Shown here: in pieces, positions 1 through 64,000 of the stretch | How the letters are laid out: the number at the start of each line of letters is the position of its first letter | Position numbering within the stretch: the first letter of the stretch is position 1 | DNA from: Xanthostigma xanthostigma | Lineage: Eukaryota; Arthropoda; Insecta; Raphidioptera; Raphidiidae | Direction of reading: 5' to 3' | NCBI GenBank assembly: GCA_963575645.1 | Contig: OY754473.1 | Coordinates: 7,812,001 to 7,876,000 of the forward strand | Length of the DNA stretch: 64,000 bases | Notes under the pieces: model-generated | The model's input: the letters and a program-made list of their open reading frames with translations, nothing else | The model's database searches: none | What the model was told of the DNA's origin: nothing | Made by a program: the position numbers and the translations under genes

Positions 1-324
1 AGGTACATGTGTATGTGTGTAAAGGAATACATAAAATAAATAAGTTTATGTATTGTATAATGCTAACGATAAATAAACAATATATTATTAAACAAGTCGA
101 CTAATTGGATAAACTTCCTAGAAGTAATTACAACTGGAGTGTACACTGTACAATCAACACAACTTTAAACCAGTGACGACTCGTGCTCAGCCGGAATATC
201 CGACAATCAGCTGATTTTCGAGGTCGTATCAAAACTCCTGGCCTAAATTTAAACGTCAGCTTAGATTGATTAGTATCGGCGAAATTATTAATTAGTAATC
301 AAATATTTGATTAACGTCTGATTA
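1..324. other. Unassigned AT-rich sequence
   Basis: I see no coding region or recognisable repeat here. It leads into the hairpin-tailed MITE that begins near 325. Confidence 0.4.
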
Positions 325-782
325 GACTCTTCAATAATAGTATATTGCGCGACTAGTGAGAGAAGGAGAAGATTCCATGAGCGTGAAATTTGCCGCACGA
401 GCGTAGCGAGTGCGGTAACACGCGAGTGGAATATTCTCCTTCGATCAATAGTCGCACATAATACTTTATTCAACTAGCACGAGTAATATGTAATCGGGGC
501 CCTGATAAAAAAAGGGAAAAATAATAAATCACTTCATTGATTGACGTACACACCGCCCTCGATGCACACAAGATGGTCCTGACTTTCGCTGAATTGCGAT
601 GCTGTTTTCATATATACAAATCGCTACCGCATTCCTATTGGTCCTGAAACTATGCGGTAATACATTATCGTACAGTTTCGGCTCATTATTAGCACTCTAC
701 GCGTCAACATGAAGAAATTTATTATTTCTCCCGAATTTAGCAGGGCCCCGAAATTATATATTACTCACGCGTGTTGAATAAA
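325..782 (+). repeat. Hairpin-tailed MITE, copy 1
   Basis: Two linked parts are visible. From about 325 to 466 a self-complementary hairpin carries GAAGGAGAAGATTCC on one arm and GGAATATTCTCCTTC on the other. From about 467 to 782 a MITE has terminal inverted repeats of roughly 70 bp, starting TTATTCAAC and containing GGGGCCCTG; the other end reads CAGGGCCCC and ends GTTGAATAA. The same pairing recurs at 34341-34704, 52348-52797, 52792-53327 and 54260-54790, always with the hairpin on the CTAGCAC end of the MITE. The two parts therefore behave as one unit. I see no transposase. Superfamily unknown. Confidence 0.8.
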
Positions 783-980
783 TAAAATTATCGACCAATT
801 TTTCTGACAAATAGGTACTATAATAACAAAAAATTCAATATATTAACGTTTCGGTCCGGATTTTTAGATCAGTTTTGAAAAAGATCCAAATCCGGACAAA
901 ATCGTTTTTGAATTTATATATTTTTTTTGTTAATATATTTGTCTGAAAAATTGGGCGATAATTTTATTTATTGAACTAAT
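773..980. repeat. Foldback element with nested inner palindrome
   Basis: The arms near 773-815 and 940-980 are reverse complements, sharing TTGAATAAATAAAATTATCG on one side and its complement on the other. The inner part also pairs: TCCGGATTTTTAGATC against GATCCAAATCCGGA. It begins where MITE copy 1 ends and shares the TTGAATAA terminus, so it may be an adjacent insertion or a rearranged tail. No coding content. Confidence 0.7.
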
Positions 981-2423
981 TACTAAGTTACCGCTGGACG
1001 AAAATACTAATAATAAGTGACACATTATGTTTTAAAAACGCTAAAAGCATTTTTAAAGTAAAACTTCATTAGACAGACAGAAATTTTCAGCTATTTAAAG
1101 GCATAGACTATATGACAGATGGCGGCAAATAAACTAGTACTTGTGCCGCATGACGTCACCCGAATCGAGAACAACTTTATCAAAACTCACAATTTGAAGT
1201 GGCATAACTTTGTTATTTTTTAAAATATTAAAAAAAAAAAATATCAGCATTAATTTAGTAATTTTTAGGAGTTTAAAACTACGATTAAAAAGTTAGAAAA
1301 AATAATATGGGAATCGTCCTAATTGGACTGGAGTATGTATGTTTTGTTTTCTGATGAAATCAAGTTAACTTTGAGAAGCCATGACGGGTAAAGATTTACT
1401 TTATACCTACTTATTGAAAATTATATCAATTTTCACAGCATTGGGTATAACTGACCTTGGTATAGAAGTCAGTTTGTTATTCTATTGCATTTCTTGTGAC
1501 AACGAATGCATTTCGCAAATACTGACAACAATATATTTCATGTCTGTTTATTGTTTGTTGTACTAAGATGAATGTCAAACAGTTAATTTATTCAATTGTT
1601 TGCCTTTAAAATATAACAATAAATAATACGATAATATTATAAACAAATAGCAACAACACGTCTCGTATATTTATTCTACAATAAACCAGACAAGGAACGA
1701 ATTAAAGCCAGCAATTAATATTTTGAGAGGTTTCGTTCCTGCCCTCGCAAATCGCAATTAAAATATTGCCCGATCGAATTTTTCGGCAGATTTTTTGGCG
1801 TCAAATTAAAAATAAAAAGCGTGTTAAAAAGGAACGTTAGGAACTGTTTTTTATACCTAGCACGACACATACAAAAAGTTTTAACGAAAAAAAAAATAAA
1901 ATCGCTTGAGTAACGATTCCTGCCGGACTGCCAAAAGAAAATCGGTTTGCGTTTTAAATAGATGGTCGTTTTGGGGCGCTAGCGGCCGAATTTGTAAAAA
2001 ATTCGAAGGCCCTTCTGGTTGTGCGTCAACTTTGAGATAAAGTTTTTCAATATTTAAAGCAGTACTCGGAACAAAACAGCGATCATATAAAATAAAATTC
2101 CTAAGTGCAAATAAATTTAAAATGCTTTATTTTCATTAAATTTAAAACGTAGAAAATACGGTTTGTTTCATTTAAGAGTAATTTTATAAAACAAATATTT
2201 TCTGTGTATAGATATTTGGAGCCATTTCAACATCTTGGTTATTTAAACAATTATATTATTATCTTATCTTGTCACTTTTGCAATAAACATTTTATATGCT
2301 GTAGAATTAATTAAGGCTCATAAATAGTTCTAGAAGACGCTGTTTGGTCGCATGAATTCAAATGGAAACTGACAGGGAAATTATTGCTGTTGGGTTGGTA
2401 AAATCTCATTTCTTTTGTTTTAT
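981..2423. other. Unassigned intergenic or intronic sequence
   Basis: No supported gene. A small open frame at 1381-1566 starts at an ATG but has no recognisable domain and is of chance length for this base composition. A short palindrome reading AAAGTAAAACTT lies near 1056. Confidence 0.4.
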
Positions 2424-3265
2424 TGCACATACCGCTAAACTAGCGGTATGTGCTTTATTATCGCTTTGTGCGTCAGAGCTGACTTTCGTTCATATAAGTA
2501 GTTATATCTAAGTTAATTTCACACGAAATCCATTCAAATTGAAGCTTTTTGAAAAGAGGAGATTCTAATCTATAAAACAGAACCATTTTTAAATCAATTC
2601 GAGTTCATAAATACTATTAAAATTGTAATTGAAAATCACAAACAGCAGTTGTCGGTTGGTCTGTACGTATGTACGTACGTCACGACTCTACAGATCGCAA
2701 TTTTGGTCGGATTGCCTTGGGTTATATTTTATTCACTTTGTTTACTATCAGACCAGAACCCTATTTAAATTCACTAAAATGTGTTCAGTAGTTTAATTTT
2801 TATAAACAGTTTCATTTTATTATTTTTGACAGCTAAGTAGTTTTAAAAAACAATATAATAATTGCTGTGTAAATATAATGTAGTCCATAAAACAAGTGCT
2901 ACACTTCTATACCGTGATAACACCACTACAAGTATTAGGCCGCCGTGGCGTAATGGTTATGCCGTTGGATCCCCAAGGGCAAGGTCCTGGGTTCGATTCC
3001 TTACGAAATAATTGATTTTTTTTCTTTTTTTTTCTTTTTATTTTGTTTTATTTTATTCCACTTGATATTAATTATATATTATATTATGTATAGTTCTTAA
3101 TTTTTTTTATTTTTGCAAACTTAAAAAAAATATTTTTTCAATTTTTAATTATTTATTTCTTTAAATTTTTAAATCTTTTTGAATTTATAAAAAATATCTT
3201 TTAATTGTTATTTTTTTATCATACAATGGAAAACTAGCGGGATGTGCACTTTTGGTCTTGCCAAC
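2424..3265 (+). mobile_element. 842 bp non-autonomous element with end palindrome and tRNA-like core, copy 1
   Basis: The element opens with a near-perfect palindrome (GCACATACCGCTA, short loop, TAGCGGTATGTGC). It closes with a degenerate half of the same motif (TAGCGGGATGTGC) followed by a pyrimidine-rich stretch. TAT flanks both ends (2421-2423 and 3266-3268). A second copy at 40813-41632 is also flanked by TAT. That copy interrupts a MITE, which fixes the boundaries to within a few bases. In the middle lies a tRNA-like Pol III promoter (2939-3005) followed by a long T-rich tract. I see no protein. The class is unclear: SINE-like by its core but with terminal palindromes not usual for SINEs. 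Confidence 0.75.
2939..3005 (+). other. tRNA-like unit with A and B boxes inside the 842 bp element
   Basis: The text TGGCGTAATGGTTATG resembles a Pol III A box, and GGGTTCGATTCC is a good B box. Spacing is tRNA-like, but the cloverleaf is not convincing: the 3' acceptor side does not pair well with the 5' side. The matching region at 41330-41396 keeps the B box and has lost the A box. I read it as a SINE-type head, not a working tRNA gene. Confidence 0.6.
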
Positions 3266-3268
3266 TAT

Positions 3269-4044
3269 TTTACACACTAGTGCGAAATGCTTAATTTTAC
3301 TATCGCTATACGGGCACGAAACGGAAAATTATTGACCTCTTTGCACCATCTCCAAAAGAAAAACTACTGTCAATAAAATTTTCACTTAGAGTATAGAGAA
3401 AACGTCCCTTTATCTTAATGACTGAAGGCAACCCGACGAAAATTAAAGGTTCAATTAGAGCAGTGTTACCACACTAAGGAATAATTGGTATTACGCTCTA
3501 ATAAACTATCACTAATTGGACGGGAAGGGTGGTCGGAATCGATGACCGTATACAAAAAACTACACTTCTGGCGGCTATATCTTCTGCCGTACACGCGGTA
3601 GTTAGTGTAAAATCCGACGATAATGGCCTGGAGGCTGCTGCCGAAACGTTAATTACAATTCTAATTAAGTCTTTAGAGTTTAAACCCTTTGTGCTCACGT
3701 GATTATTACAACTACTGCCGACCAGCGACGTCCGTGACTCGACGACGCGCGTCTCTCTCTCTTTCCATCCGTAATCCGTCTTTCTCTAAGTCACTCCACA
3801 AGTTTGTAAAACGCAAGCCGAACGACGCTTGCCAATAGCCGTTACAAGCTTTCGGATTTTACAAGTCGAGAACCTATAAAAAGCATCGGATTTTCAAATT
3901 ATTATGAATTAAAACTACGTCATCTCTGTTTGTGGAACAGTTATCAGACCTCGCCGCGACAAAAAAGGGGAATGAGCAGTGAGCGAAAATTTGTAAAGCA
4001 GGTCGGAGTAAAGAAACATGTAGACGTTATACAAATATAACACT
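3269..4044. other. Unassigned sequence with a GC-richer patch
   Basis: No supported gene. About 3715-3850 is richer in G and C than its surroundings and contains a CT run. It could be regulatory, but nothing decisive is visible. Confidence 0.35.
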
Positions 4045-5200
4045 AATCGATCGTAGATTGAAGATTCGTTCAGTTTGGCGCGCAGTAATAAATCGCTCGC
4101 AAATCGAATCGTTTTACAAAACGGGGGTTGTCGATTGTAGATTCAAAATACGTTCAGTTCGGCGAGCAGTATTAAATCGCTCGCAGATTGATACGCTTTA
4201 CAAATCAGGGATGGTCGACCATAGATTGAAGATTCGTTTAGTTCGGCGCGCAGTGATAAATCGCGCGCAGATCGATACGTTTTACAAAACAAGGTCTGTC
4301 GATCGTAGATTGAAGATTCGTTCAGTTTAGTGCGCAGTTTTAAATCGCTCGCAGATCGATACGTTTTACAAAACAGGGGCTGTCGATAGTAGATTAAAGA
4401 TTCGTTCAATTCGGCGCGCAGTAATAAATCGCTCGCTGATCGATACGTTTTACAAAACAGGGGCTGTCGATCGTAGAGTCGTTCAGTTTAGGGCGCAGTA
4501 ATGAATCGCTCGCAGATCGATACGTTTTACAAAACAGGGGTTGTCGATCGTAGATTAAAGATTCGTTCAATTCGGCGCGCAGTAATAAATCGCTCGCTGA
4601 TCGATACGTTTTACAAAACCGGGGCTGTCGATCGTAGATTCGTTCAGTTTAGGGCGCAGTAATAAATCGCTCGCAGATCGATACGTTTTACAAAACAGGG
4701 GCTGTCGATAATAGATTAAAGATTCGTTCAATTCGGCGCGCAGTAATAAATCGCTCGCTGATCGATACGTTTTACAAAACAGGGGCTGTCGATCGTAGAT
4801 TCGTTCAGTTTAGGGCGCAGTAATGAATCGCTCGCAGATCGATACGTTTTACAAAACAGGGGTTGTCGATCGTAGATTAAAGATTCGTTCAATTCGGCGC
4901 GCAGTAATAAATCGCTCGCAGATCGATACGCTTTACAAATCAGGGATGGCCGACCATAGATTGAAGATTCGTTTAGATCGGCGCGCAGTAATAAACTGCT
5001 CGCAGATCGATGCGTTTTACAAAACAGGAGCTGTCAATTGTAGATTGAAGATTGTTCAGTTTGGCGCGCAGTAATAAATCGCTCGCAGATCGATACATTT
5101 TACAAAATAGGGGCTGTCGATAGTAGATTAAAGATTCGTTCAATTCGGCGCGCAGTAATAAATCGCTCGCAGATCGATACGTTTTACAAAACAGGGGCTA
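4045..5200 (+). repeat. Satellite array, about 14 units of 77-85 bp
   Basis: Units share ATTCGTTCAGTT, GGCGCGCAGTAATAAATCGC, TCGCAGATCGATACG and TTTTACAAAACAGGGG. Starts can be traced near 4065, 4150, 4232, 4316, 4400, 4482, 4559, 4639, 4722, 4799, 4884, 4966, 5050 and 5135. From 4400 to 4884, longer units reading CAATTCGGCGC alternate with shorter units reading CAGTTTAGGGCGC, giving a dimeric higher-order repeat of about 160 bp. Units of 84 bp are a multiple of three, so short frames stay open on both strands (for example 4058-4330 plus and 4143-4409 minus), giving 28-residue repeats. I regard those frames as a by-product, not genes. Confidence 0.92.
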
Positions 5201-5568
5201 CAAATCAATCTGCAAAGACAATACAAGAGATCAGTAATTCCTCCGCGCAGAGTCGTCCGAACACAAAGCGCAGTGAGACGCAGACAAGCAGCAGTGTAGC
5301 TACTGGCTGTACAGTAGCAGCACTTACCCTTAATGAGCTTTTCGCGTTCGAGCTTTTCTCATTAGTGTAACAGGACCATTCGCTCGTTAGCAAGTAGCGC
5401 GAATACTGCACACACACACACACACCAAGTGAGAGAGAGAGACGAACGGCCAGAAAGCCAGACAGACAGCGACGTTTCATTAGCGCTAACAAGAAGCACG
5501 CCGCAAGATCAGTGCGGTCCTCTTATCGCAGTGGCGTGTCGCGAATTCGACAAAAATTCATACATATA
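5201..5568. other. Unique GC-richer sequence with a CA/GA microsatellite
   Basis: After the satellite the sequence becomes mixed in composition and contains a CA run followed by a GA run at about 5409-5440. No domain is recognisable in the minus-strand frame 5205-5492. Function unknown. Confidence 0.45.
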
Positions 5569-6138
5569 CAGTATGTAAACGCGTTAGGTGCACATAGGGA
5601 AATTAGCATTGGGAAAAAATACTTGGATCAGAGTTAGCCACGACTGCATTAATTGCTATTTCTATTGAATTATCGTGGTAATCTTGAGGATTTCTATTTT
5701 ATTTTGATTTATTTTTATATTACTTGGCTTTTTTAATAATAAAAAGCTCTTATAAATCATTATTTTAATTTTTTTGTACAAAAATAAAACAAAAAAACAA
5801 CTCCATCTGTTTGAAAACATTTCATTCAAAAATTGTCTGACTGGTATGACGTATGCGCGTTGGTAAATCAGTGACCCAAATGTCTTTAGGTTCAACTCGA
5901 ATAGGCGGAGATATTTGATCTTTAATTTAAGTATTTTTGGGAATTCAATGTCCCATTGATAAAAAAACTCCGATTATGTTGTAATCATTTGAATATTTTC
6001 TTCGGTAGTACCTCACATTCATTTTGCAAAAGAATATTATCTGTCAAATTGAAAAACAATATTTCAAGGCTCACTCTAATCCAGTCATTTTTTCCCAATG
6101 TTAATTTCCCTATGTGCACCTTACGTGTTTACATACTG
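5569..6138 (+). mobile_element. Tc1/mariner-type MITE, copy 1 (570 bp)
   Basis: The terminal inverted repeats begin CAGTATGTAAAC and extend about 40 bp or more, through GGTGCACATAGGGAAATTA; TA flanks both sides (5567-5568, 6139-6140). A second copy lies inverted at 49604-50178. On the minus strand both copies keep a related frame with the pattern D-I-E-S-L ... I-P-V-R-Q-F-L-N-E-M-F-x-N-R-W-S-C. That looks like the C-terminal segment of a mariner transposase, so the MITE may be an internal deletion derivative. TA duplication and terminal repeats are seen; the transposase relic is inferred. Confidence 0.85.
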
Positions 6139-6264
6139 TATAACGTGTTGACTTGTTTTTAATAGTATCTAATACGCTTTTACAGTGCTATAATATTTTA
6201 GTCGCGTGGCAATTGACGTTTAGATTTAATTTATTGTTGGGCTCTCTTACATAATTTCATAATA

Positions 6265-6715
6265 CAGTGTAACCTATTAATTACGTTCTCCGTTATAACG
6301 AAAAACTCCCTATAACGTAGAAATTTGTACAATTTGGTTGGTTTACCTTAAAACCCCTCTTTATAGCGCAACAGCCATTCTCTATTAAGAAGAAATGTGT
6401 TCATATTTAGGCGTCAGCCAAATATTTACAGACGTAAAGAGGACGATTCTGAACCATCACCAACTATTCAACAAACTTATCGAAAATTCCTATTGTTTAA
6501 TGAAGATGATTCCACCACATCCCAAGACATGCATAGATACTTAATAAAATACAAAACAAATATTGGCATAGCACATAATGTCAGGCAAAGTTAACAGACT
6601 CTTTGTGTTTGGTGAAATTAGGTTATTTTTCTTTCTTCCCTCCATATAACGAAAACTCTTTATAACGAAAAAATATGCTCGGTCCCTTAAGATTCGTTAT
6701 AAAGAGGTTAGACTG
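6265..6715 (+). mobile_element. pogo-type MITE or decayed pogo element (451 bp)
   Basis: Ends read CAGTGTAACCT and, on the opposite strand, CAGTCTAACCT; TA flanks both ends (6263-6264, 6716-6717). Repeated TATAACGAAAA motifs lie inside each end. An open frame at 6397-6594 (65 residues) is rich in acidic residues and could be a relic of the C-terminal part of a pogo/Tigger transposase, but the match is by general character only. A related, more diverged element lies at 17210-17632. Confidence 0.75.
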
Positions 6716-9039
6716 TATTTAATCCTCGACGCCAAAAATGAGAGACTGTAAGCTTCAAACGTTTGCTTAGCTTTCTGCGCCTGTGGCATCGTAGATCCAA
6801 AAACGGATGAACCGATTTGTTGTTTGACAGAGTACGGTTCTTAGCTGTACAAAATTTAAAACAAGCGCAAAATAAAACAACGTAATTTATTTTGAAGAAT
6901 TACTGACATGCAATAACGTACGTCTCCTAGTCAATCGAAGTTCACCGGGTTTTAGTTATTTACAGAGTGGCTTCGTCAGGCAAAGATCTTAAAAAATTAA
7001 TTTATGCGGTAATTTAATTCCATCGCGCGCCCCTCTGGGCACGTCAATGATTTCAAAACATGTCAGCTAATGTCTCTCTACAGTTGAACCTAAATTACTA
7101 TTACAGAATACAGACATTAGCCATCCTATACTAACCGTTTTGCAAACATAGGTACTGCATCGCAACGGACGACGTATTTCGACCTTCCAATACTACTAAA
7201 GTTACTAAGTAATCATTCAATTAGTCACAATCGGTAAAGTAAATAAGTAATCATTTTGTTTACTGTCAATCAAAATTATTTCAATTGATGAATAATTCTA
7301 GACTATTTATTGATCGCGTTTACCATGAGCGCCGTAGAACATTTTTTTTAAAAACGGAAAATAAAGGTTTGAGCTACGAATTTCAAAAATAAAAAAGCAA
7401 AATTAGGCATCTTAGAGCATTGTATCAACGTCATTTAAGTAAATAGAATCCAGTGTTGTATTCAGATCGAAAATACCTTTGAGCTATTTGGCAATTTAAA
7501 GCAATATGGCGTTCAAGCGCCATCTTTGGATAATTAACTCATCGCCAAAAAAATAATATTTAGTTTTCATAAAAGTAGTTATATAATTATACAAAATTTT
7601 GTTGTTCTTTGTACCTATTTACATAGTTTAACAATGTGACATTTAAAAATGGCGTCCTGGCGCCATTTTTAAAGGTTCACTCAACGTTTGTTTCTCCTGT
7701 AGTTTCCCGCAAGAGAATTTCAATTTGGTTTATCTACATCAGTATGTCAATTAATTACTACCCTCACTTAAAAATTCCCTTACAAGATGGCGGCCACATA
7801 CCGTATTGGAAATTGATTCAGCACGCTTTTTACCTCAAAAAAAAATTCTAGTATCCCACAAAAGTATTCCAAAGATTATTTTTTATACATAACGCTGTTG
7901 TACAGACGATAATCGTACAATTTTGCGACAGCGGGTACTTCCCCGACATCGGTGAAAGTGTGGCTCGGGCTTTATAACGACACAGACTCGCAGATTGCAG
8001 TGTGGCTAGTTCATTAACGGTCGTTGCATTTCGTTAACAAGACTTGCACTACAAATTGCAATTATAAAATAGTATCAGCGTAGTGCAAGAGTGCACTACA
8101 TACAGGCACTATACACGACACAATACCGACACTATACCCGCTGCAGTCAACAATAACTATACTCCTTGTGTTTAATTCCATCAACATGCTGTTAAGATAC
8201 GCAAAACAATGGTCGTTCTATTTTAAAACCAGGGGTTTCCAAAGTACGACCCGACAATTTGTAAAATAATTGCTTCTGTACAATAATTAGTATTATAAAA
8301 AGCAACGTCTCGCTGTCAGTCTGTGCATTAATTACGCTTACTCGAGAACCACTGATCCGATTTACATGCATAGGGAATTGGCAGTTACAATTTTACTTAA
8401 GCCGCGAAAAAAATCACCGAGTAAGAGGCTGCCAAAATGCACACGCAAGAAATAGTTTCGTTAATAGGCGCTCAACTTAGAGGTGTAACAATTGTCCCCA
8501 CGTTGGGCGCCAATTGCCACACTTGTATATTTTGTCACCTTAGGTAGCGCAGGGAATTACCAGGGACGATTTTTCTGAAGCAAGTCGACAAAAAACAGGC
8601 ACTGGAGATGTAATGCGAGAAGATTTGTTGGGCATAATATGTTCTACAAAAAAAAAAGTATATATCTTTAACAGGTAATCTATAAATCCCAGCGCCGATA
8701 ATTTACTACAATAATCTTTTTTCGCTTAATTGCTCACTGAACTCTCTCGCGCCTAAAGTAAAAAGGGAGAATTTAATCAAACTCTCGTAATCGCTCATTG
8801 ACCTGTCTTCCTCTATACAAAGGCTAGAAGGGGAACTGGCTCTAAGTGGTCGTCTTGCTTATTTAACTCACCAAACTCGCTAAATCCAAGACGGAGATAT
8901 GATTCAGAATAATCTTTATGTGAGCACAGTCAAAAACAAATTAATTACAATTCTGTTAGTTTTCAAAGCATCACAATTTTGGAAAAGCTCTTTTGAAAGT
9001 AAAAAAGCTACATACATTACTTGATCTTATATCTATCTA
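6716..9039. other. Unassigned sequence with two ATGGCG hairpins
   Basis: No supported gene. Two short inverted pairs built on ATGGCG and CGCCAT lie at about 7506-7526 and 7645-7672. At about 7783-7797 the text CAAGATGGCGGCCA fits the YY1/Pho consensus. Otherwise plain AT-rich sequence. Confidence 0.4.
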
Positions 9040-9192
9040 AAAAATAATAAAAATATCTTTATCAGAATTTATCTGCTTATCGGTTAACTCAAAAACTCCT
9101 AAACCGACTTTGATTAAATTCTATACTGAAGACGGTCAAAGGAAACAAAAAAAAACGAGATTAGCGAGCGCGAAACCGCGGGTAAAGGCTAG
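9040..9192 (+). mobile_element. Helitron 3' end fragment
   Basis: The stretch ends CGCGGGTAAAGGCTAG followed by T, the expected 3' terminus of a Helitron inserted between A and T. A short GC hairpin lies just before the end. No matching 5' TC end is obvious upstream, so this is probably truncated. Confidence 0.65.
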
Positions 9193-11035
9193 TCTGTAAT
9201 AAAATTATTATATTGGCAATAAATAACAAAAGCAGTGTAGCTAATAATTTACACCGCCTGCTATTTAATGGCGTCATAAGTCACTCAAAAGGCAGTAACA
9301 TTATTTTTGTATACTATATAAAACATTTTAACAGCCACTGACACGCTTGCAGATTTCTTTTCGATTCTATCAAAACTTAGGTAATACGATTTTTTATAAT
9401 TTTGCGTTGTAGGTACATTCAAAACATTTGTAGAGTGCGAGGACAAAAATGTCAATGTTCGATTTTTAAATTACATAGGTAATGGGTACCTACCTAGCTA
9501 TCTATTTTGTGTTAGAACATGTTTAAATACAATTAAAATTATTGAAATAGGTAATTATTTTATTTTTAAATGATCAATGAAAAAATAAAAAAAATATTTT
9601 AGGAAAATAATTATCACGAACATAATCTGATTAGATATAAAACGTTTGCGTATAACTTTTTTGAAATTAAATAATTTTGTTATTTTTCGAAAAGATCTAA
9701 AATTAAATGTTTTGTAGTCAGGTCTCTTTTATTTTACCGATAAATTTAATGCTCGTAACTTCTTTGGAGCAAATCCAAATTTTCTCGTTGAGCAAACGGA
9801 GGAGTTTTGTTTTTCGTGTTTTTTGCTGTCTATGGAATCGCATAAATTACATTTGACAAAAAAACTTTCTGGAAGAAAATTTCACAGTAAACTTTTTTCT
9901 ACACGACACATTTATTTTTAATTTTCAGGTGACGGTTTTTAGAGCATTTTTTTATGTTATCGTCCTATTTATCCCAACTTGCGATTATTATTATCGCAAA
10001 ATTCAAAAAGTGTGAACTTACATTCAAGTTGGGATGCAATTTCTTATTAAAAATATAATCCAAAAAGACCCGAACATTTTGAAAAAAGAGCATACTTTGT
10101 TGTAAAATTAATTAAACGGACATTCTTCTTCGAAACGCATTTTTGGCTTGCTGTATTTTCATAAATTTCAAAAACCTTACCTTATGCAAAACCATCCAAA
10201 AAAAACTGACCAGCGGCCACAATCTCAGCGTAAAAAAAATCCACTGCACTATCACAAGCCAAAAAAACAAATAAAATAAACCACTAACAATATAATATTA
10301 TTATCACGCAAATCCTGCAGCGTTCTCCACAAGACGGACTGTTCACTTCACAAAAATATAACAATTGTACAGTTTTATTGTTTAAACAGACATTTTATAA
10401 CAATCACGTGAGAGATTACGACAATAAACAAACGACTATCAACTGCAGTGTTGCTCGCTGCACGAACTCCAGTCAACTGTTTCCGTGCGCGGAACCGAAC
10501 GACCAGTCTGCCGAGTATCTCCTGACTGACTGTCCGAACGAGACCGATGTTGATTGTTGACGCAAAAGCCGAGCTTTGCCGATCGTCAGACACCGACGGC
10601 ACGTGCGCGACGCGCACACCGAAAAAAAAAGAAGAAGCTTATTGTCAACGTGAATAAAAAGATAAAACTTGTTGCAAGCTTTCGCCGTGCGTTTGTTAAG
10701 CTCGACCGCTAATTCTTCCGATATAATAGAAATGGAAAGAGGATTGTCCAAGCGACCGAAACGTTCGAATTGATATTTTCTTTTTGAGTTCCCGAGCGTC
10801 TACAAATGTCTCTCTTCTACAAATGCCGCGATTGTATGACCTGCTGGGGTTTTAATTTAGAATAGAATTTAAACAAAAACTTACATAACTTATAAAATAC
10901 AAAGGTCGATTTAAACATGCATTGCAATTTTTCATGCTTCAAGTGAGCCAGGAGAGAAAAAAAATATAAACTTATAAGCTGCGCAAAACACTGTTTTTTC
11001 GAGATTTCGTTCTAGATAGAAACGAACCGTACGTA
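9193..11035. other. Unassigned sequence; possible promoter-like island
   Basis: No repeat recognised across most of this span. About 10440-10640 is clearly GC-richer than its neighbours, with several CpG-containing words and overlapping short frames on both strands (10375-10751). It could be a first exon or promoter of a host gene, or an old repeat. I see no splice-supported coding frame. A short inverted pair (TCCCAACTTG / CAAGTTGGGA) brackets about 9974-10033. Confidence 0.35.
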
Positions 11036-11351
11036 CAATACGCGCCACGAATCTAAAAGGCTCGGAAGTTAGACGCGAATGCGGGCTTGCGCTTGTACAG
11101 TCTGTTGAGAAAATACAAATTCGCAACTCAACAAAACTAACATGGCAATAACAACTTGACAATAGCGAACTCGACTGTACTTTAAAGCAGGAAAGCGACA
11201 AAGGCAACAAGCGATCAAGGCCAATCACCAACGAGCGCACGTTCCGTGCAGGTAGCTGTGAGGTGGTGGGAGTATCAACGGCTCTAAAATGTGCCTTGGC
11301 GACGCTGTTTGTGACCAACTTCCGAACCTTTTAGATCCGTGGCGCGTATTA
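11036..11351 (-). mobile_element. TA-flanked MITE with 40 bp ends, copy 1 (316 bp)
   Basis: The ends are long inverted repeats containing ATACGCGCCACGAATC and the complement GATCCGTGGCGCGTAT, with CTAAAAGG and TTCGGAAG further in. TA lies on both sides (11034-11035 and 11352-11353). Three more copies are at 33261-33570, 40597-41743 (split by an insertion) and 57307-57631. The minus-strand frame at 10932-11318 is incidental. The TA duplication suggests Tc1/mariner or a related superfamily. Confidence 0.88.
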
Positions 11352-12048
11352 TACGTACGTACACACAAACTTATTTTCAAAAATAGTGTAAAAATATTTG
11401 TATTTCAATTTTCGGAGCAATAACAACAACTCACCACTGTTCTGGAAGCTTAATAAAAGCTAGGTTATGTAACGCGAATTTAAATTTGGAGGGACGGCTA
11501 ATTCTGTTTAAAAAAACAGCGCGGTGTTAAAAAAAATCTGATATTTTCACATTCGCAGATAGTTTTGTGTTGCACCCTGTATAAAAGCACATGTCAAGCG
11601 CAATATGGCGGCAATACATTGAAAGCAATTACTAAATTACTCTCCGCGCCATTACAAAAAAAAAAAAACACTCGAGAAACGGTGCGGCGGATATACTACC
11701 TACTGTAGGCATTTTTAATTTGTCGACAATGAGAAAAGCTTTTTTGTTGATTAAGTATATGTGATGAATATGTCTCATATTATATAATGCCTCTTTTCTA
11801 CCTCGACATTTTAACTCGATTAGCTGTTTTATAAATTTTCCATACATTAATGAAAAAAGCCCATCCCATTTCGGTTTCAATATATACTTACACGCTATCA
11901 AACAGGCCACAGAAAGACTTATTCCTTTGGTGGGTTGCCATTAACGAAATTGCGCAGTCCGTTGCGCCAAGTGGTAAAGAATCAATTTATAATGTGAAGT
12001 GTTTCTCCAAGCGCCCTATACTCTATCCTCCGTAGAATAATAAAATAA
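11352..12048. other. Unassigned sequence
   Basis: No gene or repeat recognised. Short frames at 11632-11910 (minus) and 11850-12035 (plus) have no recognisable domain. Confidence 0.35.
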
Positions 12049-12305
12049 TCTATACTAATATATAAAGCTGGAGAGTTTGTTTATTTGTTTGTTTGAATGC
12101 AATAATCTCAGGAACTATTTCAAATTGAAAAAAAAATTTTTTTTTGGATAGCCCATTTATCGAGGAAGGCTATAGGCTATATAATATCACGCTACGACCA
12201 ATAGCAGCGGAGCATCAATGAAAAATGTTGCAAAATGTATTTCAAAAACAGCATTCAGGTGAAATGCCGCAACTACATATATCAATATTAGGTCGTTCAT
12301 TCACA

Positions 12306-12373
12306 AGCCCGGCTAGATCAGCCAATAGAGCATGCGATATCAGGGTCGCGGGTTCGAGCCCCACGTTGGGCGA
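12306..12373 (+). other. tRNA-like pseudogene or SINE head
   Basis: The acceptor sides GCCCGGC and GTTGGGC can pair with wobble, and GGGTTCGAGCCCC forms a T arm and B box. The D arm is changed (TAGATCAGCCAATAGAGC) and the anticodon arm is damaged. It lies inside a repeat that occurs twice in the window, so it is a repeat component, not a functional tRNA. Confidence 0.65.
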
Positions 12374-12388
12374 ATATATTTTTATTTT

Positions 12389-12893
12389 GACGTGATAACG
12401 TCTTATAAATTGATGAAACACCGGCTGCATGTACGAAAAAGTGTCACGTTCCGAAATGTGTCACGTTCCGCCTGACCCTGTGCGTGCAAGCGAGAGCGCA
12501 GTATAAGCGATAGAGAAGCACGATCGGCCCAAGTTTGACAGCTACAAAAACTTATTTATTAAAGATCACAAGACACAAACTTCCAATGGACTGCCACAGT
12601 TCGCTCGTATATATACTTACAGGGAGTGAAAAATCCACACCACCCGACCGTCCGTTTATTAAAACTGCGTGTATTTTGAAAACGGTTCATTATATTTAAA
12701 AACCGTTTCTACAGTTGGTTAGAACTCTAATTTTACTATTTAAATATGTAAAAATAAATTTTTGGAAACTTATACGTATAATGTGAAAAATAAAAAAAGT
12801 TATTTTTCAACACTTTACGAGTATGGTTCAATGTTTATTTATGACGTTATCACGTAAAACTATCGTCCGTAAATCGACTTTACAGACAACCAA
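12389..12893 (+). mobile_element. GACGTGATAACG element, copy 1 (505 bp)
   Basis: One end reads GACGTGATAACGTC followed by TTATAAATTGATGAAACACC. The other contains ACGTTATCACGTAAAAC and finishes CTTTACAGACAACCAA. It interrupts the chimera inside a run of T, so boundaries are tight apart from T-run ambiguity. The two ends share only the short inverted ACGTGATAACGT core, so this is not a classic long-TIR MITE. Six copies occur in the window: this one, 14759-14950, 42330-42731, 44260-44772, 56251-57203 and 58465-59059. No coding capacity seen. Confidence 0.85.
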
Positions 12894-13095
12894 TTTTTTT
12901 TTTATTTCCTACATTGCTTTCTTCTAAGGCTTACATTTAAGTTTATTTTAATTTTATTTACGACAAATTAAAATTAAATAAATCTAATTAATAGCTCACT
13001 TGAAAACTGTTACAACTATAGGTACCTATATAAAAATAATTAACCTACAGTGTTTTCAATTAAATATTTATTATATTTTATTAATTACAGTTGAT

Positions 13096-13656
13096 TTAAA
13101 AGAAATTTAATACTTAAAAAAAGTATAAATACTGCTTTTTCTCTCCATAAGACTCTGTGCTTGACAATCCAACTTCTCGGCCGTCAGATGGTGACTGCAC
13201 GGTTCCGTGACGCGACTCTAGGTTCTATTACCCTGATTAAATCTAAAACGAATGTTACCGCCACAATTTCGCCTTACCCCACTTATATATACACATTTAT
13301 TTCTTATAGAAGTTTTGCAGCGAACAACTTTGAGAATTATCTATTTCTATCAACATAAATATAAATAATGTACGATATTTTCTGAGCGCCGCGAAGGCTA
13401 TAGGGTGAGAGACCGTATCCACTTTGGACGCACGGAGAGTGTAAATTATTTCGCAAACAGCCGACAAACTGCAGCTTTGTTCCATGTTTACCTTACACGT
13501 ATCTGCGGTCGCGGCATAAAGTGGCCCATGTCGCGCGAAAGAGAGAATTTCAGCCACTTTCTAAATTAATTTTGCCGTTGTAACTTGAAATGTAATATGC
13601 CACGAAACAGCTAGCGACCGATCGTACGCTATATTCTACCCTTCTAGGTCATCTAT
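13096..13656. other. Unassigned sequence
   Basis: No supported gene or repeat. The minus-strand frame 13297-13557 has no recognisable domain. Confidence 0.35.
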
Positions 13657-14010
13657 CAAAGGACCCCGCATAAACTTTATGGGATTTGGTTCTCGGTTAA
13701 ATTGATCGAAAATGGTTTTATTTTATAGTTTAAAGGTGTCCACGGGCGCATAGTCTAATAAAAACCAATAGATTTTTAGCTACAGATAGGTATGTTTAAG
13801 CGAAATTTTAGATACCTATAGAGATATCCATTGAATTCACAATCTTAAAAAATCCTAAGCTCTAGAAATATGTTTTCGAGTGCGCTGAATCCGAATATGA
13901 CATTATTATTTTACACAGGGTGACACCTTCCAACGTTACCTATAGCTTTCGAGTTTCGATTATTTTTCTATTTCTAAAAACACAAAAGTTGAACATGTCC
14001 CAAAAATGTC
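13657..14010 (+). repeat. Repeat shared with the 49.2 kb foldback, copy 1
   Basis: The text from GGGATTTGGTTCTCGG through ATATCCATTGAATTCACAAT and ACAGGGTGACAC matches 49224-49540 in the same orientation with modest divergence. In this copy the opposing arm is not obvious. Confidence 0.75.
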
Positions 14011-14758
14011 AAAAGCTTTTGGACAAAGGCATATTATGGTGTTCCTATTTTTCCAATTTTTATAAAAGGAATGCTTTTCTGGTTTAATTAAAATAAAAAA
14101 ATCAACATAAGCCACTTTATTTTGCGGCCGAAGATATAATGCCGTTGTTGCCATTGTAGTGTTTGACTTGAATGCCAATAAGTGTACACAAATATACGGG
14201 GTTTGTCAGAAAGTGACACGGTTTGAATGGTCATATATAGCTGCCTTTTTATAATCGCAAAAATATTGAAATAATTATAGCAATTTGGAATTATTATTAT
14301 CAATCTTATTGATTTAATAATAACGCAATATTCTGATTCTGCTTTGATTCCCTTGTAAAGCTGCTCAGTGATATAGCGTTACATAAATTCGCATGTATAG
14401 ATTGATATAATTTTTTTTACCAATAACAAAATGGCTTAAGGATACACTCTTTCAAATTAACATTTTCTCTGGGGACTGGCATAACAGATTTAAGTCAAAA
14501 ATTGTTCAATTTTATTTTTTACTGGATTTAAGTCTATAAAGTCTTTTTCGTTTGGTACTAAAGGCTTCAAAACTAAATTTTTCGACTTAAGTGTTTTAGT
14601 TCCTTAAAATTAGATTACATAGTAGATTATAGACGCTCAACATCTAAGGTTATCAGCGCCTATATAATACAGATATATATAAAAACAAAGTTCCTTAAAA
14701 TTATTAGATATTTCGAATCAATATTTTTTATTTTACTTATAATTTCAGAATCTTTTTT
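14011..14758. other. Unassigned sequence
   Basis: No gene or repeat recognised; AT-rich throughout. Confidence 0.35.
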
Positions 14759-14950
14759 GACGTGATAACGTCTTATAAATTGATGAAACACCGGCTGCAT
14801 GCACGAAAAAGTGTCACATTCCGAAATGTGTCACGTTCCGCCTGACAGCTACTAAAATTTAGGTTATGTATTATTAAATATGATATTCGAGCGGAATACG
14901 TTATCACGAAAAACTATCGTCCGTAAACCGACTTTACAGACGATCAATTT
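14759..14950 (+). mobile_element. GACGTGATAACG element, copy 2, internally deleted
   Basis: Both ends of the family are present (GACGTGATAACGTC and ACGTTATCACGAAAAAC with CTTTACAGACGATCAA), but only about 190 bp remain between them. The internal segment seen in the 44.3 kb copy is missing. Confidence 0.85.
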
Positions 14951-15777
14951 TTTACTATTATTTGGCTTGCGCAGCCCAAACTAGTATTCTACAATATGTA
15001 TTACCTTGATGGTTTATACAAATGAATTTTTCTCTTATCTGTTAAATTAAGAACTTCCAATTAAATCAACGAAATTTATTTTAGAAAAAACTGCAACACA
15101 ATTCATGTTTTTTTTTCAATTTTTCGACCAATTTTTTAAAAATATTTTTTTGGATTTCTCACATAAAAAAACGTATAATTCCAAATGTTCAGCCTCCCAG
15201 CATCTCTTATCTTTTTTAATTAAATATTTTTTTTATATTCAAGGTCTGCCTACTGAATCCGCTAGTATATCACATAAACAACATCGTTTCAACGATCTCG
15301 GTCGTTCTTAAGACCCGGAAAATTTAATGATCGATATCTCACCGCTTCGTGAATTTTTTGGTATACCCAAGTTTCTAAGACGTGCGAAGACAAAAGGTAA
15401 ATATTGTAAGATAACAGGGTTCGTACTTTTTTTTTAATATTTATGAGGAAAAGTTTTGGGAAAAGTTTATTGGTAATAATCATTATTTATTACTGGAAAA
15501 AGGTACGAACCAAACAGTCGATTCAAACTTCCTGATATATATTGCGTCAGACAGATGTATTTTCAACACCGTCCATTTTTAACTTTTATTTTCTGCCGCA
15601 ACGTGTCTTCAATTACGCTGGAAAAATACCTTTGACAACGTTTAAACTCAAATTAATAAAGTTTTTTTCTGACTGGCCTACGTCTACCGCGAAACGAGAA
15701 CGAACGAGAAGTTGAAAATAGTCGATTTAGTCCCGACGCAGATTGAAAATACACGAGTTCTACTGCAATAGAACTCA
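14951..15777. other. Unassigned sequence
   Basis: No gene or repeat recognised. Confidence 0.35.
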
Positions 15778-15936
15778 AATAATTAATTTAAATTTTTCTT
15801 AGAGAAGACTATTTTTAATGAAGGTGGTCTGAAAATCCCCCAGGTTCCTCTTATATATATATAGATAAGAGGAACCTGGGGGATTTTCCGACCACCTTCT
15901 TTTAACAAGTCTGCTCTGAGAAAAATTTAAATTATT
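15778..15936. repeat. Foldback hairpin element (about 159 bp)
   Basis: The inner arms 15820-15855 and 15864-15899 are almost perfect complements (GAAGGTGGTCTGAAAATCCC against GGGATTTTCCGACCACCTTC), separated by a short AT loop. Pairing continues outward, with some mismatches, to TAATTTAAATTTTTCT at the left and its complement at the right. Transcribed, it would form a very stable hairpin. Confidence 0.85.
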
Positions 15937-16389
15937 AGTCTCAAGCTCTCCGCATGAGAGACGAGTCGCTCGTTGGTGAATATAGTCTAATTTCAACTCA
16001 ATGGCAAGAGTCGCACTGCCGCGTTAAATTATTAATGTTATTGCGTAAGAGCACATTCGGTGAAATGTTTGAGGTTATGTCGTCTCGACAGCACTTTAAT
16101 TCGCGAAGAAAACAACATAACAAAGTAAAGCCAGTTAAAGTAAAACGCGCACAGCTACTTAATGAAAGGCACTAAACATTTTAAGTACCCAGTTTGGCGA
16201 TGACTACACGTGTAATACATACGAGCTGTACGCTGGCACACTGCAAGCGACAGTAATTCAACGAAAATAAATTTCGAGCGACTTCGAAAAACGAGTCAGA
16301 ATGTCTCCGAAGAGAATAAAATTTATTTTTTACTCGTTTTACAACCACCTTTAATAATAAACCACTATATACCGGGTGAGGCAAAAGTC
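15937..16389. other. Unassigned sequence
   Basis: No gene recognised. The short frames at 15954-16175 (plus) and 16181-16384 (minus) have no recognisable domain. Confidence 0.35.
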
Positions 16390-17080
16390 CCGGAACGGTT
16401 GAATATCTCGCATACTACACATCATATAAAAAAAAAACAAAATACGTGTCAAATATTTTTCGCAAAACTATTTTTTGATACCACACATGACTCCCCACCC
16501 CCCACCCAGTTGGTGGGGGGAGGGGCAACTTTAAAATTTTAAATAGGAACCCCTATTTTTTATTGCAGATTCGGATTCTACGGGAAAAATTACATACAAC
16601 TGATGTAATTTTTCCCGTGGGTTTTAGGGGTTGAAAAAAATTTTTGGGCCCGAAAATACCAAAAAATTTCTCCGAATCGTTTCAAAATTGAAAATTAACC
16701 CTTTAGTAATGATTAAAATGTGCTACCAAAATTTTATTAAAATCGGCCCGACAGGACCAGACTTAAAAATTTTATGAAAACGTTAGTTTGTAGATATGGA
16801 TATATTTAGTGAAGGGTGAATTTAATTTGTTGTATTGATAGTAATATTAAAATAAAAAAAAAATTACATACAATTGATGTAATTTTTCCCGTAGAATCCG
16901 AATCTGCAATAAAAAATAGGGGTTCCTATTTAAAATTTCAAAGTTGCCCCTCCCCCCACCAACTGGGTGGGGGGTGGGGAGTCATGTGTGGTATCAAAAA
17001 ATAGTTTTGCGAAAAATATTTGACACGTATTTTTTTTTTTTTGTATGATGCGTAGTATGCGAGATATTCAACCGTTCCGG
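16390..17080. mobile_element. Long inverted-repeat element (about 690 bp, arms about 225 bp)
   Basis: The left arm begins CCGGAACGGTTGAATATCTC and the right arm ends with its complement. Both arms contain GACTCCCCACCCC, ACCCAGTTGGTGGGG and an inner hairpin GGGAAAAATTACAT / ATGTAATTTTTCCC. Arm identity is high, with a unique centre of roughly 230 bp (16620-16855). I see no clear target duplication. Non-autonomous; superfamily not assigned. Confidence 0.85.
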
Positions 17081-17209
17081 TATGAATGAGATAACTAATT
17101 ACGACTCCTTCTAATTGACCTGTCGGTTAGGAAAGGTGATTGTGAAAAAATTAATTTTCAGGATGTAAGATCAAAATTAACAGTCAATGAAGTTGCATTT
17201 TATTAAATA

Positions 17210-17632
17210 CAGTGTAAACTCCACTTAACGTCACTCGATATAACGACAAACTGCTTAAAACGTCGAAATTACTTAACTCTAGTTGGTTTACCTTATTAGC
17301 GACACACCCAGTCTAAATAACGACAACAATACGACATCAATCATCATTAAGCAATAAACAGTAGGTACTTGTTTGTTATTTTGTTGCTTTGTTGTCGGCG
17401 TCATGCGTACCGAAGATTCTAAAAAATTCGATCTTTTGTTTTGTTTGGGATTATCTTTCATATTTCAGCTCAGCTGCTTTGCGATAGTATGAATATTTGT
17501 TGGTCAGTCGTAAATACGTATATTAGTAAAAAAATATTAATGGATTATTTCTTCTCTCCGTTTAACGACAACTCTCAATAACGCCACAAAGTGCACAGTC
17601 CCTTGAGTGTCGCTTTGTTTCAGTTCAGTGGA
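17210..17632 (+). mobile_element. Diverged pogo-type MITE
   Basis: It starts CAGTGTAAACTCC after TA and has TTAACG and ATAACGAC repeats near both ends, as in the element at 6265-6715. Near the right end CAGTCCCTTGAGTGTCGCTT matches the GGTCCCTTAAGATTCGTTAT of that element. The right terminus is degraded, so its boundary is approximate. Confidence 0.6.
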
Positions 17633-17953
17633 AAGAATAAGGTAGTCGCAACGAATTCAGTCGGGTGGCCAATTTATTGTTGTATAACATTTTTAGGAGT
17701 ATGAAAGTCAAAGAAGAATCAGATTATGTATATGTAATCACTTGAAATCTGCCTTGCATTTTTAAAGAGGGAGCCAATCTGAAGGTTCGTAGAGTAGACG
17801 TTGAGAAAGAGAGCAGACTCTATATTCCAATTATTCTTTCCACGACGTTTAATCGAACAGGTGATTTTTAGAAAATTTAATCGATTCACAAATTTATTAT
17901 TTTTGAAGTAAAACTTCTTTAGGCACGCTTGACTTGATTAGTAAGCTGGTAAA

Positions 17954-18028
17954 TGCCTGACGAAATCGTTTACGGAAGTGCATCATCGCGATGCCTGACG
18001 ATCGTTTACGGAAGTGCATCATCGCAAC
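17954..18028 (+). repeat. Short tandem duplication, 37-38 bp unit
   Basis: Two near-identical copies of a unit containing ATGCCTGACGA and GTTTACGGAAGTGCATCATC lie head to tail. A looser duplication of GAGAGGGAGATATAAG follows at about 18060-18140. Confidence 0.8.
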
Positions 18029-18769
18029 GGTGCGTGATCGTTCGAGGCGAACGGTAGTTGAGAGGGAGATATAAGCAAGTGAAGATAGTAAGAGAGAGAG
18101 TTACGTTTCGTATATTGGAAGTTGAGAGGGAGATATAAGTTAGTGAGTGCGACAAAGACGGAGCATTAATTAATTTTTTTTGACAAATTATTATTTGACG
18201 TTTAAAATGAAAACAATTGTTATTGTATCAAAAATACATTTCATAGAATTTTGCTGCATTTTGTAACGGGAAATAATGTAGGTTAGTTAATAAATCCTTT
18301 TAAATGTATTATAAATTACGCTAATAAATCGCAAAATTAAAGAAGACGATAAACGGTAGATTGCAGACGCTCGACAACTGAGATCACACACATCTACGAC
18401 CAGGAAAAAAAGAGCAACCCGCGGTTGAAGAAGGAATATATGGATAAGACGATTTCTTATAACAGAAATAGGAGATTAAAAAATCTGTCAAAGTTACGAT
18501 GCTATATTTGCATTGGGGCTGCATCGATATAAGAAAAGCGTTTGCGACGCAAGTACGGAATAGTAGGTATGTAGTAATTAATTTTAAGTAGCGATTCAAT
18601 ACTCTGCAGTACCGCGGTACCAAACACCGTCGGTAACTACCACTTCGCGAAGAGCTAAACACTGTTGCCAGATGTCGGATGAACAATGCCATTTTTCATT
18701 GTTACGCTATATTTGCAACAATGTCGATTTAAAAAAATTTGAAAAGAAGTTTGACCCTGCAGGCCATCC
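18029..18769. other. Unassigned sequence
   Basis: No gene recognised beyond the loose duplication near 18060-18140. Minus-strand frames 18384-18692 and 18655-18867 have no recognisable domain. Confidence 0.35.
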
Positions 18770-19683
18770 CTGTAACTTCCCGCTATTTTCGAGTTCAAAA
18801 CGCTCAAAAATATATAAAATATAGCAAGAAGTTTAATTCTTAGCTCTTCGAGCTCAAAAAAAATCACTTTGTTACGAAATTTTCGTTCACGATACCTATC
18901 TCATGAACAAATGAGCCGATTTTGATGCGGTTTGCGGCGATCGACGCAGTTTTTTTAACGTAAGAAAGTAAATTATTACAAAGAAATCGATTTGATAAGA
19001 ATTTTACGAGTAATTATAAAAAATTACTTTTTTCCTAATTTTTCGTTCACGTTATCTCATGAACAAATGAACCAATTTTGATTTGGTCTGCGGCGATCGA
19101 CGCAGTTTTTTTAGCTTAAGAAAGTAATTTATTACAAAAAAATCGATCTGATAACAATTTTAAGAGTCATTTTAAAAAAACACTTTTTTACGATTTTTTC
19201 GTTCACGGTATCTCGTGAACAAATGAACCGATTTTGATGCGGTTTGCGGAAATCGACGCAGTTTGTTAAGGAGAAGAGCTGATTAGATTTTGGAATTGAT
19301 CGGTTTAGTAGTTTAGAAAATATTTTACAAAAAACAAATTTTTAAAAATTTTTGAAACTTGTTTTTTTAAGATTTCTCAAAATTTTTTGGGCCGAATCGT
19401 TTCAAATTTTCAGGAAGTCTAAGTTCACCAAGATCACGTCAGATGCCGCAAACCGCGTTTCAGTCGGACACTCCGTTCAAAAGATATAGAAGGTTTCCAT
19501 ACATACACACACACACACACACATACAGCCCTACGGACATCATCGCCAAAATAGTTTCAATAGCTTCCTAGGACCTCAAAACGTCGAGATCTGGCGAAAA
19601 CTCGATTTTCGAAAATCGGGTGAAACCAATAACTTCCCGATTTTTGAAAAAAAAAATTTTTTTTTTTAAAGCGGGAAGTTAAA
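18770..19683. mobile_element. Element ending TAACTTCCCGC with internal 158 bp tandem units
   Basis: The left end reads TAACTTCCCGC and the right end GCGGGAAGTTA. Inside are three successive units of about 158 bp starting near 18882, 19041 and 19198, each with TTCGTTCACG, ATGAACAAATGA (or GTGAACAAATGA) and ATCGACGCAGTTT. A CA microsatellite follows at about 19505-19525. No transposase frame. The short inverted ends suggest a DNA transposon, but class is open. Confidence 0.7.
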
Positions 19684-19904
19684 AAAAAACAACTGTTTAA
19701 ATCGATTAATTATTTTTCGAACGGGATCTATTTAAAATCCTACAATATTTTCCTTACGGAGACATGTTTGGTCACAATCTGAGATCATAACCTAACTTTC
19801 TGACAAAGATTTTACAACCCAATATGGAACCGTAAATAGCAGTGAAAATTGGTGTTTAATTGAAAATTACAAAAGAATCAAACATATCGTCTCATATGCT
19901 CGGA
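19684..19904. other. Unassigned sequence
   Basis: Short AT-rich spacer before the SINE; nothing recognised. Confidence 0.35.
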
Positions 19905-21083
19905 ATTATAAAAAAAAAACGCTAGAGCACTAGACTCGCATTCGGAAGGTACCGGGTTCGAATCCCGGCGGGGGCTGATGTGGCTGGCACTCTTTCCTTC
20001 TGCCTCTCGCTGAGAAACGGTTATTCCTCGACCGGCCATCTTGTCGACGTTTTCTATGGATTCCCTCAATAATTCCAGATAAATATCGAGATGGTTCCTT
20101 ATTCAAGGCCATGGCCGATTATTCCTATGCTCAAAATTTGCCTACCTTATCCTAATTTCCTAAAAATTCCTTCATTATTATTAATTAAGGAAGTACCCTC
20201 GATAAATGAATTAACAAACAGAAAATTACGAAAATTTGCAAATATGTCAAAACCTTTTCAAAAATGATTTTTTGTGATTTTTGGTTGACTTTGAAAAAAG
20301 ATATTGATAATTTTATTTCGCTGCACTTAACATGGAGTCTTATGGGAATATGTGATGCACTCCATCATTTATTACGTTGGAATTGACAAACAGATTTTGA
20401 TAAAATTTTCAGGAAATATAAACGAATATTCTATGAACATTTTTCTTTTTCCAAAACGTATAAAGCTTGCTTATGTTAATAGAAATGACTAAAGCAAAGC
20501 CGAGCTTTTTAGCAATTCATAAACATGGCAACACCGCAATATTATAGTTTGTGGCGCGTCATTCAAAGGTAAGTTACGAAACTGCAGCAGTTTTGATATC
20601 GTAAAAACATACGTAAATTGAGTAAATGCTAAAAGCATAGTATTCCGAAAAAATGATAGTATATTATTATTTCCGAAATGACAGGAATAAAGAAAAGCAA
20701 TAAAAAATTGAATGGATTTACCCACTTCACTTTGTCATACTCGATTATCGTACACCTTTTTAGAAACTTTTCTTCCCTTCCAATAATATCTTTTTTCGCT
20801 CATTTTCATAAATTAATGCGAATTTGACACCGCGTGCTGACTTATGCTGCGTACATAAACACTTGTAACTATGGTAAGGCATGCGGTGTTGCCAAATTAT
20901 ATACTACGTTACTCAAGTAGAGGACTGAAATTCTTTGACTTACTGCGTACCGAGGGTACTTCCTTAAGTGGAAGTTTAAAAAATGTAGAAAATAACGGGA
21001 GGTGTGATAGATGGAAAATAGTAATGGTGCGTATGACATTATTAGTCGAGAAACGGACGTTAAACGCATTATTATTATTATAA
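19905..21083 (+). mobile_element. tRNA-derived SINE, copy 1, 5' truncated and split by a TTAA insertion
   Basis: Part one (19905-20188) carries the B box GGGTTCGAATCCC and the SINE body with AAGGCCATGGCCGATT and CTACCTTATCCTAAT. Part two (20968-21083) resumes at AAGTGGAAGTTT and ends in ATTATT repeats. The intact relative at 55425-55830 shows the two parts joined. The A-box half of the head is missing here. Between them lies a 775 bp insertion flanked by TTAA. Confidence 0.85.
20189..20963. mobile_element. TTAA-flanked non-autonomous element (775 bp), piggyBac-like
   Basis: Perfect 13 bp terminal inverted repeats, GGAAGTACCCTCG and CGAGGGTACTTCC, lie directly between TTAA at 20185-20188 and TTAA at 20964-20967. 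The host SINE reads through the join when one TTAA is removed. Subterminal inverted motifs CATGGCAACACCG and CGGTGTTGCCA are also present. A TTAA target is the hallmark of piggyBac (also used by Kolobok). The ends do not start CCC as many piggyBac ends do, so the superfamily is tentative. No transposase frame. Confidence 0.85.
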
Positions 21084-21760
21084 AAAACGCAAACATCTAC
21101 GGATCATGCGCAGGCGATACAAGAAACGGTAATACTCGACTTTTTCATGAAAAATTGACGGCGCGGACCCGACCCGCGCCTCTCTTTAGTTTTTTAGCAA
21201 TCTGAGTGAAGTTATTCCGAAAGTCGATTTTCAAAAAATGCGCAACGCGAAGTGAAACTTCGCCGCGACTTCGACTTGGCAACGCGGCGCGAGGAAGCGA
21301 CTCCGGGAGCGACTCCGGGGCACGGGCGTTCGGTTAATGGGCTGTGAAATGGCAAAGTTCTCCTATTAGCTCGCGCTCTTTGCCTCTATACATGTAAAAT
21401 ATACAACCGGCAGCATAGCGGCAGCTTCTCCGTCGCTTATATTGCTAAGTGTATTGCTAATCCGTGGATTTATCGGAAATACGAGCTCGCGACTCTCTAC
21501 GAAAACCAGATACACAAAACCCCGCTGTATCCATTATACCGCGAGATACAGTGGCGTTTCTTGTACGAGGGACCGCGGCGAAACATTTAATCACGCGCGC
21601 GTTGAAAATTTTCACAAAACAAAGGCTTCAATCAATCAATCATTTTCGACTTCGCGCTATATTGATAATTTCTAAAAAAAAGGGAAAGTTATTGGTTTCG
21701 GTCCGATTTTCATCAGATCTCGACTATTATGACGTTCCGTGTGTGTGTGTGTGAATGTGA
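21084..21760. other. Unassigned sequence with a GC-richer patch
   Basis: About 21150-21330 is GC-rich. Overlapping frames at 21442-21754 have no recognisable domain. A GT run lies near 21740. No gene supported. Confidence 0.35.
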
Positions 21761-22170
21761 AATAGTATATTACAGCACAAGGGCCGAAAGTGTGATATCT
21801 TGCCCTGCGGCACCATGATGCCATTCAGCCAGTGTGGTGTATACTATTTTCTTCATACCTCGGTCGTAAGCACGCTTAATAAATACATTAATTAATTAAT
21901 TACATAAAAACACAGATAAATTCCAAGCAAGCAGCTTTGAGGTTATACGTAAAAACACGAATGACAGCTGTTCGTGGCTATTATAGCTAAAATGTAACTG
22001 GGTAGCTTTGGAAACGACAGTTGGTTGATTGTTTTTGCTTTACTACCGCACGAACGTACGAACTTCCCGCATTGGTGCGTGTAATCCCAACAAGGAGTAA
22101 ATGTTATAGAGTTTCTGCCTTACAATTGATGCCGAAAGTATGCACTTTCGATCGAGGTATGAAGAAAACA
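21761..22170 (+). mobile_element. Composite: hairpin relic plus MITE with TTCTTCATACCTCG ends, copy 1
   Basis: The right part (about 21848-22168) has inverted ends TTTTCTTCATACCTCG and CGAGGTATGAAGAAAA. The left part (21761-21847) contains GGCCGAAAGTGTGATATC and CAGTGTGGTGTATACTAT, a degraded version of the perfect hairpin seen at 43229-43352. The same two parts are joined at the same end in the inverted copy at 42897-43352, so they move or duplicate together. Confidence 0.8.
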
Positions 22171-22264
22171 CATTTTTGTCGGGCTATGTCTTTAGAGAAA
22201 AAATCGTGAAGTCGTTTTAAGCTAGACCAAAAATTTCGCAACGATATAACAAAGCTCATATTAT

Positions 22265-22511
22265 ATCAAGATCCCAGACCCGCCAGACCTACGTCATTTT
22301 AGTACTGCTAAGATAATAAGATTTTATCAGTAAATGTACAATATTTAGTTAAGAATGTATGCCAATATGCTAGCTTGAAAGCGGGGCCCTTTTAGAGATA
22401 AATGGTTCTAAAGGTACATATAAAACATGTGCTTATCTACGTAAGCAATGGCATTATGCATGCATGTTATAGATGATTTTTTTAATGTAGGTCTGGCGGG
22501 TCTGGGATCTT
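22265..22511. mobile_element. MITE with GATCCCAGACCCGCC ends (about 247 bp)
   Basis: The left end reads AGATCCCAGACCCGCCAGAC and the right end is its complement, with perfect pairing over about 24 bp and onward to CTAC/GTAG. The interior is AT-rich without coding capacity. I could not settle the target duplication. Confidence 0.8.
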
Positions 22512-23122
22512 GGTCTATATCATTCAATAAAAAAAGTCGTCTAATTAAAATTTTCCGTCAGCGCGTTGTTCAATGAAAACTTTCGACGCGACGTCCGCAA
22601 CGCGGAAATAAATCGCTGCGGTCAACGCAATCTGGATCGCGCACGCCACTGACCTCAAATATACATATTATGAAAGAACTGCGATAATAAAAATGGATAT
22701 TAAGGTAACATCTGGTGTTAGTCGTTTCGATTTATATGCGTTCTTTTTTACGAATTACAAAACTAATGGCTTTTACGGCGGTAATTCAATATTCAAAAAA
22801 TTATGTTTATTAAAAACGAGCCAAAAAAAAAAACGTTATGCTGAAACGTGACACACGCACGAAATCTACAAATAACTGTTCGGATTGCGGTCTGTCGACG
22901 TCAAAAGACCGCGCGCACGTGTCAAGCATAGATCTGCACGACCAGCCACTCCTCTATTACAAGCCCCCAGTTTCCAGGTTCGAGTCCGACCGACCTGGTA
23001 AAAAAATAAATAAAAAATTTAAAAACATCAACCGGCGTTAGATCCAAACTTCCTATAGCCCTTTGTATACACCGCAACTTTAAGTTACTAGCGGCGCCAA
23101 TTAAGTGACTATATAAAACTCA
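22512..23122. other. Unassigned sequence with a possible SINE relic
   Basis: Near 22972-22990 the text CAGGTTCGAGTCC matches a Pol III B box, but no matching A box or cloverleaf is convincing. The plus frame 22838-23041 has no recognisable domain. Confidence 0.35.
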
Positions 23123-23255
23123 CAATTTGTTTCGAACGGTATCTTCGATCATCATGAAATTTGGACACAACATTCATCTCGGTAAATACGCGCGTACTCA
23201 TGCCCCTCCCCCCATTCGTTCTTTTGCACCCGGGTGAAACCGGGACGGGCCGCTA
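23123..23255 (+). mobile_element. Helitron 3' fragment
   Basis: It carries ATGAAATTTGGACACAACAT and a terminal GC hairpin CACCCGGGTGAAACCGGG, then ends GGGCCGCTAG before T. The same sequence in reverse forms the 3' half of the full-length element at 45524-45868. Its 5' half is absent here. Confidence 0.75.
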
Positions 23256-26160
23256 GTAACTAATAAACCTCAGTTATATAGATTTCGCCATCAACAAAAG
23301 GCAACGCATACATACAGAAATATCTGCGGGCGCTGCAGTCATCTATCGTTATTCTATAGTAACAAGAACTGAACGGAACGCTTGCTGCAGCCATCACGAA
23401 ATCACGTCACGGCATTTTGCACGTTTTTACTTCCGTCCAAACGCGCCATTAGACGTGTCACATGCAACAGTTATATATACAAGCTGCGCTGCAGTTCTGA
23501 GCGCATAATCGTCAATTCAGTGCCGGGGGCGGTGCGTTTTTCGACGCGCACTCCGGCCCTGCGCGTTTGGTCAATTCTGAAGACACACACACACAAATAT
23601 CAATATAATACGTGACCATCTCTGCTTACGGCCAACGCTTCTGTGTGTGGAGGGGCAGTGCATCTGTCTATAGTGGCCGTGTTATGTAGTGCTCAATGCT
23701 ATAACGCAGTACCTTACACGCTTACATATAAAAGCACTTAAAGCCGGAATTCGCCTATAACGAATATAAAACACATACTATACTGTGCCGGTGTATTTAT
23801 GTCGAAATACCGAGTGTCCCGTCGGCGTCGCGACGGCACCGAAAACAATCGAACAACGTCTCTGTATTTAAAATTATTTTCGCTTTATATAATAGTAGTT
23901 TCTGCATCCGGATGTTATTATACGAGTAGGGTTGAAACGAGTGTCAGCGAGTTTCGACCAGTCACACGAGTCAGAATATCAAACTTGTAACACCACGTCT
24001 TAAAAAGCCACGCCGCCACTGGTGTACTCTGGCGGTCGTGTAGAGAAACAGAGGCAAGATGGCAGCGGAGCGTATGAACTAGGAAGTAGTGTTCATGTTA
24101 AAAAAAACTTCAATTAATAAATGTGTTGAATAAAATAATAATAATTGTTACAAACTACATTTTTGAAGTAAATCTTCCTTTGGGACGGTAAAGTAAAATT
24201 AATTTTTGAGTTTGACAATGTAACGAACGTGTCGCAATATCAAACTAAGGTGATCGCGAGGTAGAACTCAGAAATCGGTGACGACTAAGTATCGGACACC
24301 CTATATATAATCGTATATATAGCGAATAATATAAAATTGACGGTCAAATTTCATCGGCGCGGCCGTAAGTGCGGCGTCGCGGCGATGTACGCCGCGGCGC
24401 TGGAAAGAGAATTATATGGTATAGGCGCAGCAGCGGAGGCTGCGGTCGTAGCGATGGCCATCTCATGGGTCAAGCGCCGAGAGAACGAACGGACGATCGA
24501 GACAGGCAACAGATGGGAGGGGGGCGGTGTCCACCCTTTTACTATACTGCTGCGAAATTGTCTCAATTTGAAAAATTAACCAAAACGAAGAGTCAAGAAT
24601 TGCTTTGATATAGGTACTTGAAAACTGTTTTGTAGTGAGGGAAACAATAATTCAAATAAAAAAAAAAGGTTTGCACTCCGGGAGTGCCAGGAGAAATGAA
24701 AACTTGAATATTAACGTCTGACGAATTTTCGATCAAAATGGTTTGTATCATAGATTGCATTTTTATGTAGGTACGATATTTGAACGCTAGATGTCTAACG
24801 TTGTATAAATAAAAGTTTGCGTCTTCGATCAGGCCACGTGTCCTGACGCCTGACGCGAGTTTAACATTTTTTACCCATTACAAAAAAAGTGTTCAACGCC
24901 GCATAAGAAGTTTTCACTTCAAAAATAATATGCACTAAACGAAGAAATTAAAAAAAAATTATTCTTATTGTTGTCTCATAGACCCCATTAACTGATTTCA
25001 AAATGTTTGCTAGGGCGACTTCGTGAAGCGTCGTGGAAGTGGGGCGTTTGTCAAGTGAGCAACCGTCCTTGGTCAGCTGTCGCAAAGCACGTAGGTATAC
25101 CGGCTGTAGAACACTAAGTTAACTTGTCGGCGAGGTAGAACGCTTGCCTCGCAACCTAAAAGTCGTATGTTAAATCCCTGCCATTATTATTTTTTTATAC
25201 AGTTGTACCAGTTTCACGTCTGTAGTGTGTAGTGTACAACGCAGTCTCTTTTTTTATCAAACTAAGATGATGCATTGAATTCAACAGTACTTTGAAAATT
25301 TGGTATCCCTTGTTATTGACATAAAAAAAAAATACAAAACCGTCGGTAACCATGGAAACAAGAAACATTAAAAATTAAACAAACGAGCGGACCACGTCTC
25401 GCCGCAGCAATATTAAAAACAATTACCGTCCGAAAAAAGAGTAACGCCGATGAACTCACAATTATGGACATTGGAACGGGCATCGAGTGGCCGATAACGG
25501 GTGGCCCGATGTCGGGGGGGTGGGGGTGGATGGGTCAGACGAGGAGAGAAATGAAGAGTCGACGTGCGGCCTTCGCGCAGCAGATGCAATATTAATCAGT
25601 GGCGTGGGGAGGCGGCGGCGGCGGCGGGGGACTTGTAGCAGTGCATTAACGTAATGGACTTCACTCAGACCTCCTTTTCTCTCTCACCCCCCAAACACAC
25701 ACACACCAACACGCGTGTATATAGTTACTCTTCCTCGAAGAACATCTTTTCCAAGTGGGTCCGTCGCGACGGCCGTTTGCTGCGGTTCGCCCCACGACTG
25801 ACCGACGGACAGTGACGCATTCAAACAAAAATAATTAATTAAGGTTGGTTATCTTTGTTTTGTTTTTTTTTTTTGGCTCATTAAATTTATGTTCAAACGT
25901 TGTAGAACAACGAGCTCCGCCGTCAATAGTTTGTATTTTCAAAAAAATCGAGTCTCCTTCAAAAATAGCGATTTAAAAAAGTTTGAGGTCAGCTCCAATT
26001 TAGTTATTATAATATAACTTTTCATGTAAGTACCTATGTACTTTCATTGAGTTTGGCGTCGACCCCAAAACAATTACGCGACTAACCCGGCTGACTCGGC
26101 TGACTCGACTGACCTGACTGAGCTGACTGACCTGACTGACAAACAATCCAAGATCTAAAC
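23256..26160. other. Long unassigned stretch with GC-rich patches and microsatellites
   Basis: No repeat family shared with the rest of the window was seen. GC-rich patches lie at about 24355-24540 and 25480-25660, the latter with a GGC run near 25607-25630. A CA run lies near 25693-25705. A TATA-like TGTATATAG occurs at about 25715-25723, upstream of mixed-composition sequence. A minisatellite of TGACTCG/CTGAC words fills about 26082-26147. A degraded tRNA-like relic (GCCTCGCAACC, AAATCCC) lies near 25128-25185. Any of the GC-rich patches could be exon or promoter of a host gene, but no frame is convincing. Confidence 0.35.
26082..26147 (+). repeat. Minisatellite of 9-10 bp words
   Basis: Degenerate tandem words of CTGACTCGG, CTGACTCGA and CTGACCTGA. 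On the minus strand they read as alternating S-Q-V and S-R-V residues, which explains the apparent frame at 26000-26263. Confidence 0.8.
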
Positions 26161-26322
26161 CGGTGAGTCCTATAGAATCATGAAATCCACTATTATTGTC
26201 GCTGCCGAGTGGGACGCAGCCCCGTGAAACAGGATGGCAATACGGTGGAGCCAAAGGCTCCACTACTGTTTTCGCTGTCGTGTTTCATCTCAATCGCGTG
26301 CTGAGCCGCGGATAGCGACTAG
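26161..26322 (+). mobile_element. Helitron-like 3' end fragment
   Basis: The segment ends GAGCCGCGGATAGCGACTAG followed by T. An inner hairpin GGTGGAGCCAAAGGCTCCAC lies about 70 bp upstream. The 5' boundary is not determined. Confidence 0.5.
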
Positions 26323-27192
26323 TAAAAAATTAATTTTACATTCGAGAAGTCGTGTTTTTTTATTGTATGTTAAACAGCAAAAATAAGAATGAAAATGAAA
26401 AGAAAATTTAAGAATATTGTATTTAAAACAAATGTTTATTCGGTTAGAAATTTAAAGAGAGCTACCCTGGGAGAAAGGAGTCCTCATAAAAACTTTAGAA
26501 AACAAATTAAATTTTTATATATCCCGTGATTGCAAAATACATTTAAGTTTTCCAACGGCGAAAACTTATACATTACTTTCCTTTATTAGATGATCATCAC
26601 AAAGTTGTTAGTACGGAGTACCTATGTTTACTGTTAGAACTCTCCCTTTTGTCGTTTTAAGGGCCCGGCCTATTTGTAACTTTCTCAATTTCACAGTAAA
26701 AAAAAATTACATGTGTATTAATTTTTTAAACTGTCTACATGAAAAATATTTTTTTGAATAGACAGATTTGGACGTGGTATTAATATTTCTAATTTTTTAT
26801 TTTTTTTATAATAGTTCTCGTATAAGAATCTGAGCCTGGGGGCTTGTAATACAGGAGCTACTGAAACAACGGCAACCTCTATTACAAGTTCGCAGATTTA
26901 CTTTATATAAAAAAAATAATATAAATTGAAAACATAAATTGGCGCAGTCAGGCCCAAACAAGTTTAGTTGTTGGTGCGGCGTTAAAAAAAAGAATAAATG
27001 CACCTTAAGGGTCATGCCTCGTAGCTGATTCAGAGCTGTAAATAAATTACGACAGTTAAATAAAGAAGTTATCCGCACAAACTGCATCTTTATTACATTG
27101 TAAAGTATTTATTCTATGATTAAACACACATTGTTACAAAACATACACTGCAGATAGTGCGATGTCGGTTGCAGTGAAGCTAATCTCTCCAA
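26323..27192. other. Unassigned AT-rich sequence
   Basis: No gene or repeat recognised. The minus frame 26806-27087 has no recognisable domain. Confidence 0.35.
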
Positions 27193-28110
27193 CTGTCTTA
27201 AACCATTCACATTGACGTCGTTGACAAAGATATAATATCATATTATTATAAGGTTAAAGATGTTTGCCTCCCTTTTTAGAAAAAAACTCACAATTTCTCC
27301 ACATAAATTATATATATCATTTTACAGATAATTGCTTGCTCTACTGACATCGACAACTAAAAAATTTATTATTGCTTTTGTTTTTGTAAATTAATTAAAA
27401 TACAGCAACGCTGAACAACGTCTGCTTTAATTTTGAAACAACGTCAACACTTCGATCTGTCATCTGACCTTCATATTGTAATACAACAGACACAATACTG
27501 CCAACTGACGGCTTTAATTTTGAAACAGCGAGCAACGCTGAACAACGTCACAGCAATGCTGCATGATGCCATTTGACGGCTTAGCTCAACGCTTTTGCTA
27601 CTTGCGCCTCTATATGACAATTTTAGTAAAATATTTATTCGATCTGTCATCTGAGCTTCATATTGTAATACAACAAAAAGCAGTGTGCAAAATTAGAAAC
27701 GAATTGAATGCCTGCAATCATATTTAAAAAATAATTTGGTAAAGTGATAATTATTATACTTATTTAGTGCGAATAATTCACACAGGTCACACTAGTTGTA
27801 ACTATTAACATTATTATTGTTAAGTTTTTATTATACTTTATAGTTTATCCGAAATGCGAATAATAATATAAGATTAGAATCATAATATGAAAATGAGCTC
27901 AGAGCTGAGTGTGTGTATTGTGCTGTGCAATGCTAAGTGACTCCTGAGCATGCATGATGACAGTTCACACCTCTGCAGTCTCTGCACTCTTGTGTAGTGC
28001 GTACTGTCTAGTGTCGCTCCTTTGAACGACTCGCTCTGAGCGACTCTTTTTAGTGAGCGGAGCGCACGGGCCCAGCTTCCAATAAAGAGTCATGTGGACA
28101 CATCACTAGT
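27193..28110 (+). repeat. Unclassified repeat family, long copy, with internal duplications
   Basis: Left part CATTCACATTGACGTCGTTG (27200-27236) and right part ATCCGAAATGCGAATAATAA through CAATAAAGAGTC (27845-28090) match 32290-32610. The middle, 27240-27820, is absent from the second copy. That middle contains its own repeated blocks: GATCTGTCATCTGA near 27453 and 27640, and GCAACGCTGAACAACGTC near 27405 and 27531. AATAAA near the right end could be a polyadenylation signal, which would fit an LTR or other retroelement. I see no primer-binding site or protein. Confidence 0.6.
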
Positions 28111-28302
28111 TCGCACGAAAGATATACGAGCAAAAGACACTTTGAAACGACGGGCCAGATATTATGTAAGTACGTATGACATACATACATATTCGTATTG
28201 TCGGTACGGAGTTGTGTAAGCTGATGAACCGACTGCCGTACAACTGTCATCCGTGTTTCTAAAACGACTAGATTTAGTGGAGAATGGAAAAGAAGTTTAT
28301 TA

Positions 28303-28661
28303 AAGTGAAACTTTTATTCTATCGCCCCGAATTTTTCTGGCCGTCTGTTGCATGTCGCATTACAGGCGGCCGCGGAGTAGGGGTAAAGTGAAAGGCGTTC
28401 GGAGTAGGCGCTCGGTAGAGCAGCCAAGGCCAATATGGCGGCGCCCATGGTTAGCATCAGCTGACCGTGTAGTATGTATAACACAGTCAGTCTGTCATGC
28501 GGGCAAGTGCTGTACAGTGTTTACATGTTTTTATTCGTGTATTCATGTGAATATTGTTGTTTATAATTAATCGTGATGGATAAGTGTCTACAATCCAACG
28601 CCTACAATCCAATAAAAGTTTCACTTGCGTCGTGGTTTTTTAAACCACACACTGTTTTTTT
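28303..28661 (+). mobile_element. AAGTGAAACTTTTATT repeat, copy 1
   Basis: It starts AAGTGAAACTTTTATT, and the complement AATAAAAGTTTCACTT occurs at 28611-28626. Similarity to the second copy (35315-35676) is very high over the whole length. It continues past the inverted end through GTGGTTTTTTAAA to CACACTG plus a T run, so the true right end may be near 28661. The interior has a GC-rich section with CAATATGGCGGCGCCCATGG. The plus frame 28352-28570 is shared by both copies but has no recognisable domain. Confidence 0.8.
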
Positions 28662-28828
28662 GTTTCATCGTCGATAAAAAGTTTCGGCTGAGAAACAAAA
28701 CGAGCTTAACAGATGTTTCGCTCGTGGTCGACGTTTCGAAAAATATATTACCATCATCAAGACGTCAGGACATAGTTACGCGGTTAATTGTACTAATCCT
28801 AAATCTAAATAATTAACCGTGACTGACT

Positions 28829-29246
28829 GATCTATCAAACGCACAGCTCAAACCACTGGACGGATTGGGCTGAAATTTGGCACACAGATAGTTATTATGA
28901 CGCAGGCGTCCGCTAAGAACAGATTTTCGAAAACTAAATCCACAAAAGGGTGCGACGGGGGTTCAAAATTTGCATGGAAAAATCGTATTCAAAAATGCGC
29001 AGGATTACTCCTGACAACAAATAAATAAATACGTGTTTCATGCTTTTTGAAAAACAACCCCTTCAGAGAGTGAAAAGAGGTAAATAGTCTAAAAAAATCC
29101 ACATGGGTGTCATTTTCAAGGTTTGTCATCATATTTGAAATTTATTAGGCGGGTCTACGTCGCGAAAAGGAGTAACTATGCCAAATAATTGGGAATGCAT
29201 TCGTGTTTCGTCTCAAATCGTGTGCGAAGTCGCGGGTAACGGCTAG
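28829..29246 (+). mobile_element. Helitron, 3' end intact (about 420 bp)
   Basis: It starts near GACTGACTGATCTATCAAAC, with the interior GGGCTGAAATTTGGCAC that I associate with lepidopteran Helitrons. It ends CGCGGGTAACGGCTAG before T, with a short GC stem upstream. The 5' TC end is not certain. Non-autonomous. Confidence 0.7.
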
Positions 29247-30022
29247 TACTCAATAATTATTTCCGCAATTTCTTTAAAATTACCATTAAAATCGTTTGGT
29301 CTAGCAACTTGCAACTGCGAGGTGTGTATAAATATCCCCAGTCCCCCTCACCCCGAGGTATAAAAAATCAGCCCAGGCGGCATACACAGACCGACTGGTA
29401 GGAGCTCGGATCCCCGGGAGCGCCAATTCCCACAAAACATCGGAATGCAACCTGAATTCCTACGTTTTCCCCTGACGGAAAGAAGTCGCGAGATTCGAGC
29501 AGTAATCGAGCGCTGAGACAGGCGGCTCGGCTTTCGAAATCCCGTCGAACGGGCGGCGCGTGTTGATGCTCTCAAAGGATAAGGTTTTAGCCAGAGAGCG
29601 AACTGACAAGTGACTGGGGCTGTGTGGAAGTGATGCAGCAGCAGGCAAGGCTTTTAGCGCTCTTATGACGTTTCTCTTTCTATCCATTCACTCAACTGGC
29701 TGGTGTAAGGAATCCATTAAGATGACTCCCGACTCTGATGCCGGGATATATTGCTGTCGGAGCTGCCACTCTATATACACTCTCCACTCCACTCCGCTCC
29801 GCTCTCTCTCTCTGGTGCAGGAGCCACTCTAGAGCTCACTGCTGTAATATGGCGGCGGTGGGACGACGACGACCGAAAACAGATCCTACGCATTTTGCGA
29901 CACGTATCCCTCATTCTCATGTCGGTATTACACACTTTAATCTCTTGATACAACCTTGTTCTGACACGCTCCGACACGTATACCGGGTGTTGTTTCTTAT
30001 ACCGTCTGTCGCACAAAACACA
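29247..30022. other. Unassigned mixed-composition sequence
   Basis: No supported gene. The longest frame (29738-30202, 154 residues) begins in low-complexity CT-rich sequence, runs into the hAT element at 30031 and has no recognisable domain. The text ACCGACTGGTAGGAGC near 29390 resembles ACCGACTGGTATGAGC near 58292, a possible old shared repeat. Confidence 0.4.
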
Positions 30023-30030
30023 GTTCTACC

Positions 30031-30563
30031 CAGCGTTGCCAGTTTTTTTTTTGCCAAGTCGGGATTTTGGAACTCTTTGAGTGAAAACAGCGGGATTCTT
30101 TCGTCGAAAGCGGGACATAGTAAAAAAACGTATATAATCAGATGTTTTCAAATATTTATCTTTTTATTTGAATTAAAATTACGTTTACGTGACAATAGAT
30201 AGCAAAAATAGCCATAGAAAATGTATTTTAATAAAAATATAATATTTTAAATCAGATTTACCCTATCATTAAATAGTTGAGTCTTATTCGTCTTCAGAAT
30301 AAAAAAAAAAAAAACAGAAATCAAAATAAAAAAAGTTTTATTCATTAGAAAAATATGGCGTTTCAAACAATAGTCTGTGGAGTGAGTGTTACAAATTGCA
30401 ACTTACAATAAGAGAATAATTATTTATAAGAATTACTTATTCATGATAAATATTTCTGTGAAGTTATCCCCGAAAAGCGGGACTGAGCCTGTCCGCGCGG
30501 GACATTTAATTTTAATTTAAAAATCGGGACGTCCCGCCAAAATCGGGACGTTTGGCAACGCTG
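30031..30563. mobile_element. hAT-type MITE (533 bp) with 8 bp target duplication
   Basis: Ends are CAGCGTTGCCA and TGGCAACGCTG, perfect inverted repeats. GTTCTACC flanks both sides (30023-30030 and 30564-30571). The 8 bp duplication and CA...TG ends are diagnostic of hAT. The word CGGGA recurs at least seven times near the ends (for example AAAGCGGGAC), probably transposase contact sites. The interior is AT-rich, without a transposase. Confidence 0.92.
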
Positions 30564-30571
30564 GTTCTACC

Positions 30572-31021
30572 AAACTTGATAACTATAGGCTGTGTGCACG
30601 AAGCCTACTAGCGCCGCTAGTGGATAATAGAGAAAATATTGAACTCGCTTTTTATGGAAATCGCGACATGTTTCTAAGATGATAAGTCAAAAACTTTAGT
30701 TGGCAATGACGTGCCAAAAAAATGTAATAAGGAAAACTGATGTTAATTGTATATAGGTACAATAAAATTCAGATTGTAAACCATTATATAAATAGCATAA
30801 CATAAAAGGTATGTGAGAATTATTTATTTATCAACTATGACGCACAATATATAAATAATTAATTTGTTTACACTGACAGCGGAACGTCAAATTATGGCGC
30901 CAATGGTCTTTATATTACTGAAATAGCCATTAGCGCAACAGCCCGGAACAGAACAAGCATTTCGAGATCGCTTAGTTTTGCCCATGTTTTCTTTGTACCT
31001 AATTAAAAAACTTCATAAAAT
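30572..31021. other. Unassigned sequence
   Basis: No gene or repeat recognised. Confidence 0.35.
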
Positions 31022-31690
31022 TCCAACCCACAAGTGGGGAATGGTACCTACTAGTTTAGGTCAAAAAATCACTTTTCAGAAATTTTACAATATCTTTCCG
31101 TTTTGAGGTCCTCCGAATCCAAAAAACATATTTTTGAAAAAACTCTGTGCGTCTGTTTGTCTGTGAACACGATACAGGTCAAACGGATGAGCGGATTTAA
31201 ACCAAATTTTGGGAGGATGTTTGGTATGAACACACGAAGAGCCCTATTGTTTTTGGGGAAAATCGGCGCATGCGCAGAAGAGATATATGCTAAAATGGTG
31301 TTTTTTATATAATAATGGTTAACTTTTCATAACTGCTTATTATTCTATTTATTTTTTCAAGAAAGTTTTGTTAAAAAAAATTTTTCTAAACTTTATAGTT
31401 TCGGAAATATTTTGTAAATAAAAAAAAATCAGCTGCTCATTTGTTTTGTGGATCTGTCAGAAATAAACTAGTTAGGCATACTTTGATTAATTTTTACATG
31501 ACGTGGAACCATGGCAACGAATAGTTAATATCATATTGAATACTAGCGATTACCCGCGTCACCTTACGCGATATCAAAAATTTTCTTTTTTTTTTTTTTT
31601 TAATTATTTATTTTCTTTATTATAATGAAATGTCGACATTTTTGAAGTTGGAATGGTCCCGTCGCCCAATTGGCTGGAATTTTTTCAAGT
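31022..31690 (-). mobile_element. CCAACCCACAAGTGG repeat with embedded Helitron end, copy 1
   Basis: Read on the minus strand it runs from CCAGCCAATTGGGCGACGGG (near 31655-31680), through a Helitron 3' end (CTAG at 31543-31546 on the plus strand), to CCACTTGTGGGTTGGAAT near 31022-31040. Inside lies a segment with ACACGATACAGGTCAAACGG. Copies or parts lie at 33630-33797, 37530-37895, 39205-39616 and 56440-56690. The Helitron end sits at the same point in three of them, so the combination was amplified as one. Confidence 0.7.
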
Positions 31691-32069
31691 AACCGGGCGG
31701 CAGTGAGGTTCGTAAAAGGGGGTGCGTTTCGCGGCAGCGCACTGTAGCACTGTAGGCAAGTGCAGCGCAGTATAATAATGTATAGAAGGCAAGCGGCGTC
31801 AGTGGTTGATAACATTGGACAGAGAGTCAGGTGGTTAACCACTGTCGGCTCGCTTACATAATGCATAACACTTTATTTAACGAACAAGCGGAAGACGCAA
31901 GGCTCGCAACACACACTGTTCACTGTACGACTCACATACCGCAATCCAGTGGCGTAGCTCGGCGCATTTCCACGCCCCGTCCAAGAATACAGTACCTATA
32001 CCGCTTCGCAACAAACCTACACGGTTAAAAAAAAAATAGCTATCGATAAATTTCTTCATCGCCCATCAT
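31691..32069. other. Unassigned sequence
   Basis: No gene recognised; the short frames on both strands have no domain. Confidence 0.35.
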
Positions 32070-32289
32070 AATGAACGACTCCTTTCTCGGAGCGGAGCGA
32101 GTCGCTCTTTTTTTTGTGAATGACTCACTCCGAGCGCCATATTGCTCTGTGCTGAGCTGTTCTGTTTTGTTGCATTCGCACATTTACAGAGCGCACACAG
32201 CATAAGCCACAGAGGCACTAGTGAACATTGCACGTACGGAGTTATCTTTGCTGAGTCGTTTTTGAATGACAACACTGTTTACAGTGACT
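32070..32289. repeat. Sequence with GAGTCGCTC palindromic words
   Basis: AACGACTCCTTTCTCGGAGC, GAGCGAGTCGCTCT and ATGACTCACTCCGAGCG resemble the GACTCGCTCTGAGCGACTC core of the adjacent repeat family. It may be an old diverged unit of the same family. Confidence 0.45.
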
Positions 32290-32900
32290 TAAACCATTCA
32301 CATTGACGTCGTTGACAAAGATATAATATTGCAACAATTGTTAAGCTTTTATTATACTTTATAGTTTATCCGAAATGCGAATAATAATATAAGATCAGAA
32401 TCATATTAAAATGAGTTCAGAGCTGAGTGTGTGTATTGTGCTGTGCAATGCTACGTGTCTCCTGAGCATGCATGATGACAGTTCACACCTCTGCAGTCTG
32501 CACTCTTGTGTAGTGCGTACTGTCTAGTGTCGCTCCTTTGAACGACTCGCTCTGAGCGACTCTTTTTAGTGAGCGGAGCGCACGTATAGCCAGCTCCCAA
32601 TAAAGAGTCGTGTGGACACATCGCTACAGCCACAAGTCCCAGCCGCGATTCTAGCGGCAAAAGCGGCCTCGTCTGACGACTTGCGTCTCGACGCAGTGTA
32701 AAGACGCCGCTGTTTCTAGTGTCGCTTCTTTGAACGACTCGCTCTGAGCGACTCTTTTTAGTGAGCGCAGCGCACGTAGCCAGCTCCCAATAAAGAATCG
32801 TGTGGACACATCGCTACAGCCACAAGTCCCAGCCGCGATTCCAGCGGCAAAAGCGGCCTCGTCTGACGACTCGCGTCTCGACGCAGTGTAAAGACGCTGT
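32290..32900 (+). repeat. Unclassified repeat family, short copy, with a 192 bp tandem duplication
   Basis: 32290-32610 matches the ends of 27193-28110 without its middle. From about 32522 a 192 bp unit occurs twice (second copy from about 32714): both contain GTGTCGCT, GAACGACTCGCTCTGAGCG, CCCAATAAAGA, CACAAGTCCCAGCCGCGATT and GCAGTGTAAAGACGC. The unit is specific to this locus in the window. Confidence 0.8.
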
Positions 32901-33260
32901 TAGGGCGGCGGCACAAACAATTCCATAACATAGAGATAGTGGGTTCGTGGCAGTAAACAATATGAACATTTCACTTTATTTTACTATCCATACACGTATT
33001 TGTATTATCATAAAAGTAACGTAAACGTGGCTGTAATATCCTACGTTTTATGAATAATTGAAGTTTCATAAAGTGTATTCTACCACGCGCTTTACCGCTC
33101 TCTCTCTCTCGCGCGCGCGCTCTCTCTCTGTCTCACAGAACACGACCCGCGACGTGTAACACGCCGTGTCTGTGCCTTGCGTTGCTTTTTGCACTGGTTT
33201 CGTCACAACCGAATCAAGAACGGCCGAGATTGTCGGAACGTCGTTACAAGCAGCGGGTCT
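32901..33260. other. Unassigned sequence with CT/GC microsatellite
   Basis: A TC run, then GC run, then TC run at about 33101-33135 mixes pyrimidine and alternating purine-pyrimidine tracts. No gene recognised. Confidence 0.5.
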
Positions 33261-33570
33261 ACAATACGCGCCACGAATCTAAAAGGCTCGGAAGTTAGAT
33301 GCGAATGCGGGCTTGCGCTTGTACAGTGTGTTGAAAAAGTACAAACTCGCAACTCAACAAAACTAAAATAACTTGAGAATAGCGTACTCGACTGTACTTT
33401 AAAGCAGGAAAGCGACAAGTGACAAAGACAACGAACGATCACGGCCAATCACCGACGAGCGCACGTTCCGTGCATGTAGCTGGGAGGTGGTGGGAGTATC
33501 AACGGCTCAGTGCCTTTGCGACGCTGTTTGTGACTAGCTTCCGAACCTTTTAAATCCGTGGCGCGTATTG
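33261..33570 (-). mobile_element. TA-flanked MITE with 40 bp ends, copy 2 (310 bp)
   Basis: Same family and orientation as 11036-11351. TA at 33259-33260 and 33571-33572. Ends CAATACGCGCCACG and CGTGGCGCGTATTG are perfect complements, better preserved than in copy 1. Confidence 0.9.
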
Positions 33571-33629
33571 TACATAGGAACTAATGGAGCTTACTCGACT
33601 CCCAAGTGTCGAGGGTCTAAAAAAACTCT

Positions 33630-33797
33630 AGCCAATTGGGCGACGGGACCATTCCAACTCGAAAAATAACAGACGCACAGAGTTTTTCCAAAAATATGTT
33701 TTTTTTTGGATTCGGGGGACCTCAAAACGAAAAGATATAGTAAAAGTGATTTTTGACCTAAATTAGTACCGTTCCCCACTTGTGGGTTGGAATAGTA
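33630..33797 (+). repeat. CCAACCCACAAGTGG repeat, internally deleted fragment
   Basis: Left part GCCAATTGGGCGACGGGACC and right part CCACTTGTGGGTTGGAAT are present, but the Helitron end and most of the middle are missing. Confidence 0.7.
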
Positions 33798-34340
33798 TAA
33801 AAATTGAATTGAAGCCGTCGTCTAAAAAGTCGTTTTCGGGCGAAAAATGGCGCCGAAAACCCGAATAAAGTGAGTGATTGGGCAATCTGGGAATTGTTTC
33901 ACCTAGACTATGACACACGCAGAATATTCCAATTGTCTACTCTTTTTGCGCATGTAAATGAGCAGATCAGAACGTTTCAAACTTTCCACGAATCGATTGA
34001 TGGACATCTTCGTCGATTAAATAAAAGATTTCACTTCCTAAACACCGCTACGTTTGTTTGGTGCCACTGTCAAAACTTGACGCAGCAACAAATAACAATA
34101 CACGTCATGGTGGAAGCAAAGGTATAAACTCAGCACCTCCGCCAGCTTTTACATCTTTTACGATTTTAAGTTTTTATTAATTTATATTTTAGTTCATATT
34201 AATATAACATAAGTTAAGGTACCTTAACTCATGTTAATTGCTATGGTTAGTAATTAATGTTTATTTTCGTAATTATTGTTTTAAATTTTCATATTGTACT
34301 TGAAAAAGTCTAAATCCATAGACGAAACGTTGTACACTAA
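33798..34340. other. Unassigned; 85-residue open frame of unknown status
   Basis: The frame 33870-34127 (plus) encodes 85 residues with no domain I recognise and no repeat partner in the window. It could be an exon fragment or a chance frame. Nothing else supports a gene. Confidence 0.25.
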
Positions 34341-34704
34341 TAATAGTATATTGTGCGACTAGTGAGAGAAGGAGAAGATTCTATGAGCGTGAAATTTGCC
34401 GCACGAGCGTAGCGAGTGCGGTAACACGCGAGTGGAATATTCTCCTTCGATTAATGGTCGCACATAATATTTTATTCAACTAGCACGAGTAATATGTAAT
34501 CGGGGCCCTGATAAAAGAGGGAAAAATAATAAGTCACTTCATTGATTGACGTACCCACCGCCCTCACACAAGATGGCCCTGACTTTCGCTGAATTGCGAT
34601 GCTGTTTTCATATATACAAATCGTTACAACATGAAGTAATTTATTATTTCTCCCGAATTTAGCAGGGCCCCGAAATTATATATTACTCACGCGTGTTGAA
34701 TAAA
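34341..34704 (+). repeat. Hairpin-tailed MITE, copy 2, internally deleted
   Basis: Same order as copy 1: hairpin first, then the MITE with GGGGCCCTG and CAGGGCCCC ends. The interior has lost the segment around the CCTATTGGTCC motif seen in copy 1. Confidence 0.85.
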
Positions 34705-35314
34705 TACCTTTTTGTCCACAATCCTGCGATTTTTCTTATTAATTATTATTTCGATGGACACGATATCTAATATATATTAATTATAATTATACGAGGTTTA
34801 TCATGCCTAATGTATTACAAGCCCCGAGTTCCTCAAGCATCAACTGGAATTTCAATTAATTATTTCGAACAAATCTTTAAATTGAAAACACGAATTAGTA
34901 TAAAAGAACTTCGTTCATTCTGAGATACTTCGGTTTAGTGTAGTTCCAGACCGGGGCACTAATATGAAGGATAAAACATTATATTTATGCTTGGAACTTT
35001 AAAAATTTCTTTTCTTCCGACTCCATGGAAACGCGTAAACATAACTATTTTTAAAATATAACATTTTCGCTTCTGTTTTTATGTTCGACACGAGCACACA
35101 AAGTTACTTGAAAATGGCGGTCGGGGCGCGGTTTTATGCATGCCGGAAAAAATTGCTGAGCGGGACGATTTCGACATACACAAGTGTCTCCGAAAGTTGA
35201 ATCGTAAACAAACGAGAACTGACAAGCTGTTCGTTTAAAATGCATTTTCGACAAGGCTTCGTCATTTGAAAATACTTTTATCGGTATTTTTTTATGTATA
35301 TTTAAAAAACTTTT
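34705..35314. other. Unassigned sequence
   Basis: No gene or repeat recognised. Confidence 0.35.
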
Positions 35315-35676
35315 AAAGTGAAACTTTTATTCTATCGCCCCGAATTTTTCTGACCGTCTGTTGCATGTCGCATTACAAGCGGCCGCGGAGTAGGGGCAAA
35401 GTGAAAGGCGTTCGGAGTAGGCGCTCGGTAGAGCAGCCAAGGCCAATATGGCGGCGCCCATGGTTAGCATCAGCTGACCGTGTAGTATGTATAACACATA
35501 GTCAGTCTGTCATGCGGGCAAGTGCTGTACAGTGTTTACATGTTTTTATTCGTGTATTCGTGTGAATATTGTTGTTTATAATTAATCGTGATGGATAAGT
35601 GTCTACAATCCAACGCCTACAATCCAATAAAAGTTTCACTTGCGTCGTGGTTTTTTAAACGACACACTGTTTTTTT
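35315..35676 (+). mobile_element. AAGTGAAACTTTTATT repeat, copy 2
   Basis: Nearly identical to 28303-28661, same orientation, 7.0 kb away. Differences are a few substitutions and a small insertion in the ATAACACA(TA)GTCAG region. Such similarity suggests recent activity or gene conversion. Confidence 0.85.
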
Positions 35677-36335
35677 AACAACTGCACTCGTTAGTCAGTT
35701 TGGTGAAATGTAATTTCATTTTGATTTATTTCGACGCATCCGAAATACAATATTAAATTTAATAGAATTCGTTCAAAGCTATTATTTCAGAAGCAAGTTT
35801 AGTAGAATTTGCTCAAAGCTATTAGTTCAAACGCCGGGCCACAAACGAAATACATTTAGCAAAATTATATCTATCGCACCCGGGTGAAACCGGGACGGAC
35901 CGCTCTTTGTCTATTAAAAATTCAAATAACACATTCTGAATTAATAATATATATTGTGTTTATTAAAATAAAAATAACTTTGTGTACCTGGTCTCTCGTT
36001 TTAACATAAACTAACAGCTCGTTCATAAAATAATGCATCACGATCCAGAACTGGTATTGTTTGTCCTAGGGTGTTATTTTTGTTACTTTGTTTTTTTATT
36101 ACGTAATCAAAAACCGCATCAAAAACGGTTCGTCCTTTGAAGAGCTACGATGGCCCAAACATGCAACAACTCTTTTTTTGAGTCGGGGGTTTTTAGAGCA
36201 ATCTTATTTTGTGTTTAACAAACACTACAGGGCTTACTAAAGTGCCTTAAAAAAAAAATCGAAAATCAGATCAATTCGACCAAGAAAGCATACCTAGCTC
36301 CCAAAAAATGTTGATTTATAGCTAATCAAAGTTAC
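35677..36335. other. Unassigned sequence with a Helitron 3' relic
   Basis: At about 35877-35905 CGCACCCGGGTGAAACCGGG and GGACCGCT match the Helitron 3' hairpin family, but the final CTAG is changed. Otherwise nothing recognised. Confidence 0.45.
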
Positions 36336-36343
36336 AGAGGTCT

Positions 36344-36711
36344 ATGGCACGCCGTTTTACTATTTAATAGTAAAATATTTTTCCAAAAATTATAAAAATA
36401 TTTAACAATTTTAATTTCACAAAAAAAAATTTGAGTGAATTTTTTTATGTGGTGACATAATAAAAATACATTATTATTATGTCATGACATAATTAAAATA
36501 CATTATTTTTATGTCATGACATAATTATAATTCGTCGTTTTTCCTATCTCTTCATTTAATTTTATGTCATGACATAATAATATTGTATTTTTATTATGTC
36601 ACCATATAAAAAAATATCACTCAAAATTTTTTTTCTGAAATTTAAATTGTTAAATATTTTTATAATTTTTTATAAAATATTTTACTATTAAATAGTAAAA
36701 CGGCGTGCCAT
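36344..36711. mobile_element. Foldback MITE (368 bp) with 8 bp target duplication and three CRE-like palindromes
   Basis: The arms start ATGGCACGCCGTTTTACTAT and pair for about 140 bp with the right arm. AGAGGTCT flanks both ends (36336-36343, 36712-36719). The perfect 16 bp palindrome TTATGTCATGACATAA occurs at 36477-36492, 36509-36524 and 36562-36577. An 8 bp duplication fits hAT or P-type elements; the ends are not the usual CAG of hAT. Confidence 0.88.
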
Positions 36712-36719
36712 AGAGGTCT

Positions 36720-37281
36720 AAATATTTAACAGAAAAAGGCAACATTAGATCAAGTCGACTTAGAGAACGCCTTCCAACAGAACACGGTACCGATCTATTA
36801 TGATTTATTGTTAATTAGACGATAGCACTTCTCGATGCAATATCAATGACGTACACACAAGAAGTTTTCTACCTTTCTACCCTAACGTAAGTAGAGAGAG
36901 AGAAAGGTAGAGTCGGTTATCTACTGGGTCAACCGAAACACATCTAATAGTGGATGGCTTGTGAGGATCTGTAAATCGATCTGATTTATCGTTCATTTGC
37001 CGAGAGTGCCCTCGCCCACTCACCCGACTCCGCAAATGCAACGCCGACGGGATGGGGGGAGTGCGCCGCCGTACAGGAAAGACGCGAGAGGTGAGAAGAG
37101 CTGCGGCGCGCACACAGAAGTGTTTCTGGCGAAATTACCTCATCAGCGTGAGTGGAGTGCATCGCGCGATCAACAGAAAACACGCAGAGACATGACAGCG
37201 TTCCGAAACATCAGCCGTCTGCCGTTCGATAATGGCTCGATACGAACAGCCAATAAAGATTTTTGATAGCAACGTTTATAA
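36720..37281. other. Unassigned sequence with a GC-richer patch
   Basis: About 37000-37200 is GC-rich with overlapping frames on both strands (36877-37113, 36986-37183, 36997-37266). None has a recognisable domain. Confidence 0.35.
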
Positions 37282-37426
37282 ATATTGTAACAGAGACCCC
37301 CCCAGCAGGCGACGACAAAGAATTTCGTGAGACAACAATCTGTGTGTCATTGTTAGAATGACGGAGCCGATTTTTGTCTCACGAAATTCTTTGTCGTCGC
37401 CTGCTGGGGGGTCTCTGTTACAATAT
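37282..37426. mobile_element. Palindromic MITE (145 bp, arms about 54 bp)
   Basis: The arms are near-perfect complements containing AACAGAGACCCCCC, AGCAGGCGACGACAAAG and AATTTCGTGAGACAA. The loop of about 37 bp is unique. The near-identity of the arms suggests a young insertion. No second copy in the window. Confidence 0.9.
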
Positions 37427-37529
37427 GCTTATATAGCTCCAGCCCTAGCACTGGTCATCCTAGTTGGGAAGGAAATTCATACCTAACCATTGTAATAATA
37501 ATAATTAGTCGCATCAACGAAGCCTTTTT

Positions 37530-37895
37530 TATATGGGACACTTTTCATAACGGTTTATTATTCTATTTATTTTTTCAAGAAAGTTTTGTAAAAAAATGTT
37601 TTTTCTAAACTTTATAGCTTCGGAAATATTTTGAAAATAAAAAAAATATCAACTTTTGTTTTGTTTTGTAGATCTATCAGAAATAAACTAGTCAAGCATG
37701 CTTTGATTAATTTTTACATGACGTGGAACACATGTAACCATGGCAACGAATAGCAAATTATATCATACTGAATACTAGCCATTACCCGCGTCACTTCACG
37801 CGATATCAGAAATTGTATTCTCTTTATTATACTAAATCAAATGTCAATATTTTTGATGTTGGAATGGTCCCGTCGCCTAATTGGCTGGAATTTTG
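37530..37895 (-). repeat. CCAACCCACAAGTGG repeat with Helitron end, partial copy
   Basis: It contains the TTTTTCAAGAAAGTTTTGT block, the Helitron 3' end on the minus strand (CTAG at 37775-37778) and GGTCCCGTCGCC through TTGGCTGGAAT. The CACAAGTGG half is missing. Confidence 0.7.
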
Positions 37896-38089
37896 TTTCA
37901 TCATAAATAGTTTTAAATTATCTGTCAACATGCCAAAAAATGTTATTAAACACTTGCTTATAAGTTTTTTTTTAGGAAATAATGACATAAAATTAATGAA
38001 TGTAACAAAATTAGGAAATATTTTATTAACTGTGGGAAACCGTGGATATAAAAATATAGTCTAAAAAAAAACTAAAAAACATGCTTTAT
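37896..38089. other. Unassigned spacer
   Basis: AT-rich; the frame 37813-38064 overlaps the preceding repeat and has no domain. Confidence 0.35.
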
Positions 38090-38300
38090 TTTGAACTAAA
38101 AAGTAAAAAATATATTTTTTTAAATAAGCTTAAAACAATAATGAATAAAAAATACTAGTATTATTGTGAAAAAAGCGTGGGGCGCTTTGTTCCACATTTT
38201 CGTACATCGAGCGCCCCACGCTTTTTTCACAATAATACTAGTATTTTTTATTCATTATTGTTTTAAGCTTATTTAAAAAAAATATTTTTTACTTTTTAGT
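38090..38300. repeat. Long inverted repeat around a GC stem (about 210 bp)
   Basis: Arms of about 95 bp pair from GAACTAAAAAGTAAAAAATA to its complement. The inner stem is TGTGAAAAAAGCGTGGGGCG against CGCCCCACGCTTTTTTCACA, with a loop of roughly 25 bp. The right arm runs directly into a tandem array. Confidence 0.85.
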
Positions 38301-38484
38301 TCGATATAAAGCGTGTTTTTTTGTTTTTTTAAACTATATTTATTTTTCACTTTTTAGTTTGATATAAAGCGTGTTTTTTTGTTTTTTTAAACTATATTTA
38401 TTTTTCACTTTTTAGTTTGATATAAAGCGTGTTTTTTAGTTTTTTTTAAACTATATTTATTTCCCACTTTTTAGTTCGATATAT
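38301..38484 (+). repeat. Tandem array, 58 bp unit, just over three copies
   Basis: Units begin GATATAAAGCGTG at 38303, 38361 and 38419, with a partial unit at about 38478. Each contains a T run, TTAAACTATATTTATT and CACTTTTTAGTT. The motif ATATAAAGCGTG reappears at about 38730 at the far end of the neighbouring SINE-like sequence, so the array may derive from its terminus. Confidence 0.85.
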
Positions 38485-38518
38485 TATTGTCAAAAATTTG
38501 CCGAAAAAAACAAATTTT

Positions 38519-38740
38519 TTATTTCGGCGTGGACGGGATTAAAACCCACGACCGGCGAATCCGAGAGTTGACGTCAGCGAAGACTAGCGCCTTAGACCGC
38601 TCGGTCAACGATTACTCTTACACTAGTGGCATAACATACTAACAGTAATAAACCACTTGCTGTAGTCCAAACGAGGTTACAAACAAACATACATACTTAC
38701 ATACATACAAACTTACAAGTGAAACTAATATAAAGCGTGT
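38519..38740 (-). repeat. SINE-like repeat with a Ser/Leu-type tRNA head
   Basis: On the minus strand GACCGAGCGGTCTAAGGCG is a good A-box region, and GTCGTGGGTTTTAATCCC is a B box with two changes. The spacing implies a long variable arm, as in tRNA-Ser or tRNA-Leu, at about 38525-38612. The plus-strand continuation to about 38735 ends ATATAAAGCGTG plus an A run. Because the B box is altered and the unit is embedded in repeats, I call it a relic. Confidence 0.65.
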
Positions 38741-39204
38741 AAAAAAAAAATTGCCGATAGTCACGTCGGTACAGAAACGGTTGTAAAAGAGGTATGGGCG
38801 CAAAATAAATTATTAAGTTGGTGGGGGTTAGATACCGCGACCACATTTTTCGTGGAACCGAGTCTAAGCGTTAAACGCATAGTTTTAGAAACCCGCTTAA
38901 ACAAGTCCCCGATTCCATCGACTTAAGGGATTGAAGGCTACAGCTATTGCACAGTTAATACATTTGACGTTTGAGCTAAAACTGACGGCTTTAGATCTTA
39001 TTCAATGCATTCTACAACATAATTCACGTACAACTCATCCATTTACGGCTGAGCTGTACCGTTTGCTTATATACAAATTAATTTTTAAAAGATTGATCGG
39101 TAACATGTACCTAATTGTTGAAGTGAAACTTCTTAGCTCTTTGAGTAAAAAAATAATTTTTCGTAAGCAAGCTTAGCAAAATATGAAACTATAAGTATAA
39201 AAAA
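38741..39204. other. Unassigned sequence
   Basis: No supported gene; the plus frame 38931-39176 has no recognisable domain. The short palindromic phrase GAAGTGAAACTTC at about 39119 also occurs in variant form near 17897 and 24164. Confidence 0.35.
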
Positions 39205-39616
39205 ATTCCAGCCAATTGGGCGACGGGACCATTCCAACTTCAAAATGTTGACATTTGCTATATAAGTAGTATTAATAAAGAAAATAAAATTTCTGATACC
39301 GCGTGAGGTGACGCGGGTAATGGCTAGTGTTCAATATGATATTTGCTAATCGTTACCATGGTTACCTACATAATATGTTCCACGTCATGTAAATATTAAT
39401 TCGCATACCAAACATCCTCCCAAAATTTGGTTTCAATCAGCTCACCCGTTTGACCTGTATCGTGTTCACAGACTAACAGACGCACAGAGTATTTCCAAAA
39501 ATATGTTTTTTTGGATTTGGGGAACCTCAAAACGAAAAGATACTGTAAAATTTTTGAAGAGTGATTTTTGACTTAAACTAGTACCATTACCCACTTGTGG
39601 GTTGGAATGGTAAAAT
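39205..39616 (+). mobile_element. CCAACCCACAAGTGG repeat with Helitron end, copy 3
   Basis: It runs from CCAGCCAATTGGGCGACGGG to CACTTGTGGGTTGGAATGGT. The Helitron 3' end ACGCGGGTAATGGCTAG stops at 39327 before T, with the upstream stem ACCGCG/CGCGGGT. This copy lacks the TTTTTCAAGAAAG block found at 31.3 kb. Confidence 0.75.
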
Positions 39617-40594
39617 ATGTACATGGAAAGAATCCATAACAACGCTTTCAGACATTTTTACAGTAAGTAAAATAATTATTTAGCGTATATCCGCGGCACA
39701 TTTGATCTTTCTGTCATTTTACGCACTATTTATGAACTACACGTTCGTAAATAGTGCAGCATGCTCTATAGTCCTTTCTTTCTCGATCATTCCTTTATTT
39801 CGTCTCGTCTCCTCGCGGACTCGCCGTCTCTCTCTATAGAAGGCTTCGCATCACAAAAAAAATAAAGAAAATTTACAAAGAAAATCAACAATTCCGAGCG
39901 AAATGTGCGTAAAATAAATTTCAAAAGTGCGCACTGCAATACAAGTTATAAATTATGCAGCTGCCGCCATTAGGTATACATGAAAGGCGGTTGGCGGCAA
40001 GTAGATACTTTGTGTTGGCAGCACTGTTCGGTGAACTGGGGATTTCCCCGCGCTCGATGGACTCATTGTTTATAGTGCCTTCTTATTTAATATCGTGTCA
40101 CTGCGAAAGTTGCTTGTTTTTTCCATCACTGCGAAGACAAGTTCTGTATAGAACTTTCTTTTTATAACAAATTACAATAAATTTGTATGCGGCGACGATA
40201 AAAGCAGACGCACAAACTTTTGAAAATCTAACTATTTATGTATTTAAAACGAGCACCAGCGAGGTTTCGGAGTCACACGAGTTGCAATACAGCTCTTAAA
40301 AAATAGCTGATTTTCACTTCATATTTTCAAAATTTTTGACAGTTCGTTTGCGGGCAAACGTCACTTCTATATAATAGTAGGTAAGTTACTAAAAAAAAAC
40401 AACTGATACTAAGTATATGGAATTGATATAGCGAAACCATTTTTGTTTTAGTTTACCGCACTTGTGTGTAATGAGTCACTTTCCATGCAGCTGTTTTGTA
40501 AAGGGTACGTCCCTAACGATACGCTTCTTTTGTTCATCAAGCAGGAACCTTTATTTTTTTATTTTTTGCAATTTAATAAATTGAAAATATCTAG
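39617..40594. other. Unassigned sequence
   Basis: No gene or repeat recognised; frames at 39955-40167 and 40464-40664 have no domain. Confidence 0.35.
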
Positions 40595-40596
40595 TA

Positions 40597-41743
40597 TAAT
40601 ACGCGCCACGGATCTAAAAGGTTCGGAAGTAAGTCACAAACAGCGTCGCAAAGACACATTTTAGAGCCGTTGAGGCTCCCACCACCTCCCAGCTACCTGC
40701 ACGGAACGTGCGCTCGTCGGAGATTGGCCGTGATCGCTCGTTGCCTTTGTCACTTGTCGCTTTCCTGCTTTAAAGTAAGTCGAGTACGCTATTGTCAAGC
40801 TGTTATTGCTATTGCACATACCGCTAAACTAGCGGTATGTGCTTTATTATCGCTTTGCGCGTCAGAGCTGACTTTCGTTCACATAAGAAGTTGTATCTAA
40901 GTTAATTTCGCTAGAAATCCATTCAAATTGAAGCTTTTTGAAAAGAGGAGATTCTGATCTATAAAACAGAACCATTTTTAAATCCATTCGAGTTCATAAA
41001 TACTACTAAAATTGTAATTGAAAATCACGAACAGCAGTCGTCGGTTGGTCTGTACGTATGTACGTACGTATGTACGTCACGACTCTACAGATCGCAATTT
41101 TGGTCAGATTGCCTTGGGTTATATTTTATTCACTTTATTTACTATCAGACCAGAACCCTATTTAAATTCACTAAAATGTGTTCAGTAGTTTAATTTTTAT
41201 AAACAGTTTTATTTTATTATTTTTTGACAGTCAATAGTTTGAAAAAACAATATAATAATTACTGTGTAAATGTCCATAAAACAAGTGCTACACTTGTATA
41301 CCGTAATAACAGTAGAATGCTTAGCAAGTTTCGTAACGTAATGGGTATGTCATCAGACCCACAACAGTAAGGTCCTGGGTTCGATTCCTTCCGAAATAAT
41401 TGGATTTTATTTTTTTTTTCTATTCCATTTTATTCCACTTGATATTAATTATATATTATATTATGTATACCTACATAGTTCTTATTTTTTTTTTTCAAAT
41501 TTAAAAAAATATTTTTTTAATTTTGAATTATTTATTTCTTTAAATTTTTTAAAAATATCTTTTCAATTTTGTTTTTTTTTATCATACCTACAGTGGAAAA
41601 CTTGCGGGATGTGCACTTTTGGTTTTGCCAACTATGTTAGTTTTGTTGAGATGCGAGTTTGTAGTTTTTAAACAGACTGTATACAAGAGCAAGCCTGCAT
41701 TCGCATCTAACTTCCGAACCTTTTAGATTCGTGGCGCGTATTA
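40597..41743 (+). mobile_element. TA-flanked MITE with 40 bp ends, copy 3, split by an 820 bp insertion
   Basis: Both termini are present (TAATACGCGCCACGG and CGTGGCGCGTATTA) and TA flanks them (40595-40596, 41744-41745). The interior is interrupted after TTATTGCTAT by another element and resumes at TTAGTTTTGTTGAG. Compared with copies 1 and 2 it is in opposite orientation. Confidence 0.9.
40813..41632 (+). mobile_element. 820 bp element with end palindrome and tRNA-like core, copy 2, inside a MITE
   Basis: It matches 2424-3265 along its length and has the same left palindrome and right half-motif (TTGCGGGATGTGC). TAT flanks it at 40810-40812 and 41633-41635. The tRNA-like core near 41330-41396 has lost the A box but keeps GGGTTCGATTCC. 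Because it lies inside a MITE with three uninterrupted relatives here, it is younger than that MITE insertion. Confidence 0.85.
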
Positions 41744-41745
41744 TA

Positions 41746-42329
41746 CCTGGGAATCAAGGACTTGCAATAGTGGAACAATGGCGTTGGTTCCAGCAAGCCT
41801 TCGAAACAAAAAAAAAACACTCAACTGTCCGAGACAGCTCGACAACATTTTTTCCGAGCTTAAAACTTTTTAACAGTGGACAGCCCCGCAAAGGGCGACG
41901 CCGTTTTGGTCCGCTCTGTATGCACAAAAGCTACATTTCATATTAATTCAGAGTATAATAATATAAGCGTTTTATTCCATTACGGGTTCTGGTAATGAAT
42001 CGTTCCTAACTTCACAGCAACAGAGAAAAGCGAGCGTTTCACTACAGGATGCTACGTGAATTATTTTAATAAGCCAAAACATAAATCCTGTTTAATTAAT
42101 GTATTTAACTAATTAGTTTCATAGCTACAACGCCGTCACGGTAGCTATTCGAGCTGTATACCTATTATAAACCATACACACAACGTGTGTGTATATAATA
42201 TCTGCGGTCGCGCGGCAGAGTGGCCTATATGTTGAAATCTTTCGTCGACTTTCAGTAATTATTTCTCTCTAAAAGTCAATTCAGAAGTAACTGCGACCTC
42301 TAGTTGAAGAAATATTAGTAAAAAAAAAA
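41746..42329. other. Unassigned sequence
   Basis: No gene or repeat recognised. Confidence 0.35.
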
Positions 42330-42731
42330 TTGGTTGTCTGTAAAGTCGGTTTACGGACGATAGTTTTACGTGATAACGTATTCCGCTCGAATAATACATA
42401 ACCTAAATTTTAGTAGCTGTCAAACTATATTTTTACCGACTAATAATGTGATCAACCAAAGCAAAATACATATTTTTAAGCAATTATAAAAGACATTTAA
42501 AAGAATGTAAATATATATTATATATTTGTTAACAAACCGTATAATTTATCTGGCCATCTGTCAGATGTAGCTTTCGCTGGAACAGCCGAGAAAAATGTTG
42601 AACGCACACTACTCTCTGACGTCACGCGAGAAAAGAGAGACTATCGCTTCATATCGCGGTCTCGCTTGCGGAACGTTACTGTTTTTCGTGCGTGCAGCCG
42701 GTGTTTCATCAATTTATAAGATGATCACGTC
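42330..42731 (-). mobile_element. GACGTGATAACG element, copy 3 (402 bp)
   Basis: Starts TTGGTTGTCTGTAAAG, carries ACGTGATAACGTATTCC, and ends ATGATCACGTC on the plus strand. The internal segment with ATACATATTTTTAAGC matches the opposite-orientation copy at 44260-44772. T/A runs flank it. Confidence 0.85.
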
Positions 42732-42896
42732 AAAAAAACTTTTGAAAGAACAGCTTTTATTGAAAATAACTTTTAATATAATTTATCTTCATATAATTAT
42801 TAAAAAACTCTTTAGTCCTTTTTAGTAGGTACCTACATGCCAATAAAAAACTTGTCTTTGAAAAGTTTTTATTTTATTTTTTTACTAATAATTTAT

Positions 42897-43352
42897 TTTT
42901 CTTCATACCTCGATCGAAAGTAAATACTTTCGGCATCAATTTTAAGGCCGAAACTACGCAATGGCGGGATTACACGCACCGATGCAGGAAGTTCGTACGT
43001 TCGGGCGGTAGTAAAGCAAAAAACAACCAAACAACTGTTGTTTAGATATCGTTTCCATAGCAATCTTATTACATTTTAGCAAATAGTCGCGAACAGCTGT
43101 CATTCGTGTTTTTACGTATAACCTCAAAGCTTCTTGTTTGGAATTTATCCGTGTTTTTATATAAATAATAAGTAAATAATTAATTAATGTATTTAATAAG
43201 CGTACTTACGACCGAGGTATGAAGAAAAATAGTGTACACCACAATGGCCGAAAGTTTGATATCCTCGCACTGCGCGCCATGATACCCTCAGCCTCGTATC
43301 AGGCATCATGGCGCGCAGAGTAAGAATATCAAACTTTCGGCCAGTGTGGTGT
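42897..43352 (-). mobile_element. Composite MITE plus perfect hairpin, copy 2
   Basis: The MITE part (42897-43229) has ends TTTTCTTCATACCTCG and CGAGGTATGAAGAAAA. The attached hairpin (43229-43352) has arms containing GTACACCAC, GGCCGAAAGTTTGATATC and GCGCGCCATGAT. Pairing in this hairpin is much better than in the 21.8 kb copy. Confidence 0.85.
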
Positions 43353-43777
43353 ACTATATTATTGTTCTTTTTAACCCGACACGTTGAAAATACACGAGGT
43401 CTGCGGTAATTTGTTCACTTGTAAATTATATGGCACTGTGATATATTTTCGTGTCGTAAAAATTTCTTCTAAATGTTCGCACAATCTTTTAAAAAGAAAA
43501 TTTTAACTAAAATTAATACCATTCCGCATAGCCAGAGTGCCCGTCGGCAAAAATTTTACTGACACATACTCTCCCCAAATTTTGCATATGGCTTCATAAG
43601 GCCTAGTCTGACACCTATTTCCTTTATGACTTTTCTTGATTTTGGGGCGTTTTCCCTCTAAATTTTCCAAAAGATGTCGTTCGACGACATGTAAAAATTC
43701 ATAGATACTGTTTGTCTTTTTAATTGGATAGCTTAAAAACTTCAACCAAAACGCTAAAATAATGTTCTCTGACAAAT
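43353..43777. other. Unassigned sequence
   Basis: The minus frame 43503-43832 (109 residues) ends in the following hairpin and has no recognisable domain. No gene supported. Confidence 0.35.
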
Positions 43778-43849
43778 AACATGAACCATATAAAATGTCT
43801 GACTCCTCGAATATGTTCGAGGTGTCAGACATTTTAAATGGTTCATGTT
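43778..43849. repeat. Short hairpin (72 bp)
   Basis: Arms AACATGAACCATATAAAATG and CATTTTAAATGGTTCATGTT pair, continuing through GTCTGAC/GTCAGAC and CTCGAA/TTCGAG. A small MITE or stem-loop of unknown role. Confidence 0.8.
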
Positions 43850-44259
43850 GTGAAAATGGTAAAAAGTAATCAATTGAATGGCGCTGAACTCAAATAACTT
43901 TATAAAAGTGGCTATAGATTTAAATACTTGACTTAAACACTTTCGCCTCGCGACCTCGAATATAATACATGCATGTGTGCCTACGTTACGTAATATTCTA
44001 TGCATATGTAGCATAAAACTTTTCGAAATAATTAGACGACAAGACCGTGGTTTATATATAATGTTCCAAAACACAAATGAAACGCCGCTTCCAGGCAATT
44101 TAACGTTTTTATCTCCGCGAATTTTACCCTTCGATGCATACACTATATATGACTTTTCATTCGAAAGAGACGGCACTGCCCGCCCCCCTTCCTGACACAC
44201 TTTCATCGCATAAGTTTAATTTTTTTTCAATTACAGTAAAGTATGCAGAAAACATTTTT
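43850..44259. other. Unassigned sequence
   Basis: No gene recognised. The overlapping frames 43754-44206 (minus) and 43977-44195 (plus) lack recognisable domains. Confidence 0.35.
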
Positions 44260-44772
44260 GACGTGATAACGTCTTATAAATTGATGAAACACCAGCTGCA
44301 CGCACGAAAAAGTGTAACGTTCCGCCTAACCCTGTGCGTGCACGCGAGAGCGCAGTATAAGCGATAGAGAAATGGCGATATGGCGCTAATAATAATTAAT
44401 AAATGTCATTTTATTTTGTTAAAAATAACTGATCGCCGTCATTATGGATAAAATATGATATTATTCACAACGAATGGAAATGTATTGATCAATTGATAGT
44501 TTGTACACAAACGCAGCTACATTTTGTATCAAAAACAAATCTTGGGAGATATCTGCATTTCATAACAGCAGATAAATTATACGGTTTGTTAACAAATATA
44601 TAATATATATACATTCTTTTAAATGTCTTTTATAATTGCTTAAAAATATGTATTTTGCTTTGGTTGATCAAATTATTAGTCGGTAAAAATATAGTTTGAC
44701 AGCTACTAAAATTTAGGTTATGTATTATTAAATATGATATTCGTCCGTAAACCGACTTTACAGACAACCAAT
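44260..44772 (+). mobile_element. GACGTGATAACG element, copy 4 (513 bp)
   Basis: Left end GACGTGATAACGTC with the CACGAAAAAGTGTAACGTTC motif; right end CTTTACAGACAACCAA. The right ACGTTATCACGT core has been lost by a small deletion (ATATGATATTCGTCCG). The AATTGCTTAAAAATATGTAT section pairs with copy 3. Confidence 0.85.
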
Positions 44773-45523
44773 TTTTTGCACATCCCTCTATAAAATAACT
44801 ATACCTAGCGGTTGCGAAATGAGATATTTAACACTAGTGCTGTAGAGCTGCGTAAAGTATAATAAAAGTAGTCTTTCTACCGTTAAATCACAGTCTAACC
44901 CGTTTTGAGAACCATTACCGTGAAGGGCCAAACTGTGAATGCCCAGATCAGCGAGATACCATGCCCCGTACGGCTCTTTATGTAAGAACCAATTTTGACG
45001 GATGTTTTTGGTTAATTTAATTAAATATAATTCTATACACATTTCCTCAATCTACAAGTCCGGGCCGCTGGTTTTAAACGAATGCGGTCCTGGAGTTCAC
45101 ATAAATTTCAGCGCGCGTCGAGTTGAATTTTTAGACGCGCGACTCGCATCGAGTTTTAATTGTTATCGACATTAGTTTAAAATATTTAAATGACAGTTTG
45201 TTGACTGTTTAGCGGGCTTTTAATAGGTAATAATATATCATTAGTTGAACACCAATTATAAACATGTAGAGAACCACTCTATTTGCATTATAAATAATTG
45301 ACAAGATTCTGATGGCATCATTAAATGACTAATGGATATACACCGTTCAGAATACGACCGTTCTTGTACAGCGCAACGCCGGTAATCTGTACAGATGCTA
45401 CTGTCAGTTTACACATCATATACGCAAGTGAATTATTTACGACCGAAAAGACATAGGTATCTAAGAATTCGTAAATAAAGAAGTATTATGTTTATTAAAG
45501 TTTGGACTCATATTTATTTTAAA
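44773..45523. other. Unassigned sequence
   Basis: No gene or repeat recognised. Confidence 0.35.
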
Positions 45524-45868
45524 CTAGCGGTCCCGCCCGGTTTTACCCGGGTGCAAAAGAACAAATGGGGGGACATGAGTACGCACATTCATCTTAGTTT
45601 ACCGAGATGAATGTTGTGTCCAAACTTCATGATGATCGGAGTAACCGTTCAGAAGTTTTTGTCGGACGGACAAATTTTGAGTTACATATTGCAACATTTT
45701 TCATTGATGCCCCGCTCCTATTGATCGTAGCGTGATATTACATAGCCTATAGCCTTCCTCGATAAATGAACTATCCAACAAAAAACATTTTATTCAATTC
45801 GAACCAGTAGTTCCTGAGATTAGCGCGTTCAACCAAACAAACTCTTCAGCTTTATATATTAGTATAGA
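45524..45868 (-). mobile_element. Full-length short Helitron (345 bp)
   Basis: On the minus strand it starts TCTATACTAATATATAAAGC and ends GGACCGCTAG, with A before and T after, matching Helitron insertion between A and T without target duplication. A GC hairpin CCCGGGTAAAACCGGG lies just inside the 3' end. It shares its 5' half with the chimeras at 12049 and 51782 and its 3' half with the fragment at 23123-23255. Non-autonomous. Confidence 0.85.
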
Positions 45869-47723
45869 TATATTTTTTAATAAATAATTTGGAATGATCT
45901 TTCTATAAGAATATCTTACAGATAAAGTTGTCCGCACATGTCTGATAGATATTTATTTAAATGACCTCTGCGCATGACTCAAATACCGACATTTCGTCCA
46001 AAGCAATTTTTATAACCTCAAAAGTAAAATAATCACGTGTGCTGATCCCATACATATATTAATTCCTATATGAAACATTGAAACATTGTATATTTACGCA
46101 ATGTGCGGTGAGCGAACGCAACAGAGCGTATCGAAAATATGTCTGCGTCTCTTTTTTCGAAGTAATTCCTCGGTTATTCCGACAATATATATTATATAAT
46201 CATTTATCAGACGTCTTATGTCTTTATCTATGGCGTTAGCCAATCAGAACCAACGAGCTCTTACGACTGAAAAAAAAGACAGGAGTATATGTTTGCACCG
46301 TAATGGTTCTAGTGCTTCTTTATTCCTATGCTCGGTATATATAGTTGACTCACGTTGATTCATAGCAAGGTTAGTAGTTTGCAGAGGTTGCCTCGGTCCA
46401 TCAGCGTAAGCGCGGGAATCACGTCAGCTGGCGAACCGTTCATATTTATATAACGACAATATCAAAAATGTTTTTAATATATTAAACCAGGACTGTGTCA
46501 ATCTCTCCCATTAAAAATTCAATTTATGTTTTACTAAAAACTCTACACTAATCGGGGGAGTAGTTTTTGGGTGATGCCTGCACAAACACACAGACATGCA
46601 CTGTTTACAGTTGTTTTTTTTTTCAAATATTATGTATAGATTAGGTACGCCAAGTAGATATATAACATGCGGGATATATATAATAATATTTAATACGGGT
46701 ACCAATTAACATCTAACACGTATTTTCCATTTGTAAAACAGAGAATTGTAATTAAAAGCGTATATACGGCAATAGATGATGTTTGAATGTGTTTAAATAT
46801 ACAAACGGTGCACGGGCTAGGGGGCTCCATCGCTGTCTTTGCAATGAACGCGTCAAGCGCGAAAGAAGAAGAAGAAGTAGCAGCACGTCGAAGCGTTGAG
46901 AGTCGCTAATGACCTCAGTTGTCAAACGTCTACAATCTCTCTATCAAAACTTTCAGAGTATCTGGAGGTTGATGCGTTACAGTCCCAATCAAAAGTAAGT
47001 CGAATTTTAAATGGGAACTTTTCAATAATAAATTTTTACAAAAGGTTGTAAGTCGATGATACCAATAAATTATTGTCATAAAGGCATAATTAATTTTTTT
47101 TTAATATTAATTAATTATTTCAGTATTTTACTTAATCGACTAACTTTTGAATTTTTTTAACAAAGTTAGGTTAGAAAAAATAAATTTATGTAAATATCTG
47201 TATTTTACATATTTTTTACAGTAAATAATTAATTGAAAAAAGAAATTAGAAGTAATAAAAATTAAAATTAAATCAAAAAAAAGTTGAAAATTCAATAATC
47301 GAAAAGCGCTAAGGTTTAATAATTTTTTTTATTGATTAAAAGTCTCCTAATTAAATTGGAAAAAATATTAAAATATGCGTAGGACATCGATGCTTTACAT
47401 AGTTAGTTTTCGGAACTGCTGACATTATTTGGTTATTTGCAAAAAATTAAAATGTACCGTTTGCATGCTAGGTTGACATATTTTCCATAAGACTACATGT
47501 AAAAGTTTATTTTTAATTTTATCCTTCATAAATCTCCTAATGATTTTGGATTTTTTACAGAAAATTTTGTCATAAAAAATCTATTAAAAAAACCTTATTT
47601 CAGATTGTTTTCATTATCTACATAAAACGGCTCATCCTCCTTAAGGTTATTAGTAGTAAATGCATTCATTACAACAAATTTTGTTGTAGCAAAAAACGTT
47701 AGTATTCAAATATTATATATGTA
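45869..47723. other. Unassigned sequence
   Basis: No gene or repeat recognised across this span, apart from a short GAA run near 46865. A host intron or old intergenic DNA would look like this. Confidence 0.35.
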
Positions 47724-48344
47724 ACGGCCAATACCCGGTAGCCGGGCAATGTCGACAATGCCCGAGCCACATCGGGCAATGTCCGAAATCGAACAAGGTT
47801 CAAAAATAGATTTTTTATAAACATGAAACGCTGACATTTGATTGTATCTTTATCATGATAAGTTATTATATTTTGTAATAAATGGAAGATTTTTGTATTT
47901 GAGTAATAAGAAGATTATGAGTAGATCAGCTTAAGAGAGCAATAAACATATTTTCATTTATTAAAATAAATAAAATGTGTGAAAATAAATTGTCCGTAGT
48001 TTTGATTTTTATTTTTATTGCTGGAATAAATGTGAGTTCTGAAATTCAATGCATTGAGATAATATATTGTTTATTGCTCATATCATATAAATAACAAATC
48101 AATTATACGTGTTTTCAATCATCAATAATTGTAATAGAAAGCTGAAAAATATATTCTTCAATAGTTGATATCAGTGATAAAAAGTCCATAAAGCGTTAAT
48201 GATAACTTATCATAATAAAGATACAATCAAATGTTAGCGTTTCATGTTTATAAAAAAATATTTTTTGAATTTTGTCCGATTTCGGACATTGCCCGATGTG
48301 GCTCGGGCATTGTCGACATTGTCCGGATTCCGGACATTGACCGT
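47724..48344. mobile_element. Foldback element with GGGCAATGTCG ends (621 bp, arms about 140 bp)
   Basis: Both ends start ACGGYCAAT and contain CAATGTCGACAATGCCCGAG followed by CACATCGGGCAATGTCCG. Pairing continues through ATAAACATGAAACGCT and TTTGATTGTATCTTTAT to about 140 bp. The word GGGCAATGTC and its complement recur several times in each arm. A unique AT-rich centre of about 330 bp has no frame of note. Confidence 0.88.
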
Positions 48345-48645
48345 AAAATATATACCTGTTCCACAAATGTTCAATGATACTGGTAACAGTGATTAATTCG
48401 TGCATCCTACTAAATACAAAAAAAATTGGAATAGTTTTTTGATCAATTCGAAATTTACTATCGGAAACTGTTTGGGTATATTTTTTTGTCCTTCACACCC
48501 AACCGGAAGTGTACATAGCAACATCTTTTTTTACATCTATAGTATAAATTCATATAAAATTGTCATAAGGTTACATATGAAAATATTCTAGGAAAAACGT
48601 GATAGATGTTTTAATTTGACAATTGCCGGAACACATTACACTTTT
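48345..48645. other. Unassigned sequence
   Basis: No gene or repeat recognised. Confidence 0.35.
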
Positions 48646-48912
48646 GGTAAACCAAACCTACACTTTCTTTATGTAAATTTCAACGCGTTATCTACACTAC
48701 ACAAATATACCAAACGCACCTATTAAATAAATATGAACTAAAAAAAGTTTTGTCTGCGCAACAGTGGAGCCACTAACGGTAAACCAAACGTACACTTTTT
48801 TTATGTAAATTTCACTTAGTCATCTACCCTACACAAATATACCAAACGCACCTATTAATAAAATAGGAATTAAAAAATGTGTTGTCTGCGCAACAGTGGA
48901 GCCCCTAACGGC
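48646..48912 (+). repeat. Tandem duplication, 133 bp unit, two copies
   Basis: Both units carry GGTAAACCAAAC, TTTATGTAAATTTCA, CACAAATATACCAAACGCAC and GTCTGCGCAACAGTGGAGCC. The second unit starts at 48779. Confidence 0.9.
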
Positions 48913-49223
48913 AATCGAGTTACCTACACGATCGCCTTTTGACTTAAATCCGAGATGAATGACTAATTAAAAAAACGTTTGTAGTTAAATTACCTTTTTC
49001 ATTAAGTTACTTATATGTTAAATATATATAAAAATCATTTATATTGCTTTTAATTATATTATAAAATAAGGTCGGTGACACTCGCTCTACTTGTTTTATA
49101 TGAATATATTATATTGTTACCATGGAAACGTGGCCGGCGTGTTCAGGTTAACGGTTACCTGGACAACCCTTAAGGCGTCTTTAATGTTATATTAGTTTAG
49201 TGTAGAATGTAGATAACTCAATG
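48913..49223. other. Unassigned sequence
   Basis: No gene or repeat recognised. Confidence 0.35.
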
Positions 49224-50275
49224 AAAGGACCGCGCACAAACCTTATGGGATTTGGTTCTCGGTTAAATTGATCGAAAATGGTTTTATTTTTATAGTTTAA
49301 AGGTCACTAAAAAAAGTGTCCATGGACACATAGCCTAAAAAGTTACAGATATGTTTAGGGAGATTTTAAATATAGGGATATCCATTGAATTCACAATCTT
49401 AAAAAATCCTAAGCTCTACAAATATGTTTTCGACTGCGCTGAATTCGAATGTGACATTATTATTTTATACAGGGTGACACATTCGAACATTACCTAGATT
49501 TCGACTATTTTTCTATTTCTAAAAAAAAGTTGGACATGGAACATGTTTGTGAATTCAATGGATAGGTATCCCATGTATCTAAAATCTCGCTAAACATATT
49601 ATACAGTATGTAAACACGTAAGGTGCACATAGGGAAATTAACATTGGGAAAAAATGACTGGATCGGAGTGAGCCTTGAAATCTTGTTTTTCAATTTGACA
49701 GATAATATTCTTTTGCAAAATGAATGTGTATATACTACCGAAGAAAATATTCAAATGATTACAACATAATCGGACTTTTTTTATTAATGGGACATTAAAT
49801 TCCCAAAAATACTTAAATATGGTGCGAGATCAAATATCTCCGCCTATTCGTGTTGAACCTAAAGACATTGAGTCACTGATTTACCAATGCGCATACGTCA
49901 TACCAGTCAGACAATTTTTGAATGAAATGTTTCCAAACAGATGGAGTTGTTTTTTTGTTTTATTTTTGTACAAAAAAATTAAAATAATGATTTATAAGAG
50001 CTTTTTATTATTAAAAAAGCCAAGTAAAATAAAAATAAATCAAAATAAAATAGAAATGCTCAAGATTACCACGATAATTCAATAGAAATAACAATTAATG
50101 CAGTCAGGGCTAACTCTGATCCAAGTATTGTTTCCCAATGCTAATTTCCTTATGTGCACCTTACGTGTTTACATACTGTATGTAGCTAAAGATCTGTTGG
50201 TTTTTAGGTTATGCGCCCATGGACACTTTTTCTCTGTGCCCATTAATCTAGAAAATAAAACCACTCCAAAAAAAG
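49224..50275. mobile_element. Foldback repeat, copy 2, with a MITE nested in its right arm
   Basis: The left arm (49224-49540) matches 13657-14010. The right arm starts at TGTGAATTCAATGGATA (49549), is interrupted after CTAAACATAT by the 575 bp mariner-type MITE, and resumes at TTTTTAGGTTATGCGCCCAT, ending AATAAAACCACTCC near 50270. Apart from the nested element, the arms are complementary over about 200-300 bp. Confidence 0.75.
49604..50178 (-). mobile_element. Tc1/mariner-type MITE, copy 2 (575 bp), nested
   Basis: Inverted relative to 5569-6138. TA flanks both ends (49602-49603, 50179-50180). Ends CAGTATGTAAACACG and CGTGTTTACATACTG. The frame at 49819-50085 keeps the pattern S-P-P-I ... 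D-I-E-S-L ... I-P-V-R-Q-F-L-N-E-M-F-P-N-R-W-S-C, which I read as the C-terminal end of a mariner-type transposase. No catalytic region remains. Confidence 0.85.
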
Positions 50276-51781
50276 TGTACGTTACGTTATTTACCAAAAG
50301 TGTAATGTATTCTGACAATTATTGTTAAATTCAGATCTAAACTACAGCTGTTAGTGCTTACACTTTTACACAAACCAGCATATTTTAGTGCATAAGTTTT
50401 GTAGTGTGCAGTTTTCGAGTAGGCTTTTTCAATGCAAATAAATTAATGAAATCGACAAAACACCGGCTTACTAGATCGGACAGAAATTGCATGCGACCGA
50501 CTGACGATCGTTGCAGGGGTGCTGGTTTTTTTCCCTCCGTGCCGTGAAGGTCGTGTACGTTCCCGCTTGACAAGTGCGCGCGGTAACGACAAAAAAAATA
50601 GTGAATTTTCCAAATTAATTTCCCCGACATTACGAAAATATGCCGTCGGCGAACTTCGCGTTTCCACAATGTGCCGGAATAATATAATAATGAATTATTA
50701 TATATTCTGAAAATATAATAATTTAATGTTAAAATAAAATTAAAACGGCGTGTTTTTCTTTCGGCTTTTTAGAGATAATGAATTTAATTAATCAAGCAGA
50801 CGATACGCCGCGAGTCAAAAGCACTTACGGCGAAATTTCGGTCATTTTTTTCATACACCTTCCACTCTTCGACCATATACGCATGGACAGTTCGAGTCGT
50901 GTTCTTATTCATTTAAATTCAACAAACACTATTAAAAATCGAAGTTACTAATCTTGGAACACATTTATATTCGTTAGAATAAAATTTACTTTTAATTCAC
51001 CAAGCAAAATAACAGGTATAAAAGTTAGTTAAAGAATAAAATATGCACTGCCCTATACTCCTTGCTCTTTTTGTTGAATATTTTGACGTTCATTCAAAAA
51101 TCCGACCGATGGCGTTAGTAAAACGCCAAAAAAAGTTTCACAAAATAATGTTGTTTAATCCCAACCCAATTGCACACAAAACTTCCACTAACTGTATATT
51201 GTTTTACAACTATATACACTTCACAAAACAACACATAAATCAATTCACAAGAGCGAACTGTAGATATAATACTCCACGTTTATAGGTTAGGTATTATGAG
51301 CTATGTGGCGATCATTATTATTTTATCAGGCGAAAAAATATTTATACCCTGGAAGTGAGACAGAATATATTTATACTTGCAGTAATTTATAAATTCGGGC
51401 GAAGCCGGACCGGGTCGCTAGTAATTTTATAAATTATGAAACAATTCACGAGAATTTCAATATTTAATACACTTTGGTCGTTGTGCTTTCATAAGTCATC
51501 GACAATATATTGACGCCGGTTCGACATACGAGCTCTTGTCTTCAGGTACTTTATAATGTAATCATGCACAATTGTTCAGCGGGCGCATATATTTTGGTTG
51601 ATACAATATAATATTTTATGCAAGGCATTAGAGGGCCATAATGCTTTAATAATTTAAAATTATGGTCGACGCATATATTCTTTGTTCTTTTACACTCAGA
51701 CAAACAAAGAACGGCTCCTTTTTATACAACACAATGCACACAGCACATATGGTCGATCCGTGCTCAATTGCTTATATCTTA
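50276..51781. other. Unassigned sequence with a Helitron 3' end
   Basis: About 51300-51421 ends CGGGCGAAGCCGG and GGGTCGCTAG before T, a typical Helitron 3' terminus. The rest shows nothing recognisable. Minus frames 50385-50669 have no domain. Confidence 0.45.
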
Positions 51782-52340
51782 TCTATATACTAATATATAA
51801 ATCTGAAGAGTTTGTCTGTTTGTTTGTTTGGTTGAACGCGCTAATCTCAGAAACTACTGGTTCGAATTGAAAAAAAAATGTTTTTTGTTGGATAGCCCAT
51901 TTATCGAGGAAGGCTATAGGCTATATATCACGCTACGACCAATTGGAGCGGAACATCAATGAAAAATGTTGCAATATGTATCTCAAAATTAGTCCGTCCG
52001 ACAAATATTATCAGGTGAAATGCCTTAACTAAATAAGTACCTACATAGCAATATTAGCGCGTCACGTTTACAAGCCCGGATAGCTCAGTCAGTAGAGCGT
52101 AAGTCTCTTAATGCCTGGGTCTAGGGTTCAAGCCCCACGTCGGCGAATATATTTTTACTTTTTTTATTTTCTACATTGCTTTCTTGTAAGGCTTACATTT
52201 CAATTTTTTAAAATTTTATTACGACTAATTAAAATTAAATAAATCTAATTAATAGCTCATTTGAAAACTGTTACAACTATAGGTACCTATATAAAAATAA
52301 TTTTCCTGCAGTGTTTCCAATTAAATATTTATTATATTAA
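51782..52340 (+). mobile_element. Helitron/tRNA-like chimera, copy 2, uninterrupted
   Basis: It begins TCTATATACTAATATATAAA after A. The Helitron 5' half continues to ATCAATGAAAAATGTTGC and an added AAATTAGTCCGTCCGACAA. The tRNA-like head (52073-52147) and an AT-rich tail common to the 12-13 kb copy follow. The shared junctions in two copies show that the fused unit multiplied. Confidence 0.78.
52073..52147 (+). other. tRNA-Lys(CTT)-like pseudogene
   Basis: GCCCGGATAGCTCAGTCAGT is a standard tRNA 5' part. The anticodon loop reads CTCTTAA with anticodon CTT. GGGTTCAAGCCCC gives the T arm and B box. The 3' acceptor strand (GTCGGCG) no longer matches GCCCGGA fully and the anticodon stem is imperfect. 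It lies inside a repeat unit. Confidence 0.7.
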
Positions 52341-52347
52341 ATGAAAT

Positions 52348-52797
52348 TTATTCAACACGCGTGAATAATATATAATTTCGGGGCCCTGCTAAATTCGGGA
52401 GAAATAATAAATTACTTCATGTTGACGCGTAGAGTGTTAATAATGAGCCGAAACTGTACGGTAATGAATTATTACTGCATAGTTTCTGGACCAATAGGAA
52501 AGCGGTAGCGATTTGTATATATGAAAACAGCATCGCAATACAACGAAAGTCATGGCTATCTTGTATGCATCGAGGACGGTGTGTACGTCAATCAATGAAG
52601 TGATTTATTATTTTTCCTTCTTTTATCAGGGCCCCGATTACATATTACTCCTGCTAGTTGAATAAAGTATTATGTGCGACCATTGATCGAAGGAGAATAT
52701 TCCACTCGCGTGTTACCGCACTCGCTAAGCTCGTGCGGCAAATTTCACGCTCATGGAATCTTCTCCTTCTCTCACTAGTCGCACAATATACTATTAT
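52348..52797 (-). repeat. Hairpin-tailed MITE, copy 3
   Basis: Reverse orientation of copy 1: TTATTCAACACGCGTG with CGGGGCCCTGC first, then ATCAGGGCCCCGATTAC and GCTAGTTGAATAA, then the hairpin GATCGAAGGAGAATATTCC ... GGAATCTTCTCC. Confidence 0.85.
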
Positions 52798-53327
52798 TCA
52801 ACACGCGTGAGTAATATGTAATTTCGGGGCCCTGCTAAACGTGGGAGAAATAATATATTACTTCACTATAGTGTAATAATGAATTTTCTGGCGTGGGAGA
52901 AATAATGTATTACTTCACTAGTGTAATAATTAATTTTCTGGACCAATAGAAACTCAGTAGCAAGCCCAAGCGCTAAATAATGAAAAAAACTGCAAGTAGC
53001 TTCTGGACCAATAGGAACGTGGTAGGCGGTATTGTATACTTACATATATGAAAACAGCATCGCAATTCAGCGAAATCATGGCAATCTTGTGTATACACTG
53101 ACGGTGGTACGTCAATCAATGAAGTGATTTATTATTTTTCCCTCTTTTATCAGGGCCCCGATTACATATTACTCCTGCTAGTTGAATAAAGTATTATGTG
53201 CGACTATTGATCGAAGGAGAATATTCCACTCGCGTGTGTTTTACCGCACTCGCTGCGCTCGTGCGGCAAATTTCACGCTCATGGAATCTTCTCCTTCTCT
53301 CACTAGTCGCACAATATACTATTATTA
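52792..53327 (-). repeat. Hairpin-tailed MITE, copy 4, abutting copy 3
   Basis: It starts exactly where the hairpin of copy 3 ends, sharing TATTATTCAAC, and repeats the same order of parts. An additional internal duplication of CGTGGGAGAAATAAT (52842 and 52894) is present. Confidence 0.85.
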
Positions 53328-54259
53328 CTTAAAAAAAGTATAAATACTGCTTTTTAACGGCAAAAACTTTTGAACGATAACTCCGATCATTATGAAGTTT
53401 GGAGACTAGTTTCTCCAATTTAGTAAAATGAAAAAAAAAAACAAACCCGTCAAAGTTGTGCGGATCCGGCTTTGAACGGAGTGACTATAGGCGACCGAAG
53501 TAAAGAAAAGGCTGACGTCTTGGCTTTTAGCCGGGGGTGGGGGGTGGAGCGCCATAAGACAGAGTAATAATATAACACAGTTTTTCACTTTTAATTAATC
53601 TTATACCACTTTATTTGGAGCGGTCTGAAACAATGTCATCCACTGAATCTTAATTTCGCAACTTGCTGAAAATTTATGGTAGCTAATTAAATTTTAATTT
53701 CAGTTTGTTAGCACGGCTTTCTGAAAAGCCACCGGAGCTTTGGTATGTTAAAAGGTAGATATGGAGACGGGAGCAAGAGAGACCGCGGCCGAAAGCTGCA
53801 GTGCACTCGACATACGCGGGAATAACACGTTTATAATAATTTTAGACGGTGAAAAATTCGCCTCAAATGACGTCATAACATTGAGTCGACCGCATATCTT
53901 CGAAACGGAAAAAAATATACGGATTGATACATTTCATCTGAATATGCTGGATTACAGGGAGGGGTGGGAGAGCTACATGCAGGAGGGCCCTTGCACAAAA
54001 ATTTTTATTCGTTCGCAATTAATTTCAATTAATTTTCGATTTTTGAGCACTGAAATATGTTTCAAAACCGCCCCTTCAGCGATTTTTAATACCCCGCGGG
54101 TGCCATTTTCGATTTTTGAAAATGAATTATGCCTAAACAATTAACAGAAATTTTCTTGAGCATCGTTTTGATGTGAAATTTCCTCGTTCAACAGCGTAAC
54201 GAAAATGAGAAACGATAAAATTATACGGGATACAAGGCTCAAATATTAAAAAAACAATT
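53328..54259. other. Unassigned; contains a 127-residue open frame
   Basis: The plus frame 53761-54144 encodes 127 residues (starting M-E-T-G-A-R-E-T) and is longer than most chance frames here. I recognise no domain, no partner repeat and no splice context that would make it a gene. Status unresolved. Confidence 0.25.
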
Positions 54260-54790
54260 TTATTCAACACGCGTGAGAATATATAATTTCGGGGCCCTAA
54301 TAAATTCGGGATAAATAATAAATTACTTCATGTTGACGCGTAGAGTGCTAATAATGAGCCGTACTGTACGATAATAAATTTTCTGGACCAATAGGAACGC
54401 AGTAGCGAGCGGAAGCGTACAACAATGAATAATAACTGCATAGTTTCTGGACCAATAGGAACGCGGTAGCGATTTGTATATATGAAAACAGCATCGCAAT
54501 TCAGTGAAAGTCAGGGCCATCTTGTGTGCATCGAGGGCGGTGGGCACGTCAATCAATGAAGTGATTTATTATTTTTTCCCTATTTTATCAGGGCCCCGAT
54601 TACATATTACTCGTGCTAGTTGAATAAAATATTATGTGCGACCATTGATCGAAGGAGAAGATTCCATGAGCGTGAAATTTGCCGCACGAGCTTAGCGAGT
54701 GCGGTAACACGCGAGTGGAATATTCTCCTTCGATCAATGGTCGCACATAATATTTTATTCAACTAGCATTAGTCGCACAATATACTATTT
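54260..54790 (-). repeat. Hairpin-tailed MITE, copy 5, with the hairpin flipped
   Basis: The MITE part runs as in copies 3 and 4. The attached hairpin, however, reads CATGAGCG before the loop and GAGTGGAATATTCTCC after it, the reverse of its order in copies 3 and 4. This fits flipping through the palindromic arms. Confidence 0.8.
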
Positions 54791-55424
54791 ATTCACTAGA
54801 ACATTATTTCTTGCCTTCTTCAGGACCTTGTAATTAAGAGTAATGCTTCTGGTTATTGATTTATTCTAGTGAGAAAAGTATCAATTATTGTTATTATTAT
54901 TAAAGAAATTCATGCATTGAAATTATGAACGGGCGCTTTGTTCAAGTAGTCCCGACTGTTGCTGTTGGTGTTTATTGTATATCAAATCGAATGTATAGGG
55001 CAACGCGTTTAGAGACACTCTGTACGCGCGTATTAAAGCAGCCGGTAATGTGTTCCCTTTACTAATTAAAGGTATAGTACTGTGTACACATGTGAACAAT
55101 TAAGCCATTAAAAATGCATTAGCATTATCAATTCGCGCAGAGGCTGCCATTTTGGTTTTCATAACACCGAATGCATGCTAACTACGGATTATGTGATTCG
55201 AGCGAAACTACAAATCGCCGATCTTGACCTGTAGACGAAAAAAAAAACAAATCAAGTCCACCGACAGCCAGACTTGTTTCGACCTCGTACCAATTCGTAT
55301 TTGTAACGGATATTCGCATTCGCAAAATTCATATACGAATATTTTGCGAATATGAATGCCGGTTCTTGGATTAGCATTCGGAAAATGGGGGCTTGTAATA
55401 GAGTCATCGAAACGTCATATAATA
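54791..55424. other. Unassigned sequence
   Basis: No gene recognised. An imperfect palindrome with ATTCGCAAAATTC and ATATTTTGCGAAT lies near 55320-55350. Confidence 0.35.
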
Positions 55425-55830
55425 ATAATGCGTTTAACGTCCGTTTCTCGACTTTATGTCATAACAGACGCCATTCGCACCATTACTATTTTCCATCTAT
55501 CACACTACCCCTTATTTTCTACAATTTTTAAACTTCCACTTAATTAATAGCAATCGGCGAATGAAGGAATTTTCGGGCATTAGGATAAGGTAGACAAATT
55601 TTGAGCATAGGAGTTTGACAGGTAATCGGCCATGGCCTTGAATGAGGGACTGGAATTATTGAGGAAACCATGGAAAACCTCAACAAGACGGCCGGTACAG
55701 GAATTACCGGTTCTCGGCGAGAGGCAGCAGGAAAAAGTCCCGGCCACATCTGCCCCCGTCGGGATTCGAACCCGGTACCTCCCGAATGCGAGACTAGTGC
55801 TCTCACCACTATGCCACCCCGCTCGGTTAA
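55425..55830 (-). mobile_element. tRNA-derived SINE, full-length copy
   Basis: On the minus strand the head reads GGGGTGGCATAGTGGTGAGA (A box region) and GGTACCGGGTTCGAATCCC (B box). The body carries AAGGCCATGGCCGATTACC and TTACCTTATCCTAA-like text, and the tail contains GAGAAACGG-like sequence and ends in ATTATTAT. This copy has the piggyBac-like target TTAATTAAG intact, which defines the insertion at 20.2-21.0 kb. Frames on both strands here (55540-55940) are incidental. Confidence 0.85.
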
Positions 55831-56250
55831 ACACTGGCATCGCTATACGCTCGGCTTTTATCAAACCCTTAAGAAATAATAAAGAGATACTCGTTAGCTC
55901 TATAAATCGACCGTCTTGGTATCCACGTTTACAGCCTTAGTTATTGAGCGTCCATATCTACAATCTAATCAAATCTCGACACTCCTATATGTTATATTTT
56001 TATGCAACGGTGTTATTAAATATTTTGCACGGATTAAATACAAGTGCAAATAATAAACGGACAAATAATAAATTAACAAAAGTGGATGTCGTCGTAGTCT
56101 GCTATTTTAAACGTGTGTATATTTTCCAGTGGTCCCCAAACGGCGGACCGCTGGCAAGTTTTTCACGGACCGTGATGTATTTTCAGAGAATAATAAAGAA
56201 TCGTTCACAGAAAATAATTAGACGACAAACAACGAATATCATAATAAAAA
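55831..56250. other. Unassigned sequence
   Basis: No supported gene; the plus frame 55944-56264 (106 residues) has no recognisable domain and ends in the next element. Confidence 0.35.
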
Positions 56251-57203
56251 TTGGTTGTCTGTAAAGTCGGTTTACGGACGATAGTTTTACGTGATAACGT
56301 ATTCCGTAATACATAACCTAAATTTATATAATAATTCGAATCTATGATATTGCATCTTTCGCTTCTTTAGGTAAATTTTATTAAGTAGAATAATAAAACA
56401 CTATAAAAAGTATACTATTATTATATAAAAAACAACTATGGCATGTATCTCTTTTGCGCATGCGCCGATTTTCCCCAAAAAATTTACAAAAATTTCTAGT
56501 AAAAATAGATAGAGTAAAAACCGTTTTAAAAACTATATTATTATTATATAAAACATCATTATAAGAGATATATTCTTTTACGCATGCGCCGATGTTCCCC
56601 AAAAACAATAGGCCACTTCATATTTGCATATCAAACATCCTCCCAAAATTTGGTTTCAATCCGCTTATCCTTGGTGTCGTAATAATAAGAAATGTCAAAA
56701 GTGACGTTTGCAACTGTCAAAGTATTATGTTCTAATAATAATTAGTTATTCCAATAGTTAACTTAGAAGGCGTTGCATTCACAAAATACTAATGTCAAAA
56801 AATTGAATTAAACATTAGAAATGCAGCCGTTTTCATGTTAAGACAAGACATACGTTATTTTCTAATTTCCATGTACGGCAAACAAAGACGACCGACCGCG
56901 TCGCGTCATGCATTAGACAACATTGCATTTATACAGCTATTTTTCTATATAAATTTGTATAAAAAAACTGTTTAGGCAAATTCTGTTATACGAAATCTAT
57001 GTAAAATGTTCTCCTCTTTCGTTTAAGACTGGTTTCAAACCGATCTGATTTAAATTGAGCGAGAAATTAGCAAAAAGCACGCACAGGGTCAGGCGGAACG
57101 TTACGCGTTAGGAACGTTACGTTACACTTTTTCGTGCATGCAGTCGATGTTTTATCAATTTATAAGATTGGTGATTCATCAATTTATAAGACGTTATCAC
57201 GTC
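56251..57203 (-). mobile_element. GACGTGATAACG element, copy 5, enlarged by insertions
   Basis: Starts TTGGTTGTCTGTAAAG and ends ACGTTATCACGTC. About 56440-56690 is a partial CCAACCCACAAGTGG-family sequence (CATCCTCCCAAAATTTGG, GCGCATGCGCCGATTTTCCC repeated twice about 130 bp apart). The right end contains a local duplication of TCATCAATTTATAAGA. Confidence 0.75.
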
Positions 57204-57306
57204 AAAAACTTGATTCGAATTTTGTCCACTTCATTTCTCGATATATCGATAGTATAGTATAGGAGTTGGTAGCATGGTGGAAGGGGGTAATCGGAGGAGG
57301 TGGGTA

Positions 57307-57631
57307 TAATACGCGCCACGGATCTAAAAGGTTCGGAAGTTAGTCACAAACAGCGTCGCAAAGGCACATTATAGAGCCGTTGATACTCCCACCACCTCCC
57401 AGCCACCTGCACGGAACGTGCGCTCGTCGGTGATTGGCCGTGATCGCTCGTTGCCTTTGTCACTTGTCGCTTTCCTGCTTTAAAGTACAGTCGAGTACGC
57501 TATTGTCAAGTTTTTATTGCTATTTTAGTTTTGTTGAGTTGCGAGTTTGTATAGTTTTTCGACAGACTGTACAAGCGCAAGCCCGCATTCGCATCTAACT
57601 TCCGAGCCTTTTAGATTCGTGGCGCATATTA
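57307..57631 (+). mobile_element. TA-flanked MITE with 40 bp ends, copy 4 (325 bp)
   Basis: TA at 57305-57306 and 57632-57633. It runs uninterrupted through TTATTGCTATTTTAG, the site where copy 3 carries its 820 bp insertion, and so serves as the empty-site reference. Confidence 0.9.
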
Positions 57632-57633
57632 TA

Positions 57634-57944
57634 CTTAAGTTTTCTTGGAGCGCGAAAATTCGGCAACTTTTTGAAACGCACCCACAGGAAAAATAGTTGG
57701 GAACCGCTGATATCCCATAGCTGAGACGTCGAGATTATTATGCGATATATAAAATAAGGAATTAAAACGTCCAACTAACGCATGTTATACATAATCCGTT
57801 GTGAAATGCAACCTCTCGCGCCAACTTTGATCGAATTAACATAACGCCAACCACGCTGCCCTGACACTACGGTGTAGTCTCGTTTATCGATCATTACGCT
57901 CGCATTGAAGTCGATCGCATAATCGGATAAACGGTACTCTGTGC
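57634..57944. other. Unassigned sequence
   Basis: No gene or repeat recognised. Confidence 0.35.
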
Positions 57945-57952
57945 TTCTAGAT

Positions 57953-58212
57953 CAGGCCTGGCAAATGGCGGTCCGCGGGCCGGATTCGGTCCGCAGTAGA
58001 ATTTTCTCCGGCCCGCGAAGCTATTATAATGTTTGCCAATATATAAAATGGCGCATAAAAAGAATTTTAGAAAAATAGAAAATAGTGTTTAAAAACTTGA
58101 AATTGTTGTTTCAAAAAAACTATACTTACAATTAGAAAAAGAAATTGTTTGGCCCGCGGTCATATTTTCATCCGTAATGTGGCCCGACGATAAAAAAATT
58201 TGCCCACCCCTG
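57953..58212. mobile_element. hAT-type MITE (260 bp) with 8 bp target duplication
   Basis: Ends CAGGCCTGGCAAA and TTTGCCCACCCCTG are imperfect inverted repeats of the classic hAT type. TTCTAGAT flanks both sides (57945-57952 and 58213-58220). Subterminal GGCCCGC words recur (GGTCCGCGGGCCGG, TCCGGCCCGCG, TTTGGCCCGCGG, GTGGCCCGACG), matching the pattern of widespread animal hAT MITEs. Confidence 0.92.
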
Positions 58213-58220
58213 TTCTAGAT

Positions 58221-58464
58221 AGATAGATTCTACATTATAGATGCTCAACAGCGTCTGTGTTTGTATTAGAAATCTGCCAGCCAACATACACTAACCGACT
58301 GGTATGAGCCCCGGTCCCTGGGTGCCCTAGTTCCCAAAAAAAAAAAAAAAACACTGGAGTGCAAACTACACTCCAATATTTCCTCTGAGGGGTCTATGCT
58401 TCAAGTTTGAGTAGAACCTGATTTTTTTAGCTAATGCGTTGATAGATGAAAGCTTTATAAAAAA
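58221..58464. other. Unassigned spacer
   Basis: ACCGACTGGTATGAGC near 58292 resembles text near 29390. A run of A lies near 58337. Nothing else recognised. Confidence 0.35.
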
Positions 58465-59059
58465 TTGGTTGTCTGTAAAGTCGGTTTACGGACGATAGTT
58501 TTACGTGATAACGTATTCCGTAATACATAACCTAAATTCTACATATAATAATTATAATAATTCGAATCTATGATATTGCATCTTTCGCTTCAAATTTAGG
58601 TTAATTTTATTTATTAAATTACTCACCGCCTATAAAAATAATTTTTTTTATTAACTTTCTTTCTTCCGTATTTATTTAAGTCTCAAAGATTAACTGTCAT
58701 AATATTTAGAAAACAATTGTTTTATTGTTTAAGTATATAAAATTCCAAAACCTACTTACAATATTTAAGTATTTTCATACGTCAAAAAATTGATTTTTAT
58801 AATGATAAAATTTGTAAGAAACGATTTTTTCGAGAGATGAGACCTAGCTAAAACGATTTTTTGCCCCCCAAAATCCCTTTTCAGTAAATTTCATCCAAAT
58901 CGTTAGGGCCGTTTTCGAGAAAAGCACGCACAGGGTCAGGCGGAACGTTACGCGTTACGAACGTTAGGAACGTTACGTTACACTTTATCGTGCATGCAGC
59001 CGGTGTTTTATCAATTTATAATATTGGTGATTCATCAATTTATAAGACGTTATCACGTC
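58465..59059 (-). mobile_element. GACGTGATAACG element, copy 6 (595 bp)
   Basis: Same ends as copy 5, with the same CTATGATATTGCATCTTTCG section and the same duplicated TCATCAATTTATAA block at the right, so copies 5 and 6 form a subfamily. The middle contains text not found in copies 3 and 4. Confidence 0.85.
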
Positions 59060-59184
59060 AAAAAACGTATGTTTTTATTATTTTTAAAACAAGAGAATGT
59101 ATGTTGGATTGATTCAAAAATATTGTATTTAGTTAAATGATTTATTAATAAAAAATAATAATAATAAATGTTTATTATACATAA

Positions 59185-59963
59185 TAGGCCCCACTCACGA
59201 TCAAACTTCATGCCACAGTTCAGTGTTCAAACTTATAGTTCAGTGAAGCATGATAATGTGTGGGACAAATAAACACTGAAACCAACACTGAAGTCAAGCA
59301 TGAACTCATCCAATGCATCTTGATTTTTGAACGACTTCAGTGTTCAATGTTCAAGTAAACTGCTGTGTGTGTGGGTGTTTTTCAGTTCAGTTTTTGGAGT
59401 TCTGTATTTTGTACAACCAGAAGCCAAAAATCTCGATGTTGCTGCAAGTCTTTCTTGTGCAGAAATAGATTTTCGCATATTTGTGTCCTGGTTCTTAATA
59501 AAAAGGGTAACTAATTCCAGTAAATAATTGTAAATTAATTAATTCATCCGTAAATAATTATTCCAATCAAGCGGTTCAAGATGTAATTCATTAATCAAAT
59601 AAACATGACTTCTTGAATGACGCATTTCTAACAAATTTTTCACCCATATTTTTCTTTTTTCTTATTTCCCTGTTTTAAATACAATCCCATAGCTATGAAC
59701 AGCCAATCCTCACCATTTAAATAACTCATTTAGTTCTTATTAATTATCTATAGTATAATATTATAGTATGTATATAATATATATTTTATATATCTATACT
59801 CGACGAGTGTATGCCAACAACTGAACCAAACTGAACACAAAAAATTTAAAAAACTGAGCAGTTTGCATGAACTGTGTGTGGTGCCAGTCAGTCTTTCGAT
59901 TAATCGGTCCAACTTCACTGAACACTGAACTGTGGCATGAAGTTTGATCGTGAGTGGGGCCTA
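59185..59963. mobile_element. TAA-flanked MITE with 45 bp ends (779 bp)
   Basis: Ends TAGGCCCCACTCACGATC and GATCGTGAGTGGGGCCTA are perfect complements continuing through AAACTTCATGCCACAGTTC. TAA flanks both sides (59182-59184, 59964-59966), suggesting PIF/Harbinger, which duplicates a 3 bp TWA target. The words CAGTGTTCA and TTCAGT recur near both ends. The boundary could shift by a base or two because of the AT-rich flank. No transposase. Confidence 0.8.
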
Positions 59964-60165
59964 TAATAACCGTACAAAAGTGATATGCTTCCATAGGAAA
60001 ATTTACATAAAACATTAATTGGCAAAAATAATCTAAAATGTAAAAGTGTAATCGCAAACGACACCAAATTGCGTTCGTTTGAGTAGAGGATCTCTGTTTT
60101 AATAATTAATTCAATTAAAGTTGATTGATTTTGATGTAAATTTAAGATATTAAATTTTATGTGTA

Positions 60166-60540
60166 AGGTAAGTTGGGGCAAGATCGCACGGAATATAGAT
60201 TACCTAAAGTTTACCTGATCATAGTACGGTAAAATGATTTTTAAAATAAGTCACAATGTACAGGGTTTAACTTTAACATATAAGCAAAAAGTTTGCTGGA
60301 TGAAACCTAATATTGGTTAATAGAAAAGTTTATAAAAAAATAAAATTTAAAAAAATGCACTCGTTCGAACTTGCCTCGCGTAATGGGGTAAGGTCGGATA
60401 ACTTATAAAATTGTAATATAAGTCTTTGAAGCACACTTACGGGGTAAGATCGACTTCCGAACAAGCCCCTGGTAAATTTCTTACTATTTAAACTATAAAT
60501 TTATACTAGTCTAATTTTTGTAAGTATTCGATCTTACCCC
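60166..60540 (+). repeat. Subterminal GGGGYAAGATCG repeats, left side of the pogo element
   Basis: Copies at 60175-60189, 60385-60399, 60441-60455 and, reversed, 60529-60540. They match those on the other side of the gene. The first overlaps the terminal inverted repeat. Confidence 0.85.
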
Positions 60541-60590
60541 GTATATGTATAAATCAGAGGGTTAATTAGACTAGAACAGAGGAAGAAATC

Positions 60591-60596
60591 TTTATT
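60591..60596 (-). promoter_or_regulatory. Likely polyadenylation signal of the transposase gene
   Basis: AATAAA on the minus strand, about 25 bp downstream of the stop codon at 60622-60624. Position and sequence fit; there is no transcript evidence. Confidence 0.5.
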
Positions 60597-60621
60597 TTTA
60601 TGAAAAAACAAAATAAAAATG

Positions 60622-62550
60622 TTAAGCAATATTTAATCCTCTAAATTCTACGCTAAATTCCAAATAATTCTCTTCATTCTGTACGGGATCCGGTAAGAAC
60701 ATTTCTATGTTTTCATAGATTATTGTGTCAATATCGTCAGTTGTAGGCCAAACAAATTTCTTGACCCCTTTATTAAATCTTAAAAACTTCACAACACATT
60801 CGCGCTGAACTTTGTTTATTTCTACGATTTTTCCCGCATAATATTTTATGGTTTTCTTGCTACAGTATTTAGCTAATATCCAAGCATTTAATTTAAAGTT
60901 TTCCAACTTTTCATCTGTATGTTCCTCGTCAAGGAAATCTAAATCGTCATCAGTCTCTTCGTACACCGGTTCAATGCTACTTTCGCTGCTAGTACTTCCT
61001 GGGCTTCGACACTTTTGTTTTTTAGGCTTAGTTGTCTCTGTAGGGCACTTCTTAAATTCTAACAGCTGATTTGCATCTCTCTGCGTGATTACTTCGGCAC
61101 CTGTTGCAACACGTCTTTTTTTTGTGACTTTAGAATTTATGGAATTCTGTTTCACAGTTTCAAGTAGGAGGTCTTCAAATGAGACATTTATTGGCCCAGA
61201 CTGCCCCTCTGAGTTTTCTTCATCAGTTACGTTTTTAGGTGAAGCATTGCTTGGCCCTGCATCTAATATGTCTCTGTCCAGAAGTTCACTATTACCATTT
61301 GCTTCGTCAGTTATGCTTGCACTGGTTTTCTTCATATTTTCATATCTTTTTAATGCTTCGGGATGGTATTTTTCTTTTGGAATAACTGTCGGATTAAAGG
61401 GATATATTCCAGCTTTTTTAAATCCATTTTTAATAACAACTGGACTAATATTATTCCATATTTTCCGCACTTTTTCGGAAAATATTTTCTTTGGCAATTT
61501 AACGCCTTGATTCTTTCTTTGCCAAATGACTAATTCTTCGTCCCATGATGTTTTAAATGACCTAAATACAGCAAGGTCGAGGGGCTGCAAAAGGTGAGAG
61601 GTATGCGGCGGAAGCTTTAAGATCGTTATGCCATTTTCCTGTGCAAGATTTACAACTCTATTGTCTACGTGCGTACTGTGCCCATCATATATAAGCAAAA
61701 GCGGTCGTAGTCCACCTACAGCAGGAATTAACGTTTTCTTAATGAAGTTGACAAAAATGTCAGTCTCCATCCAACCATTACTGCTAGCAGCATACGCTAA
61801 ATCTGTTCCGCCGTCTGGATCTGCCATCCACTGGTCCCATACGTTCTTTCCCTTAAAGACAATTAAAGGGGGCGCTTTGTCACCGACAGCATTTACAGCA
61901 GACAAAATTGTAATGTTTTCTCTTCCGGGGCCACTGGTTACACGGGAACAAGCTGCACCTCTCGCACCAACTACCTTTGTTTTACACGGGTCTATTGACA
62001 GACTCGTCTCATCTAGATTCCAGATCTGCTGTGGAAGATCATTTAATTTTAAGTCATTTAAAACTGTCTCCAATAGGCTAAAATACTCGTTGACTACAAA
62101 AGGATCGGTCATTTTCTTTCGTGAATATTCCACCGCCTGGGGCTTTTTAATTGCAAGTTTATGTCGTTGTTTAAAATTAATAAACCAATCGGCACCTGGC
62201 ATATTATTCTTAAAAGGAGTCTTAATGTTATTTTTTGTTACGTACTCAGCAACAATAAACAACACTTCTTTTCTTGAGAGACCAAACCCCCATTTCTCAA
62301 GTGTTTTAAGACCATTTGCCAAAATCCTTTCATGTTCTAAAGAAATTGCCAAGTCCCTTCCCAGCGTTTGACTTTTTGACCCATGGGTTCCTTTAGCATG
62401 ATCATGCAGTGTTGATTTTGGGATTTTATATTTTTTTGCTGCTCCATGAAGGGTTATTAGTCCTCCTTCCAATTCACTAATAGCACTCGCAAGGTCCTCT
62501 TTGGTGTAATTCTTGCCCCTGTCGGATTTTCTTATATATGTTCGGACCAT
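60622..62550 (-). CDS. pogo-family DDE transposase, 642 residues
   Basis: The protein would bind the ends of its own transposon and cut and join DNA in the nucleus. Residues about 14-55 form a pipsqueak-type helix-turn-helix. About 62-140 resemble the CENP-B-type second helix-turn-helix, with the W-F-x-x-F-K-x-R-H motif near 122-130. About 165-390 are the DDE_1 catalytic domain. Its three acidic residues are D180 (in N-L-D-E-T-S), D289 (in I-Y-D-G-H) and D325 (in L-L-Q-P-L-D), a DD35D spacing. The acidic and basic linker at 400-560 includes K-K-R-R, a possible nuclear signal. The C-terminal part around 570-625 (W-I-L-A-K-Y ... V-K-F-L-R) resembles the C-terminal module of insect pogo-like transposases. 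I chose the methionine at 62550 (M-V-R-T-Y-x-R-K-S-D), typical of the family; the frame stays open upstream to 62658. On this strand TTGTTACAG ends at 62559, a plausible 3' splice acceptor just upstream of the start. No internal stop or frameshift. A host-domesticated gene is less likely because the transposon ends are intact. Confidence 0.93.
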   Translation of the reverse strand: MVRTYIRKSDRGKNYTKEDLASAISELEGGLITLHGAAKKYKIPKSTLHDHAKGTHGSKSQTLGRDLAISLEHERILANGLKTLEKWGFGLSRKEVLFIVAEYVTKNNIKTPFKNNMPGADWFINFKQRHKLAIKKPQAVEYSRKKMTDPFVVNEYFSLLETVLNDLKLNDLPQQIWNLDETSLSIDPCKTKVVGARGAACSRVTSGPGRENITILSAVNAVGDKAPPLIVFKGKNVWDQWMADPDGGTDLAYAASSNGWMETDIFVNFIKKTLIPAVGGLRPLLLIYDGHSTHVDNRVVNLAQENGITILKLPPHTSHLLQPLDLAVFRSFKTSWDEELVIWQRKNQGVKLPKKIFSEKVRKIWNNISPVVIKNGFKKAGIYPFNPTVIPKEKYHPEALKRYENMKKTSASITDEANGNSELLDRDILDAGPSNASPKNVTDEENSEGQSGPINVSFEDLLLETVKQNSINSKVTKKRRVATGAEVITQRDANQLLEFKKCPTETTKPKKQKCRSPGSTSSESSIEPVYEETDDDLDFLDEEHTDEKLENFKLNAWILAKYCSKKTIKYYAGKIVEINKVQRECVVKFLRFNKGVKKFVWPTTDDIDTIIYENIEMFLPDPVQNEENYLEFSVEFRGLNIA

Positions 62551-62561
62551 TTTCAAACCTG

Positions 62562-62998
62562 TAACAAATATTAGTGGTGTAAATGCATTGGGGCAAGATC
62601 GGAACAAAATTATTCGATCTTGCACCTTACATCCACATATGGGGAAAGATCGAACCAACTCATAATATCACTCGTAATTGAGGTTATGTTTTACTAATCC
62701 AAACAGTTCATAAAGATAGACCATTTACAACAGAGATTACCTATATAATGTTAATAAATTACCTTTTGAATCAAAGTTTGACGAATGGGGTATGTTCGAA
62801 TACACAAAATAAACTAAAATGCACAAAACTGTCTATACTTTACACAAAAAACATTGAAACAAGACGCCATCTACTTAAGCACTGCGCACATGTGTTTGCT
62901 CCACGTGGCGAGTAGTCATTGCGCTGTTGCCACAACTATGTGACCTCTGGAGGCTGCGTTCGGACTTGCCCCGTATCCGATCTTACTCCAACTTACCT
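62562..62998 (-). promoter_or_regulatory. Upstream region with transposase-site-like repeats
   Basis: GGGGCAAGATCGGAAC at 62590-62605, a reversed copy near 62613-62626, GGGGAAAGATCGAAC at 62641-62655, GGGGTATGTTCGAA at 62787-62800, and two reversed copies near 62961-62992. The first exon and promoter of the transposase presumably lie here, so the sites could also allow self-regulation. The role in binding is inferred. Confidence 0.65.
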
Positions 62999-63000
62999 TA

Positions 63001-64000
63001 ATTATTATTATATCAACATAATTAATAATATAAGAATTTCATGCCAACAGCCGATGGAGTTTTGTTCAAAATTATCCTTTATAAGTATAATTACTTATAC
63101 AGGATGTTTTCGGTCGAGATATTTTATTTTTAATAAAACAAAAGAACACGAATAAAAGTTGAATGACGAGAGAGAAAAATAAAATTATTTCACATTCTAA
63201 TATTGAATTGGTTGACACGACGCCAATCTATATTAATAATTTCGCCGAGGGGTGCGCTAGACTCGATTGAAATTTATCAAAAAAAAATATTAATTTCGAA
63301 TCGAAAAAATTCGAGTTACTCACGTTATTACAATAATAACAAAGAATGACATCTTGCCCGCCTCAGTTTGCCATCGAATTCTTTTTTATTTACTCGAGTC
63401 GTAGCTGTTCATAGATGACGCTTCGGTACGGTAGACGCGACTGAAATCTATCACAAATTATGATTAAATACATTTTCTGTATACAAGCCAATGCCTATAT
63501 ATACTGACACTTCCGAACGCAATTTTAAGATTATATCCGCACAGAAATTGACCCGAGCGAAGCCGGGTTCGCAAAATCACATCAAAATTATATCATTCAT
63601 CTGAATATCAAAAATAAAATAAGTATCTCGAAAAAAACGCGGTCCAATGAGAAAACAAAATCCGATATTTTTTTTTTACGTAATACATTTAACATCGTTG
63701 AGCCGAGTTTACCGACCATCCTGTATATACACAGCGTGTTTATAAATTGAAACAAGGTATTGATTGTTTATAAGGAATGATGATTAAATTTAATTAATGT
63801 AAAATAACAAACCTGTCTCATATAGTAAACTTTGTCAGCCAGTCTGATATTTAAACAGGGAGAACGGGACACCGCGTTGCCAAGTTTCTAATTATTTACC
63901 AGCTCTGTATTTATTGCTTAATTAACGTATTTTGTAGCCCAATTAACTTTATAACTAACACAGAAAACTTATCAAATACCTGCTTCGACTAAAACATTCA
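63001..64000. other. Unassigned sequence
   Basis: No gene or repeat with a partner in the window. Text near 63552-63572 (GACCCGAGCGAAGCCGGGTT) resembles a Helitron 3' hairpin, but the CTAG end is missing. Confidence 0.4.

Follow-up and report, generated by a model that had tools for sequence, protein, structure and literature searches.

Members of the pogo superfamily are described as elements of 1.2 to 5.2 kb with open reading frames (ORFs) of 300 to 977 amino acids (aa) and with TA, TAA or TAAA as the target duplication, and most Fot and Fot-like elements are given terminal inverted repeats (TIRs) of 40 to 60 bp (PMC7386202). Insect pogo elements include the DD35-36D/Fot elements of six bees, which have been assigned as Fot-like (PMC8472432). 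Passer elements are characterized by transposases of 400 to 500 aa that carry either BrkDBD together with HTH_Tnp_Tc5 or HTH_Tnp_Tc5 alone (PMC9976928).

The locus analyzed here lies at positions 60166-62998 of the window, the whole stretch of 64,000 nucleotides of DNA that was analyzed, and is a complete pogo-superfamily element of 2,833 bp. It shows the features of the superfamily, namely, a DDE_1 domain with a DDxD triad, an N-terminal helix-turn-helix (HTH) region of the HTH_psq type, and TIRs with a TA duplication. Such an element is ordinary in kind and belongs to a known group, and the evidence for it is unusually clean. We are highly confident that it represents a complete, autonomous, cut-and-paste DNA transposon, Fot-like by its domains, which has recently transposed in this genome.

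Element ends, transposase and putative binding sites

Comparison of the element ends revealed a left TIR (60166-60186, plus strand) and a right TIR (62978-62998, minus strand) of 21 bp each, differing by two mismatches; with the TA included, the pair extends over 23 bp and is 91% complementary. The TA target-site duplication lies directly outside both ends, at 60164-60165 and 62999-63000. The two repeats and the duplication had been proposed in an earlier, sequence-only reading of this DNA, and both were confirmed. When up to three mismatches were allowed, the TIR pattern matched the two element ends alone in the window, with 0 matches expected in shuffled sequences. Among the 13 stop-to-stop frames of at least 110 aa in the window, only the transposase exceeds 260 aa, which fits the previous description of this element as the only complete one there.

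The transposase gene (60622-62550, minus strand), delimited by its ORF, Pfam matches and alignment, encodes 642 aa and is uninterrupted, its sole stop being the terminal one, just as the sequence-only reading had stated. With base frequencies as the model, the expected number of chance ORFs of this length in the window is ∼6e-17. Pfam detected DDE_1 (residues 214-377; 2.6e-22), DDE_3 (7.1e-8), and HTH_psq (residues 18-56; 1.1e-4, above its cut-off). The catalytic residues D180, D289 and D325, of which the last two are separated by 35 residues (DD35D), were all present, as had been proposed, and were invariant across 16 aligned members, comprising the window protein and 15 chosen relatives, all of the same genome. 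The further proposal of two HTH regions held only for the first of them, HTH_psq: Pfam did not detect a second one, HTH_Tnp_Tc5, in the window transposase, though it assigned this domain to 10 of the 16 aligned members (DDE_1 to 16, HTH_psq to 13). The protein start MVR.Y.RK is common to relatives such as L005, L013, L022, L030 and L069.

A sequence search of solved structures with the transposase gave no match. Profile A2 matched the LCoR protein 2cob (1.6e-7) over profile positions 10-55, corresponding to the place of HTH_psq, together with three weak others. Single-sequence structure predictions were unusable (mean pLDDT of 48.6 and 36.0). No relatives were found in viral contigs, phages or plasmids; the viral contigs yielded two pattern matches, neither of which was confirmed.

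A polyadenylation signal, AATAAA, can be read from the sequence downstream of the stop codon (60591-60596, minus strand), in agreement with the sequence-only reading. Upstream of the coding region, there is a candidate 5′-UTR intron (62559-62762, minus strand) with its donor at 62762 and its acceptor at 62559; this 3′ splice acceptor ends 8 nt ahead of the transposase ATG, just before position 62558. Acceptor-like sequences 0 to 8 nt upstream of the ATG were also observed in L013-L017, L022, L027 and L028, a set in which several copies belong to a single family, and L030 has a pyrimidine-rich acceptor farther upstream. No clear acceptor ahead of the ATG was seen in L020 and L026. The acceptor and its counterparts in relatives support the earlier idea of a spliced transcript, and the transposase transcript would probably lose the 5′-UTR intron by splicing.

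The noncoding ends of the element contain multiple copies of a 12-bp motif, GGGGYAAGATCG. With up to two mismatches allowed, it occurs at 13 places in the window, compared to a mean of 3.34 and a maximum of 9 in 100 shuffles, with five places in the left noncoding end, six in the right noncoding end, none in the coding sequence and two in the rest of the window. One copy lies within the left TIR (60175-60186, plus strand), and a left subterminal array (60366-60540) contains copies at 60366-60377 (minus), 60385-60396 (plus), 60441-60452 (plus) and 60529-60540 (minus). The right subterminal array (62590-62972) has copies at 62590-62601 (plus), 62615-62626 (minus), 62641-62652 (plus), 62787-62798 (plus) and 62961-62972 (minus), followed by the copy within the right TIR (62978-62989, minus). 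Three motifs were also seen in every one of four separate elements of a sister family (L013-L016, with L008 and L014 being a single place): a TIR copy, a subterminal copy and a copy upstream of the ATG. We regard the motifs as probable transposase-binding sites. The N-terminal HTH region would bind the motif in the TIRs and in the subterminal arrays, and the DDE/D domain would cut the element out and integrate it at TA.

Genomic copies, empty sites and recent movement

Searching the element's own genome (623 Mb; 11 of 11 candidates scored) yielded 11 DNA matches, four of them full length at 99 to 100% identity and seven partial at 64 to 69%. The full-length copies are located on contigs C10 (L001, the window copy, at 7.87 Mb, and L004, at 11.99 Mb), C7 (L002) and C2 (L003). 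Near-identical copies, which the sequence-only reading had suggested looking for along with empty sites, thus exist: there are three full-length copies besides that of the window, and L002, on a different contig, shows 0 differences from L001 over 2,833 bp. L003 differs from L001 by eight substitutions and an in-frame 3-nt deletion and retains an open ORF of 641 aa, and L004 differs by nine substitutions and eight gap columns and is frameshifted, with an ORF of 535 aa.

TA is present on both sides of all four full-length copies, and blastn among the flanks of different copies gave no match at E 1e-3, indicating that the copies arose by separate insertions. Segmental duplication as their source is excluded by the same lack of flank matches. 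The identical copy on another chromosome (C7) therefore points to recent movement of the element. Assuming between 1e-8 and 1e-9 substitutions per site and generation, the absence of differences dates the split between L001 and L002 to within roughly the last 53,000 to 530,000 generations, though their identity could alternatively come from gene conversion.

Further evidence for transposition came from L003, which sits inside an abundant repeat on C2, unoccupied copies of which represent paralogous empty sites. When the two flanks of L003 were joined, with the TA included once, they matched all 40 places scored among 2,662 candidates at 95 to 99% identity, with each match running from position 1 to position 192-217 of 240 and thereby crossing the junction at position 120. 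All four empty sites that were inspected showed continuous sequence with a single TA. The ends of the element and its TA duplication are thus fixed independently. For the window copy, the joined flanks matched only the two flanks of L001 itself, and no empty counterpart was found; exact empty sites were accordingly recovered for L003 and not for L001. Together, the identical copy L002 and the empty sites of L003 support the original proposal of an intact and possibly recently active pogo element. The transposase may still be enzymatically active at present.

A long intact ORF might also be expected of a domesticated, pogo-derived host gene of the CENP-B or TIGD-like type, whose protein is kept by selection, and pogo transposases are described as repeatedly domesticated in vertebrates (PMC7386202). 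However, the element retains both TIRs and the target-site duplication as well as an intact catalytic triad, and it has an identical copy on another contig and empty sites for L003. Moreover, the five coding substitutions in L003 comprise four nonsynonymous changes and one synonymous change, a ratio about as expected without selection on L003; two of the nonsynonymous changes affect G198 and Q322, residues that do not vary among the aligned members, and L004 is frameshifted. As signs against its interpretation, the sequence-only reading had named a single copy per genome, at an orthologous position across related species and under purifying selection, or the presence of decayed relatives only; within this one genome, we found several copies, one of them undecayed, and no sign of purifying selection on L003. 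We therefore reject domestication as far as one genome allows, having seen neither loss of the TIRs, nor a single copy, nor purifying selection, and consider it exceedingly improbable.

The distribution of the terminal sequences bears on the present state of the family. With up to two mismatches, the TIR pattern was found at 15 places genome-wide, compared to 0 for the reversed control. Eight of these are exact and correspond to both ends of the four full-length copies, and seven carry two mismatches; four of the seven bear the end sequence of the sister family, which shares ∼50% protein identity with the window transposase and of which two members taken with both ends were TA-flanked, and the other three lie on C3, C4 and C12. 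Since the exact 21-bp end is confined to the four full-length copies, no brood of miniature elements (MITEs) or other non-autonomous derivatives with exact ends was seen genome-wide; this search would miss forms with internal deletions whose ends have diverged further.

With only four copies in the genome, the element may have been active for a short time only, or it may by now have been silenced. The low copy number, the lack of a non-autonomous brood with exact ends, and the damaging changes already present in two of the four copies would be consistent with an element that moved recently and is now inert, its copies being young and its transposase silenced or non-catalytic. L003, in particular, may be impaired by its changes at the invariant residues G198 and Q322 although its frame is open. 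Against this, complete ends, an intact frame and catalytic residues that are invariant in the family are all retained by L001 and L002, and we hold an inert state to be unlikely, if not negligibly so. Somewhat less unlikely, though still tentative, is a recent arrival by horizontal transfer rather than descent from a resident lineage. All four copies are at least 99% identical, the nearest relatives found in the same genome show about 50 to 55% identity in protein, and none of the 11 DNA matches is an old, decayed copy of this family; however, a resident lineage held at low copy number would look alike in one genome.

The C-terminal module and the pogo-rich block on C10

The transposase ends in a C-terminal module (about residues 555-620, with approximate limits; 60691-60888, minus strand) that recurs in relatives. 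With all 37 candidates scored and E values up to 1 accepted, it was found at 33 places in the same genome, four of which belong to the family of the window element and eight of which have E above 0.001. Its pattern is roughly DxVLVxFxxKKxxxxYVGxI, followed by FLR and then FxxP. Loci with the module include L017, L020, L030 and L038 and many of L043-L068. In relatives L034-L037, a Cys/His-rich C-terminal segment, PHD-like by eye, occurs instead of the module; Pfam matched PHD in one of the 16 members, at only 0.13.

Pfam gave no family at cut-off for 19 aligned module members, a set that includes closely similar copies. Tudor_5 appeared below threshold in two of the 19 (best, 0.036), with unrelated families equally weak beside it. 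The search of solved structures with the module profile (A1) returned only an antibody light chain (E 0.6). Among the literature matches listed for pogo with Tudor domain, PHD finger or DDE_1, no title concerned such a module. A reader function for the module would, at this stage, be a guess.

The window element lies at the left margin of a block of 8.5 Mb on C10 (7.87-16.36 Mb), where it is the leftmost DDE_1 match. This block, the bounds of which were set after the data were seen, holds 83 of the 150 scored DDE_1 matches (of 317 candidates), compared to ∼2 expected per 9-Mb stretch; other contigs have 0 to 11 matches each in the same set. Of the 66 places found by protein search, 28 fall inside the block. 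RVT_1 shows a weaker excess there (17 of the best 150 of 5,371 candidates), and protein kinases are represented by 0 of 143 rows, which is not significant (P 0.12). In-frame stops are commoner among DDE_1 matches inside the block (21 of 83) than outside (6 of 67; P 0.01). The block has the look of a transposon-rich region in which old copies are retained, and possible causes are low recombination, heterochromatin, or a sex-linked or misassembled region.

If the faintly Tudor-like module acted as a chromatin reader that biases the insertion or retention of pogo elements, it could have helped to build this block. Of the 29 rows in which other families carry the module, 23 fall in the block, compared to 81 of the 146 DDE_1 matches overall (Fisher P 0.02); in this test, rows are non-independent, the groups overlap, the block was bounded post hoc, and E exceeds 0.001 for eight of the 33 module rows. 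Since the block keeps more decayed copies, age confounds this association, and we view such a role of the module as quite doubtful.

Several other repeats were noted in the window. A tandem array at 4047-5199 consists of 14 copies of an 84-bp unit, and one repeat family, among many short repeats, occurs in direct and inverted orientation at 330-783, 34339-34627, 52346-53326 and 54256-54768. Elsewhere, COX1 matches on nuclear contigs (C6:1195571-1196020 and C2:16906869-16907126) contain in-frame stops under the standard code and are perhaps nuclear mitochondrial inserts. A COX1 that reads as insect-like is encoded on contig C28.

Comparison with described pogo systems

Both the element and its ORF have lengths within the ranges given for the pogo superfamily (PMC7386202). 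The element resembles Fot and Fot-like elements, as characterized there, in its HTH_psq and DDE_1 domains, DD35D triad and TA target, with HTH_Tnp_Tc5 found here only in relatives. In contrast, its 21-bp TIR is shorter than the 40 to 60 bp of most Fot-like elements, and the subterminal motif array and the C-terminal module are without mention in the available portion of what that account says of Fot-like elements (PMC7386202). Given the short TIR and a placement made by domains, we refer to the element as Fot-like by domains rather than as a settled member. The bee DD35-36D/Fot elements, compared by description, are likewise insect pogo elements, with a DD35-36D triad and a Fot-like assignment (PMC8472432). 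Passer shares the DD35D triad, the TA duplication and a TIR under 30 bp; unlike Passer, however, the window transposase has HTH_psq and neither BrkDBD with HTH_Tnp_Tc5 nor HTH_Tnp_Tc5 alone, and it is 642 aa long rather than 400 to 500 (PMC9976928).

With its intact frame, identical sibling, ends proven by the empty sites of L003, and defined TA target, the element makes a promising candidate for a functional pogo-type transposition system. The C-terminal module and the sharply bounded block on C10 raise the question of whether transposon-borne domains influence where elements accumulate. Such a system could also serve to probe the role of the many subterminal putative binding sites; the term "subterminal repeats" was not met among the literature matches listed. 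The Drosophila pogo transposase reportedly recognizes a 12-bp TIR sequence, as Wang et al. are said to have described in 1999. Compared to Drosophila pogo, the present element bears nine further copies of its motif outside the TIRs, at which binding by the transposase is predicted.
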